The notes beneath the pieces are model-generated. The model did not search any database. It worked only from the letters and a program-made list of their open reading frames with translations, and had not been told where the DNA came from. A DNA stretch of 64,000 nt from Leclercia sp. LSNIH1 (GTDB lineage Bacteria > Pseudomonadota > Gammaproteobacteria > Enterobacterales > Enterobacteriaceae), in assembly GCF_002902985.1 (NCBI RefSeq), contig NZ_CP026171.1, forward strand, positions 62,001 to 126,000, given 5' to 3'. This document shows, piece after piece, positions 1 to 64,000 of the stretch. The translations under genes and the position numbers were made by a program. How positions within the stretch are numbered: the stretch's first letter is position 1; each line of letters begins with the position of its first letter.

Positions 1-1
1 C

Positions 2-520
2 GTCGGCTTTGCACAGTCCGACGACGTAGGTGATGGAATCGTCGCACTTCCCGCGTGGACTGACACGCTTATGGTGGCGCTGCCAGCTCGGCATCCGTTG
101 CTGGCTCTTAAGCGAATTCCATTGGATGAACTGCTGCGCTACCCGCTAGTGCTATCTGATCCTCAAGTGTGCGAGGGCCACGCCAAGCACATTGAGCGAG
201 TACTTAGCCGGGCTGAAATGCAGCCTCTAGTTGCCGAGCGGGTTACCACTTTCGACCTGATGATGGCGTTGGTATCTGCCGGTTTTGCACTCGGACTTAC
301 AGGGGCTGCACACATTGCAGCCTCCCGAGAGCCAGGAGTCGTGGCGAGGCCGCTTTCGACACGCGTACCACCTTTGACGACCTATCTACTCAGACTTGAA
401 GGCGATCCGTTTGACGAGCTTGCGCGCTTCATTCAGCGAGTACAGGCCATCGAATTGCCAGAGTTTCTCAGGTCAACAAAAAGCCGAAATCCCGATCTTC
501 CGGAGGAATTGATGCCATGA
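2..520 (+). CDS. LysR-family regulator, C-terminal part (cut by window edge)
   Basis: The reading frame is open from base 2, so the gene starts before the window and only the last about 172 codons are visible. The visible part has the pattern of the LysR effector-binding domain, including the stretches LMVALPARHPLL and ALVSAGFALGLTG that are typical of its second half. The helix-turn-helix end is missing from view. The stop overlaps the start of the next gene by four bases (ATGA), so the two are probably co-transcribed. In Tn4371-like elements a LysR-type regulator precedes the transfer genes, and a role in controlling transfer is inferred from that position only. Confidence 0.8.
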   Translation, partial: VGFAQSDDVGDGIVALPAWTDTLMVALPARHPLLALKRIPLDELLRYPLVLSDPQVCEGHAKHIERVLSRAEMQPLVAERVTTFDLMMALVSAGFALGLTGAAHIAASREPGVVARPLSTRVPPLTTYLLRLEGDPFDELARFIQRVQAIELPEFLRSTKSRNPDLPEELMP

Positions 521-792
521 GACTCGCCATCACGCTCGTCGCTGCAATGCTAGTCGCATGCGGTCAATCTGATAAACCGCACAAAGCCACTAGTGCAGAA
601 AAGAAAACCCCGACAGTAGAAGAGCTGGTGGCAGACCCGGAACAGCTCAAGAAGTTGCGCCAGCAATGCAAGACGGATCGGCCTACTTTGGGCGAACTGC
701 TTTGCAACCGGGTAGCGGAGGCAACACGTAAGCGGTTCTACGGTGACGGAAAAACGCCATACACACCGCCCAAAGAATCCCCCAAATTCTGA
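517..792 (+). CDS. Entry-exclusion-type (EexN/TrbK-like) lipoprotein
   Basis: This 91-residue protein has a short hydrophobic signal ending in a lipobox (LVAC, Cys about residue 15), so it should be a lipid-anchored envelope protein. The remainder is charged, with two further Cys residues and a KKLRQQCKTDRP segment. The same plan (lipobox, LAADP-rLKaLRaQCaaDR, C-x-x-A-x-E-a-x-RRRF) recurs in the lipoprotein at 8473-8799, so the two are paralogues. In P-type conjugation systems TrbK/EexN lipoproteins block redundant mating. The start overlaps the LysR stop. Confidence 0.7.
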   Translation: MRLAITLVAAMLVACGQSDKPHKATSAEKKTPTVEELVADPEQLKKLRQQCKTDRPTLGELLCNRVAEATRKRFYGDGKTPYTPPKESPKF

Positions 793-848
793 AATTCAGC
801 AATTCAGCAATTCAGCAATTCAGCAATTCAGCAATTCAGCAATTCAGC
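793..848 (+). repeat. Tandem repeat, seven copies of AATTCAGC
   Basis: Seven perfect consecutive copies of the octamer AATTCAGC begin directly after the TGA stop of the lipoprotein (790-792), and a broken eighth copy follows. Repeats of this kind expand and contract by slipped-strand pairing. It lies in the untranslated stretch before traG, where copy number could alter spacing, but no such effect can be shown from sequence. Confidence 0.95.
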
Positions 849-1074
849 AATTCGCTAGTCTGCCTGAATCTTCTGTTCGGCACGCTGATATTCGCCGGCG
901 CTTACGGAGTCACTCCCTGGCTAGACACAGCGCGAATTCATTCTTTCTTATCGACCTTTCTGCCCCAAACGGTCTTTGACCGGCACTAAGCCAGCACCGA
1001 TCCTGACGCCTGCGGCACATTTCTAAGCCGCGTTTCCCAAGGGAATCAGCGTAGGAGAGATTGGAGGCGGGGCT
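849..1074. other. Intergenic stretch upstream of traG
   Basis: About 225 bases lie between the octamer repeat and traG. I see no convincing gene or hairpin. It is the only sizeable non-coding interval in the transfer cluster, so a promoter for traG and the trb genes may lie here or in the repeat. Confidence 0.4.
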
Positions 1075-3090
1075 ATGCAAGGTACGAATGTGCTGTTCGG
1101 TCAGATAGCCGTGGTATTCGGCATCGTGATCGCGGGTGTGTGGGGCGCCACACAATGGACGGCAGCAGCCCTTGGCTATCAGGTACGCCTTGGCTCCCCC
1201 TGGTTTGATTTCCTCGGCACACCGATCTACCTCCCGTGGAAGCTGTTTGAGTGGTGGTTCTTCTTCGATGCCTACGCGCCACGCGTTTTCGACACGGGCG
1301 GTGCCATAGCGGGTGGCAGTGGCTTGCTGGCGGTGGTGGTCGCAGTCTGCATGTCGATCTGGCGCTCTCGTCAATCACGCCTAGTCACGACCTATGGCTC
1401 GGCACGCTGGGCAAGTACGGAGGACATTCGCAAAGCCGGCCTTACGCAGCCGATCGGCGTGTTCCTCGGTCAGCACGATGGCAAGTACCTTCGGCATGAA
1501 GGCCCGGAACACATCCTCACTTTCGCGCCCACGCGCTCAGGCAAAGGCGTCGGCCTTGTGGTGCCGACGCTGCTTTCTTGGCCTGCATCCGCCGTAGTCC
1601 ACGACATCAAGGGCGAGAATTGGCAGATCACCGCAGGTTGGCGCTCACGCTACTCACACTGCCTGCTGTTCAATCCGACCGATGCGAAGTCGGCGGCCTA
1701 CAACCCGCTGCTAGAAGTTCGGCGCGGCGCACATGAAGTGCGTGACGTACAGAACATAGCCGACATTCTGGTCGATCCAGAAGGCGCGCTTGAGAAGCGC
1801 AACCATTGGGAGAAGACTTCGCACGCGCTGCTGGTCGGGGCCATCCTGCATGTGCTCTACGCGGGCGAGGACAAGACGCTGCGCGGCGTCGCCAATTTCC
1901 TCTCCGATCCGGCCAGCCCCTTCGAGCTGACCTTGCACCGGATGATGACCACACAGCACCTCGTGAACGTGGAAGGTGGTGGCCCGCATCCAGTCGTCGC
2001 TTCGGCGGCGCGCGAAGTGCTCAACAAGTCGGACAACGAGCGTTCCGGCGTGTTGAGCACCGCCATGTCGTTCCTGGGCCTCTACCGCGACCCCACGGTG
2101 GCCGAAGTCACCTCGCGCTGCGACTGGCGTATCGCCGACCTGATCGCGTCCGAGCATCCGGTGTCGCTTTATCTGGTAGTGCCACCTTCGGATATTTCGC
2201 GGACGAAACCGCTCATTCGCCTGATCCTCAACCAGATCGGCCGACGGCTCACCGAATCGCTCGACGGCAGCGACGGCATCGAACGCCGCCACAAGCTGCT
2301 GCTGATGCTCGATGAGTTCCCGGCGCTGGGCCGCCTGGACTTCTTCGAGACGGCGCTTGCCTTCATGGCGGGCTACGGAATCCGCAGTTTTCTTATCGCC
2401 CAATCGCTCAACCAGATCGACAAAGCCTACGGCCAGAACCATTCGATTCTGGATAACTGCCATGTCCGCGTGACGTTCGCCACCAACGATGAACGCACTG
2501 CGAAACGGATCTCCGAAACGCTTGGCACCGCTACCGAACTGCGCGCGCAGCGCAACTATGCCGGGCACAGATTGGCACCGTGGCTGGGGCACCTCATGGT
2601 GTCGCGGCAGGAGACGGCCCGCCCGCTACTGACGCCCGGTGAAGTGATGCAGCTTCCGACTGAGGAAGCTGTGGTGATGGTGTCCAGCGTGGCACCGATC
2701 AAGGCCAAGAAGCTGCGCTACTACGCCGACGCGAATTTCAAGAACCGCGTTTTACCGCCGCCTGTGCTCGCGGCCGGGCAATACGCGGACGCGCCACCGG
2801 CCCGGCCCGACGACTGGAGCGGCCTATCGATCCCAGCCGTGTCAACGGTCCGGGCTGCGGGCCTGTCCGGCGATGGCACAGGCACCGCCGATGACGGCGG
2901 CCCACGCCGACAGCCGGAGCTATCCGAAGTCAGCGAATACAGCCCCGAACCGCTGCTCGCCGGCCATGACCTGACTCTGCTCGATGACGACGACGACCTG
3001 CCGCTGCCGCTTCCCGGCCAGCTCGACCCGGCCATGCAGCGCACGGCCCGGCTGGCTTCCCTCGACCCCAACGACGGAATCGACTTATGA
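1075..3090 (+). CDS. traG: Type IV coupling protein TraG (VirD4 family)
   Basis: This 671-residue protein is the coupling ATPase that hands relaxase-bound DNA to the mating channel at the inner membrane. Hydrophobic segments near residues 5-30 and 60-95 anchor it. A Walker A motif (TRSGKGVG, near residue 153) and a Walker B motif (LLLMLDEFPALG, near residue 410) frame the VirD4/TraG ATPase domain, and the segment around SRTKPLIRLILNQIGRRL is typical of the family. The acidic tail (a run of Asp near residue 638) could bind substrates. The stop overlaps the next start (ATGA). No relaxase gene is seen, so its partner lies outside the window. Confidence 0.95.
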   Translation: MQGTNVLFGQIAVVFGIVIAGVWGATQWTAAALGYQVRLGSPWFDFLGTPIYLPWKLFEWWFFFDAYAPRVFDTGGAIAGGSGLLAVVVAVCMSIWRSRQSRLVTTYGSARWASTEDIRKAGLTQPIGVFLGQHDGKYLRHEGPEHILTFAPTRSGKGVGLVVPTLLSWPASAVVHDIKGENWQITAGWRSRYSHCLLFNPTDAKSAAYNPLLEVRRGAHEVRDVQNIADILVDPEGALEKRNHWEKTSHALLVGAILHVLYAGEDKTLRGVANFLSDPASPFELTLHRMMTTQHLVNVEGGGPHPVVASAAREVLNKSDNERSGVLSTAMSFLGLYRDPTVAEVTSRCDWRIADLIASEHPVSLYLVVPPSDISRTKPLIRLILNQIGRRLTESLDGSDGIERRHKLLLMLDEFPALGRLDFFETALAFMAGYGIRSFLIAQSLNQIDKAYGQNHSILDNCHVRVTFATNDERTAKRISETLGTATELRAQRNYAGHRLAPWLGHLMVSRQETARPLLTPGEVMQLPTEEAVVMVSSVAPIKAKKLRYYADANFKNRVLPPPVLAAGQYADAPPARPDDWSGLSIPAVSTVRAAGLSGDGTGTADDGGPRRQPELSEVSEYSPEPLLAGHDLTLLDDDDDLPLPLPGQLDPAMQRTARLASLDPNDGIDL

Positions 3091-3551
3091 GCCAATACCG
3101 CCTCAATCTGTTCATTCAGCCCGAGCACGCCAAGCGTCTCGAAGAACTGGCCGCCAAGAAAGGCGTGTCCAAGTCGTCCATTGTCGCGGCGGCGCTCGCG
3201 TCGTGGCTATCGCCCGATGCTGGCGACCAGCGCGAGGCGGCCATCGCCAAGCGGCTCGATCGCCTGTCGCGGCAGGCCGAGCGCATGGAGCGCGACCAGA
3301 ACATCCAGATCGAAACACTGGCGCTGTTCATCCGCTACTTCCTGACCGTCAGCACCCCGATTCCCGAAGCCCATCAGGACGCAGCTCGCGCCCAAGGCAA
3401 AGCGCGTTTCGAGCAATTCGTGGAGCGGCTCGGCCGCCACCTGCTGCGTGGCCGCAGCCTGGTGCGCGACGTTGTGGAAGAACTGCACCCAGACCCGGCG
3501 CGAATGGATGACGCGGAGGCACTGGCTGAAGCGCAGGAGCGTGCCTCATGA
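3087..3551 (+). CDS. CopG-type ribbon-helix-helix protein of the tra/trb cluster
   Basis: A 154-residue protein. Its first 45 residues (YRLNLFIQPEHAKRLEEL then KKGVSKSSIVAAAL) fit a ribbon-helix-helix DNA-binding fold: a short beta strand, then two helices. The rest is helical and charged. A gene of this kind sits between traG and trbB in Tn4371-type modules. It may regulate the operon or act as an accessory at the transfer origin. It overlaps both neighbours by four bases, which indicates translational coupling. Confidence 0.8.
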   Translation: MSQYRLNLFIQPEHAKRLEELAAKKGVSKSSIVAAALASWLSPDAGDQREAAIAKRLDRLSRQAERMERDQNIQIETLALFIRYFLTVSTPIPEAHQDAARAQGKARFEQFVERLGRHLLRGRSLVRDVVEELHPDPARMDDAEALAEAQERAS

Positions 3552-4615
3552 GCGCCATTCCGCAAACCCCGCCCGAACTCTCATCCGCCGCAACCTCTCT
3601 GGATCGCCGTATCCAGATGCTGCGCACGGCAATGGGGCCAGTCATCGCCGCTGCGCTGGCCGACCCCGACGTGGTGGAAATCATGCTCAACCCCGACCGC
3701 ACCCTATGGGTGGATCGGTTGTCATCGGGCCGCATGCCGCTGGGCGTGGAGCTGTCCCAAGACGATGGCGAACGCATCATCCGGCTGGTGGCTGCGCACG
3801 TCGGCGCAGAGGTGCATCGCGGGCGGCCGCTGCTGACCGCCGAGCTGCCCGAAACCGGCGAGCGGTTCGAGGGCATCTTGCCGCCCGCAGCGCCCGGCCC
3901 AGCCTTCGCGCTGCGCAAGCGCGCCGTGAGCATCATCGGGCTGGATCGCTATGTGGCCGACGGCATCTTGACCACAGGCCAGGCCGAGTTCCTGCGCCGC
4001 GCCGTGCGTGAGCGCCAGAACATCCTGATCGCCGGGGCGACGAGCAGCGGCAAAACCACACTCGCCAATGCCTTGCTTGCGGAGATCGCCGCCACGGGCG
4101 ACCGCGTGCTTGTGCTCGAAGACACCATCGAGCTGCAATGCGCAGCCCGCGACCATGTGCCGCTGCGCACCCGCGCTGGCGTCGTGTCTATGACCGAGCT
4201 GGTGCGGGCCACGATGCGCCTGCGCCCCGACCGCGTGATCGTCGGCGAGGTACGCGGCGGCGAAGCCCTGGACTTGGTTAAGGTGTGGGGCACCGGCCAC
4301 CCCGGCGGCATCGCCACCATCCACGCCGGTTCCGCGCTGGGCGCGCTGCTGCGCCTCGAACAGTTGATTCTTGAAGTGGCGGTGAACCCACCGCGTGCGC
4401 TGATCGCCGAGGCGGTCAACGTCGTGATCCACATCGCCGGGCGTGGCCGCAAGCGCCGCGTCGAAAGCATCGCCCGTGTCGTCGGTTTCGACGGCACCGG
4501 CTATCGCCTGGCGGACGCGCTGGAAACACCGTTTCCCGAGCTGATGCCGGTTCCTCTCGCAGCCGATGCCGCTGCGCCTTCCTCGTCCCTTGACCTACCT
4601 GGAGAACTGCCATGA
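3548..4615 (+). CDS. trbB: Conjugal transfer ATPase TrbB (VirB11 family)
   Basis: A 355-residue hexameric traffic ATPase of the type IV secretion system. Visible signatures are Walker A (GATSSGKTT, near residue 165), the Asp box (VLEDTIELQC), Walker B (RPDRVIVGEVRGGEAL) and the His box (GHPGGIATIHAGS). The N-terminal half, before residue 130, corresponds to the ring-forming N domain. Length is normal for the family. Start and stop both overlap the neighbouring genes by four bases. Confidence 0.96.
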   Translation: MSAIPQTPPELSSAATSLDRRIQMLRTAMGPVIAAALADPDVVEIMLNPDRTLWVDRLSSGRMPLGVELSQDDGERIIRLVAAHVGAEVHRGRPLLTAELPETGERFEGILPPAAPGPAFALRKRAVSIIGLDRYVADGILTTGQAEFLRRAVRERQNILIAGATSSGKTTLANALLAEIAATGDRVLVLEDTIELQCAARDHVPLRTRAGVVSMTELVRATMRLRPDRVIVGEVRGGEALDLVKVWGTGHPGGIATIHAGSALGALLRLEQLILEVAVNPPRALIAEAVNVVIHIAGRGRKRRVESIARVVGFDGTGYRLADALETPFPELMPVPLAADAAAPSSSLDLPGELP

Positions 4616-4995
4616 CGCAGATGCACGTTCACGCTTTCCGTAATTCCGTAAATCCGGTTTCAACCATCGCACGCCTGCGGCGGCTGGCCGGCCCCGCGCA
4701 CCACGGCCTGCTGCTGGCCGCAGTCATGCTGATGACGGCGGGCACGGCGAAGGCATCCGGCTCCTCGATGCCGTGGGAAGGCCCGCTGCAATCCATTCTG
4801 GAGTCGATTCAGGGGCCGGTGGCACGCATCGTCGCGGTCATCATCATCATCGCCACGGGCCTCGCGCTCGCCTTCGGCGACACGTCGGGCGGCTTTCGCA
4901 AGCTGATCCAGATCGTGTTCGGTTTGAGCATCGCGTTCGCCGCGTCCTCGTTCTTCCTGTCGTTCTTCAGCTTCTCCGGCGGGGCTGTCGTATGA
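4612..4995 (+). CDS. trbC: Prepilin TrbC (VirB2 family)
   Basis: A 127-residue pilin precursor. A long, partly basic leader with a hydrophobic core (GLLLAAVMLMTAGTAKAS) gives a likely cleavage after AKA near residue 49. Two membrane segments follow, around residues 70-90 and 95-118, as expected for VirB2/TrbC pilins. The N-terminus is longer than usual, and an internal Met (MLMTAG) is a less likely start. Both ends overlap neighbours by four bases. Confidence 0.92.
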   Translation: MTQMHVHAFRNSVNPVSTIARLRRLAGPAHHGLLLAAVMLMTAGTAKASGSSMPWEGPLQSILESIQGPVARIVAVIIIIATGLALAFGDTSGGFRKLIQIVFGLSIAFAASSFFLSFFSFSGGAVV

Positions 4996-5264
4996 GTGGC
5001 CCGGATAGCTTCGCGGCCGGCTTCGAGGTGCCGCTACATCGCTCGCTGACCGAGCCGCTCTTGATGGGCGGCGCACCGCGCACGGTGGCGATTGCCAACG
5101 GCACGCTAGCCGCTGCCGTCGGGCTGGGCCTGCAACTCTGGATTCCTGGCGTAGTGCTCTGGATCGTCGGTCACTCGCTGGCCGTGTGGGGCGCGAGGGT
5201 CGATCCGCAGTTCATGCAGGTCTTCGCCCGGCACATCAAGCACAAGCCGCTGCTGGACGTGTAG
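4992..5264 (+). CDS. trbD: Mating-pair protein TrbD (VirB3 family)
   Basis: A 90-residue inner-membrane protein with a VirB3-like plan: an N-terminal conserved patch (VPLHRSLTEPLLMGG), then a hydrophobic hairpin (residues about 33-65), then a basic tail. The start chosen is the ATG that overlaps the trbC stop. VirB3 works with the VirB4 ATPase encoded next, and the gap to trbE is only 11 bases. Confidence 0.92.
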   Translation: MSGPDSFAAGFEVPLHRSLTEPLLMGGAPRTVAIANGTLAAAVGLGLQLWIPGVVLWIVGHSLAVWGARVDPQFMQVFARHIKHKPLLDV

Positions 5265-5275
5265 GAGACGCCGCC

Positions 5276-7726
5276 ATGCTTAACCTTGCCGAATACCGCC
5301 AGCGGCCCGCCTTGCTGGCCGACTGGCTTCCCTGGGCTGGGCTGATCGCGCCGGGCGTGGTGCTGAACAAGGATGGCTCGTTTCAGCGCACGGCGCGCTT
5401 TCGCGGGCCTGATCTGGACAGCGCCACGCAGGGCGAATTGATCGCCACGACGGCACGGCTAAACAACGCGTTGCGCCGGCTGGGTTCGGGCTGGGCGCTG
5501 TTCGTGGAAGCCGAGCGCCAGTCGGCCGCGGACTATCCGCATTCCGACTTTCCCGAACCGCTGTCCTGGCTGGTGGACGAAGAACGCCGCGCTGCCTTTG
5601 AGGAATCGGGGAACCACTACGAAAGCAGCTATCACCTGACGCTAGCCTATCTGCCGCCGGAGGAATCCCGCGCTCGTGCAGCCAAGCTGCTCTACGAGCA
5701 CGCGCCGGGCGATGGTGTGGACTGGCGCGGTCGGCTTGACGCCTTCCTGGCAGAAACGGATCGGGTTTTCGACCTGCTCGATGGCGTGATGCCAGAAATC
5801 GTCTGGTTGGACGATGCCGCGACGCTGACTTATCTTCACGCCACGGTGTCCACGCGGCGCTACCGGCTGGCCGTGCCCGAGGTGCCTTTCCACCTCGACG
5901 CACTGCTGGCCGATTCCGCCCTAGTCGGCGGCCTTGCGCCCATGCTGGGTGACCAGCATCTGCGCGTGGTGTCGGTGCGGGGCTTTCCGACCTCGACCTG
6001 GCCGGGCCTGCTGGACGACCTCAATCGCCTGGGCTTTGCCTATCGCTGGAGTACCCGGTTTCTCTGCCTCGATAAAGCCGAGGCGGAAAAGGAGCTGGGC
6101 CGCCTGCGTCGCCAGTGGTTTGCGAAACGGAAGAATGTCATTGCGCTACTGCGCGAAACCATCTTCCAGCAGGAATCGCCGCTGGTGGACACGGATGCCA
6201 GCAACAAGGCGGCCGACGCGGATGCCGCCTTGCAAGAGCTTGGCAGCGATCAAGTCGCCTTCGGCTACCTCACCGCCACGGTGACGGTGTTCGATGACGA
6301 CCCTGCCGTAGCCGACGAAAAGCTGCGCATGGTGGAACGTGTCATCCAAGGACGTGGCTTCGTCACCATCCCCGAAACCTTAAATGCAGTCGATGCGTGG
6401 CTGTCGTCCATACCAGGCAATGCCTATGCCAACGTGCGCCAGCCCATCGTCTCGACGCTGAATCTGGCGCACATGATGCCGGTGTCCGCCGTGTGGGCTG
6501 GGCCGGAGAAAAACGCCCATCTCGACGGCCCGCCGCTGATCGTCACGCGCACGGATGGCGCGACGCCGTTCCGGCTGGTGACGCACATCGGCGACGTGGG
6601 GCATACGCTGGTCGCGGGGCCGACGGGCATGGGAAAATCTGTCCTGCTGGCGATGCTCGCCTTGCAGTTCCGCCGCTATGGCGGCTCGCGCATCTTCGCC
6701 TTCGACATGGGGCGATCCATGCGGGCGACGGTGCTGGGCCTGGGCGGCGAACACTACGACCTCGGCGCGGACGGCGCCATTGCCTTTCAGCCCTTGGCCC
6801 GTATCGACAGCGAAGGCTATCGCACCTGGGCCGCCGAGTGGATCGAAGGCCGCCTGCTGCATGAAGGCGTGACCGTCGGCCCCGACGAGAAAGCCGCCAT
6901 TTGGTCGGCGCTCGGCAGCCTCGCTGGTGCGCCGGTGGAGCAGCGCACGATGACCGGGCTTTCGGTGCTGCTGCAATCGAACGCGCTGCGGCAGGCATTG
7001 TCGCCGTATGTGCTGGGCGGCGCGCACGGCAAGCTACTGGATGCCGACCGCGACCGGCTCGGCAGCGGCGACGTGCAGGGCTTTGAGATGGAAGAGCTAA
7101 TGCACAGCCCCGCCGCCGTGCAAGCGGTGCTGCGCTACTTGTTCGCCCGCTTCGATGCACGTTTCGACGGTGCTCCCACGCTGCTGATTCTCGATGAAGC
7201 CTGGCTATTCCTTGATGAACCGTCCTTCGCGGCACGCATCCGGCAATGGTTGAAAACTCTGCGCAAGAAAAACGTGTCGGTGATCTTCGCCACGCAGTCG
7301 CTTGCCGACATCAAGGATTCGACCATCGCGCCCGCGATCATCGAAAGCTGCGCGAGCCGGATTTTCTTGCCCAACCCGCAGGCGACCGAGCCGCAGATTC
7401 GCACGGTCTACGAGGGCTTTGGCCTCAACAGTCGGCAAATCGAAATCGTCGCCACCGCGCAGCCCAAGCGCGACTACTACTACCAATCGCGCCTGGGCAA
7501 TCGTCTGTTCGACCTCGACCTGGGGCCAGCCGCGCTCGCCTTCTCGGGCGCATCCACACCGCAAGACCAACGCGACATTGACCGAGTGCTGACGCAGGCC
7601 GGCGCTCCCGGCTTCGCCGGTGCGTGGCTACGCCATCGCGGCCTCGATTGGGCCGCCGACCTGCTGCCGTCCTCGCCGTCGGCGGCTTCTTTCCTCGCTA
7701 CTCAACCCCTGGAGATTTCGCCATGA
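5276..7726 (+). CDS. trbE: Conjugal transfer ATPase TrbE (VirB4 family)
   Basis: An 816-residue VirB4-type ATPase that powers pilus assembly and substrate transport. Walker A (GPTGMGKSVLLA, near residue 448) and Walker B (LLILDEAWLFL, near residue 640) are intact, and the segment KKNVSVIFATQSLADIKDS is the usual downstream motif. I chose the ATG 11 bases after trbD, which gives the family start (MLNLAEYR). Longer in-frame starts would run through trbD. The end overlaps trbJ by four bases. Confidence 0.96.
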   Translation: MLNLAEYRQRPALLADWLPWAGLIAPGVVLNKDGSFQRTARFRGPDLDSATQGELIATTARLNNALRRLGSGWALFVEAERQSAADYPHSDFPEPLSWLVDEERRAAFEESGNHYESSYHLTLAYLPPEESRARAAKLLYEHAPGDGVDWRGRLDAFLAETDRVFDLLDGVMPEIVWLDDAATLTYLHATVSTRRYRLAVPEVPFHLDALLADSALVGGLAPMLGDQHLRVVSVRGFPTSTWPGLLDDLNRLGFAYRWSTRFLCLDKAEAEKELGRLRRQWFAKRKNVIALLRETIFQQESPLVDTDASNKAADADAALQELGSDQVAFGYLTATVTVFDDDPAVADEKLRMVERVIQGRGFVTIPETLNAVDAWLSSIPGNAYANVRQPIVSTLNLAHMMPVSAVWAGPEKNAHLDGPPLIVTRTDGATPFRLVTHIGDVGHTLVAGPTGMGKSVLLAMLALQFRRYGGSRIFAFDMGRSMRATVLGLGGEHYDLGADGAIAFQPLARIDSEGYRTWAAEWIEGRLLHEGVTVGPDEKAAIWSALGSLAGAPVEQRTMTGLSVLLQSNALRQALSPYVLGGAHGKLLDADRDRLGSGDVQGFEMEELMHSPAAVQAVLRYLFARFDARFDGAPTLLILDEAWLFLDEPSFAARIRQWLKTLRKKNVSVIFATQSLADIKDSTIAPAIIESCASRIFLPNPQATEPQIRTVYEGFGLNSRQIEIVATAQPKRDYYYQSRLGNRLFDLDLGPAALAFSGASTPQDQRDIDRVLTQAGAPGFAGAWLRHRGLDWAADLLPSSPSAASFLATQPLEISP

Positions 7727-8460
7727 AGACCCGTGTACTTTCCGTTTCGCTCGCCGCCGCGCTGGCCGGCTCGCTGATGCTCGCTCAGCCAGCGGCGGCG
7801 CTCACTTTCGTTGATCCCGTCAACTTGGTGCAGAACACGCTGACTGCCATCCGCACGCTGGAGCAGATCAACAACCAGATCAACCAGCTCCAGAACGAAG
7901 CGCAGATGTTGATGAACCAGGCGCGCAACCTGGCGAATCTCGACTTCAACATCGTCAACCGGCTGCGCTCGACGCTCGCCACGACTGAACGCCTGATTGC
8001 CGAGGCGCAAGGGCTGGCCTACGACGTGCAGAGCATGGATGCCACGTTCTCGCGCCTGTACCCGGAGCAGTACGCCGCCACCATCAGCGGCGACCGCATG
8101 GCACAGGACGCACGCGAACGCTGGAAGAACACGCTCGACGGCCTGCACACCGCGATGCGGATGCAGGCGCAGGTGTCGCAGAACCTGACGCAAGACGAAA
8201 GCGCGCTGGCCGACCTCGTGAGCCAAAGCCAATCGGCCACGGGTGCGCTGCAAGCGATGCAGGCAACGAACCAGCTTCTCGCCTTGCAGGCCAAGCAGTC
8301 CATCCAGGCCCAGCAGCTCCAGATCACACAAGACAGGGCGGCCTCGCTGGAGCTGGCGCGGCAGGCAGCGGCCACCGAGCGCGCCCGCGAAGTGCGGCGG
8401 CGCTTCCTGGGCACCGGCACGCCGTACACACCGCAGTCCGTCAACTTCTACAACAACTGA
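7723..8460 (+). CDS. trbJ: Mating-pair protein TrbJ (VirB5 family)
   Basis: A 245-residue secreted protein with a clear signal peptide (basic MKTR, hydrophobic core, cleavage after AAA near residue 26). It is followed by a Gln/Asn-rich helical region (QINNQINQLQNEAQML) and a long coiled-coil pattern. TrbJ/VirB5 proteins are minor pilus-tip components. The start is the ATG overlapping the trbE stop. Its C-terminus (GTGTPYTPQSVNFYNN) is the usual family ending. Confidence 0.94.
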   Translation: MKTRVLSVSLAAALAGSLMLAQPAAALTFVDPVNLVQNTLTAIRTLEQINNQINQLQNEAQMLMNQARNLANLDFNIVNRLRSTLATTERLIAEAQGLAYDVQSMDATFSRLYPEQYAATISGDRMAQDARERWKNTLDGLHTAMRMQAQVSQNLTQDESALADLVSQSQSATGALQAMQATNQLLALQAKQSIQAQQLQITQDRAASLELARQAAATERAREVRRRFLGTGTPYTPQSVNFYNN

Positions 8461-8472
8461 CGGGAGGCGGCC

Positions 8473-8799
8473 ATGCGATGCGTTCCTGTCCTGCTGGCCG
8501 TGCTGCTGACCGCATGCGGCCAGCAGCCGGCTGAAGACCTGACCGCCACCTTGGCCGCCGATCCCGTGCGGCTCAAGGCGCTGCGCGCCCAATGCGCAGC
8601 CGACCGGCAAACCGCAGGCGAAGACACCTGTCGCGCCGCTGCCGAAGCCTTCCGGCGGCGCTTCTTCACCGGCCAGACTGGGCCGGACGAATACCGGACG
8701 CTGGCAGAACTGCCGCCGATTCCGGCGAGTTTCGACACGCCAACCGACGACGCGCCGGAAGGTGATGCGTCGCTCGCCGCTGCGGAGGACACGCCATGA
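8473..8799 (+). CDS. Entry-exclusion-type lipoprotein (TrbK/EexN position)
   Basis: A 108-residue lipoprotein between trbJ and trbL, the position of trbK in IncP-like systems. The lipobox LTAC places the lipid-modified Cys near residue 15. The segment LKALRAQCAADR and the paired Cys residues match the paralogue at 517-792. It has a longer acidic, Pro-rich C-terminus than that copy. Function in surface or entry exclusion is inferred from family and position. It overlaps trbL by four bases. Confidence 0.8.
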   Translation: MRCVPVLLAVLLTACGQQPAEDLTATLAADPVRLKALRAQCAADRQTAGEDTCRAAAEAFRRRFFTGQTGPDEYRTLAELPPIPASFDTPTDDAPEGDASLAAAEDTP

Positions 8800-10160
8800 A
8801 CGACGTAACGATCATCGACAGATTCCTCGATACCTTCTCGCGCTACATCGACTCCGGTTTCGGTCTGCTGCAAGGCGAAGTCGCGTTCCTGACGGCCACT
8901 CTCATTGTCATCGACATGACCATTGCCGGTCTGTATTGGGCCATGAGCCATGCGACCGGCCAGGGCGAGGACGTGATCGCCAAGCTGCTGCGCAAGGTGC
9001 TTTACGTCGGTGCCTTCGCCTACATCATCGGTAACTTCAATTGGCTGTCGAGCATCGTGTTCCGCTCGTTCGCCGGGCTAGGCATCACCGCCACTGGCTC
9101 GGCCATAACGATGGAGAACTTCTTGCAGCCGGGTCGGCTTGCCAAGACCGGCATCGACGCCGCTGCGCCGATCCTCGACCAGATCGGTGACATGGCCGGC
9201 TTCCCCGAAGTGTTCGTGAACCTCGACCCCATCGTGGTGCTGTTCATCGCTTGGCTGGTGGTGATCCTCTGTTTCTTCGTGCTCGCGGTTCAGCTTTTCA
9301 TCACGTTGATCGAGTTCAAGCTGACCACGCTTGCCGGCTTCGTCTTGATCCCGTTTGCGCTCTGGAACAAAACCTCGTTCCTCGCGGAAAAGGTGCTCGG
9401 CAATGTGGTTTCGTCAGGCATCAAGGTCTTGGTGCTGGCGGTAATCGTCGGCATCGGCTCGGGCCTGTTCGCGGAGTTCCAGGTTCATCCCGACGAGCCT
9501 TCCATCGACCATGCGCTTGTCGTGATGCTGGCTTCGCTTGCCTTGCTGGCGCTGGGCATCTTCGGCCCCGGCATCGCCACGGGCCTTGTGTCCGGTGCGC
9601 CGCAGCTCGGCGCGGGTGCGATGGCGGGCGCTGCCGTCGGCGCGGTAGGCACGGGTGTTGCCATCGGTGCCGCCGCGACCGGCGTGGGCGGTGCCGTCAT
9701 GGCGGGCGCACGCATGGCCCCGGCCGCCGCAAAGCTGGCCGGGAGCGGCGCACGCGCCGCCACGTCGGCGGCCAGCAGCGCCAAGTCCGCATTCCAGGCC
9801 GGTTCCGCCGCTGCGGGCGGCGGGGCTAAAGGCGCGGCTGCGGGCCTCGGCAATGTCGCCAAGACCGGCGCGCAAGCGGCAGGCCGCCGAGCTGCATCGG
9901 GCGCTTCCGCTGCCGGTCAGAAGGTGGCCGACTCCTTCCGGGCAGGATGGAACGGTGCGGATGTCGGCGCTGCCGGTTCCGGCCAGGCCGCCGCAGGCGA
10001 AGGCGCAGCCAGCGCGCCGAAGCAAGAGCAACCCGCCTGGGCAAAGCGGATGCACCGCCGCCAGCAGATCACCCATGCCGCAACCACCGCAGCCCACACG
10101 CTGCGCAGTGGCGACGGCGGCGGCTCAGGGCAAGGCCCAAGCCTGCGCCCCGATGCGTGA
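8796..10160 (+). CDS. trbL: Mating-pair polytopic protein TrbL (VirB6 family)
   Basis: A 454-residue inner-membrane protein. About six hydrophobic segments occupy residues 30-270, as in VirB6/TrbL channel proteins. The C-terminal third is a low-complexity Ala/Gly-rich tail typical of TrbL. Length is in the family range. It follows the lipoprotein with a four-base overlap and is separated from trbF by 29 bases containing an AAGGAGAA ribosome-binding site. Confidence 0.94.
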   Translation: MNDVTIIDRFLDTFSRYIDSGFGLLQGEVAFLTATLIVIDMTIAGLYWAMSHATGQGEDVIAKLLRKVLYVGAFAYIIGNFNWLSSIVFRSFAGLGITATGSAITMENFLQPGRLAKTGIDAAAPILDQIGDMAGFPEVFVNLDPIVVLFIAWLVVILCFFVLAVQLFITLIEFKLTTLAGFVLIPFALWNKTSFLAEKVLGNVVSSGIKVLVLAVIVGIGSGLFAEFQVHPDEPSIDHALVVMLASLALLALGIFGPGIATGLVSGAPQLGAGAMAGAAVGAVGTGVAIGAAATGVGGAVMAGARMAPAAAKLAGSGARAATSAASSAKSAFQAGSAAAGGGAKGAAAGLGNVAKTGAQAAGRRAASGASAAGQKVADSFRAGWNGADVGAAGSGQAAAGEGAASAPKQEQPAWAKRMHRRQQITHAATTAAHTLRSGDGGGSGQGPSLRPDA

Positions 10161-10189
10161 CCCGATACCTGACCACCAAGGAGAACCCT

Positions 10190-10894
10190 ATGCGATTCAA
10201 ACGCCCGCAGGTGCGCTATGCCGACACGCCGCAGCCTGCCACCCCGTACCAATCCGCCGCGCAGGTGTGGGACGAGCGCATCGGCTCGGCCCGCGTCCAG
10301 GCCAAGAACTGGCGTTTTATGGCCTTCGGCTGCCTCACGCTTGCGCTGCTGATGGCCGGTGGCCTGGTGTGGCGCTCGGCGCAGTCCATCGTCACCCCTT
10401 ACGTCATCGAGGTCGATCAGTCGGGGCAGGTGCGCGCCGTCGGCGAAGCCGCCACGCCGTACCGGCCCGCCGATGCGCAGATCGCGCACCACCTGGCGCG
10501 CTTCGTGACGCTGGTGCGCTCGCTGTCTATCGATCCCATCGTGGTGCGGCAAAACTGGCTGGACGCCTACGACTACACCACCGACAAAGGCGCGGCGGTG
10601 CTCAACGACTACGCCAGCAAGAACGATCCTTTCGCCCGTGTTGGCCGCGAGTCGGTGACGGTGCAGATCACCAGCGTGGTACGCGCCAGCGATGCCTCGT
10701 TCAACGTCCGTTGGACGGAGCAACGGTTCATCAACGGTGCCCCCGCCGGGACCGAGCGATGGAACGCGGTGCTTTCCACCGTCCTGCAAACCCCGCGCAC
10801 CGAACAGCGCCTGCGCAAGAACCCGCTGGGTATCTACGTCAACGGCCTGTCGTGGAGCCGCGAACTGGATTCTTCTGAAGGAGCCAAGCCATGA
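10190..10894 (+). CDS. trbF: Mating-pair protein TrbF (VirB8 family)
   Basis: A 234-residue bitopic inner-membrane protein. It has a cytoplasmic N-terminus of about 45 residues, one membrane helix (FMAFGCLTLALLMAGGLVW) and a periplasmic VirB8 domain. The chosen ATG (MRFKRPQVRYADTP, the family N-terminus) is preceded by AAGGAG. VirB8 homologues nucleate the channel core with VirB9 and VirB10. Its stop overlaps the trbG start. Confidence 0.94.
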   Translation: MRFKRPQVRYADTPQPATPYQSAAQVWDERIGSARVQAKNWRFMAFGCLTLALLMAGGLVWRSAQSIVTPYVIEVDQSGQVRAVGEAATPYRPADAQIAHHLARFVTLVRSLSIDPIVVRQNWLDAYDYTTDKGAAVLNDYASKNDPFARVGRESVTVQITSVVRASDASFNVRWTEQRFINGAPAGTERWNAVLSTVLQTPRTEQRLRKNPLGIYVNGLSWSRELDSSEGAKP

Positions 10895-11883
10895 ACCTGT
10901 CTTTCCGCTTATACGCTTTCGCGCTGACCGTGGTGGCCCTGTCGGGCTGCGCTTCGCAGGGCAAGCCGCCTCCGTCCATTTCGCTCGATGAGCCGGTGCA
11001 GGCACAGCCGCTGCCGGAGCCGCCTGCTCCAGTGGAAGTCGTCGCCATGCCCGAGCCGCTGGCGCTGCCAGCGCAGTTGAAGCCGCTGCACGAGTTGGAC
11101 GCGGCCCCGGCTAAGCCGGAGCCGGCCGATGAGAAGGTGCGCGTTTCCCGTGCCAATGCCGAGGCGCGCATCGCGCCCACGCGCGAGGGCTACGTCAATG
11201 CGATTCAGGTGTGGCCCTTCACCGATGGTGCGCTCTACCAAGTCTATGCCGCGCCGGGACGCGTGACCGTGGTTTCCTTGCAGCCGGGCGAGGAACTAGT
11301 GACGGTCGCAGCCGGCGATACCGTGCGCTGGATCGTCGGTGACACGTCCAGCGGCAGCGGCGACGCGATGCGCATCAATGTGCTGGTCAAGCCCATCCGC
11401 TCAGGCCTCAAGACGAATTTGGTCATCACCACCAGTCGCAGAACATACCTGCTGGAACTGACCTCGACGGAAAAGGCATGGATGGCGTCGGTGTCCTGGG
11501 ACTACCCAAAAGACCGGATGTTGGCCTTGCAGCGCCAGTCGCAGGCGGCTAGCGCCGCCGCACCGGTCGATACCGGACTGTCGCTGGAGAAGATCCTCTT
11601 CCGATATTCCGTCTCAGGCAGCAATCCGCCGTGGAAGCCGCTGCGCGCCTTCGACGATGGCGAGAAGGTCTATATCCAGTTCCCGCCGGGAATCGCCCAA
11701 GGCGAGCTGCCACCGCTGTTCGTCATCGGCGCGCAGGGCGACGGACAACTGGTGAATTACCGTTTTCGCTCGCCTTACTACATCGTGGATCGGCTGTTCG
11801 GCGCGGCCGAACTGCGCCTGGGCGGCGACAAGGGTGACGTGGTGCGTATCGAACGCACGGATGGCTTGGCGCGGAGGAACTGA
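10891..11883 (+). CDS. trbG: Mating-pair protein TrbG (VirB9 family)
   Basis: A 330-residue protein with a lipoprotein-type signal (VALSGCASQG, Cys near residue 21), a Pro-rich linker (residues 30-75), and the VirB9/TrbG beta domain ending in GDVVRIERTDGLARRN. VirB9 forms the outer-membrane ring of the channel with VirB10. It overlaps trbF by four bases and sits two bases before trbI. Confidence 0.94.
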   Translation: MNLSFRLYAFALTVVALSGCASQGKPPPSISLDEPVQAQPLPEPPAPVEVVAMPEPLALPAQLKPLHELDAAPAKPEPADEKVRVSRANAEARIAPTREGYVNAIQVWPFTDGALYQVYAAPGRVTVVSLQPGEELVTVAAGDTVRWIVGDTSSGSGDAMRINVLVKPIRSGLKTNLVITTSRRTYLLELTSTEKAWMASVSWDYPKDRMLALQRQSQAASAAAPVDTGLSLEKILFRYSVSGSNPPWKPLRAFDDGEKVYIQFPPGIAQGELPPLFVIGAQGDGQLVNYRFRSPYYIVDRLFGAAELRLGGDKGDVVRIERTDGLARRN

Positions 11884-11885
11884 CC

Positions 11886-13166
11886 ATGAGCCAGGACGAC
11901 ACTCCCGACCTCGCCACGCCGCATGCGGGCAAGGTGGCACCCGAGGCAGTTGCGCTGCGCGCCCAACCGCGCCCGGTCACGCGCCTGAACCGGCGCACGC
12001 TGGCCATCCTCGTCGGCGGTCTCTCGGTCGCTGTGCTCGGCGCGCTGATGTGGTCGCTGCAACCGCAGCGGCGCGGTGCAGGCGAGCAGACCGAGCTTTA
12101 CAACGTCGATCGCGTCTCGAAGTCCGAAGGGTTGGACGCGCTGCCGGCGGACTACTCGAAGCTGCCGCCCCCCTTGGCGGCATCCGTGCCGGAGTTGGGG
12201 CCGCCGCTGCCAGGCGATCTTGGCCCGGCCATTGTGAAGTCGCAGCAGCCGGTGACGGCCGCCTACGCGGCCCCCGGCAACGACCCCAACGACGCGTTGC
12301 GCAAGGAAGCCGAAGCAGCAGCGGCATCGGCGGTGTTCTTCCGCTCTGGTTCGCAGAAGGCCGCGCCGGTGGCGCAGACACAGGTAGCCGCTGCGCCGGG
12401 CTTCACCGCCAATGCGGCCTTCGACCCGCTGGCGGCCGGGCCTGCGTCGACGGCGGCCCAGCCCGCCGACCCGACCGCCGTGCAGAACCGGCAAGACCAG
12501 AAAGAGGCATTCCAGAAAGCCGGAACCACGGAAGCCCGTGATTCCGGCAACCTGACGCTGCCGGCGTCGCCGTATCAGGTCATGGCCGGAACGGTGGTCG
12601 CCGGGGCGCTGGTGACGGGCATCAAGTCGGACTTGCCGGGCGATGTGATCGCCACAGTGACGGAGCCGGTCTATGACACGGCTACCGGCAAGTTCCTGCT
12701 GATCCCGCAGGGGTCACGCATCCTGGGCAAATACAACAGCCAGGTCAGCTACGGGCAGAGCCGCGTGCAAGTGGTGTGGAACCGGATCATCCTGCCCGAC
12801 ACGTCTTCGCTCAAGCTCGACAACTTGGCCGGCACCGATCCGGCCGGCTACGCCGGCTTGGAAGATGATGTGGATTGGCATTGGGATCGCGTCTTTGCCG
12901 GTGCGGCACTGACGACGCTACTGGGCATCGGTGCCGAACTGGCTGCGCCGGAGAACCGGCAGGACGGTGATCGCGTCATCATCGCCGGCCGCGATAGCGC
13001 CCAGGACAGCATCAATCAGGTCGGTCAGGAGATGACCCGGCGCAACCTCAACATCCAGCCCACCTTGACGGAGCGCCCCGGCTTGCCGGTTCGCATCATC
13101 GTCAACCGCGATCTGGTGCTGCGGCCGTACCAGCCACTTTTCTTCAACAGGGGGACTTCGCGATGA
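11886..13166 (+). CDS. trbI: Mating-pair protein TrbI (VirB10 family)
   Basis: A 426-residue VirB10-type protein. One membrane helix (residues about 40-60) follows a short cytoplasmic segment, then comes a Pro/Ala-rich periplasmic linker, then the C-terminal beta-barrel domain (GTVVAGALVTGIKSDLPGD; LLIPQGSRILGKYNSQVSYG). It senses ATP use and gates the outer-membrane pore in the family. It overlaps the next small gene by four bases. Confidence 0.95.
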   Translation: MSQDDTPDLATPHAGKVAPEAVALRAQPRPVTRLNRRTLAILVGGLSVAVLGALMWSLQPQRRGAGEQTELYNVDRVSKSEGLDALPADYSKLPPPLAASVPELGPPLPGDLGPAIVKSQQPVTAAYAAPGNDPNDALRKEAEAAAASAVFFRSGSQKAAPVAQTQVAAAPGFTANAAFDPLAAGPASTAAQPADPTAVQNRQDQKEAFQKAGTTEARDSGNLTLPASPYQVMAGTVVAGALVTGIKSDLPGDVIATVTEPVYDTATGKFLLIPQGSRILGKYNSQVSYGQSRVQVVWNRIILPDTSSLKLDNLAGTDPAGYAGLEDDVDWHWDRVFAGAALTTLLGIGAELAAPENRQDGDRVIIAGRDSAQDSINQVGQEMTRRNLNIQPTLTERPGLPVRIIVNRDLVLRPYQPLFFNRGTSR

Positions 13167-13405
13167 CGACGCGCAAGCTACGGCTCGGGCCGCTGCCGAA
13201 AACGGAATCCACGAAGCTGACTTTTGCTTGCCCGGCCAGCCTGAAAGCCGACCTCGACCGCTACGCTACGCTGCACGCGCAGACCTACGGCGAGGCGGTC
13301 GATGCCACGGTGCTAATTCCGCACATGCTAGAAGCCTTCATGGTCGGAGATCGGGGATTCAGGAAGGGAGGCGCGGGCAAGGCCGCGCCGCCGAAGCCAA
13401 GCTGA
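13163..13405 (+). CDS. Small DUF2274-type protein ending the trb operon
   Basis: An 80-residue protein (MTTRKLRLGPLPKTESTKLT start) of the DUF2274 type that usually follows trbI in Tn4371-like and IncP-like clusters. The Arg/Lys-rich start and the helical LKADLDRYATLHAQTYGE segment resemble a small ribbon-helix-helix protein. Its function is unknown. It overlaps trbI by four bases. Confidence 0.8.
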   Translation: MTTRKLRLGPLPKTESTKLTFACPASLKADLDRYATLHAQTYGEAVDATVLIPHMLEAFMVGDRGFRKGGAGKAAPPKPS

Positions 13406-13437
13406 TGATGCCGGTTTCCGCTGGCGGCCATCCCTCA

Positions 13438-13462
13438 AACGCGCAGCCCAAGGCTGCGCGTT
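13438..13462 (+). terminator. Hairpin closing the trb operon
   Basis: A perfect 11-bp stem (AACGCGCAGCC / GGCTGCGCGTT) with a three-base loop lies 32 bases after the last gene. The downstream tract CTTCATTCT is only modestly T-rich. It is probably the operon terminator. Confidence 0.65.
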
Positions 13463-13697
13463 CTTCATTCTGGAGGACGGCGACCGATTGGGCTATGAAG
13501 ACCAAACGCGGCTACCGCCTGCAGGCAACCGCCCCCGATGCAGCACGCTCGGGCTTTCTACCGCGAAGCTCCTATGTGGCTCCCAGCCCACAACGCCACA
13601 GCCCCGCAAGGCGGCCCGAAGTAGAGCCAAACCCGCACCCCATATAGACTTCCGGCCATCAGGCTGATTTCAACAATCGCTTGACTGCGGACATTTT
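13463..13697. other. Junction between GC-rich transfer module and plasmid backbone
   Basis: Base composition and gene style change between about 13630 and 13700: the left side is GC-rich with four-base gene overlaps, the right side has balanced composition. I see no inverted repeat, att-like duplication or transposase at the boundary, so the mechanism of joining is not visible. Confidence 0.5.
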
Positions 13698-14093
13698 TTA
13701 TTGCTGCGCTGCGCTCCAGGCGTCCAGTTCTTCCTTCGTTTCGAACGACACAACTACTACAGCATCATGATCAGGGCGTTGCGGCTGTCGCACCATCTGA
13801 AAAGGCGGCTCAAAGGTCATATAGTAAATAGGCTGTTCCCGGCGTGCCACCCACTCAGCTTGTTTCCGTTCTGCCAGTTCACAGGCCTCATCATACGTGT
13901 CAGCCTGAGCCAGCCATGTCGGCCTATCCCACGCCCCGCCGTTCAGACAGTACACGTGAAATTTCTCGTTATGGGTGACGCAGTAAGGATGATCCCACCA
14001 GGCATCGAGCTGGGCCTTGCTGCGCTTCTCGTTAGGCGTAATGTCGAAATTCTTCGGAAGTGTAGGGTTGTTCGGGATCTGGTTAGGCATCAT
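13698..14093 (-). CDS. Hypothetical plasmid protein, 131-132 residues
   Basis: Unrecognised protein rich in Trp and acidic residues, ending in AWSAAQQ. I chose the ATG pair at 14093/14090 because AGGAGG lies just upstream, inside the end of the preceding gene. A longer start at 14150 would overlap that gene by 68 bases. Translational coupling to the upstream gene is likely. No function is assigned. Confidence 0.6.
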   Translation of the reverse strand: MMPNQIPNNPTLPKNFDITPNEKRSKAQLDAWWDHPYCVTHNEKFHVYCLNGGAWDRPTWLAQADTYDEACELAERKQAEWVARREQPIYYMTFEPPFQMVRQPQRPDHDAVVVVSFETKEELDAWSAAQQ

Positions 14094-14355
14094 GCGCCTC
14101 CTGTTCATACACGCCACGGGGAAGCGCCCGCATGTCATCAGTAATGACAAAAAGCGATTCTGAAATCGTGTTGCCTGTTGGGCGCCCGTCCCCGCAAATT
14201 ACCACGGCATCATTGCCTGGGTAGCGAGCCGACTCAATGACGGCGAATTCTATGCCATCTGCACGGCGAAACCAGTACAGGCTTTCACCTTCCGGTGATG
14301 TTTCAATAGTCTTGCGGAAAAACGTTCCTTCCAGTGTTTCGGGGATGTAAGGCAT
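14083..14355 (-). CDS. Hypothetical plasmid protein, 90 residues
   Basis: Unrecognised small soluble protein (MPYIPETLEGTF start). The ATG at 14355 has AAGGAG five bases upstream, so it is preferred over the GTG six bases earlier. Its 3' end contains the ribosome-binding site of the next gene. The pair looks like a two-gene operon running toward the trb junction. Confidence 0.6.
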   Translation of the reverse strand: MPYIPETLEGTFFRKTIETSPEGESLYWFRRADGIEFAVIESARYPGNDAVVICGDGRPTGNTISESLFVITDDMRALPRGVYEQEAHDA

Positions 14356-14668
14356 AAACACTCCTTGTGTACGAAAAAGACCACAAGTTGTTACCCCTGC
14401 GGCCTGATCGGGCGAATGCTGCCATTAAGACGGTTAATCGCCCTTGTAAGGTGAGGCAACAAAATGGATTCTAACGCTGTAGCTAACATTCCAGTAGGAA
14501 TAATTATCCCCGCGAACGCGGATCTAAAACTGATCATCTTTGACTTTCCCAGCATCCGTCCGCTGGGCCAGCAGCAGCAAACACGGGTTCAGCAAGGCGA
14601 TACACTGTACCGGGTACTGTAAACCCCTGTCCTGCCTATGTCGGTCAGCAGGACTGGAGGCGTGAAGT
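14356..14668. other. Non-coding stretch with one isolated iteron-like site
   Basis: About 310 bases without a convincing gene. At 14603-14616 the sequence CACTGTACCGGGTA matches the iterons that flank repA 1.2 kb away. No other feature is seen. Confidence 0.5.
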
Positions 14669-14995
14669 TCACGTGCTGTGGCCATATACAGACTGGTCTT
14701 CCCATGACTCACTGTCATGTTCAAGGGGGCCGGTGATCCATTGTGCGGTGCGTGAAGCTCGGGAGCGAAAAGCCCATGTTTCGTCAGGGCCGATAGTGAC
14801 GTTTTCCTCCGTCAATGAGGCGTTTTCTGGCATTACAGGTAACTTGCGGGTATCACGATCACCGCTTCCCAGCCAGTGTTCTACTTGCGCCTGGGTCTGA
14901 AACAAAAAAGCATGCATATGGCAGGCTGTACCGTCATTGATACCGTACATCCGAAGTCCATCATCAAACTCAGCTATAAAAATATTGTGTGACAT
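14669..14995 (-). CDS. Hypothetical plasmid protein, 108 residues
   Basis: Unrecognised protein (MSHNIFIAEFDDGLRMYG start) with several acidic patches and Trp residues. Codon pattern and length are consistent with a real small backbone gene. No domain is recognised and the promoter is not obvious. Confidence 0.5.
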   Translation of the reverse strand: MSHNIFIAEFDDGLRMYGINDGTACHMHAFLFQTQAQVEHWLGSGDRDTRKLPVMPENASLTEENVTIGPDETWAFRSRASRTAQWITGPLEHDSESWEDQSVYGHST

Positions 14996-15183
14996 ACATT
15001 AACCTCATGGAATTCGCTTTTTCAGGGGCGAATCCTGGTGCCTTAATTAAAGGGTAAAAAGGTAAACGCTCACCAATGGTACAATATAAAAAACCAATAA
15101 CGTCATCCACGAACCTTTTTTGAGGCCGTAGATGATTTTAAACGTAGTATCTCTAAACTCGTACAAAATGGAGCATCAAAATA

Positions 15184-15699
15184 ATGAAAATAAACATGGG
15201 TAGTCTGAAAAGCGCTGCACCGCTCTTTGTTCTTATTGGCTTGATGATCGCGTTTTCGGCCTATGTGAAATCATGGGCATTGTTATACACGTTGCTGGCG
15301 TCATCAGTCATGCTCACAGTCATGATATCGTTGCCATTTCTTGTCTCGCCTTTACAGCATTCAAAATTCATAGTCCTGCGAATTTTACGTTTACTGGTTA
15401 TTACGCTCTGGGCGGTTGGCCTTGTCGGCGTACTCTTTTCAGTTGTGGAACGCCTTGTATGGGTTAATGCTGACAGCTATCCGTCATGGCTGGCGAAGGA
15501 ACTGGATTCCCCGACCATCACGGATGGTGAAACTTTTATTAAAGCTACAGAGTCTTTTGAGAAGACCTGCGGTAAAAATAAAGGTTCTCTCAGCGTTGTC
15601 GCAAGGCATAACGGCATGTTTATGCGCTGCGATGATAGCGTCTCTTTCGACACCTGGTGGAAGGGGGTTTACCAACTTAAAACACCTGAGACTCGATGA
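15184..15699 (+). CDS. Hypothetical membrane protein, 171 residues
   Basis: Three hydrophobic segments are visible (about residues 10-28, 32-56 and 62-88). A roughly 85-residue soluble part follows with two Cys residues (TCGKN and MRCDDS) that could form a disulfide outside the cytoplasm. No family is recognised. It lies just upstream of the first iteron array and reads toward it. Confidence 0.6.
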   Translation: MKINMGSLKSAAPLFVLIGLMIAFSAYVKSWALLYTLLASSVMLTVMISLPFLVSPLQHSKFIVLRILRLLVITLWAVGLVGVLFSVVERLVWVNADSYPSWLAKELDSPTITDGETFIKATESFEKTCGKNKGSLSVVARHNGMFMRCDDSVSFDTWWKGVYQLKTPETR

Positions 15700-15824
15700 T
15701 GCATTTCTTTAGTGCAGCAACAGAATGGCCGTATTGTGGTTAAGACATTTTCGACGATATCAGCTACTCCACTGTGGCGGGAAAAGATTCCCCTCTCAGC
15801 CACCGGGTACGCAATCTTAGTGGC

Positions 15825-16242
15825 TCCACTATACCGGGTACAGTTTCCACTTCAGCCTCATCGTGCTATCAGGGCCGTTCACCCTTCACGAACCACTTTA
15901 TCGGGTATATCTTCCTTCCCGTGACATCACGCCATCCGGGGCGGAGGCAGTAACGGGCTCCACTATACCGGGTAAAACTTGCCAACCAGTGCCGCCACAT
16001 TTCCGGTGCCTGGTTCGCAAGGGGCCTTATCCACTATACCGGGTATGGATCACATTTTCGTGGCTCCACTGTACCGGGTATAGTTCACATTTTGGTTGAA
16101 AAACACACAGAATCGTCAGGGTAAGGCTGAAGAGAAAGGGCTGCATCGGAGTTTTAGGGCTGACATTACCCGGTGTAGTGGAGATCCACTGTACCGGGTA
16201 AAAACAGAGCGGAAAGGAGAAGAATATCCACTATTCCGGGTA
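15825..16242 (+). repeat. Iteron array 1, consensus TCCACTATACCGGGTA
   Basis: At least seven copies of a 16-bp motif lie on the plus strand, starting near 15825, 15891, 15959, 16030, 16065, 16185 and 16227. One inverted copy sits at 16167-16182. Some copies carry one or two changes (ACTTTATC, ACTATTCC, ACTGTACC). The array lies downstream of repA and faces it. Such sites bind Rep_3 initiators and set copy number and incompatibility. Confidence 0.88.
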
Positions 16243-16286
16243 ATGCAGCCACCCACGCGGCAGGCAGCTGCATTATCCGGCATCTA

Positions 16287-17168
16287 TCATGGCTTCATGT
16301 TTCTTTTCAGAATATTCAGTACATAATCGCCGTTTTCTTTGTCTATGGAGTATTCCAGAAAACCGATCTCTTTAAGCTGGCCCAGCGCCTTTTTAACTGT
16401 GGCATTCTGGTTGCCAAGATGTGAGGACAGTTGCAGGCGTTCACGCAGCCGGTCAAATCCGATACGGTAAAAGGTGCTCGGTAACTCAGCCAGATACAGA
16501 TACAGGGCCTGTGCGGACTCCTTACGGGCCAGTTTCTGCAACGTCTTCAGGTAGAGTCGGGTTTTACCGTCGACGCGATACAGCGTATTGAGCTTCGAAT
16601 TTGGCTTGATGACGATTTTCCCGGTGGAACTGTCGTAGTACGTGGATTCCACGAGGTGCATGTTTATCGTTATCTGATCGTCTGTACCGGGTATTTTCTT
16701 AATGAACGAGATACTGGTTCGGGCAATACGCGTCAATGAAGCATCAAAACGCTCTTTCAATTGCCTATCAATGCGCTTAGTGTCAAAACCGCAGAACTTA
16801 GCAAACTCCGGGAAATTCAGCTCCAGCTGACCTTCCGAGTCGAGCGGACGGTTAGACAATGCATAAACGATCCCACACCATGATTTGAAGTCAGAGTCCA
16901 TGTCGAGGCGCGGGCCATAAATTTGGATCTGGCTGTAGCCTTCACCCTCGACAATGGATAGTCTCGAAAGGGGTTCGGTGGCATCGATGCGGTGACTCTT
17001 CCGGCCACCCTTATCCGTGGATTTCAGTGTTGGCACAAACACACCCAGACGGAGTAAAACTTTCGGCTGAATGGTCTGTCTTAGCGTGGGAAGCAGTTGG
17101 ATAACTTCCCCGGAATCTTTTAGGGACTCTTCAATGACAAGAGATAACTTGTTGTTATTACTAGACAT
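16287..17168 (-). CDS. repA: Plasmid replication initiator, Rep_3/RepFIB-like
   Basis: A 293-residue initiator. The stretch QPKVLLRLGVFVPTLKS and the later YGPRLDMDSDFKSW are characteristic of the RepFIB/IncH-type branch of Rep_3 proteins. The two winged-helix domains expected for the family would cover roughly residues 30-150 and 170-285, including ESAQALYLYLAELPS. Its promoter region carries five iterons, so autoregulation is expected. The length is close to the family norm. Exact incompatibility typing would need comparison to reference replicons. Confidence 0.88.
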   Translation of the reverse strand: MSSNNNKLSLVIEESLKDSGEVIQLLPTLRQTIQPKVLLRLGVFVPTLKSTDKGGRKSHRIDATEPLSRLSIVEGEGYSQIQIYGPRLDMDSDFKSWCGIVYALSNRPLDSEGQLELNFPEFAKFCGFDTKRIDRQLKERFDASLTRIARTSISFIKKIPGTDDQITINMHLVESTYYDSSTGKIVIKPNSKLNTLYRVDGKTRLYLKTLQKLARKESAQALYLYLAELPSTFYRIGFDRLRERLQLSSHLGNQNATVKKALGQLKEIGFLEYSIDKENGDYVLNILKRNMKP

Positions 17169-17204
17169 ATAGAAAGATCCGTTTTGTGCATAAGATCTAC
17201 ATCC

Positions 17205-17305
17205 TACCCGGTATAGTGTATCGAATCCACCCGGTATAGTGGATTATGCACCCTGTATAGTGGATGGATTACCCGACATAGTGTATTTCGCCCCCTGTAC
17301 AGTGG
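17205..17305 (-). repeat. Iteron array 2, upstream of repA
   Basis: Five copies of the inverse motif (TACCCGGTATAGTGGA type) start near 17205, 17228, 17249, 17270 and 17290, with a spacing of 20-23 bases, close to two helical turns. They sit between the repA start and the AT-rich stretch, so they probably serve both origin binding and repA repression. Orientation is opposite to array 1. Confidence 0.88.
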
Positions 17306-17626
17306 ATGGCGATCCGCTGAGAGCCCCGATATTACTGGCCTGCGAGGATCGTTATTCCTTTTTGATCTGCTATTGATCCTATATTGATCTTTATTATTAT
17401 TCTATCCTGTTGATAACTATGCACAGAGACGTCATGAAGCATTACGATCGAAATGTGAGTAAATTCCGATCCGTTCTAAGAACCGCACTAGCACACTTCT
17501 TCCCTTGTAGAAAAAGTTACTTTTTTGACGCAAGCGGCTACAGAGTTATGAGGAGAGAGAGCGGAGAAAATGCAGGAAATGGCGTCACGAAAAAAAGCCG
17601 CCAGAGTGACTGACGGCTTTTTATGG
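17306..17626. other. Probable origin region: AT-rich stretch and DnaA-box-like sites
   Basis: Next to iteron array 2 lies a strongly AT-rich stretch (17350-17405) with several GATC sites. It is followed by TGTTGATAA (17408-17416), a DnaA-box match on the minus strand, and CTATGCACA (17417-17425), one base from a DnaA box. Iterons, a DnaA box and an easily melted AT tract are the usual parts of an iteron origin. A 67-codon reading frame here has no supporting features. Confidence 0.6.
17590..17623 (-). terminator. Terminator downstream of the large Ig-like protein gene
   Basis: An inverted repeat (AAAAAGCCGCCAG / CTGACGGCTTTTT, one mismatch, AGTGA loop) with A and T tracts on both sides sits four bases beyond the stop of the gene at 17627. 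It can end transcription from either side. Confidence 0.8.
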
Positions 17627-20047
17627 TTACTTCAGCTCATCAATTTGGATCATAAACTCAGCGGCTCCGGTCTTGCCGTTCTCTGATGGATAAACCGGCA
17701 TGAGAAGATTATCACCCATACCCATGTCGATATTAACATTTACAGACTCCCCAGGAGCTGCCTCCGCTCCATTAAACACTATCCCGAAGTTGGCATCCTT
17801 ACGTACTGAGAGGGTCGCGTTCTGTAAGCCTTTGGCTATTTCACCGTTAGTCTTGCGGAGCATGTTTGTAGACAGATAGGCAAGTGGCACGTTATCAGAG
17901 GTTTTGAGCGCCGACTTTACTGCAAGGGTTCGAAGGTTATGCAGCTGTACCAAGTTATTCGGGAGATAACTGAACTTCTGTGTGTAAGTTTTTGTGTTGG
18001 ACTGGCTGTCCGACACTGTCACACTGAGAGCATAGTTTTCAGAGGGCTCGAAATTCGGGAATATGCGCGGATATTCCGGCGAGTATATGTCTTTACCAGC
18101 AGGTGACCAACTGAGTTCAACATTGTCTGATGTCGGTCCGCCAGTTAGCTGGAGACGAGTAATGCGAGGTGTGGTCAGGTTATCGCTCAGTGCAATGCGC
18201 AGATTTTCCAGACCATAGACGACGGTGTCATCCTTTACCGGCTTCCCTTCGAAGGTAATAGCAACCGTTGGGGGTGTGGCATCGAGAGCTATCACGCCAT
18301 AGGTTTTGTTTGTCTGGTTACCGAAACGATCCTGAATATTCACTTCAACGTTGTATTGCCCTTCAGACTGCCGGGAAAGGTCATACTCAATCGTGTAGTT
18401 ACCCGCGTTTCTGGACTTTTCGACTCCCACAGGCGTCATGCGCTGTTTGGAGTTCTTATCGGTAAGATAGAATCCGAGGAGTCTGAATCCGTCGAACCAA
18501 TCATTATCTCTGTTGAGATGAGCTTCAACAGTCAGTATCTTAGATGTCGGGCTGTAGGTGATCTCACCAATTTCTGGGACGATTTGATTGTTCCAGCGTG
18601 TCATAACCCACTGCTCGGAACGAAGAATAGGGTTCGCGACACTGCGTACATAATAAAGTGTACGGTTATAACCCTGAGTCCCTACCGCCATATCAAAATT
18701 CTCAGGAGCTTCGCAACTTGTCTGGCCAACCGGAATGCGGCAGGTTAGGCGTCCCCCAACTTCCTGCTCAAACGGTCTGGCTTCTACATTAAATCTTGCC
18801 CGGACGATTTTAATCGGCAATCTGGAAGACAGAACTGTCTCGAAGTCCTTCGACTTATACCAGGTGCCATTGCTATCCTGAAAATCCTCCCAGGTGCCAG
18901 TAAAAGCAGGCGTCTTGTTTGCGTTCGGGTTGAGCGTCATCGTGTAGGTCGGGAAGTATCCTGCCCACTGTCCAAAGTTGGCCATACGAGCCATATCCCC
19001 ATTGAAGGCACCAAATGGCAGCGTCATTTCGACATAGCTGTAGGTGGCATCAGAAGCGATTTCTTTTGCAGCCGAATAAAGGTTAATAAATTCCAGTCCA
19101 CCCTCTGCATATGCCCGGTAGTTAGATCTCGGGATTTTATACACCAGCCTGATAGGGTTTTCGTTAACCACCATACCGGCTTTATAGGCCGGGTAGTTTT
19201 TCACGCCGGGAACGACGCTGGTTGCATCATTTGGATCATGAACAGCGAAAAGGGATATCTCACCAATTGTATTATCAAACCGAAATTTTTGGGTCGGTAA
19301 CGTGCGGATATTCCCGGCGGTGTCGTAAATTTTGGCTTTTGCCTGAAATTCTTCGTCAAGGTTGCTATCAGGGATGCCCGGTTGCTTCACACTTGCGAAG
19401 GTGTAGGGCAGGTACATCGTCTTGTCACCGACGTTGTATTTCATTGGCGTTGAGCTGAAAAGGGTTCCATTAGCGCGATAGATTTCAAATATGCCTTTAT
19501 CTATTCCAACCGCATCAGCGATGCCCGTTGATAAAAAGCTGTATTGCGCCACAGCTTCAAGACCTAATTTAAATACCGCTCCAGTTCCAGTGCCCAGTGA
19601 TGTGGTTGCTGTAAGGGCATTTGCAGCCGGAGGTGTGGTGTCTATTGTCCAGTTGTAGTTATACGTAGCTACCACTGACTGATTCAGATCCAAAATGTTG
19701 ACCTGGACGATCAGTTTTCCTTCCCCGAGAGCGGGTAAAGTTACTTTCTTCCCGTAAAATTCACTGCCGTCGGCTGCTTTTAGCCGATCAGCCACACCGG
19801 TACGGGTAGTGGTGGTATTGTACAACTGCGCCCCGGTTTCCCGGGTCACTTTAACGTTTACAAAGCGATCCAATCCAGAAATAAGCGTCAGCGTTACGGT
19901 AGAAGCCGGATTGAGTAGCATCCGGGTTGAAGGCGCGTGTACTTCAATGCCATTGGTATCTGTAAAGCTGGATTCATAAATCTGAGCTGTTACCGGAACT
20001 GAGACGCCGAGCAAAACCATAGCCAAAGTTATAGTCTGATATTTCAT
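17627..20047 (-). CDS. Large secreted DUF4165/Ig-like protein
   Basis: An 806-residue protein with a clear signal peptide (MKYQTITLAMVLLGVSVPVT, cleavage after AQ or TA). The N-terminal block (residues 24-137) resembles DUF4165. The middle has repeated Ig-like beta-sandwich patterns with the turn IDTTPPAAN and LDATPPTVAI. The last about 140 residues form a conserved C-terminal block. IncH plasmids such as R27 carry secreted Ig-like proteins linked to conjugation; the assignment here is by resemblance. It is divergent from a decayed paralogue at 20272. Confidence 0.75.
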   Translation of the reverse strand: MKYQTITLAMVLLGVSVPVTAQIYESSFTDTNGIEVHAPSTRMLLNPASTVTLTLISGLDRFVNVKVTRETGAQLYNTTTTRTGVADRLKAADGSEFYGKKVTLPALGEGKLIVQVNILDLNQSVVATYNYNWTIDTTPPAANALTATTSLGTGTGAVFKLGLEAVAQYSFLSTGIADAVGIDKGIFEIYRANGTLFSSTPMKYNVGDKTMYLPYTFASVKQPGIPDSNLDEEFQAKAKIYDTAGNIRTLPTQKFRFDNTIGEISLFAVHDPNDATSVVPGVKNYPAYKAGMVVNENPIRLVYKIPRSNYRAYAEGGLEFINLYSAAKEIASDATYSYVEMTLPFGAFNGDMARMANFGQWAGYFPTYTMTLNPNANKTPAFTGTWEDFQDSNGTWYKSKDFETVLSSRLPIKIVRARFNVEARPFEQEVGGRLTCRIPVGQTSCEAPENFDMAVGTQGYNRTLYYVRSVANPILRSEQWVMTRWNNQIVPEIGEITYSPTSKILTVEAHLNRDNDWFDGFRLLGFYLTDKNSKQRMTPVGVEKSRNAGNYTIEYDLSRQSEGQYNVEVNIQDRFGNQTNKTYGVIALDATPPTVAITFEGKPVKDDTVVYGLENLRIALSDNLTTPRITRLQLTGGPTSDNVELSWSPAGKDIYSPEYPRIFPNFEPSENYALSVTVSDSQSNTKTYTQKFSYLPNNLVQLHNLRTLAVKSALKTSDNVPLAYLSTNMLRKTNGEIAKGLQNATLSVRKDANFGIVFNGAEAAPGESVNVNIDMGMGDNLLMPVYPSENGKTGAAEFMIQIDELK

Positions 20048-20271
20048 TCAGTATTCCCCTATTGTTTTGTCGTTATTTTAAACGATTCACCTCCGGCACT
20101 TTTTCGTTAAGCAGAGTATTTCTGGGCCGTTAATCAGCGGATATTGTCACTTTCGCTGGCCTGGCAAAAGGCGCACAAACGGGCGTTGTTTTACTGAATA
20201 ATTACACCTCTTATCACCCGGGTGATGAAAACGTTTCGGGTAAAATTTCCTGGCCAACCAGGAGAACATAA
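20048..20271. promoter_or_regulatory. Divergent promoter region between the two DUF4165 genes
   Basis: Some 224 bases separate two divergently read paralogues. A short inverted repeat around 20216-20227 (ACCCGGGT core, GTGAT on the right) and AT-rich tracts are visible. AGGAGA precedes the plus-strand start. No confident -35/-10 pair could be fixed. Confidence 0.4.
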
Positions 20272-21137
20272 ATGAAATTTTACAGAGGTCCGTTGATCGC
20301 CGCCGTCTATGCGGCACTGCTGTTCCCACTTTGCGGCCAGGCTCAGCTGTACAACTATTCGTACACCGACACACGTGGTACGAAAGTGAATGCTGAACCC
20401 TCCAGAGCGTATCTCAACCCAGGTAGCGCAATTACGCTGAACTTGATATCTGGTCTCGACCGCTACGAGCGCGTTACCGTGACACGATCATCAGATAATG
20501 TGCAGATGTTCCAGAGTGTCACCGGCCTGGTGACAGTGGCCGACAGGATCACTGCCGCTGATGGTAGTGAGTACTACGGCAAATCCATGGCACTGCCGGT
20601 ACTGGGCGAGGGGACTTTTGCCCTTAAATCCGAAACCCTCGACAATAAGTCGAATGTCGTGGCCACAACCAGCTACTCCTTCAGCATTGATACCCGCGTA
20701 TCTTCCCCGCAACAGATGATGCAGATTCCTACGTGCTGACTGCCATAGCAATGGATGAAGCCGGAAACAGCACCACAAAGAGCAGCCGGTTCCGCTACGT
20801 ACCGAACAACCTGATTGAATTTAATACCATCAAGACGCTGGCTGTGGGCATGGGGCTGAAGACATCAGATAACCAGCCACTGGCGTATCTGCGGACCAAC
20901 AGCATCCGGAAGAAAGATGGTTCGCTGATCACAGGAGTGCAGACCGGCACGCTGACGGTCCGTAAAGATGCGGCCTTTGCGGTCAGTATGAATGGGGCGA
21001 CTGTCATTCCCGGAGATTCGAAAGACATCACAATAGACTTCGGTCAAGGGGATGGCATCCTGATCCCGATCTTCCCGGCCACCAGCGGCAAAGTTGGCGA
21101 ATCCCGCTTCATGATCGAGCTGCCGCAAATCCAATAA
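20272..21137 (+). pseudogene. DUF4165/Ig-like paralogue with an internal deletion and frame break
   Basis: The first about 141 codons match the N-terminal block of the 806-residue neighbour, including signal peptide, SGLDRYERVTVTR and AADGSEYYGK. The frame then hits a stop after SIDTRVSSP. From about 20704 another frame (FPATDDADSYVLTAIAMDE) continues as the C-terminal block (SRFRYVPNNLIEF; FMIELPQIQ). Aligned to the neighbour, about 525 middle residues are absent and the joint is out of frame. It retains a good ribosome-binding site (AGGAGA) and a terminator, so a truncated N-terminal product could still be made and secreted. Confidence 0.82.
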
Positions 21138-21150
21138 ACACCACAGAACC

Positions 21151-21176
21151 GGCCCCGTCATACGGGGCCTTTTCAT
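21151..21176 (+). terminator. Rho-independent terminator
   Basis: A GC-rich stem (GGCCCCG / CGGGGCC, loop TCATA) followed by TTTTC lies 13 bases after the decayed DUF4165 gene. Confidence 0.85.
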
Positions 21177-21224
21177 GGTGTCTTAACGTAGCCAGAAAGA
21201 AACGGAACAGGCTGATTTAGTCGA

Positions 21225-21647
21225 ATGTCAGAGATTGCTGAGAAAACGTTTATCACGCATTTCGCTCCACTGGAGAGAATTTGCTATCGCGCTCCCCGGG
21301 TGCAGGGTCTCACGCCCGATCGCCATCAAATTCAAATGCAGCTCCAATTTTTGCGTCTTGGCGTCACCTGGTTACCACCCGCACTCGCCATGGCAGAACT
21401 GGAACACCTTCTTAAGGGGTATGACGCCGACCACTGTCGGCTACTGGAAAACGTCCTGGATACAGCCCACCGGCATTACCTGGAGTCCTGTGGACCGCTA
21501 AAGAGAGAAGGGGGCCGCGTCGGGAACCGCATATCAGGCACCCGCCACGACGAAGCACATTTGTGTGTACGGTTTATGTCAACACGCTATGAATTGGCCA
21601 CTGAGCTTTGTGCCGCTTATGTGTGCAGCAGGTATGCTTATGGGTGA
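21225..21647 (+). CDS. Hypothetical protein, 140 residues
   Basis: Unrecognised helical protein (MSEIAEKTFITHFAPLERIC start) with several Cys and His residues but no clear metal motif. It converges with the minus-strand gene at 21657, nine bases away. No function is assigned. Confidence 0.5.
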   Translation: MSEIAEKTFITHFAPLERICYRAPRVQGLTPDRHQIQMQLQFLRLGVTWLPPALAMAELEHLLKGYDADHCRLLENVLDTAHRHYLESCGPLKREGGRVGNRISGTRHDEAHLCVRFMSTRYELATELCAAYVCSRYAYG

Positions 21648-21656
21648 TCGTACCGG

Positions 21657-22361
21657 TTACTTCTTGTCTTCCAACGAGGCCAAGCGGCTAATTTCTTTCA
21701 TACCGAGACGAGCGGCCACGCCCATGGCGGAGGCTTCGAGTTCGGCCTTGCCGTGTGAGACGATTTTGTCCATGGATTCCTGCATCAACTGGGTGCTGAA
21801 GGCCAGATTAACCGGCAGGTTGGCGATTGCGCCGGACAGAGACTGATATACTTCTTCAAGCTCGCGCTTTCCTGCCTTGCCTTTTGCCACCAGCAAAGCC
21901 AGTGCTTTCAGCTTTTCATTCACTTTCGCCATCTCGCGCTCAGAGGCTTCCCGGATCTGACGCTCATAACGTTCGCGTGTCGACTCAATATAGCCAATCT
22001 CCGGCTGGCGCTCATAGTCGCCGCGAATCAAACTGTTAATGGTACACGGCACGCCGTCACTCATTCCGAACGATGTGATCATTGAGGCCCACTGAGCCGG
22101 AGACAGACTGACTTTCAGAAGTGGGGAACGGCGTCTGCCTTCCGCCAGCCGATGACGGATCACTCCATCGCGCTCAACCTGCTCTGATTCACTGAAGGTC
22201 AGCGTAATCACCTCTTTATGAATGAGGTCGGAGGCATACAAGCGCTGCCCCGTCGTTGTCGTGCGGCTTACCGATACCTGCCCGTATGCCGTGTGACGGG
22301 TGATCACCTCTTCCATCTCGTTTTCTGTTACCGTCGGTATTACTGTGTTTTCCATTGTCAT
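21657..22361 (-). CDS. Hypothetical coiled-coil protein, 234 residues
   Basis: The first half is mixed alpha/beta with a Thr-rich start. From about residue 125 a long charged helix (YERQIREASEREMAKVNEKL) suggests a coiled coil, and the C-terminus is helical. It is the last gene of a minus-strand run from 24184. Similar backbone proteins occur on large enterobacterial plasmids, but I cannot assign a function. Confidence 0.65.
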   Translation of the reverse strand: MTMENTVIPTVTENEMEEVITRHTAYGQVSVSRTTTTGQRLYASDLIHKEVITLTFSESEQVERDGVIRHRLAEGRRRSPLLKVSLSPAQWASMITSFGMSDGVPCTINSLIRGDYERQPEIGYIESTRERYERQIREASEREMAKVNEKLKALALLVAKGKAGKRELEEVYQSLSGAIANLPVNLAFSTQLMQESMDKIVSHGKAELEASAMGVAARLGMKEISRLASLEDKK

Positions 22362-22439
22362 GCCCTGAATCGAATTAATGTTGACAGCGTCTGGCGTAAT
22401 ACCGATGTGAGACCGGACTGCCTGGGAACTTTACCCGTA

Positions 22440-22739
22440 TCACTCGCTAAATTGGACGCCCGCTGACCGGAGTAACTCTCTGACATCGTCTGCCAGGAAA
22501 TACGTTTCTGTTGTGTTGCCCGGGCCATCAAAGAAACAGGTCTCGGGCAACTGAATTGCCTGCGACTGCTGCTGTATCTGTTCCCGGGACTCGTTACTTT
22601 CGACGATAGCATCGGCAATGACTTCTGTTGCCCAATCGCGATCAAAGCCAGGCATCGTATGGAGTGATGCCACCATGTCGCTGGGTAAGGCATCGATATA
22701 GTCCAGAGCCGCCTGAGCTACCGAAATCAGTTCTTTCAT
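22440..22739 (-). CDS. Hypothetical protein, 99 residues
   Basis: Small acidic protein (MKELISVAQAALDYIDALP start). The ATG at 22739 has AAGGTG upstream and is preferred to the GTG at 22769, which lies almost at the stop of the preceding gene. No domain is recognised. It is part of a minus-strand run of small genes. Confidence 0.5.
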   Translation of the reverse strand: MKELISVAQAALDYIDALPSDMVASLHTMPGFDRDWATEVIADAIVESNESREQIQQQSQAIQLPETCFFDGPGNTTETYFLADDVRELLRSAGVQFSE

Positions 22740-22774
22740 GGTTGTCACCTTACTGTTGTGCTCATTCACCGCGC

Positions 22775-23029
22775 TTAACTCGCGTGAGCCGATTCTTTAC
22801 GTTTATTGATAAGAAACTCTTCACCGCACGTTCCGCATTTCAAAATGTATTCTGCGTGCCTGAGTTGCTTTAAGGACATTGCTTTGCAAACGGGGCAGGC
22901 AAGGTGTTCTGAAAGCCGACGCATCAGTTGATTAATTTCAGAGCATTGTTCTGGCGTTAACTTGTGGCGGGTTTCCCACTTATAGGTCGCTTCCCGCACG
23001 ACACGAGCCACGATATTTTTACCCTTCAT
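22775..23029 (-). CDS. Small zinc-ribbon protein
   Basis: An 84-residue protein with two Cys pairs, CPVC and CGTC, 16 residues apart, which form a typical zinc-ribbon knuckle set. The N-terminal half is helical and basic. Such proteins often bind nucleic acids or partner proteins, but the target is unknown. The chosen ATG is preceded by GGAGGA. Confidence 0.65.
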   Translation of the reverse strand: MKGKNIVARVVREATYKWETRHKLTPEQCSEINQLMRRLSEHLACPVCKAMSLKQLRHAEYILKCGTCGEEFLINKRKESAHAS

Positions 23030-23080
23030 CACTCTTGTCCTCCGGTGCAGCCAGCCATCTTACTCACTTCCGTGCGCATG

Positions 23081-23344
23081 TCAGCGAATAATGACCAGGT
23101 CAGGACCAAAACTGAATCCATCGCCCATCCGGTCGGAATGCTTCGATACATACGATTTCCCGTACTTCTCCAGGTCTTGCAGGCTTGATTTTGCCAGATT
23201 CCATGAATACTCATGCCCCCAGATTTCCCCATCCCGATCAGCAAATCTTGCGGGTTTATAGTTGTCCTTGAGCAGAGCATAGACACGTTCGAGAGTTGGT
23301 AATTCTGGACTGGTCTTAACGTTAGATGCGTCAGCGTTCGTCAT
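23081..23344 (-). CDS. Hypothetical protein, 87 residues
   Basis: Unrecognised protein (MTNADASNVKTSPELPTLE start). A longer reading frame with a GTG start at 23437 exists. I prefer the internal ATG because the extra segment is of unlike composition, but the ribosome-binding site is weak for both. The surrounding run of minus-strand genes supports it being real. Confidence 0.45.
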   Translation of the reverse strand: MTNADASNVKTSPELPTLERVYALLKDNYKPARFADRDGEIWGHEYSWNLAKSSLQDLEKYGKSYVSKHSDRMGDGFSFGPDLVIIR

Positions 23345-23444
23345 TATTATGTACTCATTCGAGTTGATGGATAGGGAAGGTTGCACGCGAACTGTGGCGC
23401 TCCCCGTTTTACTGATAACCTGTCGGTGCTCATGCACTACGAAA

Positions 23445-23786
23445 TTAGAATGATTGAAGGCACGTCACGCTTCCCGAAAACCTTTTCCCGTTCCGGCGTT
23501 TAGGAAGCGAGTATTCGCCGTCAAACCGGTAGATGCCGACCTTAGAGCAGGGTCCTCCGTCTTTAACCAATTCCCAGATGAAATCGGCACGGTCACTGAA
23601 ATAGCCAGGACCTTCGTCAAAGGATGAAAATTCACTATGCACAACACACAGATCGCCGTGCTGACCGTTGATAAAAACGAAGTGACCTTTATGCTTTTCG
23701 CCTGGCTTCGCATCGAGGTGTCCAAACGTTTGATACATTACGGAGGCTTGATGTTCTGCCCCTGTCTTTCCAAGTAATTCACGCAT
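23445..23786 (-). CDS. Hypothetical protein, 113 residues
   Basis: Unrecognised protein (MRELLGKTGAEHQ start) rich in Gly, Phe and His. AGGGGGAG four to five bases before the ATG at 23786 fixes the start. The stop of the upstream frameshifted gene lies inside that ribosome-binding region, so the two were translationally coupled. Confidence 0.6.
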   Translation of the reverse strand: MRELLGKTGAEHQASVMYQTFGHLDAKPGEKHKGHFVFINGQHGDLCVVHSEFSSFDEGPGYFSDRADFIWELVKDGGPCSKVGIYRFDGEYSLPKRRNGKRFSGSVTCLQSF

Positions 23787-23787
23787 C

Positions 23788-24184
23788 TCACTCCCCCTTT
23801 GCAGTTGCGACCATTGCACGGTAAACATCTGCAAGACGCTGGCTCATTAATCGAGACATTTTTCCAGTGGCCGAAGTTATCTGCTTCCGGCCTGCAATTA
23901 GCTGTTCCATCGTGGGAACTACCGGGACGCGGGTCATACCTTCCACTTCTCCTGCGCCAGTAGTGGTAACTTGATCAACATACTGCTCAACCTGATGCTG
24001 CTCTTCGTCGGTCCTCCATTATGATTTCTTCAATCAGACGTCTTACAACCCAGTTACTTAGGTTGCTTTGTGACGGAAGGCGCTTATACCTTCCGCCTCG
24101 GCCATTTCGTTGCCCGCGCTGAGCATTCCAGCGTCGAAGTACGCCATCGTTAATTTTCGGTGGTAGTGTGGCAACATCGCCCAT
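23788..24184 (-). pseudogene. Frameshifted small plasmid gene
   Basis: The first frame reads MGDVATLPPKINDGVLRR and on to NWVVRRLIEEIIMED, then runs out in RRRAASG. A second frame picks up at the same place as DEEQHQVEQYVDQVTTTG and continues to MVATAKGE, stopping at 23788-23790 inside the next gene's ribosome-binding site. The total length of 397 bases is one more than a multiple of three, so a single inserted base near 24010 would restore one protein of about 131 residues. Function is unknown. It may be a true mutation or a base-calling error. Confidence 0.7.
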
Positions 24185-24248
24185 CTGCCTGACTCCTGTC
24201 CTGAATTATTTCACTCGGGGCCAAAATACCGCTGTGTTGTTTGCCAGG

Positions 24249-25025
24249 TTACACCCCTGGCACCAACAGGGACGGGCTGTTATAAGAAAAGCGGTCTACT
24301 GGAGCATCTTCAAATCCGTGGTTCGGCGCATCTGGTGTCAGAACAAGGCCGTCATGTGCCGCGTGAATATGCAGCAGTGAATCACTGCCCGTGTCGATGT
24401 GCAGCGTCGGTACACCCCGATCGATCTCAAAAATGAGGCCGAAACAAGTCGTGCCGGATTCATTCACCACTTCACACTGAATGTTTTTCTCTTCTAACAA
24501 CACCTTCACCTGATAGGACTGACAGTCTTCTTCTGGCAGCTGGGTTTCACCCAGTTGCCAGTCCTGTAACGTCCGGATAATCTCTGAAGGCGTTGCCTGC
24601 GATTCCGGCGTCAGAAGCGCATACACCTGCTGGCGGAACTGCTGGCTCAACTCCTCCATCAGGGGATTGTCCTCGCCATCGAAATGTTCTTCCCAGCCAT
24701 CAGGATCAGCGTGCATCCAAACGTTATGCGTCAGAGACGGTAGTGAGTCGTCAGGGTGTACGATGAGATATGGGGAGCTTTCTTTTGTTTCCAGATAGCG
24801 GACAGGCTGGCCATCCAGCAAAGCTTCATCAACTGCCGTACCATCGGTTTCCGGCAATGCGATTTCCGTGACATTGCCGCCGCAATGCTCTGCCACAACA
24901 CGCCCCAGATCCTCCATCAGTGCGCGATGTTTTTCTGGAGAATCCAGCTCGCCCAATAATTCCGGTTTTACCAGTAATGCAGTAATAATTGTTGCCAGTT
25001 CACGAGTTGAAATTAATTTAGCCAT
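24249..25025 (-). CDS. Hypothetical acidic protein, paralogue A
   Basis: A 258-residue protein. Two conserved blocks are shared with the adjacent gene at 25174-25950: an N-terminal helical block (ELATIITALLVKPELLGEL; EKHRALMEDLGRVVAEHCGG) and a C-terminal beta block (GVPTLHIDTGSDSLLHIHAA; HDGLVLTPD). The middle is divergent and acidic. The start at MAKLISTREL is preferred (AAGGA eight bases upstream). It has its own promoter of the shared GGTTATTAG type at 25054-25086. No function is known. Confidence 0.7.
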   Translation of the reverse strand: MAKLISTRELATIITALLVKPELLGELDSPEKHRALMEDLGRVVAEHCGGNVTEIALPETDGTAVDEALLDGQPVRYLETKESSPYLIVHPDDSLPSLTHNVWMHADPDGWEEHFDGEDNPLMEELSQQFRQQVYALLTPESQATPSEIIRTLQDWQLGETQLPEEDCQSYQVKVLLEEKNIQCEVVNESGTTCFGLIFEIDRGVPTLHIDTGSDSLLHIHAAHDGLVLTPDAPNHGFEDAPVDRFSYNSPSLLVPGV

Positions 25026-25053
25026 GATAGTCATCCTTTCATCTGATGTGTTA

Positions 25054-25086
25054 ATTCTAACAGTTTCGGTTTGCTGGCTAATAACC
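25054..25086 (-). promoter_or_regulatory. GGTTATTAG-type promoter, upstream of paralogue A
   Basis: On the minus strand GGTTATTAG (25086-25078) is followed by 18 bases (CCAGCAAACCGAAACTGT) and a -10 box TAGAAT (25059-25054), 29 bases before the start codon. The same layout precedes several other genes in this region. Confidence 0.75.
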
Positions 25087-25173
25087 CGGCGTGAAGTTTT
25101 TTAAAAATATATTCGCCCTTTAAACAAAGAGCGAACAATGGAATTAAAAAAGGACAAATTTGTAATTAATGAA

Positions 25174-25950
25174 TCAGGAGGCTGCTTTAACTAATAAGCC
25201 AGGGCGACCGTTGGTATACCTGTCAGGCGGCGAAATACCGAATTCATGATTCAGGGAGTCAGTTGAAAGGACCATGCCGCCGTGAGCAGCCTGGACGTGC
25301 AGAACTGAAGGATCAGTGTCACCCGCGTTTACATGGACCGAGGGAACACCATTTTCAATTAACAACGTCAGGGCCATTACCAGGCGTGATTCCACATCCT
25401 GTACTGCCAGCTGGGCATGACCGCCGAGCGCCATAGTAACGATAAACTCTGCTGAAGACCCGGGCTGTTCGTCGTCGAGGTTGCAGTAATCACGCATTCG
25501 TACCACCTGCGAGGGAAGATTAGCATGGTTGGTTTGTGTCTGAAGGAGCATCCGCTGGAGGGCGTAGCGGCGAACTGAGCACTCTTTATGCGTCGGCAAT
25601 TCATCAGGGCTTTCTTCGTCGCTGCCTTTGATATGGTCAAGCCAGCCATCTCGGGCATGGTGACGCCAGACATTATCGGTGAGGGAGTGCATGTCCGCGC
25701 CGGGAGATACGACGAGATAAGGGGTTACATCCGGAGAGGTCAGATAATCGGCCTGGCTTGATTCATCGCGATCCACCGGCATGATCACACCGTCAATCTC
25801 TCCTCCGCAATGTTTCGCCACCAGCTCAGCGATATCCTGCATAAATGCTTTATGCGACTCCGGTGTTTTTAATTCATTCATTAATGTGGGTTGCACCAGT
25901 AATCCACAGACAATTTCCGCAAGCTCGGCAGGTAATAGACATTTTGGCAT
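25174..25950 (-). CDS. Hypothetical protein, paralogue B
   Basis: A 258-residue protein that aligns end to end with the gene at 24249-25025: ELAEIVCGLLVQPTLMNELK and FMQDIAELVAKHCGGEI at the N-terminus, VPSVHVNAGDTDPSVLHVQ and AAHGGMVLSTDSLNHE at the C-terminus. A strong ribosome-binding site (GAGGAGA) precedes the ATG. It has a weaker form of the shared promoter at 25981-26013. Tandem duplication with separate promoters is the simplest origin. The function is unknown. Confidence 0.7.
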   Translation of the reverse strand: MPKCLLPAELAEIVCGLLVQPTLMNELKTPESHKAFMQDIAELVAKHCGGEIDGVIMPVDRDESSQADYLTSPDVTPYLVVSPGADMHSLTDNVWRHHARDGWLDHIKGSDEESPDELPTHKECSVRRYALQRMLLQTQTNHANLPSQVVRMRDYCNLDDEQPGSSAEFIVTMALGGHAQLAVQDVESRLVMALTLLIENGVPSVHVNAGDTDPSVLHVQAAHGGMVLSTDSLNHEFGISPPDRYTNGRPGLLVKAAS

Positions 25951-25980
25951 GGTTGGTTCTCCTCTTTTTTGAATGAGAAC

Positions 25981-26013
25981 ACTCTAACATTCCGGCTTAT
26001 TTTCCAAATAAGT
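25981..26013 (-). promoter_or_regulatory. GGTTATTAG-like promoter, upstream of paralogue B
   Basis: ACTTATTTG (26013-26005, minus strand), an 18-base spacer and TAGAGT/TTAGAG as -10. It is the weakest member of the set at the upstream box but keeps the spacing. Confidence 0.5.
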
Positions 26014-26701
26014 TGAAGGCATTTATTTTTTTAAAAATTCATATCCAAACTATAATTAAAATAGTCCATTTTAATCTCAGAAAAGTAACTTTTCTAAAGG
26101 CTTACCGGGAGGGCATTAACGAGTGTTTCGTAATCACATTTGTGCCAGTTGAAAGCCGGTGTGCATGACCATTGTTTCGTGACCTTAAACCCAGGAATCG
26201 TCGAGCGTCTGGGAGAAAGGCTGCGACACCTTCGGTTAAGATGGGTCTTGTGAGTGGGGAAGGGACGCTACAGCCGGAAGACAAACTGAATCTGCCATTT
26301 CAGCCCGCGAGTATCCCGACCCTGTGCCACCGTTTTATAGCTAACATTTCTCCTTTACTGTAGCATTCTGCCGTTTCGCCATCCTCTCGGAACTTCGGTA
26401 TACCGCGAGCGGAATATTTGCCAGTCATATGGCCCTTACTGGTAACCGGAAAAAAGCTTCATGAAGGCGGATAGGAAGTTCCTTAGACGCATATGGTGTT
26501 TTTAAATTAACACATAAGCATTGCTACTCATAAGGATGTAAAATAACCATGCCCATTAAGGATGTAATTAAGACCTCATTGGTTTTTTTTTGGTATTTGT
26601 AAACAGACAATTCCGAAAATATTTCTCAGTAAAATTGAATCCTGCATATATAAACTGCCTTTAGCAGTGCTGCAAAATTATTTTTAAAAATCTTTCATTC
26701 A
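26014..26701. other. Gene-poor stretch
   Basis: Nearly 700 bases with no convincing gene. It contains an AAAAGTAACTTTT near-palindrome at about 26083-26095 and a strongly AT-rich right half (26500-26700). It separates a leftward block of genes from a rightward block. Confidence 0.5.
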
Positions 26702-26734
26702 GGTTATTAGCCAGCGAGACCAATCTGTCATGAT
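26702..26734 (+). promoter_or_regulatory. GGTTATTAG-type promoter for the zinc-finger gene
   Basis: GGTTATTAG (26702-26710), an 18-base spacer beginning CCAGCGAGACC, then CATGAT (26729-26734) as -10, 29 bases before the start codon. The first 11 spacer bases closely match those at 25054-25086. Confidence 0.7.
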
Positions 26735-26763
26735 TACTTCAGACCAAACCTGAGGAATCAAAA

Positions 26764-27231
26764 ATGGATAAATACTTTGACCAGAGCGGAATTGAAATCG
26801 ACAACGCTAAGATTCAGTGTATTGATTCAGTAAAAGGCACCGGGGAATATATTTATCGGGTCACTTGCAATAAATGCAAAGGCCGTGGTGAGCGTAAACA
26901 CTTTTATAGGAGCCGCTGCATGGCATGTAATGGTACGGGCTATAGCCTGGTCACAACCCGTACATGTTACACCCTTTCCGCGTTATATCGCACATACCCG
27001 GAAGCGGCACGCAAGATTTCAGCAGCTCAGGCAGTAGTGCGTCAGCGTGCTGTACAATCAAAGACTTCCGCGTTCAATCTGTGGTGTAAGAGCAATCAGG
27101 AACTGGTTGACGCCATCACACAGCAAGACGGGGAGAACAGCTTTCTGAACAGTCTGAAATCGACGTTATCACGGAAATATCCATTAAGTGATAAACAACT
27201 AACGGTCGCAGCCAGAATTCTCGGGATTTAA
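26764..27231 (+). CDS. DnaJ-type zinc-finger protein
   Basis: A 155-residue protein with two CxxCxGxG knuckles, CNKCKGRG (residues about 35-42) and CMACNGTG (about 52-59), the zinc-binding repeat of DnaJ. There is no J domain, so it is not a chaperone partner of the usual kind. The rest is helical and basic, with a Ser/Lys-rich C-terminal segment. Free-standing knuckles of this type occur in phage antiterminator-like and nucleic-acid-binding proteins. The role here is open. Confidence 0.65.
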   Translation: MDKYFDQSGIEIDNAKIQCIDSVKGTGEYIYRVTCNKCKGRGERKHFYRSRCMACNGTGYSLVTTRTCYTLSALYRTYPEAARKISAAQAVVRQRAVQSKTSAFNLWCKSNQELVDAITQQDGENSFLNSLKSTLSRKYPLSDKQLTVAARILGI

Positions 27232-27294
27232 TAAATCAGCTTCAGGCTTTTATAATTCTTATTTAATTTTACTCATTCCATTACGGAGGAAGAT

Positions 27295-27591
27295 ATGATC
27301 CATTCATTTAAAGACAGACGGCTGGAAAGCTTTTTCCGTAATGGAAAGTCCACAGCAGGTATTCCTGCTGATCTGTTAAATGCGATTTCATGCAGACTGA
27401 AAACGTTAAATAATGTAAAAAACGAACGCGAATTGTTATCAAGTAGTTTGCGTTACGAACGCTTAAGGATGACCGCAAACCGGTACTCTTCCATTCGAGT
27501 TAATTCAAAATATCGGTTATTCTTTGTGTGGAATGATGGCGTACATAACGTTCACCTGTCGGCGCATGATTATAAATCGCTAATCCATTAA
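27295..27591 (+). CDS. HigB/GraT-like RelE-superfamily toxin without a visible antitoxin
   Basis: A 98-residue protein with the plan of host-inhibition (HigB/GraT) ribonucleases: MIHSFKDRRLESFFRNGK at the start, a central RYERLRMTANRYSSIRVN and a closing YRLFFVWNDG with AHDYKSLIH. A strong GGAGGA site precedes the ATG. In this family the HigA-type helix-turn-helix antitoxin normally follows directly. Here the next gene, nine bases away, encodes an unrelated repeat protein, and the upstream gene is a zinc-finger protein. Confidence 0.75.
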   Translation: MIHSFKDRRLESFFRNGKSTAGIPADLLNAISCRLKTLNNVKNERELLSSSLRYERLRMTANRYSSIRVNSKYRLFFVWNDGVHNVHLSAHDYKSLIH

Positions 27592-27599
27592 GGTAAAAA

Positions 27600-28781
27600 A
27601 TGAAACTTTTCGGTATTTTATCCAGGGATGCAGGCACGGATGCGATGTTTTATATTCAGACCAGCACTAAACAACAGGCAAGCTTCATATTTGATGCCCT
27701 TGTCCCCCGGCTGAATGCGCATTGCCAACTGATCGACCCACTGAATGAAACAATTATACCTTCACTAAGCCGGACGACACTTTCTTTACAGCCCTGGTCC
27801 CAGAATACCCAGACACGGACGAGTGAGCTGAAGATGACGACGCACGGTCTGACTCTCTCCGGGGCAGTGATGGTGGAACACTCCCGGCAGATCGTCGACT
27901 TCTGCGATAACCTGGGCCTGCGCCTCGATGCACCCACCGGGAAACCCAGCTGGACAGAACTGATCAATGCTGACCTTGAGCAGCTTAATTCCCCGCGTTT
28001 GTTCCCCGTCCTTACCCAATCTGGCACGGAAGGACAGTTTCAGATCTATGTCCCGGCACCGGCTGTCATTGACGCCGACGTAGTCATTGCAAGCGTGATC
28101 GGCGAGTGTTTTAGCGGCGTTACCCCGTACTGCGTGAACGGCACTCCATATCCGCTGACTGAAAAGCCGCTGATCCGGATGGAGGCACACGTTAGTGACA
28201 TGCATACACGGGTTTTTGAGCTGACATTCGTCAGTTATAACCTGGCCCTTACTGCGACGGTATATGACAACAATCTGCGCCAGGTTCTGATGCTGTGTGA
28301 AGATTTTGGTGTCACCCTTCAGGGGCGAGCGGGTGCATCCTGTCATGCCTACATGCGTAACGAATACCGGCGGCTTGCACATGTAGGTGTTTGCTCACGC
28401 TCCGGGGCTGAAGACGATGTCCGCGCTTACAGCTCATATAAAGAGGAAACCCTGATCCGGCAGCTGCTGAATCAGGCGACGGCGGACAGCACATTGATCC
28501 CGGCGCGACACGGCCAGCAATTTAACGGTGTGCTGATGAATGCCACCCCGTCATCAGCAACCACCGGATTTATCTACCTGTCACAGGAATTCCCGCAAGG
28601 CCAGTTTATGATGACGGCGGAAGTGGTGAATGCCAGCAGCACGCCACGGGGGATCAGTTACATCGAAACGGTGGACGGTTACCGTTTTATTGTGACTGCA
28701 TACGACACGAGAGCGATGAATTCCCTGACCGAATTTCTTGAAGTTAACGAGACCTATTTTACCCCATACCGCTGGGCGTAG
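27600..28781 (+). CDS. Hypothetical protein built of three related repeats
   Basis: A 393-residue protein of unknown function. Internal similarity is visible: GLTLSGAVMVEHSRQIVDFC with DNLGLRL in the first third, NLALTATVYDNNLRQVLMLC with EDFGVTL in the second, and GYRFIVTAYDTRAMNSLTEF in the last. Each of these follows a variable beta-rich segment, so the protein looks like three units of roughly 120 residues. The start lies nine bases after the toxin-like gene, which suggests co-transcription. Confidence 0.65.
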   Translation: MKLFGILSRDAGTDAMFYIQTSTKQQASFIFDALVPRLNAHCQLIDPLNETIIPSLSRTTLSLQPWSQNTQTRTSELKMTTHGLTLSGAVMVEHSRQIVDFCDNLGLRLDAPTGKPSWTELINADLEQLNSPRLFPVLTQSGTEGQFQIYVPAPAVIDADVVIASVIGECFSGVTPYCVNGTPYPLTEKPLIRMEAHVSDMHTRVFELTFVSYNLALTATVYDNNLRQVLMLCEDFGVTLQGRAGASCHAYMRNEYRRLAHVGVCSRSGAEDDVRAYSSYKEETLIRQLLNQATADSTLIPARHGQQFNGVLMNATPSSATTGFIYLSQEFPQGQFMMTAEVVNASSTPRGISYIETVDGYRFIVTAYDTRAMNSLTEFLEVNETYFTPYRWA

Positions 28782-29115
28782 CGCCAGCGCACCGGACAGC
28801 CAGGGAGGGCATCCGGAAAAGGTGATTTCACGCCATCAACAGAGCGCGAAACTCGCAGAAAAACAGACTGGCCCTATTTTAATACCCGATCACCGAAGCC
28901 AATTGCCTTCCGGGCAGAATGCCTGAGTATACCGGGTCTTAGCGACGTGGGATCAGGGCAGCCGGGAAAAGTAACTTTTGAAAAATTAGACGTGGTCAGT
29001 CGGCATGGTGTATTAAATTTCAAATCCTCTGGTTATATTCCTTCTTATAAACAATCCTCCTAATTTTTAAAGCTATCAATCACATCATCAACTATTCGGA
29101 AAAATTTTGCCGCAG
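28782..29115. other. Intergenic stretch
   Basis: About 330 bases without a convincing gene. It holds another AAAAGTAACTTTT near-palindrome (about 28967-28979) and becomes AT-rich before the promoter at 29116. Confidence 0.5.
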
Positions 29116-29148
29116 GTTATTAGCCGTCGAGCGCGTCCTGGTATAATT
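29116..29148 (+). promoter_or_regulatory. GGTTATTAG-type promoter with consensus TATAAT
   Basis: GGTTATTAG (29116-29124), an 18-base spacer and a perfect TATAAT (29143-29148), 23 bases before the start codon. AGGAGA at about 29161 supplies the ribosome-binding site. Confidence 0.8.
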
Positions 29149-29171
29149 GCCACATACCAACAGGAGACATC

Positions 29172-29549
29172 ATGAATAAATTAGATATCATTTCCAGTCA
29201 GCTTAATTTCATTTCCCTTCTTAATGCTGTCGGTTATTCCGTATCTGATGTTGTATTTAAACGTCACGGTGCATCAACCGACTTTAATGCAGGTTTCTGG
29301 ACGTTTGTCGCGGAGCAGAAAGATCGCTATATCGAAGTGTCGTGCAGCCTGTCACATCCTACCGCAGAAGGCACGCAGCATATCGATGTGCGCATTGATA
29401 TGTTTGAAGACCCGATTGATGATGAGATCTCCCGGACTTTAGACACCAACACCTATGCCACGAATTATAAATATATTGAGCGAGTGCCGTTTACTGAATC
29501 CGTCAAAAGAGAATTTACCACCAGCCTTGGTGATATTATTTCAGAATAG
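29172..29549 (+). CDS. Hypothetical protein, 125 residues
   Basis: Unrecognised acidic protein. Its N-terminal block (FISLLNAVGYSVSDVVF) resembles the start of the next gene (LFSILDSLNYSREDING), and both are followed by a beta-rich core, so they may be distant paralogues. It has its own shared-type promoter. No function is assigned. Confidence 0.6.
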   Translation: MNKLDIISSQLNFISLLNAVGYSVSDVVFKRHGASTDFNAGFWTFVAEQKDRYIEVSCSLSHPTAEGTQHIDVRIDMFEDPIDDEISRTLDTNTYATNYKYIERVPFTESVKREFTTSLGDIISE

Positions 29550-29606
29550 TGCCAGCTTAATTCACGGCATGGATGCCTGAGATTTTCTTCAAAATATTCT
29601 CTTCCG

Positions 29607-29639
29607 GGTTATTAGGTTTTGAACCCAACCTGGTATTAT
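29607..29639 (+). promoter_or_regulatory. GGTTATTAG-type promoter
   Basis: GGTTATTAG (29607-29615), an 18-base spacer containing GAACCCAACCTGG, then TATTAT (29634-29639), 45 bases before the start at 29685. Confidence 0.78.
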
Positions 29640-29684
29640 ATATCTACAGGCAATGCCAACAAATAATGAAGCGTCGGAGGCGAT

Positions 29685-30119
29685 ATGAGCATTCAGGAAT
29701 TCGATTTTACCACCTGTGATTTATTTTCCATTCTGGACTCTCTGAATTATTCCCGCGAGGATATTAATGGTCTTACTCCGGCTATTTTCCGGGACGGCGA
29801 ATTATCGAGAGTCTCTCTCTCTGTCGTCCAGTCTACCCGCTCGGCGGAAATCACGATCAGCCAGCGCGTGAGCACCGCCACAGGTCTCCGCTGCTATGTG
29901 CTGTTGATTGCGCAGCATGAAGACCGCATCCACAGTGAAGCCCTCAGCCAAGATGCTGAGGCGCAGTATCAGGTGAATCGCTTTATCCGCAAGATGGCTG
30001 AAGTCACGGATGCCAGCACCAAATCGATCAAGAAATGCTCTCAGATGATGAAAAAAATCATAAAGGAGCACCAGTTTAAAGCCAATCCTTCTTTCGGCCA
30101 GAGTTTCATCAAGGGTTGA
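29685..30119 (+). CDS. Hypothetical protein, 144 residues
   Basis: Unrecognised protein with a beta-rich first half (SLSVVQSTRSAEITISQRV) and a basic helical C-terminus (STKSIKKCSQMMKKIIKEHQ). GGAGG precedes the ATG. It is followed by a strong hairpin. Confidence 0.6.
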   Translation: MSIQEFDFTTCDLFSILDSLNYSREDINGLTPAIFRDGELSRVSLSVVQSTRSAEITISQRVSTATGLRCYVLLIAQHEDRIHSEALSQDAEAQYQVNRFIRKMAEVTDASTKSIKKCSQMMKKIIKEHQFKANPSFGQSFIKG

Positions 30120-30126
30120 TTGAGTC

Positions 30127-30147
30127 TTGCCCCGGACGCCGGGGCAA
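30127..30147 (+). terminator. Intergenic hairpin
   Basis: A perfect 9-bp stem (TTGCCCCGG / CCGGGGCAA, loop ACG) lies seven bases after the stop at 30119. There is no T tract, so it may be a weak terminator, an attenuator or an mRNA-stability element for the next gene. Confidence 0.45.
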
Positions 30148-30182
30148 CGCTGAATAAACCCCTAACCAGCCGGGAGGCGCAG

Positions 30183-30440
30183 ATGCCTGAAAAAAACTTC
30201 ATTGTCAAAATTGTATGCCGGAATGGCGAGTATGAGCATTCCAGCGTGAAGCTTGTCGCCAGCGATACTGAGGCAAACGCCAGCCAGACGGCATTACTGA
30301 ATGAGTGTCGCGACGAGGTCGAAGCACTGAGTTTTGAAGACGGCGGAGTGTATGATCTTGGCGGGGAATTCTTCTATCAAGTGAAGAGCTGCCAACAGCT
30401 GCCACCGGAGGATGCGGAGATCCTACTTCGTTACCTGTGA
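30183..30440 (+). CDS. Hypothetical protein, 85 residues
   Basis: Small acidic protein (MPEKNFIVKIVCRNGEYEHS start) with no recognised domain. GGGAGG just before the ATG fixes the start. It follows the hairpin at 30127. Confidence 0.55.
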   Translation: MPEKNFIVKIVCRNGEYEHSSVKLVASDTEANASQTALLNECRDEVEALSFEDGGVYDLGGEFFYQVKSCQQLPPEDAEILLRYL

Positions 30441-30555
30441 ACCCGTGGACGGTTGCGTCAGCCGCCGTCCGTTGTAACGCGATCTTGCCTGCCCAGCCCG
30501 AGGGTTATGTGGTAATTTCCCGGCAACAGAATGATTCGAAATTAAGGTTATCAGT

Positions 30556-31191
30556 ATGAAAAGTAAATTTGCTGAGCTGCCGGTGAAAAACGGGAAATCC
30601 GGTAACTGGACGCTGGACTCCTTTGTGATTACGCCAGAAAAAGCGCAGACCCTGAAGCTTCGCGCCGAATATACAAAGGATCAGGATGAATATATCCCGG
30701 CAGGCGTCTACCGGCGTTTGTCCTGTGATAACGAAGTGGTGATGTCCAATACGCCGATGGAGATCCGTACCTGTGAAGCTTTCATTGAGCGAGCAACTGG
30801 ACGCATCCTGATTAACGGACTGGGGCTGGGAATGGTGCTGCACGCCATTCTTCAGAAGCCTGACGTGACCCACGTGACCGTCATTGAGAAGTCTCAGGAT
30901 GTGATGAACCTGGTTTCCAAAGCATTTGCTCACGATCCCCGCGTTGAAATTATCCTTGCGGATGCTCTGAAATACTGCCCACCGGCAGGCGTTACCTTCA
31001 ATGTGTGCTGGCATGATATCTGGCCAGATTTTTCGAGATCAAATCTTGATGAAATGGAAGCGCTCGAACGCAAATATCTCCACCTGTGCGACTGGCAGGA
31101 CTCGTGGGGTAAAGAGCAGTGTGAAGCTGCCCTGATTCGTTTCGCGGCGCTGGAATCGTCACTGGAGTCCCTGATGCAGAAAGGGAAGTGA
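30556..31191 (+). CDS. SAM-dependent methyltransferase-like protein, copy 1
   Basis: A 211-residue protein with class I methyltransferase signatures: motif I (ILINGLGLGMVLHAIL), an acidic residue ending strand 2 (VTVIEKSQDV), the motif II/III region (RVEIILADALKYCPP), and a motif IV-like strand (FNVCWHDIWPDF). The spermidine-synthase-like arrangement is notable. The substrate is unknown. It is a close paralogue of the next gene, with parts nearly identical at DNA level. Confidence 0.75.
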   Translation: MKSKFAELPVKNGKSGNWTLDSFVITPEKAQTLKLRAEYTKDQDEYIPAGVYRRLSCDNEVVMSNTPMEIRTCEAFIERATGRILINGLGLGMVLHAILQKPDVTHVTVIEKSQDVMNLVSKAFAHDPRVEIILADALKYCPPAGVTFNVCWHDIWPDFSRSNLDEMEALERKYLHLCDWQDSWGKEQCEAALIRFAALESSLESLMQKGK

Positions 31192-31252
31192 CCTGCTTCA
31201 CCGTCTTCCTGCGCCCACTTACGTTGAACTGAATCCATTTTAAGGATGACTG

Positions 31253-31864
31253 ATGAAGAGTTGCTTTTCTAATTTACCTGTTAAAGATGGAACATCCGGT
31301 GCCTGGACACTGGACAGCTTCGAAATCTCCAAAGATAAGGCGGTTAGCCTTTTCCTCCGTGCCGCTACGGAGGATATCGACGCGGTTTTACAGCCCGGTA
31401 ACTATCGCCGCCTTTCAAATGGCAGAAATGTGGTGATGACCAATTTGCCATACGAAATCCAACTCTGTCAGGAGTTCATAAAGCGAGCGACAGGGCACGT
31501 CCTGATCAACGGACTGGGGCTGGGGATGGTGCTGCACGCCATTCTTCAGAAGCCGGAAGTTAACAACGTGACTGTCATTGAGAAGTCGCAGGATGTGATT
31601 AACCTAGTTGCCGAGGCCTTTGCCCACGATCCCCGTGTTGAAATCATCCATGCGGATGCTCTGGAATACTGCCCACCGGCAGGCGTTACTTACGATGTGT
31701 GCTGGCACGACGTCTGGGCGGGATTATCGAGTTCAAATCTCGATGAAATGGAAGCACTCGAACGCAAATATCTCCACCTGTGCGACTGGCAGGACTCGTG
31801 GGGTAAAGAGCAGTGTGAAGCCGCCCTGGTCCGTTTTTCAAGGATGGCTGATGAGCAACCTTAA
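31253..31864 (+). CDS. SAM-dependent methyltransferase-like protein, copy 2
   Basis: A 203-residue paralogue of the previous gene with the same motifs (VLINGLGLGMVLHAILQKPE; VTVIEKSQDVINLV; RVEIIHADALEYCPP). The N-terminal 65 residues have diverged, while the SAM-binding core and the stretch ERKYLHLCDWQDSWGKEQCE are almost unchanged. It overlaps the DNA methyltransferase start by 14 bases, so the two are translationally linked. Confidence 0.75.
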   Translation: MKSCFSNLPVKDGTSGAWTLDSFEISKDKAVSLFLRAATEDIDAVLQPGNYRRLSNGRNVVMTNLPYEIQLCQEFIKRATGHVLINGLGLGMVLHAILQKPEVNNVTVIEKSQDVINLVAEAFAHDPRVEIIHADALEYCPPAGVTYDVCWHDVWAGLSSSNLDEMEALERKYLHLCDWQDSWGKEQCEAALVRFSRMADEQP

Positions 31865-33119
31865 CAGCGATTTGATTGCGCGGATCTATGCCGCGTCAGA
31901 CACCCCGTTAACGAACGAAGAGCTGTATCGCGAGGTACAACGCGAAACGGGGATGTCGGATGCAGAACTACAGAAAATGAAGGCGTTCGGCTCGGACAAA
32001 ATGCGAACCAGCGGCGTCAAGCATCAGGTTCGCTGGTATCAGCAGACGCTGCGGCAGGCCGGGGTGATCGAGCGTGTCCCGGAAAAGCGGGGCGTCTGGC
32101 GCTATGCCTTCAAAAATGACAAGAAGCTGCATGAGTCCTGGGACAAACTGTGCGTCGTTGGCTTCTCAACTTCGCTCGGGGCATCGGTCTTCGGGAATGC
32201 GTACGCGTTCTTCAGCAACATCAATGAGCAAATCCATCTCTGCCTTACGTCGCCCCCGTTCCTGCTGCGTAATGCCCGAAATTACGGGCACGGCGGCGGA
32301 CGCGGTGAGCAGGCGTATATTGACTGGCTGCTGCGGATTCTTGAGCCTATCGTGAAGCAGCTCGTGCCGGGGGGCAGCGTGGCGCTCAATGTGACGCAGG
32401 ACAGCTTTAATCCAGGCAGGCCATCGCGCTCTCTGTATCTGGAAAGACTGACACTGGCGCTGTGCGATAAGCTGGGTCTTGAGCTGATGGACAGACTGAA
32501 CTGGGTGAACCGAGCGAAACCCCCGTCGCCGACTCACTGGGCGTGTAAACAGCGTGTTCAGCTCTGTTCGTCTTACGAGCCGGTGCTGTGGTTTACTAAT
32601 GACGCGCAAAAGGTTCGTTCGAACAACATGCGCGTTCTCCAGCCTCATTCAGAGCAGCATCAGAAATTGCAGGCGTCCGGCGGCGAAAACCGCACTACAT
32701 TTTACGGGGATGGCGCTTACCAGCTTAAAAATGGCGCCTTCGGCAATAAGACAGAAGGGACTATCTCCAAAAATACGCTTATGTTTGGCAATGCCTGCCC
32801 GGATACGCGGCTCTGCCATCGCATCGCCCGCGAACTGGGGTTTCCGCTGCACGGTGCAACGTCACCCACTCGACTCGCCGCATTCCTGATCGAGTTCCTC
32901 ACCAGGCCTGGTGATCTGGTAGTTGAGCCATTTGCCGGTCTGCACAAAGTACCGGTTGCCGCTGAGCGGCTCGGCAGACGTTGGTATGCAACGGACAAAA
33001 TAATGGAATGGCTCGGGATCTCGCGCAGCCTGTTTACAGAAATGCCGGGATACCAGAGCAGCCCGATACTCGATGACCTGGTTGCCCTTTACCGTGATGA
33101 ACTGCGGGAAGGGGGATGA
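31851..33119 (+). CDS. DNA methyltransferase with N-terminal winged-helix-like domain
   Basis: A 422-residue protein. Residues 1-100 look like a winged-helix domain (NEELYREVQRETGMSDAEL; TLRQAGVIERVPEKRGVWRY). The catalytic part has a motif IV of the SPPF type (LCLTSPPFLLRNARN), as in N4-cytosine/N6-adenine enzymes, and a motif I near the C-terminus (DLVVEPFAGLHKVPVAAERL), giving a permuted beta-class order. No restriction nuclease gene is near, so it is a solitary methyltransferase. The start is the ATG with AAGGA inside the preceding gene. Confidence 0.85.
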   Translation: MSNLNSDLIARIYAASDTPLTNEELYREVQRETGMSDAELQKMKAFGSDKMRTSGVKHQVRWYQQTLRQAGVIERVPEKRGVWRYAFKNDKKLHESWDKLCVVGFSTSLGASVFGNAYAFFSNINEQIHLCLTSPPFLLRNARNYGHGGGRGEQAYIDWLLRILEPIVKQLVPGGSVALNVTQDSFNPGRPSRSLYLERLTLALCDKLGLELMDRLNWVNRAKPPSPTHWACKQRVQLCSSYEPVLWFTNDAQKVRSNNMRVLQPHSEQHQKLQASGGENRTTFYGDGAYQLKNGAFGNKTEGTISKNTLMFGNACPDTRLCHRIARELGFPLHGATSPTRLAAFLIEFLTRPGDLVVEPFAGLHKVPVAAERLGRRWYATDKIMEWLGISRSLFTEMPGYQSSPILDDLVALYRDELREGG

Positions 33120-33294
33120 GCTGGGCGGTTTAGCCTGGCCAGCAGCCGGAAGTGACGCCAGCGGGGATGTCCTGCGGCGACGGCGCTGACAGAAAATGAT
33201 TCAGCAACATACCGGCGTAATGGCCACCAGGATTCTTCTCCCGGATGCCTTAAAAACGACGGCGACAATTTTAATCACTGAAGGGAGTGTGAGC

Positions 33295-33603
33295 ATGAAG
33301 AATTTGACTGAACAGGTTTCCCCCATTGAACTGCAAAAGGGCGACCGTGTTGAAGCGTACGGCGCATTAATGGAAGTGATGCACATCGTTGAATCCGGCT
33401 GTGATGTCCCCGGCGGCGTCCGCGTTGCCGCCTGCGTCTCGCGGGTTATCGGTGACACCACCGGTACTATTCCGCGTGGATGGCTGGAAACGCCCGAACA
33501 AATGTCGGAACGGGGGGCAACCTGGGCCGCAGAGCTTCCGGCTGGGCTGTACTGGAACATTCAGGGCAATGCCCATGCCAGAGTCAGCCGGGTGACGAAC
33601 TGA
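33295..33603 (+). CDS. Hypothetical protein, 102 residues
   Basis: Small beta-rich protein (ELQKGDRVEAYGALMEVMHI) that resembles an SH3-like or phage-type small domain, but I recognise no family. AAGGGAG precedes the ATG. Confidence 0.5.
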   Translation: MKNLTEQVSPIELQKGDRVEAYGALMEVMHIVESGCDVPGGVRVAACVSRVIGDTTGTIPRGWLETPEQMSERGATWAAELPAGLYWNIQGNAHARVSRVTN

Positions 33604-33638
33604 CGTTATGAGAAAGGTGAAAATATTGCCAGTAGTCA

Positions 33639-33669
33639 CCCATATGGTATAATTGACATACCAAATGGG
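33639..33669 (+). promoter_or_regulatory. Operator-promoter of the Xre-RES pair
   Basis: A 12-bp inverted repeat with one mismatch (CCCATATGGTAT / ATACCAAATGGG, seven-base spacer) covers a TATAAT box (33648-33653). It ends eleven bases before the antitoxin start. This is the expected site for autorepression by the antitoxin or its complex. Confidence 0.8.
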
Positions 33670-33679
33670 AGGGTCGGTT

Positions 33680-34126
33680 ATGACTATGAAAGTTTTTTCT
33701 CCAGATTTATCCAAAATGAACCCGCACGGCTTATGGCAGGTGGTGGGTCTGGATAATGACGGCATTGCGCTGATGGACAAAATTAGCCACGGACTGGAAG
33801 GTAAAGTCGCTCATTCCATTTCTGAATGGGCGAACATCACGCCGTCGGAACTGCGCAAAATGTCCGGCATTCCGAACACCACCTTCAATCGCAGCGTAAA
33901 AGCCCGTTTCACTGCGGATCAGAGCGAACGTCTGGTGCGTATTATTCGCGTCATTGAACGGGCTGTAGAGCTGTTCGAAGGCGACAAAGAGGCAGCACAG
34001 AAATGGATGAACGAGCCAAACCGTGGCTTGAGCTGGAAGACTCCGGCAGATGTTGTCTCTTCGGAAACCGGCGCACTCGAAGTGATGCGCCTGATCACCC
34101 GTATTGAACACGGAGTCTATTCGTGA
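33680..34126 (+). CDS. Xre/MbcA/ParS-type antitoxin
   Basis: A 148-residue antitoxin. The middle carries an Xre-like helix-turn-helix (ITPSELRKMSGIPNTTFNRS) and the C-terminal part the DUF2384 toxin-binding domain (RAVELFEGDKEAAQKWMNEP; NRGLSWKTPADVVSSETGA). I chose the ATG with GGGAGGG upstream rather than an upstream TTG that falls within the operator. It neutralises the RES toxin encoded next, with which it overlaps by four bases (GTGA). Confidence 0.93.
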   Translation: MTMKVFSPDLSKMNPHGLWQVVGLDNDGIALMDKISHGLEGKVAHSISEWANITPSELRKMSGIPNTTFNRSVKARFTADQSERLVRIIRVIERAVELFEGDKEAAQKWMNEPNRGLSWKTPADVVSSETGALEVMRLITRIEHGVYS

Positions 34127-34581
34127 TCCTGTATCGGATGACCAAGACCCGCTATATTACGACTGCATGGTCGGGATTAGGTGCGAAAGAAGCGGGAGGC
34201 CGCTGGAACAGTGTCGGCACAGCACTTGTCTATCTGTCCGAGACGGCCTCTCTGACCATGCTGGAGACGCTGGTGCATATCAATGCCCCGCAGCTTCTGG
34301 ACGCTTACACGCTGCTGAGCATTGATGTCCCGGATGACCAGATCCAGGCCTTTGACTTGAACCTGCTGCCGCCGGGCTGGGCAAGTGAAGATGCGCCCGC
34401 AGAACTTGCCCTGTATGGCGATAACTGGGCTGAAAGTGGCTCTTCTGTTGCCCTGCGTATTCCCAGTGCATTATCTCCGGTGGAGTTTAACTACCTTTTA
34501 AATCCGGCTCATCCGGCGATTTTTGATCTGATGAAAACCGTCCAGAAAATTCCTTACCAGTACGACACACGGCTGAAATAG
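34123..34581 (+). CDS. RES-domain toxin (NAD+ phosphorylase/hydrolase type)
   Basis: A 152-residue RES protein. Conserved family features are the N-terminal Arg/Tyr region (YRMTKTRYITTAWSGLGA), GGRWNSVGTALVYLSE (the Arg and the Tyr/Glu are the active-site candidates), and the Ser-rich SSVALRIPSALSP. Studied RES toxins degrade NAD+ and stop growth. The GTG start overlaps the antitoxin stop. This is a plausible plasmid-retention system. Confidence 0.93.
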   Translation: MILYRMTKTRYITTAWSGLGAKEAGGRWNSVGTALVYLSETASLTMLETLVHINAPQLLDAYTLLSIDVPDDQIQAFDLNLLPPGWASEDAPAELALYGDNWAESGSSVALRIPSALSPVEFNYLLNPAHPAIFDLMKTVQKIPYQYDTRLK

Positions 34582-34618
34582 TTTCAGGTTTATATAACCT
34601 CCTGGATTGAGATGATAA

Positions 34619-34849
34619 ATGATGACAAGCGAAAAAATCTTTAAAATCAGTGTATCGCTCGTTGTGTTATTTTCTTTCGTTTACTGGGGGCTTGATCCCG
34701 AATTTATCTGTAAATTTGCCAGTGACCCATCCAGTACCTGTGATTATTCTGAGCGTATTCCATTGCTTAACTTTATTTCTTCAGTATGGGCATTGATGCT
34801 GACTGTGACTCTGGCTGGCATTCTCGTTAAGTGGGTCAGAAAAAATTAG
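34619..34849 (+). CDS. Small two-helix membrane protein
   Basis: A 76-residue protein with membrane segments at about residues 8-25 and 50-70 and two Cys residues between them that could pair outside the cytoplasm. No family is recognised. It lies 37 bases after the RES toxin and might be co-transcribed. Confidence 0.5.
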   Translation: MMTSEKIFKISVSLVVLFSFVYWGLDPEFICKFASDPSSTCDYSERIPLLNFISSVWALMLTVTLAGILVKWVRKN

Positions 34850-35112
34850 CCGCAGCTTTTGAACCGGGACAGGCTCTTCATAACGTCTTGTGTTCCGTCT
34901 GGTATTGCAACCGGGGCAGAGAGTATTTTACTTCAGATAATAACCTGAATATTTGAAATATACTTTTATACCAGACGATGCAGGTTCGTTGCGTACTTAA
35001 TTCCGAATATGTCAAATGTGAAATGAATTGCAATCGGATAATGTGATTTTGCTGTTTCCAGATTTGTTCTCTTCCTGTTTTATTCCTCTATTTTTAAAAA
35101 TTTCGCTTTGTA
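34850..35112. other. AT-rich intergenic stretch
   Basis: About 260 bases with no gene. It leads into the promoter at 35113-35144. Confidence 0.5.
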
Positions 35113-35144
35113 CTTATTAGCCAGTGAACCGACTTTGCTAAAAT
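35113..35144 (+). promoter_or_regulatory. GGTTATTAG-type promoter (variant CTTATTAG)
   Basis: CTTATTAG (35113-35120), an 18-base spacer CCAGTGAACCGACTTTGC and TAAAAT (35139-35144), 39 bases before the start codon. The spacer resembles that at 25060-25077. Confidence 0.75.
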
Positions 35145-35183
35145 ATCCCTACAGCAACCCAACTGACGGTCGAGGTTAATAGT

Positions 35184-35516
35184 ATGGAATCCGAACAGCT
35201 CATCACTAAAATTACTCAGACACTGAAACGCCCCGACGGCTCTGAAGTGCGTATTGTGGTGCAGCAGTCATTTGGCTTAGGCCTCACGCCTTCGCTGGGT
35301 GTGTATGTCCTGCGTCGCCCGACCACTGTCGACAACTGGCAGTTGTGCAAAAACACACCGCACAAGGACTGGCGCACCATGTCGGTGGATGAATACCAGA
35401 AACACGGGCGTTCTGAAATGCTGCGGTACGTCTCCATCGGCGAAATCCTTCGCCTAAGCGCCGCGATTGGCAAACCGATGAGCTACGTTGATACCTGTCC
35501 GGGTTTACAGGGCTGA
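35184..35516 (+). CDS. Hypothetical protein, 110 residues
   Basis: Unrecognised mixed alpha/beta protein (MESEQLITKITQTLKRPDGS start). It has its own shared-type promoter. The following small gene starts 56 bases downstream and may be in the same transcript. Confidence 0.6.
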   Translation: MESEQLITKITQTLKRPDGSEVRIVVQQSFGLGLTPSLGVYVLRRPTTVDNWQLCKNTPHKDWRTMSVDEYQKHGRSEMLRYVSIGEILRLSAAIGKPMSYVDTCPGLQG

Positions 35517-35572
35517 TGGTGTATTTTACCCGTAGCAGAACTGACAAATTTAAAAATTGCAGACGGAGAAAA

Positions 35573-35836
35573 ATGATGATTAACAAACAGGGCAACGCTG
35601 TAAATCTCCCGGACTTAAGCCGACTGTATATTATCTCAGGCCGCATGATGTTTGATGATGAGGAAGAAGTGATGCTGGTTGAAGCCGACTCCTCCGGTGA
35701 AGCAGAAGCGGCATTCCGGCGACATATCGCCGACAGAGAGGCACACATTGAAAAGGCACTTGTCATTTCGTCGGCGTCCCTTCAATCACTGTTACCAGAC
35801 CGGATCATTGTTTCCGCCCTGACACATACCTTATAA
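35573..35836 (+). CDS. Hypothetical protein, 87 residues
   Basis: Small acidic protein with a beta-hairpin start and a helical middle (SSGEAEAAFRRHIADREAH). GGAG lies five to eight bases before the ATG pair at 35573/35576. A terminator follows the gene. Confidence 0.55.
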   Translation: MMINKQGNAVNLPDLSRLYIISGRMMFDDEEEVMLVEADSSGEAEAAFRRHIADREAHIEKALVISSASLQSLLPDRIIVSALTHTL

Positions 35837-35860
35837 CTGAATCTTTCCCATTTAATAAAT

Positions 35861-35889
35861 GCCGCCCTTGTGGCGGTTTTTTATTTTTT
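35861..35889 (+). terminator. Rho-independent terminator
   Basis: The stem GCCGCC / GGCGG with a short loop is followed by a long T-rich tract (TTTTTTATTTTTT), 25 bases after the stop at 35836. Confidence 0.88.
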
Positions 35890-35985
35890 CCGCATAATTA
35901 CTTAATGCCGCCCTCTAAATAATGGCTGGATTAATAAATATGGCGCCTGTCTTCTCTATAAAAACTTCGAAAATATTTCATTTCG

Positions 35986-36019
35986 GGTTATTAGGTGCGG
36001 GTATCTGTTTTGATATTAT
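35986..36019 (+). promoter_or_regulatory. GGTTATTAG-type promoter
   Basis: GGTTATTAG (35986-35994), an 18-19-base spacer and TATTAT (36014-36019), 46 bases before the start at 36066. Confidence 0.75.
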
Positions 36020-36065
36020 CTATTCACAGACAGCAATCACACTTAATTAAATAAGGAGTTATGCA

Positions 36066-36872
36066 ATGGCAAATAATTACACTCAGGCATCCTTCACAAT
36101 TCTCTGTTCACAGGAACAGGCTCAGATGGCTCTGGACGCGATTGCGTATGTTACGGACACGGATGTGTCGGAAGGTGATCACCTGCTGTCTAAACCTGCT
36201 TCAGAGTGTTCCCTCACTGAACTGCTGGTCCTGGGTATTATTCAGAACCACCCGGAGTGCGATCCGTTTGAGCCGACTTTTGGTCAGCCGGAGTCACCAG
36301 AAGACAATTACGAGCTGGAACTCAAAGCGGAAATCACCGGTAGCGGTCTGGCAATCAGCCATGATGAAAGCATTAACCTCGACCACGCAATCGCGGTAAC
36401 AACTGCCGTGTTGTCGGTGTTTAACCTGCCTGAAATGGTCACAATCAATGCCGCTTTCGTCTGCGACCGACCACGCGAAAACGAGTTCGGCGGTGCGACA
36501 ATCGTGGTGACTAAAGATACACACCACTATGAGGAAGGCTTTAATTTTTCCCGCCTGATGAACGAAGCCCATGATGCCGGTGTTCAGTATGCGTTGGTGA
36601 AAGTGAACCAGTATAACCACGAAAACACATACACAGAATGCTATCTGATGAGCTGCAAAGCGTCTGAATCGCCTTATGACGTTGCACGCCACCGCCTGGC
36701 CTCGGACGAGAGTACTTCTGACGATCCTGATGAGGATGGAGTCATCATTCTCAGCGAAGAAGACAACACCAGCATGGCGCTTCACAGCGTCACCGAACTG
36801 ACGCCCGTCGTGTACGACAGCCTGAGCAAATTGCTGCCTTCGCTGGACGTATTGTGCCCCGTGACTGCCTGA
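36066..36872 (+). CDS. Hypothetical acidic protein, 268 residues
   Basis: Unrecognised protein. A beta-rich block (ELELKAEITGSGLAIS; VTINAAFVCD; GGATIVVTKD) is reminiscent of the C-terminal block of the paralogues at 24249 and 25174, but the match is weak. The C-terminal 70 residues are very acidic. AAGGAG precedes the ATG by seven bases. Confidence 0.6.
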   Translation: MANNYTQASFTILCSQEQAQMALDAIAYVTDTDVSEGDHLLSKPASECSLTELLVLGIIQNHPECDPFEPTFGQPESPEDNYELELKAEITGSGLAISHDESINLDHAIAVTTAVLSVFNLPEMVTINAAFVCDRPRENEFGGATIVVTKDTHHYEEGFNFSRLMNEAHDAGVQYALVKVNQYNHENTYTECYLMSCKASESPYDVARHRLASDESTSDDPDEDGVIILSEEDNTSMALHSVTELTPVVYDSLSKLLPSLDVLCPVTA

Positions 36873-36918
36873 TAACCCTAGATTGCCACCGGGACAGCCG
36901 GTGGCATGGAGAGCTGAA

Positions 36919-37365
36919 ATGTTCAATAAACTTTTGATTGCGTCCGCTAGCTGCATCAATGAATTTGCGAGTGAAGTCCCGCAAAGCGTCTTCTTTTCCA
37001 TTGATACATCGCTGGCTCAGCGTATCCGTGAACTGGCGGCATACGTGAAAGAGAATGATTTGTACGTTGCAGAGTTTTTCTTCTATGACTGCCTCTGGTC
37101 CGAAACATCGGAAGAGGACATTGAGGAACTCATGGCGAAGGCTGCATTTATTGAAAGTGACAGTAACGGGCAGGAAACCATGCTCCGGGACGTCATGCCG
37201 TCCTCTCGCACGGAAACAACTTCCATCCGGGTCATGAAAGAATCATTTCAACTGACGGCTGTACCCCGCCATTGCGGTGATGACATGATGCTCAATACCC
37301 CCAGAATTCCGTTGGCAGAGCTGGAATCAAATACGACGGTTTTAATTACCCAGCAGTATTCGTGA
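36919..37365 (+). CDS. Hypothetical protein, 148 residues
   Basis: Unrecognised protein (MFNKLLIASASCINEFAS start) with an acidic middle and a C-terminus of predicted strands. It follows the previous gene after 46 bases and probably shares its transcript. Confidence 0.55.
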   Translation: MFNKLLIASASCINEFASEVPQSVFFSIDTSLAQRIRELAAYVKENDLYVAEFFFYDCLWSETSEEDIEELMAKAAFIESDSNGQETMLRDVMPSSRTETTSIRVMKESFQLTAVPRHCGDDMMLNTPRIPLAELESNTTVLITQQYS

Positions 37366-37542
37366 GAGCGTGGTAAAGATAATATATTTATTGCCGCGTA
37401 ATTCTATTTATTCAGTGCTATTTAGTTAAATTGGCATAATTCCAATTTAACTAAATTTATCTTCACATATTGCACTGAAGATATTAGATGGGTTTAATAA
37501 ATAACGCGATAATGCAGCGAAAGCCAAAATTCAGGAAATAAT

Positions 37543-38487
37543 ATGTATATCGAAATAAAAGAAACATTCCTTGAATTACCCTCAGAAATTCAATTTTCTG
37601 AGGCGGCTAACGCTGCCATTCTGACGCAGGATAAATGGGGCGATGTCTGGCAAACACTGAAGACCGATGCGGATCTGAATTATACCGATGCCGGTGAGCC
37701 GGTCAGTCTCGCATCGCGCGTGACGACGGCAACCAGTGCCATTTATCATGCGATTACCGAAGGCTGGACCATGTGCGTCGGCTACAGCGGCGGGAAAGAC
37801 TCCCACTCGCTACTGCACCTGTTCCTCATGGCCCTGATCCGTGCCGTACGGAACGGGTCGAACGTCAGCCAGCACCACTTCATTCAGATCTCCAACACCC
37901 TGATTGAAAACCCTGAGATGCATCATCAGTCCACGCAGGTTCTCAGCCAGCTCCGAGCCTTTATTGCCGAACAGCAACTGCCCGTGACCGTCCTGGTGGC
38001 CCACCCGTCCATGACCCAGAGCTGGGTCGGACGCATTCTGACCGGGCGCGGACTTCCGACCTGGACAAATTCCAATACGCGTCAATGCTCTACAGATCTC
38101 AAACGCTCTCCACTGCGCCAGGCCAAAGCCCGTTATTTAAAAAATGCACCAGCTTCCGTCCGCAACAAAGTGTGCCTGATGCTGGGTTCCCGCGATGATG
38201 AGAGCGCCCGTCGGGCAGGCAACATCCTCAGAATGGGCGGGCAGTCGGACAGCGTCTCGCTCACGGAGCTCGGCGGCGAACTGTACCCGGTGAAAGAGTG
38301 GCGGACACAGGATATCTGGTCATTTCTGATGGCCTGTGGTTCGCTGGCGCGATTTCCGCTGCCAAGCTTTTTGCCGGACAACTTCAGCCTCGCCACGCTT
38401 TACAAAGACGCGACCGGGGAATGTATCTGGACGCCGGAGAAATACACGGCCCGGTCTTCTGCCTGCGGCGCTCGCTATGGATGCTCG
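37543..38487 (+). pseudogene. PAPS-reductase-family gene, 3' end cut by an inserted element
   Basis: The reading frame starts at 37543 and carries the PP-loop SGGKDSHSLLHLF that binds the nucleotide in PAPS reductase/DndC-like enzymes. Family sequence continues through MLGSRDDESARRAGN and ends in the Cys motif SSACGARYGCS. Immediately after it the frame runs into AT-rich unrelated sequence, stopping at 38598. Related proteins normally continue with a second Cys pair. The break coincides with the left end of the recombinase element. A weaker version of the shared promoter (ATATTAG then GATAAT, spacer about 20) lies at 37481-37513. Confidence 0.82.
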
Positions 38488-38509
38488 CTTACTCTTGTTT
38501 TTATGTATT

Positions 38510-38524
38510 TAGAGTTAAACTCTA
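38510..38524. repeat. Palindrome TAGAGTTAAACTCTA near the element's left end
   Basis: Perfect 7-bp arms about one central base, 22 bases inside the presumed left end of the recombinase element. It may be part of a recombinase core or arm site. Confidence 0.5.
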
Positions 38525-38625
38525 CTTTTCTATTTTTAGAATTCAAGCTATTCATCGTAATTGAGAGATATCCTTTTAATGTTCAGCAAGCCTGTTAAAA
38601 GCACTTTATCTGAACCGCGTTTTGC

Positions 38626-39261
38626 CTAAATCCTGCTCAATATATACTCTCCCTGAGTTCTGAAATCCTCAAATTCCCCAATCTTAAAGCATTGATACAT
38701 AGATGATGTCAGATAATGCGCAATCATCTCACCGCCAATATGGATCCGTTCCGGGTGTGAGTATGTCGCCTGTATAGCCCTTTGTTCATTCATCATTACA
38801 GGAATTGTCTGCAACAAATCCCCATCCAGGATTTGGCACTCAGGTTTTACTCCTGTTCCGTATTGTAATTGCTCTGATTCGAAATCATGGACTGAGCGAT
38901 AGGCGAACGAAACGATATTTCCTGTTTCCTCGCAAATTGCGAACTGATAAACACTGGTTGTCACCGTTGAAGAAGAGGGAATTGCATGGTCATGCTTGTA
39001 TTGTTTCCACAGCCTCCTTAGACAGGCCGATGTATGATAATTGAGATTTTGTATACCTGATACGACCATTCTGGTTGATGCTTCAAGCAACCAGGTGTTA
39101 GAAAATCCACCTGCCCCCGTACCTGCTATGATGGTTCTTAGCTGGGGGATGTAACCTGCTTTGGAAACAAAAGATAACGGCTCCCCATTATCGGTGACGG
39201 CAAGGGTATCTGTTACAATCAGTGCTTGTGCTTCGTCTGTATAAAATATCAGTGATGACAT
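38626..39261 (-). CDS. Proteasome/HslV-like N-terminal-nucleophile protein (cargo)
   Basis: A 211-residue protein. I chose the ATG at 39261 because GAGGA lies four bases upstream; an upstream start would add a 19-residue unlike segment. With Met removed, as expected before Ser, the protein begins with Ser1, has Asp17 (IVTDT) and Lys33 (FVSKAGY), the exact spacing of the Thr1/Asp17/Lys33 centre in proteasome beta subunits. Later patterns also fit: a GTGAGGF turn near residue 46, YGTGVKP near 132, and IHIGGEMIAHYL near 174, like the SGG-helix end of the fold. Catalysis by Ser is an inference. The gene stands alone and faces away from the recombinases. Confidence 0.6.
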   Translation of the reverse strand: MSSLIFYTDEAQALIVTDTLAVTDNGEPLSFVSKAGYIPQLRTIIAGTGAGGFSNTWLLEASTRMVVSGIQNLNYHTSACLRRLWKQYKHDHAIPSSSTVTTSVYQFAICEETGNIVSFAYRSVHDFESEQLQYGTGVKPECQILDGDLLQTIPVMMNEQRAIQATYSHPERIHIGGEMIAHYLTSSMYQCFKIGEFEDFRTQGEYILSRI

Positions 39262-39874
39262 ATTTTCCTCATCCAGAAAAGACATTACATGAATCACAGA
39301 ACAGGTCACTACAACCACGTGAAAGGGAGTCAGACCATTTTCCAGAGGTAAATATATTCTTGTGTTTGGACGCGTTGCGGTTCTCTGTAAAAAATATATA
39401 GCACAAACAAAAGTCCCCGCAGGGATAAATATAGTTATATGCGCTTTTTCTGCTGGCTTTTACAATTGAAAGTGACAGGTAAACGAAATGTGTTACAGGT
39501 TTCTTTTGCTTTTCGTTGGGTTCTGTATATGCGAATTTACCCTGTGTGTTATTTTTGCAATGGACTCAGGCTGTATTCAATCAATTAAGGTTTACTTCTG
39601 GCATTAAGATGTATCCGTTGCCTGTTTTTTAAGGGCACGGTTTGTGCCGGGAAATGAAAATCACATCTTAAGTTCTTCACTCAAAGGATTTGTGATGTTT
39701 ATCACGTATGGTCCGGGTAACGTGTTGAGGTCAATGTATTGCATCGTGATGGTGTCGTTACATCTTTTACTTTCCTCCTGATTTGCATATTCACTCCCGG
39801 CAACCTGGTTGTTTGTTTTTTCTTCTTCCGGATTTATAGTGTAGGCATGAGGTGGCGTTTCAGGGCGACAGACT
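39262..39874. other. Non-coding stretch between cargo and recombinase genes
   Basis: About 610 bases, mostly AT-rich. A 77-codon minus-strand frame (39661-39894) overlaps the recombinase start and lacks a ribosome-binding site, so I do not call it. Promoters for both divergent sides should lie here. Confidence 0.5.
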
Positions 39875-41122
39875 GTGAGGATAATCACTAACATTCATGC
39901 GCGTTATGGGCGTGTCAGCAAACTGGATGCAACAGAGCCGAAACTGAAATTTGAACCCGGATTTCTGTATGCTGAAATACCTTATATTAGCGGCATCCAG
40001 AATCGAAAACTGAGCCGATATGTACACTTTTATCTTATGGATAAAGCTATCCTGCAGGCCAGGGATTTAAAGCCTTTAGCCCGGGCATTTTTACGCTGGA
40101 TAAGGTGGCTGGAGGATAACGGACTTGACCCTTTCACCCCGGGAACGTTGAAATACCAAAGCCCTACATATGGCTTCAGGGAGTATCTTCTGGGGGCCGT
40201 AAGGCAGGGGCGCATCGCCTCATCCACCGCGGCGGTGTACATCAGCGTTATCCGACGGTTTTACGTATTTCTGGGCAAGTGTGGTGAGCTGGCTGCCAGC
40301 TCATTTTTTACGTTGGTCGAAAAAGTCGTTGACGGGCGACGCAAGGTGATAAGTTCGGATCTTGCCATCAGGATAACCAGCACAACAAAAAGGACAATCA
40401 ACCCACTGAATGATGCAGAGGTTCATATCCTGGATGAGGCACTGAAATCTGAGTCCGGGTTGTTCAGTTTAATGATTGTGCTGATGAAAAATTGTGGGTT
40501 ACGGCTGGATGAAATGCTGACCCTGCCGTCGTCACTCTTTACTGAAGAGTACCTTGCCAGTGTCCCTGTATCTGAGTTGACCATCAGGGGGCTTCATATT
40601 GGTCCGAGATGCGGAGTTCATACGAAGTTTGGGATGACGCGAGAACTCTTCATCACCAGACGATTGTACGAGCAGGTTCTGGATTATCTGGCGGATGAGG
40701 AGTATGAAAAGAAGATCCAAAAATGGCGTGCACGACAGGGTGGGGAAGGGCGGCACGAGCCTTTATTTTTAATGGCAAACGGGAAACGGATGTCTGAAAA
40801 AGCCTTTTACTCCCGCTGGTACAGTTTTCGCCATCGCCTGGCCCGGTCTGCTCCGGGAAATGTGTTCAGACATAAACCCCATGATTTGCGGGCAACGTTT
40901 GCGACCCATTTTTTACGCTCGGCACTGAGTTGCTATCCCGATCAGGCCGCAAATGCGCTGGGTACAGTAAAATACTGGATGGGCCATAAAAGCGAAAATA
41001 CGACGATGAAATACATCGTCTTTCTTCAGCAAAACCAGATTTCTGATGCAGTCGCCGGGGTCATGGACGCATTGATTGACGGTGCTGCAGGTCGCGATGG
41101 AGCCATATATGAGCCGGAGTGA
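39875..41122 (+). CDS. Tyrosine recombinase, first gene of the mobility module
   Basis: A 415-residue integrase with a complete catalytic set: Arg I in NCGLRLDEML (near residue 210), HDLRATFATHFLR (His-x-x-Arg, near 336), and GHKSENTTMKYI (His and the nucleophilic Tyr, near 370-380). The N-terminal 150 residues form the SAM-like core-binding domain. The start is a GTG. It overlaps the next gene by 14 bases. In Tn554 the equivalent is TnpA; in gamma-mobile-trio elements it is the recombinase member. Confidence 0.9.
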   Translation: MRIITNIHARYGRVSKLDATEPKLKFEPGFLYAEIPYISGIQNRKLSRYVHFYLMDKAILQARDLKPLARAFLRWIRWLEDNGLDPFTPGTLKYQSPTYGFREYLLGAVRQGRIASSTAAVYISVIRRFYVFLGKCGELAASSFFTLVEKVVDGRRKVISSDLAIRITSTTKRTINPLNDAEVHILDEALKSESGLFSLMIVLMKNCGLRLDEMLTLPSSLFTEEYLASVPVSELTIRGLHIGPRCGVHTKFGMTRELFITRRLYEQVLDYLADEEYEKKIQKWRARQGGEGRHEPLFLMANGKRMSEKAFYSRWYSFRHRLARSAPGNVFRHKPHDLRATFATHFLRSALSCYPDQAANALGTVKYWMGHKSENTTMKYIVFLQQNQISDAVAGVMDALIDGAAGRDGAIYEPE

Positions 41123-42875
41123 AACGCAGATAACGTGGATGGCCGAAAATGTGCTGTCATGGGAGACGGTCAGCGGACACATCACTCAGCGGGATCTGAA
41201 CCGATATTATTTACTTGACGTTTATCTTCAGGCTCATTTTTCAGATTATGTGTTGCTCCCCGGATGGTTTAGTGAACATTCGCATCTTGCCCGCCCTGAA
41301 AAACGCGATTTTATTGCCTCTCTGAAACGATTTCTTCTGTCTTACCGTCCCGCCGGAAGGTTAACCATTTTCCGTTATCTCAATATGTTTTTTATATGGC
41401 AGTCAGTCAATCAGTATGACTATGGCACGGCTGAAGGCGTTGAAATGTATATTAAACATCTCATGAACGATATTCGTCGGCGAAAAATTTCAGTCAGGAT
41501 GGCAAGACACTACTTGTCCGTGGTCAACCGGTTTTTGCTTACGGGCGGGCAGATTCAGAGGCGGTATGAATATGAATTCTTACCGAAAGGAACGTATCAG
41601 CAGCAGGGAAGGGATAGCTATACCAGGAATGAACTTTCCGAGATCCTGAGGCAGTTGTCATCCATGAATGAGTTCCTTGCGGGATGTATCCGGGAGCATA
41701 TCGCTAAATCGGAAAAAGGGGTGCGGCATTTCTCACCGTCTTTGCTGGCACCTGTTTATGAAGCGTATTTCCGGTATCCGGGAGAGAACGGGGTCAGCAG
41801 GGCAGAGATCATCATCAGGGACGTTCTGGAAAATTACTTTCTTACTTCTTTTTTTCTGTTCTGTTACCACACATGGGGAAACACCTCTCAGGTTCTGGGT
41901 CTGACGCGGGATGATATACATCTGGATGAAAAGGGTATCAGCACTGATTATGTTTATAAGGGGAGAGCGAATAAGTATATACGTCTGACGATAGGTAAAT
42001 CGGAGTATGTGACCAAACGTGCGGGCTATTACTGGTTTCTGTCTTTTATCAGGCTCAGGGACGACATCGTTAACTATCTGGTTTCCGCAGATAACTTCCC
42101 TCCGGTACAGGCGCTGTTTCTGAGTGAGCCGCAGGTGAAATTCCATAAGCTTTATTCTCTTAATCCCAGTCATCTGACTAAATTTTCTAACTCTGAGGGG
42201 GCGTGGGCCACGATGCGGCAGCTTAATCCCTCGCTTCCATCAATTACCGTTTCTGGCTTGCGCAAAACGTCTGAGCAGTATACGGACAGAACATTAAAGA
42301 ATGGTCTGATTACGGCGGAAAAAGCACAGCATAACTGGGGCACTTACAGGCGGAATTATGCTGCAGGTAACCCACAGGGGGCGAAGGAAAACTTCAGTGC
42401 TGCACTTGATACGCTTATGAATCAGGGGATTGCGACACGTGCGTTATCCGAGCGGGTAAAAGTTGCTGATGAGCTGGGGATCGATCTGCGTGGAAGCGAT
42501 GAGGGTGTGGATCTTTTATTGAATGGCCTGGGATGTCGATCGCAGGAGCCGCCTACAGATATTGAATTGCGCTTTATAAAAAAGCAAAAACGATTTGGCC
42601 GGACACCAAAGGCTTGTGCGGATTTTTCTCATTGTGTCGAATGTTCAAAAAGTTGCGTTGTGGAAACGCTGGAGTCTGTATGGCTCCTGCTGTCATTCAG
42701 GCATGCTATCGAGTATGGAAAACCGTTGTACATCGGTTCGGTCAATGCTGTGGAGCGTTATGAAACGTTACTCCTGAAGATTGATTTACGGCTTGGGCTG
42801 GTAGATGAGGCGATCCTGAAAAAAGCGCGCGTTAAACTTCAGCGAGAAGGTGTGGCTCCGGTATGGCAGATTTGA
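41109..42875 (+). CDS. Recombinase-like protein, second gene of the module
   Basis: A 588-residue protein. A weak tyrosine-recombinase pattern is seen: HTWGNTSQVLGLTRDDI where Arg I would be (no Arg at the key place), SGLRKTSEQY for the His-x-x-Arg box (Ser instead of His) and HNWGTYRRNYAAG near the Tyr. It may therefore be an architectural partner rather than a strand-cleaving enzyme. A Cys-rich stretch (CADFSHCVECSKSC) near residue 510 suggests zinc binding. The ATG with GGAG six bases upstream is chosen. It overlaps both neighbours. Confidence 0.75.
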   Translation: MSRSETQITWMAENVLSWETVSGHITQRDLNRYYLLDVYLQAHFSDYVLLPGWFSEHSHLARPEKRDFIASLKRFLLSYRPAGRLTIFRYLNMFFIWQSVNQYDYGTAEGVEMYIKHLMNDIRRRKISVRMARHYLSVVNRFLLTGGQIQRRYEYEFLPKGTYQQQGRDSYTRNELSEILRQLSSMNEFLAGCIREHIAKSEKGVRHFSPSLLAPVYEAYFRYPGENGVSRAEIIIRDVLENYFLTSFFLFCYHTWGNTSQVLGLTRDDIHLDEKGISTDYVYKGRANKYIRLTIGKSEYVTKRAGYYWFLSFIRLRDDIVNYLVSADNFPPVQALFLSEPQVKFHKLYSLNPSHLTKFSNSEGAWATMRQLNPSLPSITVSGLRKTSEQYTDRTLKNGLITAEKAQHNWGTYRRNYAAGNPQGAKENFSAALDTLMNQGIATRALSERVKVADELGIDLRGSDEGVDLLLNGLGCRSQEPPTDIELRFIKKQKRFGRTPKACADFSHCVECSKSCVVETLESVWLLLSFRHAIEYGKPLYIGSVNAVERYETLLLKIDLRLGLVDEAILKKARVKLQREGVAPVWQI

Positions 42876-44980
42876 AGAAAAAAGAGGTAAGCCGTAGTCG
42901 AATGGCGGAGTTTCCTGCCGGAACGCCGCTTCGTTCAGGGGATGAGTTTCCGACTGAGGATATCATCTGTGAGGCACTAGAAAACAAAAGCTTTGAACGT
43001 CTGAATAACTGCCTGGTTATCGCCAGCTCAGATGAACATGATATGCGTTTTATCAATGAGGAGACGCTGAATATTTATTTCAGGGATGATGTCTGGACCA
43101 ATCGCTATGTCAGAACCCATATTGGTGAAACGTTAAGAACCGTTAATTTTTCAGGCATACGGGATCCTGAACTGCGTCTTGAAGCCAAAATCATCTCAGC
43201 CAGCCTGCTCTGGATTGTCGGCAGGACCGCGAAGACGCAGTCCCTGATCCGGAAATGTGCAAACATTGTGGCGGGAGCCCGTATTATTGAGTCTATGGGG
43301 TATCGCAGTCTGTTTCAGCTTCGTTTTCCGCTTGTCCGGAATGCTTTCATTGTAAAGATGAAGGAGGAGGATGAGCACGGCAGGAAGCGTTCTGAAAGAA
43401 CATTACGTAATTACTTTATGGACCTGGCGGATATCTCGCTGACAGGTCATACCCGTCTTCGAAAATACGGTTACTTTCCTGATATTAGCTTCGACAGTTA
43501 CAACAGTGTGGATGATTCAAACCAGACATATTGTATGCCTTTCAGTCTTATGATGTCTGTCTGGGAAGGGCTGATTACTGAACTGGATGCTGAAATCAGT
43601 GATTTCGATTTTGACGGGTTTTCCCGGCTGTGCGCTATCATAAACGGTTTTTATGATTCGCCTTACTATACGTCGATGCTGGAAGCCCGTAAAAGAGGGA
43701 CAGCAAAAAGCATACCGGATTACCGGGCCGCGTATTACTACAATATTGTTGCCGGGGAAATTCGGGCGCTTTTCGCGACACTTGGCCCCGGGATGCAGGG
43801 CTGGTTCTCGGTACATAAAAATAAGCGCTGGAGATCTGATTTTATTGGCGTTGATCACATAAAGCTGAACACCTGGCATTTTGAGCTGACGTTAAAAGTC
43901 ATGAATGTGATACAGGCCATGTCGGGGATGAGACACAGCGAAGTGCTTGGCGTGATGCACGGTTCACTGATTTATGATGGTGATATCCTGGGACTTCGTT
44001 CGGTGTTGCATAAGTTCGCCCCGGAAGGTGGAAGTCACGAAGACTGGGTTGTTTGTCGCTATGTGGAAAAGCCTTTTCAGCATTTACGCAGAATTAATCA
44101 AATCATGACAGGCCTGGACGGGAAGACGCTGGACAATGTTCCATTGTCTTTAAATATCAGGTCGTGGTTCTCGGAGCAAAAACTCTCTTTTATGGGGACG
44201 CAGCGCCAGACTGAGTGGGCAAAGAAATTTGTGAAAAGACACCATCTGTTCATCCGACGTGACCATATTGATGAGTTCAGGCTTTTAAATCCAAACATAC
44301 GTGATGATGAACGCGTTGCGATGGAGATTCGGGAGGGGGCTTTCTGGCCATTGCGAACCCATCAGTTTCGCCGTTCACTTGCTGTACACCTCAGGCGTCT
44401 TGATCTGATTTCTACTAATGATCTTATCCGGCAGTTTAAGAACTTAATCAGAGGCATGACGGAGTGGTATATGTCCGGTGCACTCAACGCTTCGCATTTT
44501 AGCCGGGCGATCCCTCAGGCATTCGCTGCCGAGATTGAGAGGGTTGATACCGAACTCTCAGCTTCCAGGGCTGTTTCTTATCAGCATGAAGGCCTGCTTT
44601 ATGGCGAAGGCGGGAAGTTACTGATGTCCCAGAGAGGTGGGCACTTACATCAGATGACGTTTCCTACACTGAAAAAAGCGATGAGCATGGCTAAACGAGG
44701 CGGGCAAAAACTGGTATCTCTTGGAAACGGTTTTTATTGCATGAATGGCCATGACTGCGAGTTTAAGGCGGTTGTTCAGTCAGCGTCCTGCAATCCGGGA
44801 TGTGAGAACATGCTGGCCGGAGCTGATTCTGTTCCCGTGTGGAAACGCAGGATGGCTCATTATGACAACCTTCTGGAGATTGCCGTGCGAAATAATGCTC
44901 CTCAGGCTGACAGGGATTTTCTGATGCTTGAGAGAGATTTTTATGCAGATGCTGTCCGTTTTTTTGAAAAGGATGAATAG
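42863..44980 (+). CDS. Large recombinase-like protein, third gene of the module
   Basis: A 705-residue protein. Arg I is in SGMRHSEVLGVMHG (near residue 355), the second box is RTHQFRRSLAVHL (near 500) and a Tyr lies in GMTEWYMSG (near 535), so a full or nearly full catalytic set may be present. A C-terminal Cys cluster (CMNGHDCEF; CNPGC) resembles a zinc knuckle. Proteins of this size accompany the smaller recombinase in Tn554 (TnpB) and in gamma-mobile-trio elements. Its start lies 13 bases inside the previous gene. Confidence 0.78.
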   Translation: MADLKKKEVSRSRMAEFPAGTPLRSGDEFPTEDIICEALENKSFERLNNCLVIASSDEHDMRFINEETLNIYFRDDVWTNRYVRTHIGETLRTVNFSGIRDPELRLEAKIISASLLWIVGRTAKTQSLIRKCANIVAGARIIESMGYRSLFQLRFPLVRNAFIVKMKEEDEHGRKRSERTLRNYFMDLADISLTGHTRLRKYGYFPDISFDSYNSVDDSNQTYCMPFSLMMSVWEGLITELDAEISDFDFDGFSRLCAIINGFYDSPYYTSMLEARKRGTAKSIPDYRAAYYYNIVAGEIRALFATLGPGMQGWFSVHKNKRWRSDFIGVDHIKLNTWHFELTLKVMNVIQAMSGMRHSEVLGVMHGSLIYDGDILGLRSVLHKFAPEGGSHEDWVVCRYVEKPFQHLRRINQIMTGLDGKTLDNVPLSLNIRSWFSEQKLSFMGTQRQTEWAKKFVKRHHLFIRRDHIDEFRLLNPNIRDDERVAMEIREGAFWPLRTHQFRRSLAVHLRRLDLISTNDLIRQFKNLIRGMTEWYMSGALNASHFSRAIPQAFAAEIERVDTELSASRAVSYQHEGLLYGEGGKLLMSQRGGHLHQMTFPTLKKAMSMAKRGGQKLVSLGNGFYCMNGHDCEFKAVVQSASCNPGCENMLAGADSVPVWKRRMAHYDNLLEIAVRNNAPQADRDFLMLERDFYADAVRFFEKDE

Positions 44981-44983
44981 AGC

Positions 44984-45412
44984 ATGACGAACGAACAGTC
45001 GGGGGTTAAAAAAACACAGGCAAGAGCAGAGCAGGCCCTGAGGGAACTGATGTTATCAGGGGAGCGTATCAGCCAGTATGCTGTGGAAAAACGAGCGGGG
45101 CTGGCAAACGGCACCCTGAATTATAACTGTCCTGAGTACAGGCAGGTCAGGGAGGCTATCCGCAGTCTGAAAAAAACGTGCCAGGGCACCGCGCCGGTTG
45201 ATGAGCAGGGCATTGAGCAGCAGATCAAGCTGAAAGAAAAGTATCGCCGTCAGAGAAATGAGCTGAGGGAAGAAATCAAAAAGATGATGGCTGAAAATGT
45301 AGAGCTGTTACATAACCTTATACTTTTACAGCAGTATGTCAGGGAGCTTGAACGCAACACCGGGAGGGAGAAAGGGGACGTCATTCCGTTCTCGGGTGGT
45401 GTCAGGGACTGA
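44984..45412 (+). CDS. Small helical protein of the recombinase module (TnpC/DUF6262/GmtX-like)
   Basis: A 142-residue protein. The N-terminal part holds a helix-turn-helix-like stretch (GERISQYAVEKRAGLANGTL) and the second half is a long charged coiled coil (KEKYRRQRNELREEIKKMMA). This is the plan of TnpC of Tn554 and of DUF6262-type partners that follow paired recombinases. It probably binds DNA and orders the recombinase complex. It begins three bases after the previous stop. Confidence 0.75.
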   Translation: MTNEQSGVKKTQARAEQALRELMLSGERISQYAVEKRAGLANGTLNYNCPEYRQVREAIRSLKKTCQGTAPVDEQGIEQQIKLKEKYRRQRNELREEIKKMMAENVELLHNLILLQQYVRELERNTGREKGDVIPFSGGVRD

Positions 45413-45502
45413 GGCTATACTGAACGGAAGGACGCGAGGTGAATCGCCACAGGTTTAACAGACACCTCAGAGTCATTTAAGATGACTTAAAGAGAGGTGC
45501 CC

Positions 45503-45781
45503 ATGAGCGGTAAGCGTTATCCTGAAGAGTTTAAAATTGAAGCAGTCAAACAGGTTGTTGATCGCGGTTATTCTGTTGCCAGCGTTGCAACGCGTCTCGA
45601 TATCACCACCCACAGCCTTTACGCCTGGATAAAGAACTACGGTCCGGATTCTTCCACTAATAAAGAACAGTCAGATGCTCAGGCCGAGATCCGCCGTCTT
45701 CAGAAAGAGCTGAAGCGGGTTACCGACGAACGGGACATATTAAAAAAAGCCGCGGCGTACTTCGCAAAGCTGTCCGACTGA
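45503..45781 (+). CDS. IS3-family transposase OrfA
   Basis: A 92-residue OrfA: a helix-turn-helix domain (RYPEEFKIEAVKQVVDRGYS; SVATRLDITTHSLYAWI) and a leucine-zipper helix (IRRLQKELKRVTDERDILKK). The ATG at 45503 has AGAGGTG upstream. It is intact, but the partner OrfB is truncated, so it can at most act as a repressor or trans factor. Confidence 0.88.
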   Translation: MSGKRYPEEFKIEAVKQVVDRGYSVASVATRLDITTHSLYAWIKNYGPDSSTNKEQSDAQAEIRRLQKELKRVTDERDILKKAAAYFAKLSD

Positions 45782-46172
45782 GGTACGCCTTTATTCGTGA
45801 CAACACCTATTGCTGGCCTGTTCGCCTGCTCTGTCGGGTGCTGGATGAACATCCCAGTGGTTTTTACGCCTGGCTTCAGCAGCCGCATTCACAACGCCAT
45901 CAGGCAGACCTGAGACTGACAGGACAGATTAAACAGTTCTGGCTGGAATCGGGATGCGTCTATGGTTATCGCAAAATCCATCTGGATCTGCGGGACAGCG
46001 GGCAACAGTGCGGAGTGAACAGAGTCTGGCGACTGATGAAACGTGTCGGGATAAAGGCTCAGGTCGGATACCGGAGCCCGAGGGCATGTAAAGGCGAGGC
46101 CAGTATCGTGTCGCCCAACAAGCTCCAGCGACAGTTCAATCCGGATGCTCCGGATGAGCGTTGGGTAATCAC
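45781..46172 (+). pseudogene. IS3-family transposase OrfB, truncated
   Basis: The orfB frame begins at the orfA stop (RYAFIRDNTYCWPVRLLC) and reads through YGYRKIHLDLRDSG and RSPRACKGEASIVSPN to DERWV. It then passes into foreign sequence with a stop at 46204-46206. The DDE catalytic domain is missing. Confidence 0.85.
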
Positions 46173-46737
46173 AGCGTGGTTTCCTCAAACCCTCGCTGTG
46201 AATTAACTGAAATACTTCATTGAAGCTGTAACCAAACAGTTAACTGAAAGAATGAGCCCGCAGAGCATTGCACAGCGATGACACCATTTGTTGAGCTTCA
46301 CCGTTTTCGCATACAACCGTCCGGAATTTGGAAAAGCACTGTCTTTTTGTACTGACCGATCATGATTAAGTGACACCTCTTCGAAAAAGAGAGCGCGATG
46401 AGCGATTAATATATGGCTCGAAAGACAATTATGTTGGGCTTTTATGACCGCTGTCAGAGGTATTATCTTACCCGGACGGCAACAGGGTCGGAATGTCATC
46501 AGCGGCACTGTAACAAGCTATCCGCCATCTTAAATATCTGCAGGTCCTTGCACCGAGTATGCACACCAACCGACAGAGTGATTTGACCCAAACTGGTGGA
46601 TATTTTGCAAAACTATTAGCCTCTTATGACCGGTCTGCAGCCTGATATTGAGGAATTAGTGCGCTTTCATGGAATGCCTGCCGGGATCGCAAGTACGAAC
46701 CCCCGGTACTGTTACACTGAATGTGCTCAGTCCTGTA
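46173..46737. other. Unassigned stretch after the truncated IS
   Basis: About 565 bases with short reading frames on both strands but no recognisable protein. It is probably a patchwork of remnants. Confidence 0.4.
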
Positions 46738-47067
46738 TCAGATTGTATTTTTCAGCAACTCAAGAACAACCCTTATTTTATCATTGTCACGTTTGTAGTA
46801 CGTCCAGGGACCGATGCGCTGAGAAGTAACAAGTTGTGCCCGTTGAAGAGCTGAGAGGTAAAGAGAAACGGTAGACTGTGAGAGCCCGACCTTTTCCTGA
46901 ATGATACTGACACACACACCGAACTCGTCCGCATCAGCATAAGGCTGATGGAAGTGTATTTTCGGTTCCTTGAGCATATGCAGAATTTTTCTTCTAACAG
47001 GGTTTCCCAGCGCCTTAATCACGTCATTCAAATCAATATCAGGCATAAACTCTGTCACTTGTCGCAT
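46738..47067 (-). CDS. ArsR-family winged-helix regulator
   Basis: A 109-residue regulator: LNDVIKALGNPVRRKILHML is the classic ArsR start, followed by the recognition helix region VGLSQSTVSLYLSALQRAQL and the wing (TSQRIGPWTYYKRD). Few Cys residues are present (one in GVCVSI), so a metal sensor is unlikely; redox or other small-molecule sensing is possible. It lies 74 bases downstream of the old-yellow-enzyme gene on the same strand, with a hairpin between. Confidence 0.85.
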   Translation of the reverse strand: MRQVTEFMPDIDLNDVIKALGNPVRRKILHMLKEPKIHFHQPYADADEFGVCVSIIQEKVGLSQSTVSLYLSALQRAQLVTSQRIGPWTYYKRDNDKIRVVLELLKNTI

Positions 47068-47103
47068 TGAGGAATTGCAATGTTACGATACTTCTCTACG
47101 TTA

Positions 47104-47130
47104 AGCATCAGCTTTTGAAAAGCTGATGCT
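47104..47130. terminator. Hairpin between the reductase and ArsR genes
   Basis: Perfect 13-bp arms (AGCATCAGCTTTT / AAAAGCTGATGCT) around a single G, 11 bases after the reductase stop. It can act as a terminator in the leftward direction or as a processing site. Confidence 0.7.
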
Positions 47131-47141
47131 CATAAGAATGG

Positions 47142-48266
47142 TTAGCCAAAGGCGGGATAATCTGTGTAGCCTTTTGCCGTTCCACCATACATGGTTGTTG
47201 GATCGACCGGATTCAGTGGCCATTCATGATAAAGGCGCTGCGGTAAATCCGGATTAGCTATGAACGGGCGGCCAAATCCGATAATGTCTCCCCAGCCAGC
47301 ACCGATAATCCGTTCGGCTTTTTCTTGCGTATATCGCCCGGCATACATAATTACACCGCTGAATAACTTACGGACTTCAGCTCTGAATGCTTCAGGCAAT
47401 TCGGGAGCATCATCCCAGTCGGCTTCAGCAAGAGAAATATAGGCTATTCCGATTTCTTCAAGAATTTTAACGGCTTCGGTATAGGTTTCATGGGGATCAT
47501 CTTCCACCAGGCCAAGATAGACCCTTACTTCATCCGTGGTCTGAAAGAGCGGAGCAAAACGGACTCCCACACGGTCTTTACCGACCACATCAGCGACAGC
47601 CTGCGTCACTTCGCGCAGAAACCGCAGCCGGTTATGTAATGAGCCACCATATTCATCCTCTCTTTTGTTGCTATGGGATGACATGAACTGGTTAACCAGG
47701 TATCCATTTGCACAGTGAATTTCCACACCGTCAAAACCGGCATCAAGGGCGTTCTGAGCTGCCCCGGCGTACATCCTGACAATCTCACTAATTTCCTCTT
47801 TTTCCAGTGCGCGGGGGCAGGAAGCGGTAGCCAGCGCACCCTCTCCCGGCCCGGTTTCGATGAATACCTTAACGTTTTCCCCTGCCGGTATCGCCGACGG
47901 AGCGACAGGCGAGGCGTTACATGGCTGCAGGGAGTTATGGGATACTCTTCCGACATGCCAGAGCTGGGCAAAAATGATGCCTTCTTTTTCATGCACTGCC
48001 CGCGTCACTTTCTTCCAGCCTTCCACTTGCCGTGAGCTGTAGATCCCCGGGGTCCACGCATAACCCTGCCCACGAGGTTCGATTTGTGTTCCTTCGGTCA
48101 CCATAAACCCGGCACTGCTGCGCTGTGCGTAATATTCAGCCATCAGTTCGTTCGGAATATCACCCGGTTGTGAGCTCCGTGAGCGGGTTAAAGGCGGAAG
48201 TACAACACGATTCTTCAGGGTGTAGGGACCTAGTCTGGTGGGAGAGAACAGGTTTTTCGTCTTCAT
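47142..48266 (-). CDS. Old-yellow-enzyme FMN reductase (NemA-like)
   Basis: A 374-residue flavin oxidoreductase of the NemA/OYE family. Signatures are VLPPLTRSRSSQPG, IFAQLWHVGRVSHNS, the substrate-binding His-x-x-Asn type site in VEIHCANGYLVNQFMSSHSN, REDEYGGSLHNRLRFL and the phosphate-binding IGFGRPFIANPDL. Such enzymes reduce electrophilic alkenes, nitro compounds and quinones with NADPH. A LysR gene is divergently placed, the usual arrangement for control. Confidence 0.93.
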   Translation of the reverse strand: MKTKNLFSPTRLGPYTLKNRVVLPPLTRSRSSQPGDIPNELMAEYYAQRSSAGFMVTEGTQIEPRGQGYAWTPGIYSSRQVEGWKKVTRAVHEKEGIIFAQLWHVGRVSHNSLQPCNASPVAPSAIPAGENVKVFIETGPGEGALATASCPRALEKEEISEIVRMYAGAAQNALDAGFDGVEIHCANGYLVNQFMSSHSNKREDEYGGSLHNRLRFLREVTQAVADVVGKDRVGVRFAPLFQTTDEVRVYLGLVEDDPHETYTEAVKILEEIGIAYISLAEADWDDAPELPEAFRAEVRKLFSGVIMYAGRYTQEKAERIIGAGWGDIIGFGRPFIANPDLPQRLYHEWPLNPVDPTTMYGGTAKGYTDYPAFG

Positions 48267-48383
48267 TACATATCCTGATATAGCGAATTTTCAATATCAC
48301 TGAAACGCCATGTCTCAGCATTTACGACCTGGCATGTCGTCGTTCGGCCGATGTAGCCGCAGAACCACGACACTTTATTCCAC

Positions 48384-48403
48384 ATATTGAGATTTACCAA
48401 TAT
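48384..48403. promoter_or_regulatory. LysR-type operator between reductase and LysR genes
   Basis: ATATTG-N8-CAATAT is a dyad containing the T-N11-A motif of LysR binding sites, in the 260-base divergent interval. It is a likely site for the regulator encoded at 48527. Confidence 0.6.
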
Positions 48404-48526
48404 CTAGATTTATAAAAATTATGATCGGATGAGCGGAACGGGGGGGTTGCCTGATGGCTCACAGAATCGGCATCATGAACCTAAATGGTTCTGATAATGT
48501 TATCGGAGATCCTGAACGGGAACGGT

Positions 48527-49459
48527 ATGCGTCACGATTTTAATGACTATGTTGCATTCATGGCAGTAGCACAGGAGTGCAGTTTTTCACGGGCTGCTGT
48601 CCGCCTCGGGATCTCGGCATCCACGCTTTCACACACGATACGTCGTCTCGAGGAGCGCGTTGGCATGCCGTTACTTATGCGTACAACCAGGCGGGTGGCT
48701 GTCACCGAAGCCGGTAAACAATTATTACTGACGCTTGAACCCGGTCTTGCGCGCATTGAAGCGGGCGTGACAGCTCTTCAGAGACTGCGCCATACACCGG
48801 CTGGGCTGGTCAGACTTACGGTATCAGATCACATGATTCATGAATGTCTCTGGCCACGATTATCACCGTTACTAAAAAAATATTCGGATATCAAGGTGGA
48901 AATGTCGCAGCAGAACGGTTTTGTCGACATTGTTGAGGGCAATTTTGATGCCGGAGTCCGAATTGGTGATGACATATTAAAGGATATGGTGGCCGTCCGA
49001 ATCGCACCGGACATACGGTTTGTCGTCATTGGATCGTCCACCTATCTTGCAGAAAGAGGTCTGCCGCTACATCCCTCTCAGCTGGAAAAACATGACTGCA
49101 TCAATATACGTCTGTCACCCACAGGCCCGCTGTATGGCTGGGAATTTGTCAGGCAGGGGGAGATTGTGAAAAAAGTGGACGGGCAGCTTACTTTTTCAAG
49201 CATTTATCCAATGCTTCAGGCAGTAAAAGATGGCTACGGCCTGGCCTACCTGCCGGAGTCTTCTGCCCTGGCGGGGATTGAGGCGGGACACTATTGTCGG
49301 GTGCTTGAGGACTGGTCAGAGGCTTTTCCCGCCGACATGATAATTCCAATAATGTCCATTACAGGCTCCGGTAAAGATAATACCGACACCTTACATGAGA
49401 AAGGCAAAAGCAATATAACCTGCTGTGCTCCGGATTTTAAGAATGAGCGGTTTACGTAG
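48527..49459 (+). CDS. LysR-family regulator
   Basis: A 310-residue LysR protein. The N-terminal helix-turn-helix is complete (FNDYVAFMAVAQECSFSRAA; SASTLSHTIRRLEERVGMPL; RTTRRVAVTEAGKQLL) and the effector domain follows (LVRLTVSDHMIHECLWPRL). The start at MRHDFNDY is preferred. The last about 40 residues do not look like the usual LysR ending, so the 3' end may carry an old frame change. It probably controls the divergent reductase and perhaps the hydrolase downstream. Confidence 0.88.
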   Translation: MRHDFNDYVAFMAVAQECSFSRAAVRLGISASTLSHTIRRLEERVGMPLLMRTTRRVAVTEAGKQLLLTLEPGLARIEAGVTALQRLRHTPAGLVRLTVSDHMIHECLWPRLSPLLKKYSDIKVEMSQQNGFVDIVEGNFDAGVRIGDDILKDMVAVRIAPDIRFVVIGSSTYLAERGLPLHPSQLEKHDCINIRLSPTGPLYGWEFVRQGEIVKKVDGQLTFSSIYPMLQAVKDGYGLAYLPESSALAGIEAGHYCRVLEDWSEAFPADMIIPIMSITGSGKDNTDTLHEKGKSNITCCAPDFKNERFT

Positions 49460-49541
49460 CAGGATGAGCAGTTCGAACCAGAAATTTCGTTACTATTGCT
49501 AAAGTAAAACCTGATGACCTCTAATCGTAACGGAGACCAAT

Positions 49542-50417
49542 ATGACTTCACAACTGAACTGGCAGGCCCCGGCTATCAATCGCAAAAAAGTAGGTGACAT
49601 GACTGTGACCATGCTGAGTGATGGCTATCTGGACGTATCTTTTGAGCTGCTGTCTGGTATTGACGGCTCACGTGCCGAGGATTTACTGCAGAAGCGCGGT
49701 GTGCCAGCAGTACCCCGTATTAATATCAACGTCTACGTTATCCAGACGCCTGAGCGAACCATCCTGATTGACAGTGGTGCCGGAGGTATCAATGGCTGGG
49801 GCGGTCGGCTTCAGGTAGCCCTGGCCGCGGCAGGCATTGACCCGCTTCAGATTGATACCCTTCTCCTGACTCACGCGCATCCTGACCATATCGGCGGGCT
49901 TGCAGGCCCCCTGCAGACTCCCGTTTTCCGCAATGTTCAGCAGTTGTTTGTGCATGAGAAAGAACTCGCTTTCTGGCGTGATGAAACCATTTCCGCTGGC
50001 GCGCCTGACGCATTCAAGCCGTTCTTTGAAGTAGCAAGGAACGCCTTCAGCGCTTATGACGACAAACTGGTGCCATTCCGCGAGGAAGCGATTTTACCAG
50101 GTATTCAGACTGTACCGCTGTTCGGCCATACACCAGGACATACCGGTTATCTGCTGGGTGATGAAAAAGAGTCGCTGCTCATCTGGGGTGATATTGTTCA
50201 CTTCCCGCACATTCAGGTTGCTCAGCCTGACGTTACTATCGCGTTCGACAGCGATCCTGCGGCGGCGGCGGCCATCCGTAGCAAAGTGCTTGACCGCGCA
50301 GCGAGCGATAACCTGGCTGTCAGTGGTATGCACTTCAACCTGCCTACTACCGGTAAGGTTATCCGTGAAGGTAACAGCTTCGCACTGAATTACGACCTGT
50401 GGTCACCCGCAGTCTGA
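49542..50417 (+). CDS. Metallo-beta-lactamase-fold hydrolase
   Basis: A 291-residue protein with a full metal set: THAHPDHIGGL (HxHxDH, near residue 110), PLFGHTPGHTGYL (His, near 197), WGDIVHFPHI (bridging Asp) and SGMHFNLP (last His). The closest look is to the quorum-lactonase/alkyl-hydrolase-like branch rather than to antibiotic-resistance enzymes. GGAG precedes the ATG. It lies between LysR and a drug/metabolite exporter remnant. Confidence 0.9.
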   Translation: MTSQLNWQAPAINRKKVGDMTVTMLSDGYLDVSFELLSGIDGSRAEDLLQKRGVPAVPRININVYVIQTPERTILIDSGAGGINGWGGRLQVALAAAGIDPLQIDTLLLTHAHPDHIGGLAGPLQTPVFRNVQQLFVHEKELAFWRDETISAGAPDAFKPFFEVARNAFSAYDDKLVPFREEAILPGIQTVPLFGHTPGHTGYLLGDEKESLLIWGDIVHFPHIQVAQPDVTIAFDSDPAAAAAIRSKVLDRAASDNLAVSGMHFNLPTTGKVIREGNSFALNYDLWSPAV

Positions 50418-50498
50418 TCACCTTCCTTCCCGGTGCACACAATAGTGACCGGGAAGATCCCCTTTCATATCGCCCGACAAGAACCCACCTGCAATACT

Positions 50499-51375
50499 AT
50501 GAATATCACTGCCTCACAAAAAAATGGCTCATTACTCTTGCGCCCTGGCTTTTTGTATTCCTCTGGAGTCAGGGTTTGTCGCAGCCAAATTTACCGTGCA
50601 GTACAGCGCGCCGTTTCATCTTTTATTCCTGCGTGGCGCATTTTCCTGTCTGGTCCTTCTGCTGCTTACACTGGGGTTCAGGGCCCGTTTTCCGTCCGGC
50701 AGAGGAATGGTTCGCAACCTGATTGTCGGACTTTTCCTGCAGAGCTTCTTTCTGGGCGGATGCTTTTATGCCATCCATCGTGGCATGCCGTCAGGCATTG
50801 TGGCGCTCATCACCGGCCTGCAGCCGGTACTGACTGCAATACTGGTTTCACTCATGCACCGTCAGTCCCTGCATCCCCGGAAATGGCTGGGTATTGCGAT
50901 TGGCTTTGCGGGCGTTTTCCTGGTGCTCTCGCCAGGCCAGCATAGTTTTGCACTGGATCCTGTGGCTTTTGGGTCGGTCATGCTGGGGTTATTTGGCGTA
51001 ACGATCGGAGCGCTTTATCAGCGCCGTGCTCAGGGAGATGGACATATCTTTGCGAACACGTTTTTACAGTACGTCACTTTGACAATATCGATGGGTGCAA
51101 TTAGCCTGATGTTCGAATCTGCTCCGACGCAGTGGAGCTTATCATTTGCGCTGGGTCTGGGCTGGCTGGTTATTGGCGTATCGGTTCTGGCGATTATGTT
51201 GCTGATTTTTATGATACGAAGCGGTGAAGCAACCAAAGTCGCTACTTACTTTTACCTGGTTCCCATTCTCACGGCAGCTGAAGCGTGGTTGCTGTTTGGA
51301 GAGGCCATTACATTGCCCATGCTTGTGGGTATGGCAATAACTATAATCGGCCTGATTTTTGTCATCCGGGAATAG
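50499..51375 (+). pseudogene. DMT-superfamily (EamA-type) exporter with two early frameshifts
   Basis: From about 50570 the frame encodes a ten-helix-type EamA exporter (FVAAKFTVQYSAPFHLLFLR; GIVALITGLQPVLTAILVSL; GLIFVIRE at the end). The first helix is split over two other frames: MNITASQKNGSLLL at 50499, then ITLAPWLFVFLWS, then GFVAAKF. One base missing near 50542 and one near 50573 (a G run) would restore a continuous start. An ATG at 50524 gives a product lacking helix 1. Either the gene is inactive or the sequence has two single-base errors. Confidence 0.75.
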
Positions 51376-51444
51376 ACAACCGCACGCGTCGCTGTATGCT
51401 TTTGTATATGGCGACGTATAATAGCGGTCAAAGTCAAATTCCGG

Positions 51445-52287
51445 ATGAATATGCAAACAGTCAGCTTTTCCGATTCTCCCGTTGATGATCTCCTCGCTGA
51501 GCTTCTTACCCTGGCACGCTCCCGTTTTCCACTTCCCTGCGATTGCCTTCGCGCAGAACAGACGCATCAGGTAAAGAAGTTCGAGGTGGAAGGTGCGACC
51601 CTTTCCTTCCCGCTGGAAGGAGAATTCCGGTATCGTGAAAATGAGAAATGGCACCGGGTGATCCCGGGCGAGATTATGGTCGTCCCGAATGCCCGTAGCA
51701 TCGATATAGAATATGCCCCTTCAGAACAAAGTGGTGAGTTTGTTGCCCTGAGCGTGGTGCTCGCGGAGGAACAGCTTGAAGCAGCCAGGCTGTTACTTGC
51801 CGCACCACCACCACAGGACACCGGCAGCATCGCAGCCATTTCCGTATCAGCTCTTCTTTCACCCCTTAACCGCTGGACAGCCGCAATGCGGGAAGGGAAG
51901 CGTCCGCTTTCCCTGCACGCCATGGTTGAAGTGGTGCTCTGGCTTTATGGCATGGGATACCATGCTTTGCTGCGAGCCCGGCAGCCAAGTCTGGCCATGA
52001 AAATCCGTCAGATGGTAGCGGACAAACCGGCTCATCCCTGGAGTGCTGCTGAAATTGAAGATCTGACGGGACTCAGTGGCCCCACGCTTCGGCGCCACCT
52101 GGCCAGTGAGTCAACCAGCTTACGCTCAGTTATCGCCGATGCACGTATCGCGGAGGCTCTCCGCCTGCTGATGACATCGACGCTGCCGGTAAAAACGGTC
52201 GCGGGGCGGGTGGGTTACAATTCACTATCGAGCTTCAGCAAGCAGTTTTCTGAACGCTATGGAATCGAACCTTCAGGGTTCCGCTGA
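51445..52287 (+). CDS. AraC-family regulator
   Basis: A 280-residue regulator. The N-terminal half has a cupin-like pattern (FRYRENEKWHRVIPGEIMVV). The C-terminal AraC domain has two helix-turn-helix units (WSAAEIEDLTGLSGPTLRRH; LPVKTVAGRVGYNSLSSFSK; EPSGFR end). It follows the exporter remnant after 69 bases and may regulate it. No DNA target is evident. Confidence 0.88.
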   Translation: MNMQTVSFSDSPVDDLLAELLTLARSRFPLPCDCLRAEQTHQVKKFEVEGATLSFPLEGEFRYRENEKWHRVIPGEIMVVPNARSIDIEYAPSEQSGEFVALSVVLAEEQLEAARLLLAAPPPQDTGSIAAISVSALLSPLNRWTAAMREGKRPLSLHAMVEVVLWLYGMGYHALLRARQPSLAMKIRQMVADKPAHPWSAAEIEDLTGLSGPTLRRHLASESTSLRSVIADARIAEALRLLMTSTLPVKTVAGRVGYNSLSSFSKQFSERYGIEPSGFR

Positions 52288-52527
52288 CTTCAGTTCGTTC
52301 AAGGTACACATTGCGTCCCTCGCACTTCAGTAACTTGCGTGGATCTTTCGAATATAACGGAAGATATTGGCCGGCATTGCGTGTAACCGGTTCAGGAGTT
52401 CTCATCGTGACGGGAGAGCTAAATCGGTACGGCTGTTGTTCTCAGCTATAAGAACAACTGAGTATCTGACCAGCTGTCTGGTGCTGGCAGCAGCATGCAG
52501 TGCAATCGGTCAGGCTCAAAGGAACTG
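52288..52527. other. Intergenic stretch
   Basis: About 240 bases with no gene seen, leading to the operator-promoter at 52528. Confidence 0.5.
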
Positions 52528-52547
52528 ACCTGATGTCAGGTTATAAT
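52528..52547 (+). promoter_or_regulatory. Operator-promoter of the NAD(P)-binding protein gene
   Basis: The dyad ACCTGA-TG-TCAGGT (52528-52541) is followed immediately by TATAAT (52542-52547), so a protein bound there would block the promoter. AAGGAG precedes the GTG start at 52582. Confidence 0.65.
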
Positions 52548-52581
52548 TTCGGACACATCATAACCCCAGAAGGAGACAACT

Positions 52582-53241
52582 GTGGTTCATGTTTTCATTA
52601 TCGGTGGTGCAGGCAAAATCGGCCAGCGTCTGTGCAGGATCCTTTCAGGTAGGGGGCATGCTGTTCGTGCCCTCTACCGTAAGCCAGAGCAGCAGGCATT
52701 GCTAGGCGAGCTGGGTGCTGAGCCCGTCAGTGGGAGCCTGACAGAGCTGGATGCAGCTGCGCTGGCGATGCACTTTGCAGGTAGTGATACAGTGGTGTTT
52801 ACTGCCGGTGCCGGCGGTAAGGGGGGACAGGAGATGACCAATGCGGTCGACGGCGAAGGGCTGAAAAAGTCGGTAGCTGCCGCCCTCAGTGCCGGTGTGT
52901 CTCGCTTTCTGCTCGTTTCTGCATTCCCGGAGTCCGCACGGGGAGAAACCACTTCTGAATCATTCGAAAATTATATGCGTGTTAAAAAAATGGCCGATGT
53001 GGAACTAGCACAAAGCGAGCTTGACTGGGTGATCCTGCGCCCCGGCGCGCTGCAGGATAAGACTGGTACGGGTTATGTACGTGCCGGCCTGGCCATCCCG
53101 TATGGTAACGTGCCCCGTGATGACGTGGCGGCTACGCTGGCTGAACTCATTGAGCAACCTGCCGTCAGCCGCGTCATCATTGAGCTGACGTCTGGCGATG
53201 CTCCTGTCCGTGAAGCCATACAGAAGCTGGCGGGCCGATAA
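52582..53241 (+). CDS. NAD(P)-binding atypical short-chain dehydrogenase-like protein
   Basis: A 219-residue protein starting with a Rossmann motif (VFIIGGAGKIGQRLCRILSG) and ALYRKPEQ for NADP selection. The VLRPGALQDKTGTGYV segment is typical of NmrA/YwnB-like atypical SDR proteins. The Tyr-x-x-x-Lys catalytic pair is changed (YMRVKK). It may be a sensor or reductase. It starts with GTG preceded by AAGGAG. Confidence 0.88.
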   Translation: MVHVFIIGGAGKIGQRLCRILSGRGHAVRALYRKPEQQALLGELGAEPVSGSLTELDAAALAMHFAGSDTVVFTAGAGGKGGQEMTNAVDGEGLKKSVAAALSAGVSRFLLVSAFPESARGETTSESFENYMRVKKMADVELAQSELDWVILRPGALQDKTGTGYVRAGLAIPYGNVPRDDVAATLAELIEQPAVSRVIIELTSGDAPVREAIQKLAGR

Positions 53242-53282
53242 AAGGCAGCGCACGTACCAGCAGGCTGCAGGCCCCCAGGCGT

Positions 53283-53880
53283 TTACAATAAACTTTCCAG
53301 CCAGTCGGTAAACGCCCGTACTTTTCGGGAGAGATGGCGGTGCGGATACAGAAGTTACAGTTTGCGATTCGGGGACGTATTATCTGGCAGAACCTCTACC
53401 AACAGCCCGCGATCGAGATAAGGCTGCAAAAAAATATTCATGCCCTGTAGTATTCCCAGCCCCGCCAGGCCTGCTGCAATGTAGGCTTCTGAGTTATCCA
53501 CGACAAGCCTGCCTGGAAGTTCAATTTCGGTGGAGCCCTCTGACGTCCCGAATGTCCAGGGCATAACTTGTCTGTTGCTGCTGTTAATCCAGTTGACGGC
53601 CTGATGCTGCTGCAACTCGTCCATTGTTTCCGGGGTGCCGTGTTGATCAAGATACGCAGGACTGGCGCAGGTCGTCATTTTAACGGTTCCCACCTCCTTT
53701 GCGATATAGTCGCCATCGTCCAGCTCCCCCACCCTCAGTATGCAGTCCAGGCCATCATGCAGCATATTCCGTCGGCGGTCTGAGCTGCTCAGGATAATTT
53801 CAATTCCGGGATGCTGGCGATAAAAATCAGGCAGGTTGGGTATAACAAGTAAAGCCGCAAACGCGACAGGCATATCTATG
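53283..53880 (-). pseudogene. LysR-family regulator remnant
   Basis: On the minus strand the LysR effector domain is clear (IDMPVAFAALLVIPNLPDFY; RQHPGIEIILSSSDRRRNML; DGLDCILRVGELDDGDYIA). An in-frame TAA at 53355-53357 breaks it just before the normal end (LLYPHRHLSRKVRAFTDWLE, stop 53283-53285). The helix-turn-helix half is missing upstream of about 53880, where unrelated sequence begins. It probably once regulated the convergent gene at 52582. Confidence 0.8.
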
Positions 53881-54287
53881 AGCGAATAGCGGGCGTCAAA
53901 ATGATAGCGACAGGAAAGTTCTGCCATATTAAACATAACAACCCTTGGGCGCACCGCCGCAGGCGCCCTCAGCACGTTTCTGCGGCCTCCCGCCTGTTTC
54001 CGGCACCTTTCAAACGCCCCTGATGATTTCTGCGCGTCTGCATGGCTATGCAGTGAGATCTGCTCTCCACCGATTAGTGCATGCAGATTTTGGAAACGTC
54101 CAATTCTGGCACGAAGCGGTCACCCCGGCGGGGTGCAGTCCGCTGTCAGCGAAAACGGACATTGAGCCAATCAAATAATCTGTGCCAGAATTTGTCATTG
54201 AGGCTAGTACTTTCGAGTAGATCTATTTCCCGCCCGTACTCTTAAACTCATCTATCTCATCCTTCTACGACTTATTACCGGGAATAT
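53881..54287. other. Unassigned stretch
   Basis: About 400 bases at the broken edge of the LysR remnant. No gene is recognised. Confidence 0.4.
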
Positions 54288-54308
54288 AAAACCCCGCCGA
54301 AGCGGGTT
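54288..54308 (-). terminator. Terminator of the copper-binding-type protein gene
   Basis: AAACCCCGC-CGA-AGCGGGTTT forms a compact GC stem. On the minus strand it is followed by TTTTATA, 19 bases after the gene's stop. Confidence 0.78.
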
Positions 54309-54326
54309 TGGTAATTTGAGTTTTTC

Positions 54327-54653
54327 TCAGGCGGCCATCTTTCTGCATTGTTCGGCGCAGTGATGACAAGCGCTTGAGCAATCCTGACAATGGTCATGTT
54401 CATGCTTTCCACACTCGTCACCGCACTTCTGACAAACATCAGCGCAAAGACGGCAAAGATCCTGGGCAGACCCGCTATTTAGTGTCATGAATTGAGCTGC
54501 AAGACGGCAGATATTTGCACACTGCATATCCAGTTTTATGCACTCGCGCATCATCTCCAGATTCTCTTCGTCGAGACACGAAGCCGCACAGTTATCACAT
54601 GCCGTTGCACATAGATAACAGGCTTCGATGCATTTTTTGTATTCGTCTAACAT
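54327..54653 (-). CDS. Cys-rich four-helix-bundle copper-binding-type protein (DUF326/Csp-like)
   Basis: A 108-residue protein with about 19 Cys residues in CxxxC and CxxC spacings along helices (CIEACYLCATACDNCAASC; CRLCADVCQKCGDEC; CQDCSSACHHCAEQC), plus His residues near the C-terminus. This is the layout of four-helix copper-storage-like (Csp/DUF326) proteins that bind many Cu(I) ions inside the bundle. There is no signal peptide, so a cytosolic location is likely. It may serve copper or other soft-metal tolerance. Confidence 0.88.
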   Translation of the reverse strand: MLDEYKKCIEACYLCATACDNCAASCLDEENLEMMRECIKLDMQCANICRLAAQFMTLNSGSAQDLCRLCADVCQKCGDECGKHEHDHCQDCSSACHHCAEQCRKMAA

Positions 54654-54659
54654 AATTTC

Positions 54660-55084
54660 TCCTTAGCTAAGGTTACGTATTAAGCATGGAAGAGATAACT
54701 GATTATTCAAATTTTGAATTAGTTAATTACCTTTTCAGCATTTCATATCATTGATTCAAAGTGCATCTCTAGGGTTACCTAATTCACCTATGTCTACTTC
54801 TGGCACAATGCAGAAATGAGATAGATTTACTTTATCCGCTTCTCGCTCAAAGCTGTCCGTAATCCCTTGCCTGCTTAAAAAAACCGGATTAACGTGTGAT
54901 GTTTTTACGTTTTCCAGGCAGCCTTCATCGGTAAGTACCTGTCTTACAGACTTCAATGCACTTAGTTAAGAAACATCCTAATCGTCCTTTCGCCGATCGC
55001 GAGATCTGTTATGGCAGCTAAACTCGATTGATACCCCAATCCGCGGGGCAGCATTTCCTTTCCGCACGCAAGAAGGAGAAGATC
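54660..55084. other. Unassigned stretch upstream of the zinc dehydrogenase
   Basis: About 425 bases. A 66-codon minus-strand frame (54756-54956) gives no recognisable protein. The promoters of the flanking divergent genes should lie here. Confidence 0.4.
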
Positions 55085-56218
55085 ATGAAAGCAGTAATTT
55101 ACAACGGTCCTTATGATGTAAAAGTAAAAGACGTACCGGATGCGAAAATTGTCCGCCCCACGGATGTACTCGTCCGCATCACCACCACCAACATTTGTGG
55201 GTCGGACTTGCACATGTATGAGGGCCGGACCAGCTTTGAACAGGGACGGATTCTGGGTCACGAAAACCTGGGTGAAGTGGTCGAAATTGGCTCAGGCGTT
55301 GAACGTATTAAGGTGGGCGACTATGTTTGTCTGCCGTTTAACGTGGGATGTGGTTTTTGCGAAAACTGTGAAAAAGGTCTGACCGGCTTTTGTCTCACTA
55401 CCAATCCGGGTACGGCAGGCGCAGCTTATGGTTTTGCTGAAATGGGTCCCTGGGAGGGAGGTCAGGCGGAACTTCTTCGGGTGCCATTTGCCGACTTTAA
55501 CTGCCTTGTTCTTCCCCCTGATGCGGCAGAAAAAGAAGATGATTATGTGATGCTCTCTGACATTTTTCCTACCGGCTGGCATGCAACAGAACTTGCCGGA
55601 TTGAAGCCTGGTGAAAGCGTGGCCATTTATGGCGCGGGGCCGGTCGGTTTGATGGCAGCTCATTCGGCGATCATTAAAGGTGCTTCACAGGTGTTTGTGG
55701 TTGATACGCACACAGACCGGTTGGCTCTGGCTGAAAAAATGGGGGCGACGGGCATCAATGCTACTGGCGATGAAGCTGTACAAAAAATTCTCGACCTGAC
55801 GGATGGACGCGGTACGGATTGTGGCTGCGAATGTGTTGGCTATCAGTGCTGTAACAAACATGGCCATGAAGATAACTCTGTTACCATGAACAGTCTTGTT
55901 GCGTCGACGAAAGCAACCGGGGGAATTGGTGTGGTTGGCGTCTTTATTCCTCAGGATCCGGGGGCTGAATCGGAGCTTGCCAGAGAGGGTAAGATGCCAT
56001 TTGATTTTGGGAGTTTCTGGTTTAAAGGACAGGCAATCCGTACCGGCCAGGCGAACGTTAAGGCCTATAACCGTCAGCTGTCTCGCCTCATCCATCACGA
56101 TAAAGCCAGTCCGGGCAAAATAATTTCTCATCGTCTTTCGCTTGAAGAGGCTCCTGCCGGATATAAGCACTTCGATGAGCGGGATGAAGGATGGACGAAG
56201 GTTATCCTTAAGCCTTAA
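55085..56218 (+). CDS. Zinc-dependent formaldehyde-dehydrogenase-like enzyme (glutathione-independent type)
   Basis: A 377-residue medium-chain dehydrogenase. The catalytic zinc site is seen in NICGSDLHMYEG and GHENLGEVVEIGSG, the structural zinc Cys set in VGCGFCENCEKGLTGFC, and the NAD-binding loop in VAIYGAGPVGLMAAHSAI. Insertions such as CECVGYQCCNKHGHED are typical of the glutathione-independent formaldehyde/aldehyde dismutase branch. The ATG at 55085 has AAGGAG upstream. It probably oxidises formaldehyde or related aldehydes. Confidence 0.92.
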   Translation: MKAVIYNGPYDVKVKDVPDAKIVRPTDVLVRITTTNICGSDLHMYEGRTSFEQGRILGHENLGEVVEIGSGVERIKVGDYVCLPFNVGCGFCENCEKGLTGFCLTTNPGTAGAAYGFAEMGPWEGGQAELLRVPFADFNCLVLPPDAAEKEDDYVMLSDIFPTGWHATELAGLKPGESVAIYGAGPVGLMAAHSAIIKGASQVFVVDTHTDRLALAEKMGATGINATGDEAVQKILDLTDGRGTDCGCECVGYQCCNKHGHEDNSVTMNSLVASTKATGGIGVVGVFIPQDPGAESELAREGKMPFDFGSFWFKGQAIRTGQANVKAYNRQLSRLIHHDKASPGKIISHRLSLEEAPAGYKHFDERDEGWTKVILKP

Positions 56219-56796
56219 ATAGAGTTATCCGGTATGAGAAAGCAAAAACCGGGAAAGAATGTATGACTTTTGACAGGGTGCAATAAAATATCCTGTCAGG
56301 GCGTTATTATTCATACTTTCAGCTGCCAGGCGCTTCCATATCCAGACTTGTTCCCTGATTTTGCCGACGAGATAGCAAAATTAATACATTCAGGAGGAGG
56401 CATCTGCGGTTGATCTGTTCCGTATTTATTAACGCCCTGTGCTGTAAGTATTGTCTGCCTCTACCACATAGCAGACATGTGCGCAGGAACGGTCCGCTAT
56501 GAGCGAAAAGCGGACTTCCGGTCCTTGCGCAAACTCCCGTTCCGAGAAGTTGCAGTTCACAAATCACCTGTTAAAGAAGGTATGGTAGCCCACAGCATTA
56601 ATTTTGCTTCCATCTTCAGTCAGACTGGCCGGTACCGGCTTCCGATAAGTTTCGTCGGCTGAGGCCCGCTAAAGTAGAGAGGTCAAAAAATAACCTTGAC
56701 GTACAATAATTTTCGATATCCAAACTGACCCCTAATTAGGTGGACACCTGATGACTGACTTAAAATTTCTATCACGCCAGCGTTACACATCCGCAG
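56219..56796. other. Unassigned stretch
   Basis: About 580 bases without a recognisable gene, ending at an IS66-type remnant. Confidence 0.4.
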
Positions 56797-57092
56797 TCGC
56801 ATCTTGCGGGGTTCAGCGGGGTGTTGCAGGCGGACGTGCACGTGCGGACGCCCTCTGACACCACGACCGAAGCGCTGTGCCGTATCGGCGAGCTGTATGG
56901 CATCGAGGCGGGCATCCGGGGCAAAAGCGCGGCGGAACGGCTGGCCATTCGGCAGGAAAAAGCGGTACCGCTGCTGACCGCGCTGGAGGGCTGGCTGCGT
57001 GAAAAGCAGAAAACGCTGTCACGGCACTCGGAGCTGTCGAAGGCGTTCGCGTACGCGCTGAACCAGTGGGATGCGCTGAAATTATACCTGCG
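56797..57092 (+). pseudogene. IS66-family transposase remnant
   Basis: The frame reads SHLAGFSGVLQAD, then jumps to VHVRTPSDTTTEALCRIGEL and continues with KSAAERLAIRQEKAVPLLTA and SELSKAFAYALNQWDALKLY. This is the IS66 TnpC C-terminal region with an internal deletion between GVLQAD and VHVRTP. The C-terminal catalytic part is also missing. There are no terminal repeats in view. Confidence 0.82.
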
Positions 57093-57158
57093 GGAGATTA
57101 CTGATACAGAACACGCCGGGAATGTGCCGCCATTGACGCAATGACGACACAGCCCTTT

Positions 57159-59810
57159 TTAACCGTTCCGTGAGAGTTCCCTGGCAATATACTGTGCGGT
57201 ACGGCTTTCTTTGACCTGCGATACCTGTTCGGGAGTTCCTGCGGCAACCAGGCGTCCTCCCTCATGTCCCGCTCCAGGACCGATGTCGATAACCTGGTCT
57301 GCCTGAGTAACCGCCCGCATATCGTGTTCAATCATTATCACCGTATTTTCTGCATCAACAAGCCGCTGCAGCTGCACAAGGAGGCGGTCGGCGTCTGAAG
57401 CATGCAGGCCGGTTGTCGGTTCATCTAGGATATACAACGTGTGGCCACGTTGGCTACGTTGTAGTTCGGTTGCCAGCTTGATCCTTTGCGCCTCCCCTCC
57501 GGATAACTCGGTTGCTGGTTGTCCCAGACGCAGGTAGCCCAGACCAATTTCACTCAGCAGACGGAGGGGACGAGCCACTGGTTCTTCAGTCGCAAAGAAC
57601 TGACTGGCTTCATCCACCGTCATATGCAGGACCTCCGCGATATTTTTGTCCTGCCAGCAGATCCTGAGAGTATCCCGGTTATACCGCGCGCCATGGCAGG
57701 TCGGGCACGGTGCATACACGCTCGGCATAAACAACAGCTCCACGCTGACGAATCCTTCACCTTCACAGGTTGCACAGCGGCCTTTTGCCACATTGAAAGA
57801 GAATTGACCCGCATCGTAATGATGGAGTTTGGCGTCAGTCGTTCCGGCAAAGAGCTTACGAACAGGATCAAACAACCCGGTATATGTCGCCAGGTTTGAA
57901 CGGGGGGTCCTGCCTATCGGTTTCTGGTCAACCTGAACCAGACGCTTTACCAGTCCGGTATCACCGGTCAGGGTACCGTACGTTTTCTCCGTTACGGATG
58001 GCCCCTCAGCGTCGCTGGCTTCGGAAAGCACGTCTTCTGGCTCACCGCCAAGTGAAGAAAGCACCAGTTCCGGTAAGGCCTGGGCAATCAGACTGGATTT
58101 ACCGGAGCCAGAGACTCCCGTCACGGCTGTCAGCACACCCAGAGGAATATCAACATCGATCCACTTAAGATTGTGGCGATGGATCCCCTGCAGTTTCAGC
58201 CACCCGGATGGGATACGGGCAAAAGATTGTGGTGGCCGGACTTCATCAAATAAATAACGCGCGGTACGAGATTGGGTGACGGCTTTCAGATCTTCAGGAA
58301 TACCACTGTAGAGAACATGTCCTCCCTGTTCACCAGCCGACGGTCCCACATCAACAAGCCATTGCGCCCGTCGCATCAGGTTAAGATCATGTTCAACGAC
58401 AAACACCGAGTTGCCGGCATCACGAAGGTTCTCAAGCGCATCGTAAAGCGCTTTACTGTCTGAGGGGTGCAGACCCGCAGACGGTTCATCAAGAACATAG
58501 ACCACACCAAACAGCATCGAACTGAGTTGCGTGGCAAGACGCAGTCGCTGAAGCTCTCCTGCAGATAGAGTTGGGGTTGCTCTGTCCAGCGTAAGATAAC
58601 CCAGCCCCAGCTTCTGCAACTGATACAACCGGGCCATGACACCACCGGTCAGCCGTTGTGCCGCCAGTCGTTTCTCTTCCGATAACGCCGATGTCCGGCA
58701 GACATCGGCGTTATCGGAATGGACCGCTTTTCCGGATGCAGCACGCTCTGTCAGATCCCGACGGGTGATATCCCTGTCGGCATCTGCGCCGGCGTGGTGG
58801 GCACTGAAATCCCCCCGGGAGATTGGAAGGAGCAATTCCGCCAGCTGGTCTAAGGGCATCTGCATAAATTCACCAATGTCCACACCGGCAAAGGTGACGG
58901 ACAATGATTCTGACTTCAGTCTTTTCCCGTGACAGACCGGACACAGCTTGCCTTCCATAAAACGGGAGACTCGTTTTCTCATCAACGCGCTTTGCGTGCT
59001 GGCGAAGGTATGTAGCACATAACGACGTGCCCCGGTGAAGGTCCCCATATAACCCGGCGTCATTTTTTTCCTGACGGCTTCGCGCGTATCTTCCGGACTC
59101 AGTCCCGGGAAAACCGGTACAGTGGGGGTGTCTTCGGTAAAAAGGATCCACTGACGGTCTTCCGCTGGCAGATTTTTCCAGGGAGTGTCGATGTCATACC
59201 CCAGCGTCACCAGAATATCCCGCAGATTCTGTCCGTGCCAGGCCGGGGGCCAGGAAGCAATAGCCTTTTCACGGATACTAAGTGAGGGATCGGGCACCAT
59301 CAGTGTTTCAGTTACCTCATAGATATGGCCCAGACCATGGCAAGAAGGGCATGCCCCCTGCGGCGTGTTGGGAGAAAAATCCTCGGCATACAGCATCGGT
59401 TGTCCGGCAGGATAAGCGCCCGCCCGTGAGTACATCATTCGCACCAGACTGGATAAGGTGGTCACGCTGCCGACAGAGGAGCGCGCGTTACTGGCACCGC
59501 GTTGTTGCTGAAGCGCAACGGCTGGCGGCAGTCCGTCAATGGCATCCACATCCGGAACCCCGACCTGATCAATGAGGCGACGAGCGTAGGGGGCAACCGA
59601 TTCAAAGTAGCGCCGTTGCGCCTCAGCATAAATGGTGCCAAAGGCCAGTGAAGACTTACCCGAGCCTGACACACCCGAAAAAACAACCAATGCGTTGCGC
59701 GGAATGGAAACATCCACCTCTTTAAGGTTGTTCTCGCGAGCACCGCGAATCACAACTGAATTGTTGTCGTCAGTCAGGATGGGATGATAACCGAAAAGTT
59801 TCTTTGCCAT
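57159..59810 (-). CDS. UvrA-like ABC ATPase
   Basis: An 883-residue protein with two ABC modules. Walker A motifs lie in [16 protein letters not shown] (near residue 45) and [16 protein letters not shown] (near 580). Signature/Walker B pairs are [17 protein letters not shown] with [15 protein letters not shown], and [16 protein letters not shown] with [15 protein letters not shown]. Zinc fingers are [15 protein letters not shown] and CATCEGEGF with CPTCHG. It is shorter than chromosomal UvrA and resembles UvrA2-type proteins linked to DNA-drug tolerance. The start at [10 protein letters not shown] has AGGA six bases upstream. Confidence 0.92.
58679..58717. repeat. Perfect 17-bp inverted repeat inside the uvrA-like gene
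   Basis: CCGATAACGCCGATGTC and its exact reverse complement are separated by five bases (CGGCA). It lies in the linker coding region ([14 protein letters not shown]) before the first ABC signature motif. A perfect stem of this length inside a coding region is unusual. Confidence 0.9.
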
Positions 59811-59959
59811 AGAATTTCCTGTGCTAGGTGTGTCCGCTCTTAATAAGGCCACCTCTTGTGACGGTATCTGGTGTGCCGGACCGCTCGATCAGAAAGCCCG
59901 TCGAAAAAAGCGTTTGTGTGACTGGAAACAGATTGCTGAAGCTGGGCCCGGTGGTACCA

Positions 59960-60180
59960 TGTGGGACACCGCTGAAGTTTCAGCGGTACCCTGCGGATCC
60001 GCCTTCTGTATGAGAACTGGCTGGCGGCGTACCCGGGACCGGAGATTTGGCTCCCGTGATAATGCGGGCTCCCCGGTACGCGACGCTGTGGTTCCAGACC
60101 CAGCTGATGGCGACACTCAGGCGGTTTCGGGTACCAATTAAAAAATACAGATGAATAATGCACGTGATTTCATATGTCAT
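59960..60180 (-). pseudogene. C-terminal remnant of a type II NADH dehydrogenase-like flavoprotein
   Basis: On the minus strand HLYFLIGTRNRLSVAISWVW and VAYRGARIITG resemble the membrane-anchoring C-terminal end of NDH-2 type FAD-dependent oxidoreductases. Nothing upstream in this frame supports the rest of the protein, so only a fragment remains. Confidence 0.5.
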
Positions 60181-60228
60181 TTCCTTTCATTACAGTTTTA
60201 GACCCCATCAGACATCTGCCTGGCAGAG

Positions 60229-60367
60229 TTAACGGAGATAGGAGCGGACTATCGAAATGGTGTCGTCGATTGACCTCTTCTGCGACTCATTTCGTTTGCC
60301 CGTATCGGGGAATTCCTCCCGAAGATAGCTTTCCAGAACAACCGCCATCAGGTCGTTAACGGCTCCC
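60229..60367 (-). pseudogene. 3' end of an unknown gene, cut by the IS element
   Basis: The minus-strand frame AVNDLMAVVLESYLREEFPD and KRSIDDTISIVRSYLR, stopping at 60229, looks like a natural helical C-terminus. Its upstream part is replaced by the IS left end at 60368. The family is not recognised. Confidence 0.45.
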
Positions 60368-60426
60368 TGGACTGACCCCGCCCCGGTAGACGATCCTGCC
60401 CTATAGTTTGAGTATAGGAGGAGCGT

Positions 60427-60711
60427 ATGGGCACACCACGATTTACACCTGAATTTAAGGAAGAAGCCGTCCGTCAGATAACGGAACGCGGTTATTCCGT
60501 CGCCTAAGTATCTGAGCGTCTGGGCGTCTCTGCACACCGCCTCTACAAGTGGCTACGGGCTATCAAACCTGATAACAGCGAGCAGCATGCCCGGGATTTA
60601 CTGGAAGCTAAAAGCGAGATCCTGAAACTCCGGGCGCAGCTAAAACGCACCGAAGAAGAACGGGATATCCTGAAAAAGGCCGCGCGGTACTTTGCAAAGG
60701 AGCCCGACTGA
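60427..60711 (+). pseudogene. IS3-family OrfA with an in-frame stop
   Basis: The frame reads MGTPRFTPEFKEEAVRQITE and RGYSVA, then TAA at 60505-60507, then resumes as VSERLGVSAHRLYKWLRAIK with a leucine-zipper helix to the stop at 60709. GAA to TAA at the expected Glu (AEVSERLG) is a one-base change. OrfA is therefore inactive unless read through. Confidence 0.88.
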
Positions 60712-61769
60712 AGTACCGCTTTATCAATGAGCACCGAACTGTATGGGGTGTGATGACGATGTGTCGGGTACTGAATGTCGCCCGGGCCGGGTTCTATGCG
60801 TGGCTGCATAACCCTGTCTCGGCGCGTGATAAAGATAACCAGCGCCTGCTGATGCTTATCCGCGACTCATATTCCCTGAGCGGAGGCGTATACGGTTACC
60901 GGCGGGTTCATGGCGATCTGAACGAAATCGGGGAAACCTGTGGTAGAAACCGGGTGGGTCGGATCATGCAACTGGACCGGATTAAAGCTGTGCGCGGCTA
61001 TAAAGCGCCACGTCGTATCGCTGGCAGGCCTTCAGTCGTTGCTCCTAATCTCGTGCAGCGGCAGTTCACCGTTGTCCGGGCCACCCAGGTCTGGGTCACC
61101 GATATTACTTATAGTGTGCCCGGAGTTCAGGGCGGGCATGGATGCTTAAATGAACCGCGAGTCTGTCTGGAATATTGAACCGGTAACTCACGATGAGAAA
61201 CCCAACAATCCCACCGGGTGTGACGGTGGAGAACCTGAGCGGCAGTGACCTGCGGCATGCCCGCAGGGTGATGTAACCCGCTGACAACGGGGATTGAGGC
61301 GAGATCACTAAGCCGAGATGATCCTCAAGGTTAAGTACTGAAAGGCTGAAGAACATGAACCCGTTAATCCGCCTCTGTGGGTTGAAAACGTCACCACGGC
61401 CTACGTGATCTGACAGGCCGTGCAGGAGGAACTGGCAGTGATACGTAAGCACTGCCGGTCGAAGGTGTTTTGACATGTATGCGAAACACCGGGGCAGCAG
61501 CGTCTATCACGCTTGCGATGCTGACTTCTGCCAACTTGCGGCAAGCAAGGATAAAGAGTGCGACGGGCAGCCTCCTCAGTATGCCTGAGTCCAGGCAGGT
61601 AAACCGGGGAAGGTCAGCGACGGATGTTAAGGGGGCATGGCTCCGATGACGCGCTGGCTGGCGGAGCTTCCGTAGTAGTCCGCGATGGGGAAAGCCCATT
61701 ACATGGCGAAGGGAAGCAGTTTGAATGTGTTTGCGACGTGAATTAACTGACCTAACGAGGTGAAGACCT

Positions 61770-63293
61770 TTGATAATCAGCGAAATGCAACGCAAGCTTG
61801 CCACATGGGCAGCCACCGATCCGTCCCTACGGATTCAACGGCTGCTGCGTCTGATAACACAACCAGAATGGCTGGCTGAAGCGGCGCGGATCACGCTTTC
61901 ATCAAAGGGGGCCCATACCCCCGGCGTTGATGGCGTGAACAAAACAATGCTACAGGCCAGACTGGCTGTTGAGCTGCAAATCCTCAGGGATGAATTACTC
62001 TCAGGCCACTACCAGCCCTTGCCCGCCAGACGGGTTTACATCCCTAAAAGCAACGGCAAACTGCGACCACTGGGTATCCCCGCGTTGCGGGATCGTATTG
62101 TTCAGCGGGCCATGCTGATGGCGATGGAGCCGATATGGGAGAGTGATTTTCATACGCTCTCATATGGCTTCCGGCCTGAGCGCAGTGTCCACCACGCGAT
62201 CCGCACGGTGAAATTACAGCTCACAGACTGTGGTGAAACCCGGGGACGCTGGGTGATTGAAGGCGACCTGTCCAGTTACTTCGACACCGTACATCATCGA
62301 CTGCTGATGAAGGCTGTACGCCGCAGGATCAGTGACGCACGTTTCATGACTCTGCTGTGGAAAACCATCAAGGCGGGACATATCGATGTCGGTCTCTTTC
62401 GGGCGGCCAGTGAAGGTGTACCACAGGGCGGTGTTATATCGCCGCTATTATCGAACATCATGCTGAATGAGTTCGATCAATACCTGCATGAGCGCTACCT
62501 GAGCGGGAAAGCCAGAAAAGATCGGTGGTACTGGAATAACAGTATCCAACGGGGCCGAAGTACGGCGGTCAGAGAAAACTGGCAGTGGAAACCCGCGGTG
62601 GCGTACTGCCGCTATGCCGATGATTTTGTCCTCATCGTCAAAGGCACCAAAGCACAGGCGGAAGCCATCAGGGAGGAGTGTCGGGGTGTGCTCGAAGGCA
62701 GTCTGAAACTCAGGCTGAACATGGATAAGACTAAAATCACCCATGTTAATGACGGCTTTATCTTTCTGGGGCACAGGATCATTCGCAAACGCAGTCGTTA
62801 TGGCGAGATGCGAGTGGTCTCAACGATCCCGCAGGAGAAAGCCAGAAACTTCGCCGCATCGCTGACAGCACTGTTATCAGGCAACTACAGTGAAAGCAAA
62901 GTCGATATGGCTGAACAACTCAACCGAAAACTGAAAGGCTGGGCCATGTTCTATCAGTTCGTTGATTTTAAGGCCAAAGTCTTCAGTTATATCGACCGTG
63001 TCGTGTTCTGGAAGCTGGCTCACTGGCTGGCCCGCAAATACCGTACAGGTATCGCTTCCCTGATGAGGTGGTGGTGTAAATCACCGAAACCGGGTCAGAG
63101 CAAAACGTGGGTTTTATTTGGTAAAACCAATCACGGCAAGCTCAGCGGCGAAATACTGTACCGGTTGGTGGGGCAAGGCAAGAAGCTGTTCCGCTGGCGG
63201 CTACCCGAAGGTAATCCCTATCTGAGGACGGAGACCAGAAACACGTATACATCGCGCTTTACAGAAGTGGCAATGGCGTTCGCCAGCATTTAA
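61770..63293 (+). CDS. ltrA: Group II intron reverse transcriptase/maturase
   Basis: A 507-residue intron-encoded protein. RT blocks are visible: GVDGVNKTMLQ, VYIPKSNGKLRPLGIPALRD, GFRPERSVHHAI, VIEGDLSSYFDTVHH, GVPQGGVISPLLSNIMLNEF and the active-site YADD (near residue 282). The maturase X domain follows (LNRKLKGWAMFYQFVDFKAK; FWKLAHWLARKY). No Cys-rich HNH endonuclease is seen at the C-terminus. The start is TTG at 61770, or ATG at 61785. It should splice the intron and support its spread. Confidence 0.95.
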   Translation: MIISEMQRKLATWAATDPSLRIQRLLRLITQPEWLAEAARITLSSKGAHTPGVDGVNKTMLQARLAVELQILRDELLSGHYQPLPARRVYIPKSNGKLRPLGIPALRDRIVQRAMLMAMEPIWESDFHTLSYGFRPERSVHHAIRTVKLQLTDCGETRGRWVIEGDLSSYFDTVHHRLLMKAVRRRISDARFMTLLWKTIKAGHIDVGLFRAASEGVPQGGVISPLLSNIMLNEFDQYLHERYLSGKARKDRWYWNNSIQRGRSTAVRENWQWKPAVAYCRYADDFVLIVKGTKAQAEAIREECRGVLEGSLKLRLNMDKTKITHVNDGFIFLGHRIIRKRSRYGEMRVVSTIPQEKARNFAASLTALLSGNYSESKVDMAEQLNRKLKGWAMFYQFVDFKAKVFSYIDRVVFWKLAHWLARKYRTGIASLMRWWCKSPKPGQSKTWVLFGKTNHGKLSGEILYRLVGQGKKLFRWRLPEGNPYLRTETRNTYTSRFTEVAMAFASI

Positions 63294-63298
63294 ATGGA

Positions 63299-63332
63299 GA
63301 GCCGGATGCGCTGAAAGGTGCACGTCCGGTTC
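63299..63332 (+). ncRNA. Group II intron domain V
   Basis: A 34-base hairpin with the conserved AGC near its base, the GAAA tetraloop (GCTGAAAGGT) and the paired CCGGATG / CGTCCGG arms, directly after the maturase gene. It is the catalytic core of the ribozyme. Confidence 0.9.
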
Positions 63333-63906
63333 GGGGAGGAGAGGCAGGGAAATAGTCCGACTACGCCCTGCCTCTTACTCTACTCCGCACCTGGCAGGGC
63401 TGGCTGTATCTGGCGGTGGTTATCGATCTCTTCGCCCGTAATGTGGTCGGCTGGTCGATGAAACCCACTCTCTCACGCGAACTGGCGCTCGACGCGCTGA
63501 TGATGGCGGTCTGGCGCCGAAAACCAGACAGCGAGGTTATCGTACATAGCGATCAGGGCAGCCAGTACGGCAGTGACGACTGGCAGCGCTTCTACCGGGC
63601 CAATAACCTGGCGCCGAGCATGAGCCGGCGTGGCAACTGCTGGGATAATGCGGTGGCCGAATCGTTCTTCAGTTCGCTGAAAAAAGAACGGATCAGAAAA
63701 CGCATATATAAAACCAGGGATCTGGCCCGGGCGGATCTTCGATTACATTGAAGTCTTCTATAACCGGTCCCGGCGCCACAGCCACCTCGGCGACGTCAGT
63801 CCGGAGGCCTTCGAACAGGCCTCGTCGTGAGGACAGGATTTGTCTACAGGCGTGGGGTCAGTCCAAACTATAGGGCAGGATCGTCTACCGGGGCGGGGTC
63901 AGTCCA

Positions 63907-63946
63907 TCAACGGCTCGGAAGTGTCTAGATTATCCGTGGCGATTCA
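63907..63946 (-). mobile_element. Terminal remnant of another IS3-family (IS51-group type) element
   Basis: Read on the minus strand the sequence is TGAATCGCCACGGATAATCT followed by AGACACTTCCGAG. It closely resembles the left end at 45440 (TGAATCGCCAC, then GACACCTCAGAG). Only about 40 bases remain before the next IS begins. Confidence 0.65.
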
Positions 63947-64000
63947 GTTACAGTACATCTCAGGTCTGCAGGGTTCAGGCCCTGTTCAGGCCTGAAAATT
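63947..64000. other. Window edge
   Basis: The last 54 bases contain a short inverted repeat (TTCAGGCCCTGTTCAGGCCTGAA). No gene can be called. Confidence 0.4.

Follow-up and report, generated by a model that had tools for sequence, protein, structure and literature searches.

A self-standing proteasome-like protein with a predicted serine nucleophile as probable cargo of mobile DNA

The window, by which we mean the whole stretch of 64,000 nucleotides from Leclercia sp. LSNIH1 analyzed here, encodes a proteasome-like protein that, judged from its sequence and structural models, is almost certainly a serine N-terminal nucleophile (Ser-Ntn) hydrolase. Its gene is very probably a one-gene mobile cargo. 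The explanation that we consider best, and for which the case seems to us evenly balanced, is that of a self-standing Ntn hydrolase of proteasome fold that would act outside a barrel, as a one-gene mobile module in conflicts involving phages or mobile elements; the sequence motif and its conservation, the predicted fold, the distribution on mobile DNA, and the lack of a constant partner in the loci compared are observed here, and from these we infer the removal of the methionine, the catalysis, the oligomeric state, the substrate, and the role.

RESULTS

The gene, its start, and the predicted catalytic residues

The gene and the codons of its key residues are listed below, with counts that refer to the 113 rows of alignment A2, among the matches listed.

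38626..39261, minus strand, proteasome-like Ser-Ntn protein of 211 amino acids with an ATG start and a predicted mature N terminus at Ser1
39256..39258, minus strand, codon of the predicted nucleophile Ser1 (precursor Ser2), serine in 112/113 and threonine in 1/113
39208..39210, minus strand, codon of Asp17 (precursor Asp18), aspartate in 113/113
39160..39162, minus strand, codon of Lys33 (precursor Lys34), lysine in 113/113

Mature Ser1, Asp17, and Lys33 can be read straight from the sequence of open reading frame (ORF) 38626-39261 upon removal of the initial methionine, and a GAGG motif precedes the ATG at -9 to -6. A search of 5.8 billion proteins returned 252 candidates, 137 of which were relatives at an E value of at most 0.01; 120 of these were listed. 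Eight of the 120, being fragments, fusions, or near-copies, were dropped, and the remaining 112 make up alignment A2 together with the window protein. Among these listed matches, not only are Asp18 and Lys34 constant in all rows, but so are Gly49, Gly176, and Gly177 (113/113 each). The constant glycine of the oxyanion type thus corresponds to mature position 48 in the window family and to Gly47 in the proteasome layout. Since Ser1, Asp17, and Lys33 are constant across A2, apart from the single threonine, their spacing, which the first-pass annotation had noted in this one protein, is a family signature rather than a coincidence. The same three positions are kept in a distant branch of the family, both in alignment A6 (45 rows; serine in 44 and threonine in 1, aspartate and lysine in 45 each) and in its IMG/VR loci, where serine, aspartate, and lysine were found in 78 of the 78 examined (80 loci, two partial ones dropped); 10 of these 78 have a TTG start.

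An upstream in-frame GTG (39318) was considered as the start and rejected: a longer gene call occurs in 3 of the 113 rows, and the conserved part of the alignment starts with the methionine that precedes the serine. The start originally assigned at 39261 therefore stands, the family beginning at this very methionine.

A proteasome fold with an apparently reduced helix set

The predicted fold is that of a proteasome beta subunit, as judged from models of two branches of the family and their comparison by Foldseek and VIA, and the beta-sheet core of the beta-subunit fold is present in the models of both branches. (A family absent from the VIA listing may still be related.) The Ntn fold initially proposed is thus what structure prediction returned, and an unrelated fold was not obtained. 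DSSP assigned to both models two helices and then a single long helix that precedes the final two strands (residues 149-164 in one and 159-177 in the other). Helices are predicted at the H1 and H2 places, the latter comprising residues 70 to 91 in the window model, and at the expected H3 place nothing longer than 3 residues is helical in either model, as read from the DSSP assignments. In these models, the C-terminal half apparently lacks one of the canonical helices, and a closed double-ring barrel is therefore probably not formed. Judged from the models, the protein probably acts on a defined substrate, either as a monomer or in a small assembly.

For the yeast proteasome, the portions of PMC4792962 used here describe a triad of Thr1, Lys33, and Asp17, a second set composed of Ser129 and Asp166, and a Thr1Ser mutant that is active at a reduced rate. 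The window family has kept the first set with serine as its native nucleophile, and no counterparts of Ser129 and Asp166 are evident in it, which could mean an altered chemistry. A conserved Arg172 and the invariant Gly-Gly at 176-177 lie near the presumed places, assigned by motif, of proteasome Asp166 and Ser169-Gly. In the mechanism that we envisage, the start methionine would be removed to leave Ser1 as the free nucleophile, Lys33, held by Asp17, would accept the proton of Ser1, and Gly48 would contribute to the oxyanion hole, such that the enzyme would cleave an amide or peptide bond of one particular protein.

Relation to known proteasome-like proteins

Pfam, including PF00227 (canonical proteasome beta, HslV, and Anbu), gave no match at an E value of at most 1, and no sequence relative was found in the PDB (best E value, 0.56). 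Comparison by hhalign with six HslV sequences, those of 30 HslV loci that passed the motif filter, returned a probability of 0.4 and no useful profile similarity. The 20S proteasome beta subunit and HslV share with the window protein the fold and the Thr/Ser1-Asp17-Lys33-Gly47 layout (motif as given in part of PMC8665760). They use Thr1, however, whereas the window family has serine in 112 and threonine in 1 of 113 rows and apparently misses one helix. HslV and the bacterial proteasome have a linked AAA+ unfoldase (HslU or Mpa), and no such gene was seen among the neighbor families shared across 26 loci of the window family. Anbu, the ancestral beta subunit (for example, PDB 5nyw and 5lox), is 8% identical to the window protein in the fold alignment but has threonine where the window protein has serine; the window gene, in contrast, is probable mobile cargo and lacks a Pfam proteasome match.

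Fuchs, Alva, and Lupas (2021; PMC8665760, in part) reported 22 new proteasome-like subfamilies without known function, one of which, PPH, is phage borne. PPH, GPH, DPH, RPC, and other subfamilies of that report are, like the window protein, distantly proteasome-like and have no known partners. With about 140 residues and no H2, PPH does not fit the window family by size or helices, given the 211 residues of the window protein and the helix that is modeled at its H2 place. The window family may equal GPH, DPH, or another of the 2021 subfamilies and be known by name, and we do not claim its discovery. The portions of PMC8665760 used make no mention of an integron-cassette habit, a linkage to defense genes, or a recombinase-element position of such proteins, and no functional account of the window family was found in the open-access text, used in part, of PMC8665760, PMC4792962, PMC12715929, PMC12259885, and PMC5666114.

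On the phage side, PHROG 13702, named "terminase large subunit," was matched by 53 of the 53 scanned members of alignment A1 (best E value, 5.8e-54) and looks like the phage version of the window family. Its terminase label looks wrong and was rejected in view of the predicted proteasome fold and the size of the family (218 positions). A Foldseek search of BFVD yielded 11 phage-protein matches at an E value of at most 1e-3 and 8 to 18% identity, including one named HslV and one of Pseudomonas phage Noxifer.

Position at the end of a recombinase-trio element

Gamma-mobile-trio elements consist of a tyrosine recombinase and two further conserved proteins. The element in the window is a candidate for this group; it and the gene that it interrupts comprise the following features.

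38489..38490, no strand, left end of the recombinase-trio element, which extends beyond the window for a distance of about 38 kb to its right end at G000:C5:138456-138469
37543..38598, plus strand, interrupted PAPS-reductase/DndC-like gene (PF01507 above its cut-off, DndC models below theirs)
39875..41122, plus strand, tyrosine recombinase of the trio (PF00589, 8.5e-9)
41076..42875, plus strand, second trio protein, 599 amino acids as listed (578 in an annotated relative in L038), no Pfam match
42863..44980, plus strand, third trio protein, 705 amino acids, no Pfam match, matches in 150 plasmid records
44984..45412, plus strand, small DUF6262-like protein after the trio (DUF6262 at 2.4e-5, below cut-off)

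The proteasome-like gene is located at the very left end of this element, divergent from its recombinase. The four-gene layout of a recombinase and three further proteins is also found in a Vibrio plasmid, and relatives of the second trio protein adjoin trio recombinases in L163 and L164. The same element is present in ygiQ of two E. coli chromosomes, where the proteasome-like gene is 94% and 99.5% identical at the DNA level. Among 72,556 plasmid records, 141 hold the window gene, 133 of them at an identity of at least 99%; 133 of the 141 were typed as conjugative.

No homologue was found by tblastn at an E value of at most 1e-2 in three trio-type stretches, namely, 25 kb of L163, 20 kb of L164, and 11 kb of L165, where one of the three trio proteins went unmatched. 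Because of these, we think that the gene is unlikely to be a fixed part of the element. A further copy of the same element (L162), in a record with frames that look broken throughout, was not counted as independent. The DndC-like neighbor was ruled out as a partner; it is the interrupted target gene of the element, and codons of its ORF after about 38489 belong to the element. The insertion falls at Gly-Cys-Ser-x-Cys codons in two unrelated genes, the PAPS-reductase/DndC-like gene and ygiQ (insertion points compared: 38489 in the window, 20001 in L038, and about 4090 in L151), which suggests, at the sequence level, that the target follows a conserved Cys motif.

At the right end (G000:C5:133179-138469; L038 33806-37081), a large P-loop NTPase gene is common to different versions of the element, and in the Leclercia genome the match falls into two parts, with about 1.2 kb of other DNA in between. 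Elsewhere in the window (33653-34581), a RES-domain gene (3.6e-29) has an upstream gene resembling an Xre-type antitoxin. In L007, a relative of this Xre-like gene begins about 360 bp beyond the point where the match to the proteasome-like gene ends; in the window, the two are 4.5 kb apart, and the Xre-like family counts as a neighbor shared by both loci.

Occurrence on other mobile DNA

A relative flanked by a MipZ-type gene and a DUF2726 gene is present on three related plasmids, one of them an IncX7 plasmid of Yersinia ruckeri and the other two from E. coli. In the two E. coli plasmids, the relative shows 66 to 68% identity at the DNA level, and in two of the three plasmids a HEPN/Toprim-associated gene and an AbiEii-type gene are found upstream. 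Within the close family, eight IMG/VR loci encode relatives. One of these, L026, is the same prophage as the genome locus L020, in which the gene is surrounded by tail genes and lies on the opposite strand; the tape measure gene of L020 was confirmed by Pfam. From a reading of the ORFs, L021 and L022 resemble this context and L023 to L025 look Mu-like, with a candidate transposase in L024 that lacks a Pfam match.

The distant branch is common in IMG/VR, being encoded by 84 of 105 pattern stretches, of which 80 loci were kept. As read from their ORFs, 28 of the 80 have a tail-fiber gene upstream and 19 of the 80 have an integrase downstream, many flanks being cut by contig ends. About 330 bp upstream, 29 of these 80 loci (L071-L150) have a BLUF-type gene, confirmed by Pfam in the one tested, and SRAP-like genes were read from the ORFs of 15. 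The branch sits near these BLUF and SRAP-like genes rather than near known defense genes. P0134 had no relative in IMG/VR, and 50,697 records of deposited phages gave no tblastn match with the window protein, L026, or P0141.

Genome samples revealed a sparse distribution. Of the 398 genomes sampled from the phylum, 4 were positive, namely, the own genome, one copy with stop codons, and two weak distant matches; in the family sample there were 4 of 392 (the own genome, the copy with stop codons, and two more), in the class sample 1 of 369 (the own genome), and among E. coli genomes 10 of 5426. In a genome of the same genus (G300:C1:4261497-4262090), the gene copy is broken by several stop codons.

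In an Anaerolineae metagenome-assembled genome (L015), the gene is an integron cassette. The integrase matches IntI4 (PDB 2a3v) at 4.3e-89, and of six attC-like sites, one ends 41 bp before the gene and one overlaps its stop, whereas the control stretches gave 0.07 hits for every 10 kb of strand. A likely attC with a core that holds the stop codon was seen by eye in L011, where the scan missed it, and L012 has likely attC sites on both sides, the upstream one seen by eye and missed by the scan and the other a scan hit just past the gene. Because scattered single hits also occur at a distance from the gene (in the window itself and in L014, L018 with a score of 16 at 6 kb, L021, L027, L035 with scores up to 12, and L069), little weight can be given to any one hit, and only L015, with a six-site array beside IntI, was called an integron. 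No attC-like site adjoins the window gene; one hit at threshold score lies 853 bp upstream. DNA folding of five stretches from the attC search gave z values of -0.95, -2.95, -2.92, -1.38, and -1.84. The initial view of a self-standing gene that is probable mobile cargo is supported.

Neighboring genes and defense context

Neighbors were clustered over 26 loci (blastp at an E value of at most 1e-4), with most repeats of one context left out and clusters whose frames run antisense to the proteasome-like gene (9 loci) ignored as artifacts. The families common to different contexts were integrases (L011, L012, L016, and L028), a small lipoprotein-like gene (L024, L025, and L027), and the Xre-like gene (L007 and the window), and no unfoldase was a constant neighbor across the 26 loci, in agreement with the earlier remark that no partner ATPase is encoded nearby. 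The pattern fits a one-gene module. The host genome encodes its own HslV, and therefore a host-encoded unfoldase could serve the window protein in trans.

Defense genes were sought with PADLOC (E value of at most 1e-15) among 100 mechanically picked ORFs of at least 100 amino acids within 5 kb of the gene in 14 loci (L007-L020). In L007, DzbA (1.9e-109) and DzbB (1.4e-55), the two genes of a Dazbog-type system, immediately precede the gene on the same strand, at a distance of 122 bp. L012 has a reverse transcriptase of the UG36 DRT type (3.1e-214) near the gene, L016 an FRG-domain gene (PDC-S15, 1.5e-57), L018 a PDC-S01 gene (1.2e-116), and L011 a weaker LmuB-type match (7.5e-17). In the Aeromonas locus L012 (6550-9281), the UG36-type reverse transcriptase and an upstream 339-amino-acid gene adjoin the proteasome-like gene. 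Defense-type neighbors thus occur in 4 of the 14 loci, or 5 with L011, with 25 of 50 families listed; among the matches listed, a clear defense neighbor was not seen in 9 to 10 of the 14. Matches to GajB and RTasHel came from a UvrD-type helicase in L010, which was taken as housekeeping and not counted, and a mad3 match (3.2e-48) was not assigned to any locus member. The proteasome-like protein itself matched no PADLOC model. In a control of 126 ORFs from 14 stretches of 10.6 kb, taken at positions of our choice from contigs of phylum genomes with an HslV-type gene and unmatched for mobile context and taxon, 12 models (three RtcR, eight E1-E2, and one mad2) each matched one of the 126 proteins; in our judgement, these are general enzymes.

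DISCUSSION

We give a role in phage or mobile-element conflict roughly an even chance. The defense factor considered in the first-pass annotation is suggested by gene context, with defense-type neighbors in 4 or 5 of 14 loci. Several results speak against it: the neighbor comparison is small and its control unmatched, 9 to 10 of the loci showed no clear defense neighbor among the families listed, the protein itself matched no PADLOC model, three family members found no match in 50,697 deposited phage records, and the IMG/VR branch has BLUF and SRAP-like genes nearby. The one-gene module would be present on several unrelated kinds of mobile element most likely since it is active in such conflicts. 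A fuller version, in which a partnerless, non-barrel enzyme with a Ser nucleophile would serve as weapon or shield by cleaving a specific protein in phage or plasmid conflict, while being shuttled between integrons, transposon-like elements, plasmids, and prophages, is put forward tentatively, as somewhat less probable. Such a protein may be a new kind of defense or counter-defense enzyme.

The main rival, which we rate as rather unlikely, holds that the same catalysis serves counter-defense or the life cycle of the carrier, with cleavage of a host defense protein, repressor, or recombination factor allowing the carrier to establish. The partition-like MipZ-type gene adjoining the relatives on the IncX7 plasmid and its kin would be consistent with this, as would the location at the very end of the trio element, divergent from the recombinase, and the presence in contigs L023 to L025, Mu-like by ORF reading with the L024 transposase candidate lacking a Pfam match. 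An integron cassette, however, lacks a life cycle that the enzyme could serve, three remote trio-type stretches do without the gene, and a Dazbog-type system, with its two genes, is the neighbor in L007. A general accessory protease or amidase that supports host fitness, for instance by removing damaged proteins, and that spreads like other niche genes, seems improbable to us. Such roles have been suggested for partnerless proteasome homologues (PMC8665760, in part), and other copies of the trio element carry genes annotated for formaldehyde detoxification, but the very patchy distribution and the repeated occurrence in viral contigs argue against it.

We consider it very improbable that the protein is a specific ligase or transpeptidase rather than a hydrolase. 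The precedent is connectase, which is monomeric, proteasome-like, and ring free with a reduced helix set, and the helix set here seems reduced too. According to the portions of PMC8665760 used, however, connectase lacks H1 and H2 and has a two-helix insertion, whereas in our models helices are predicted at the H1 and H2 places and no helical insertion is seen. A catalytically dead scaffold that keeps the fold would accord with the accessory proteasome active-site residues not being evident, but it is hardly credible, given that the columns holding the nucleophile, Asp, Lys, and Gly rank among the least variable of the family and that Ser is exchanged only for Thr.

In conclusion, the best-known proteasome relatives are ring-forming housekeeping machines, whereas here a single-gene relative has kept its Ser nucleophile almost strictly. 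Mobile elements of several kinds, an integron cassette among them, have spread this gene, which represents a compact and directly testable system. If the protein is not protective, its repeated presence in viral contigs would still need explaining; if it is, the proteasome fold would enter prokaryotic immunity.
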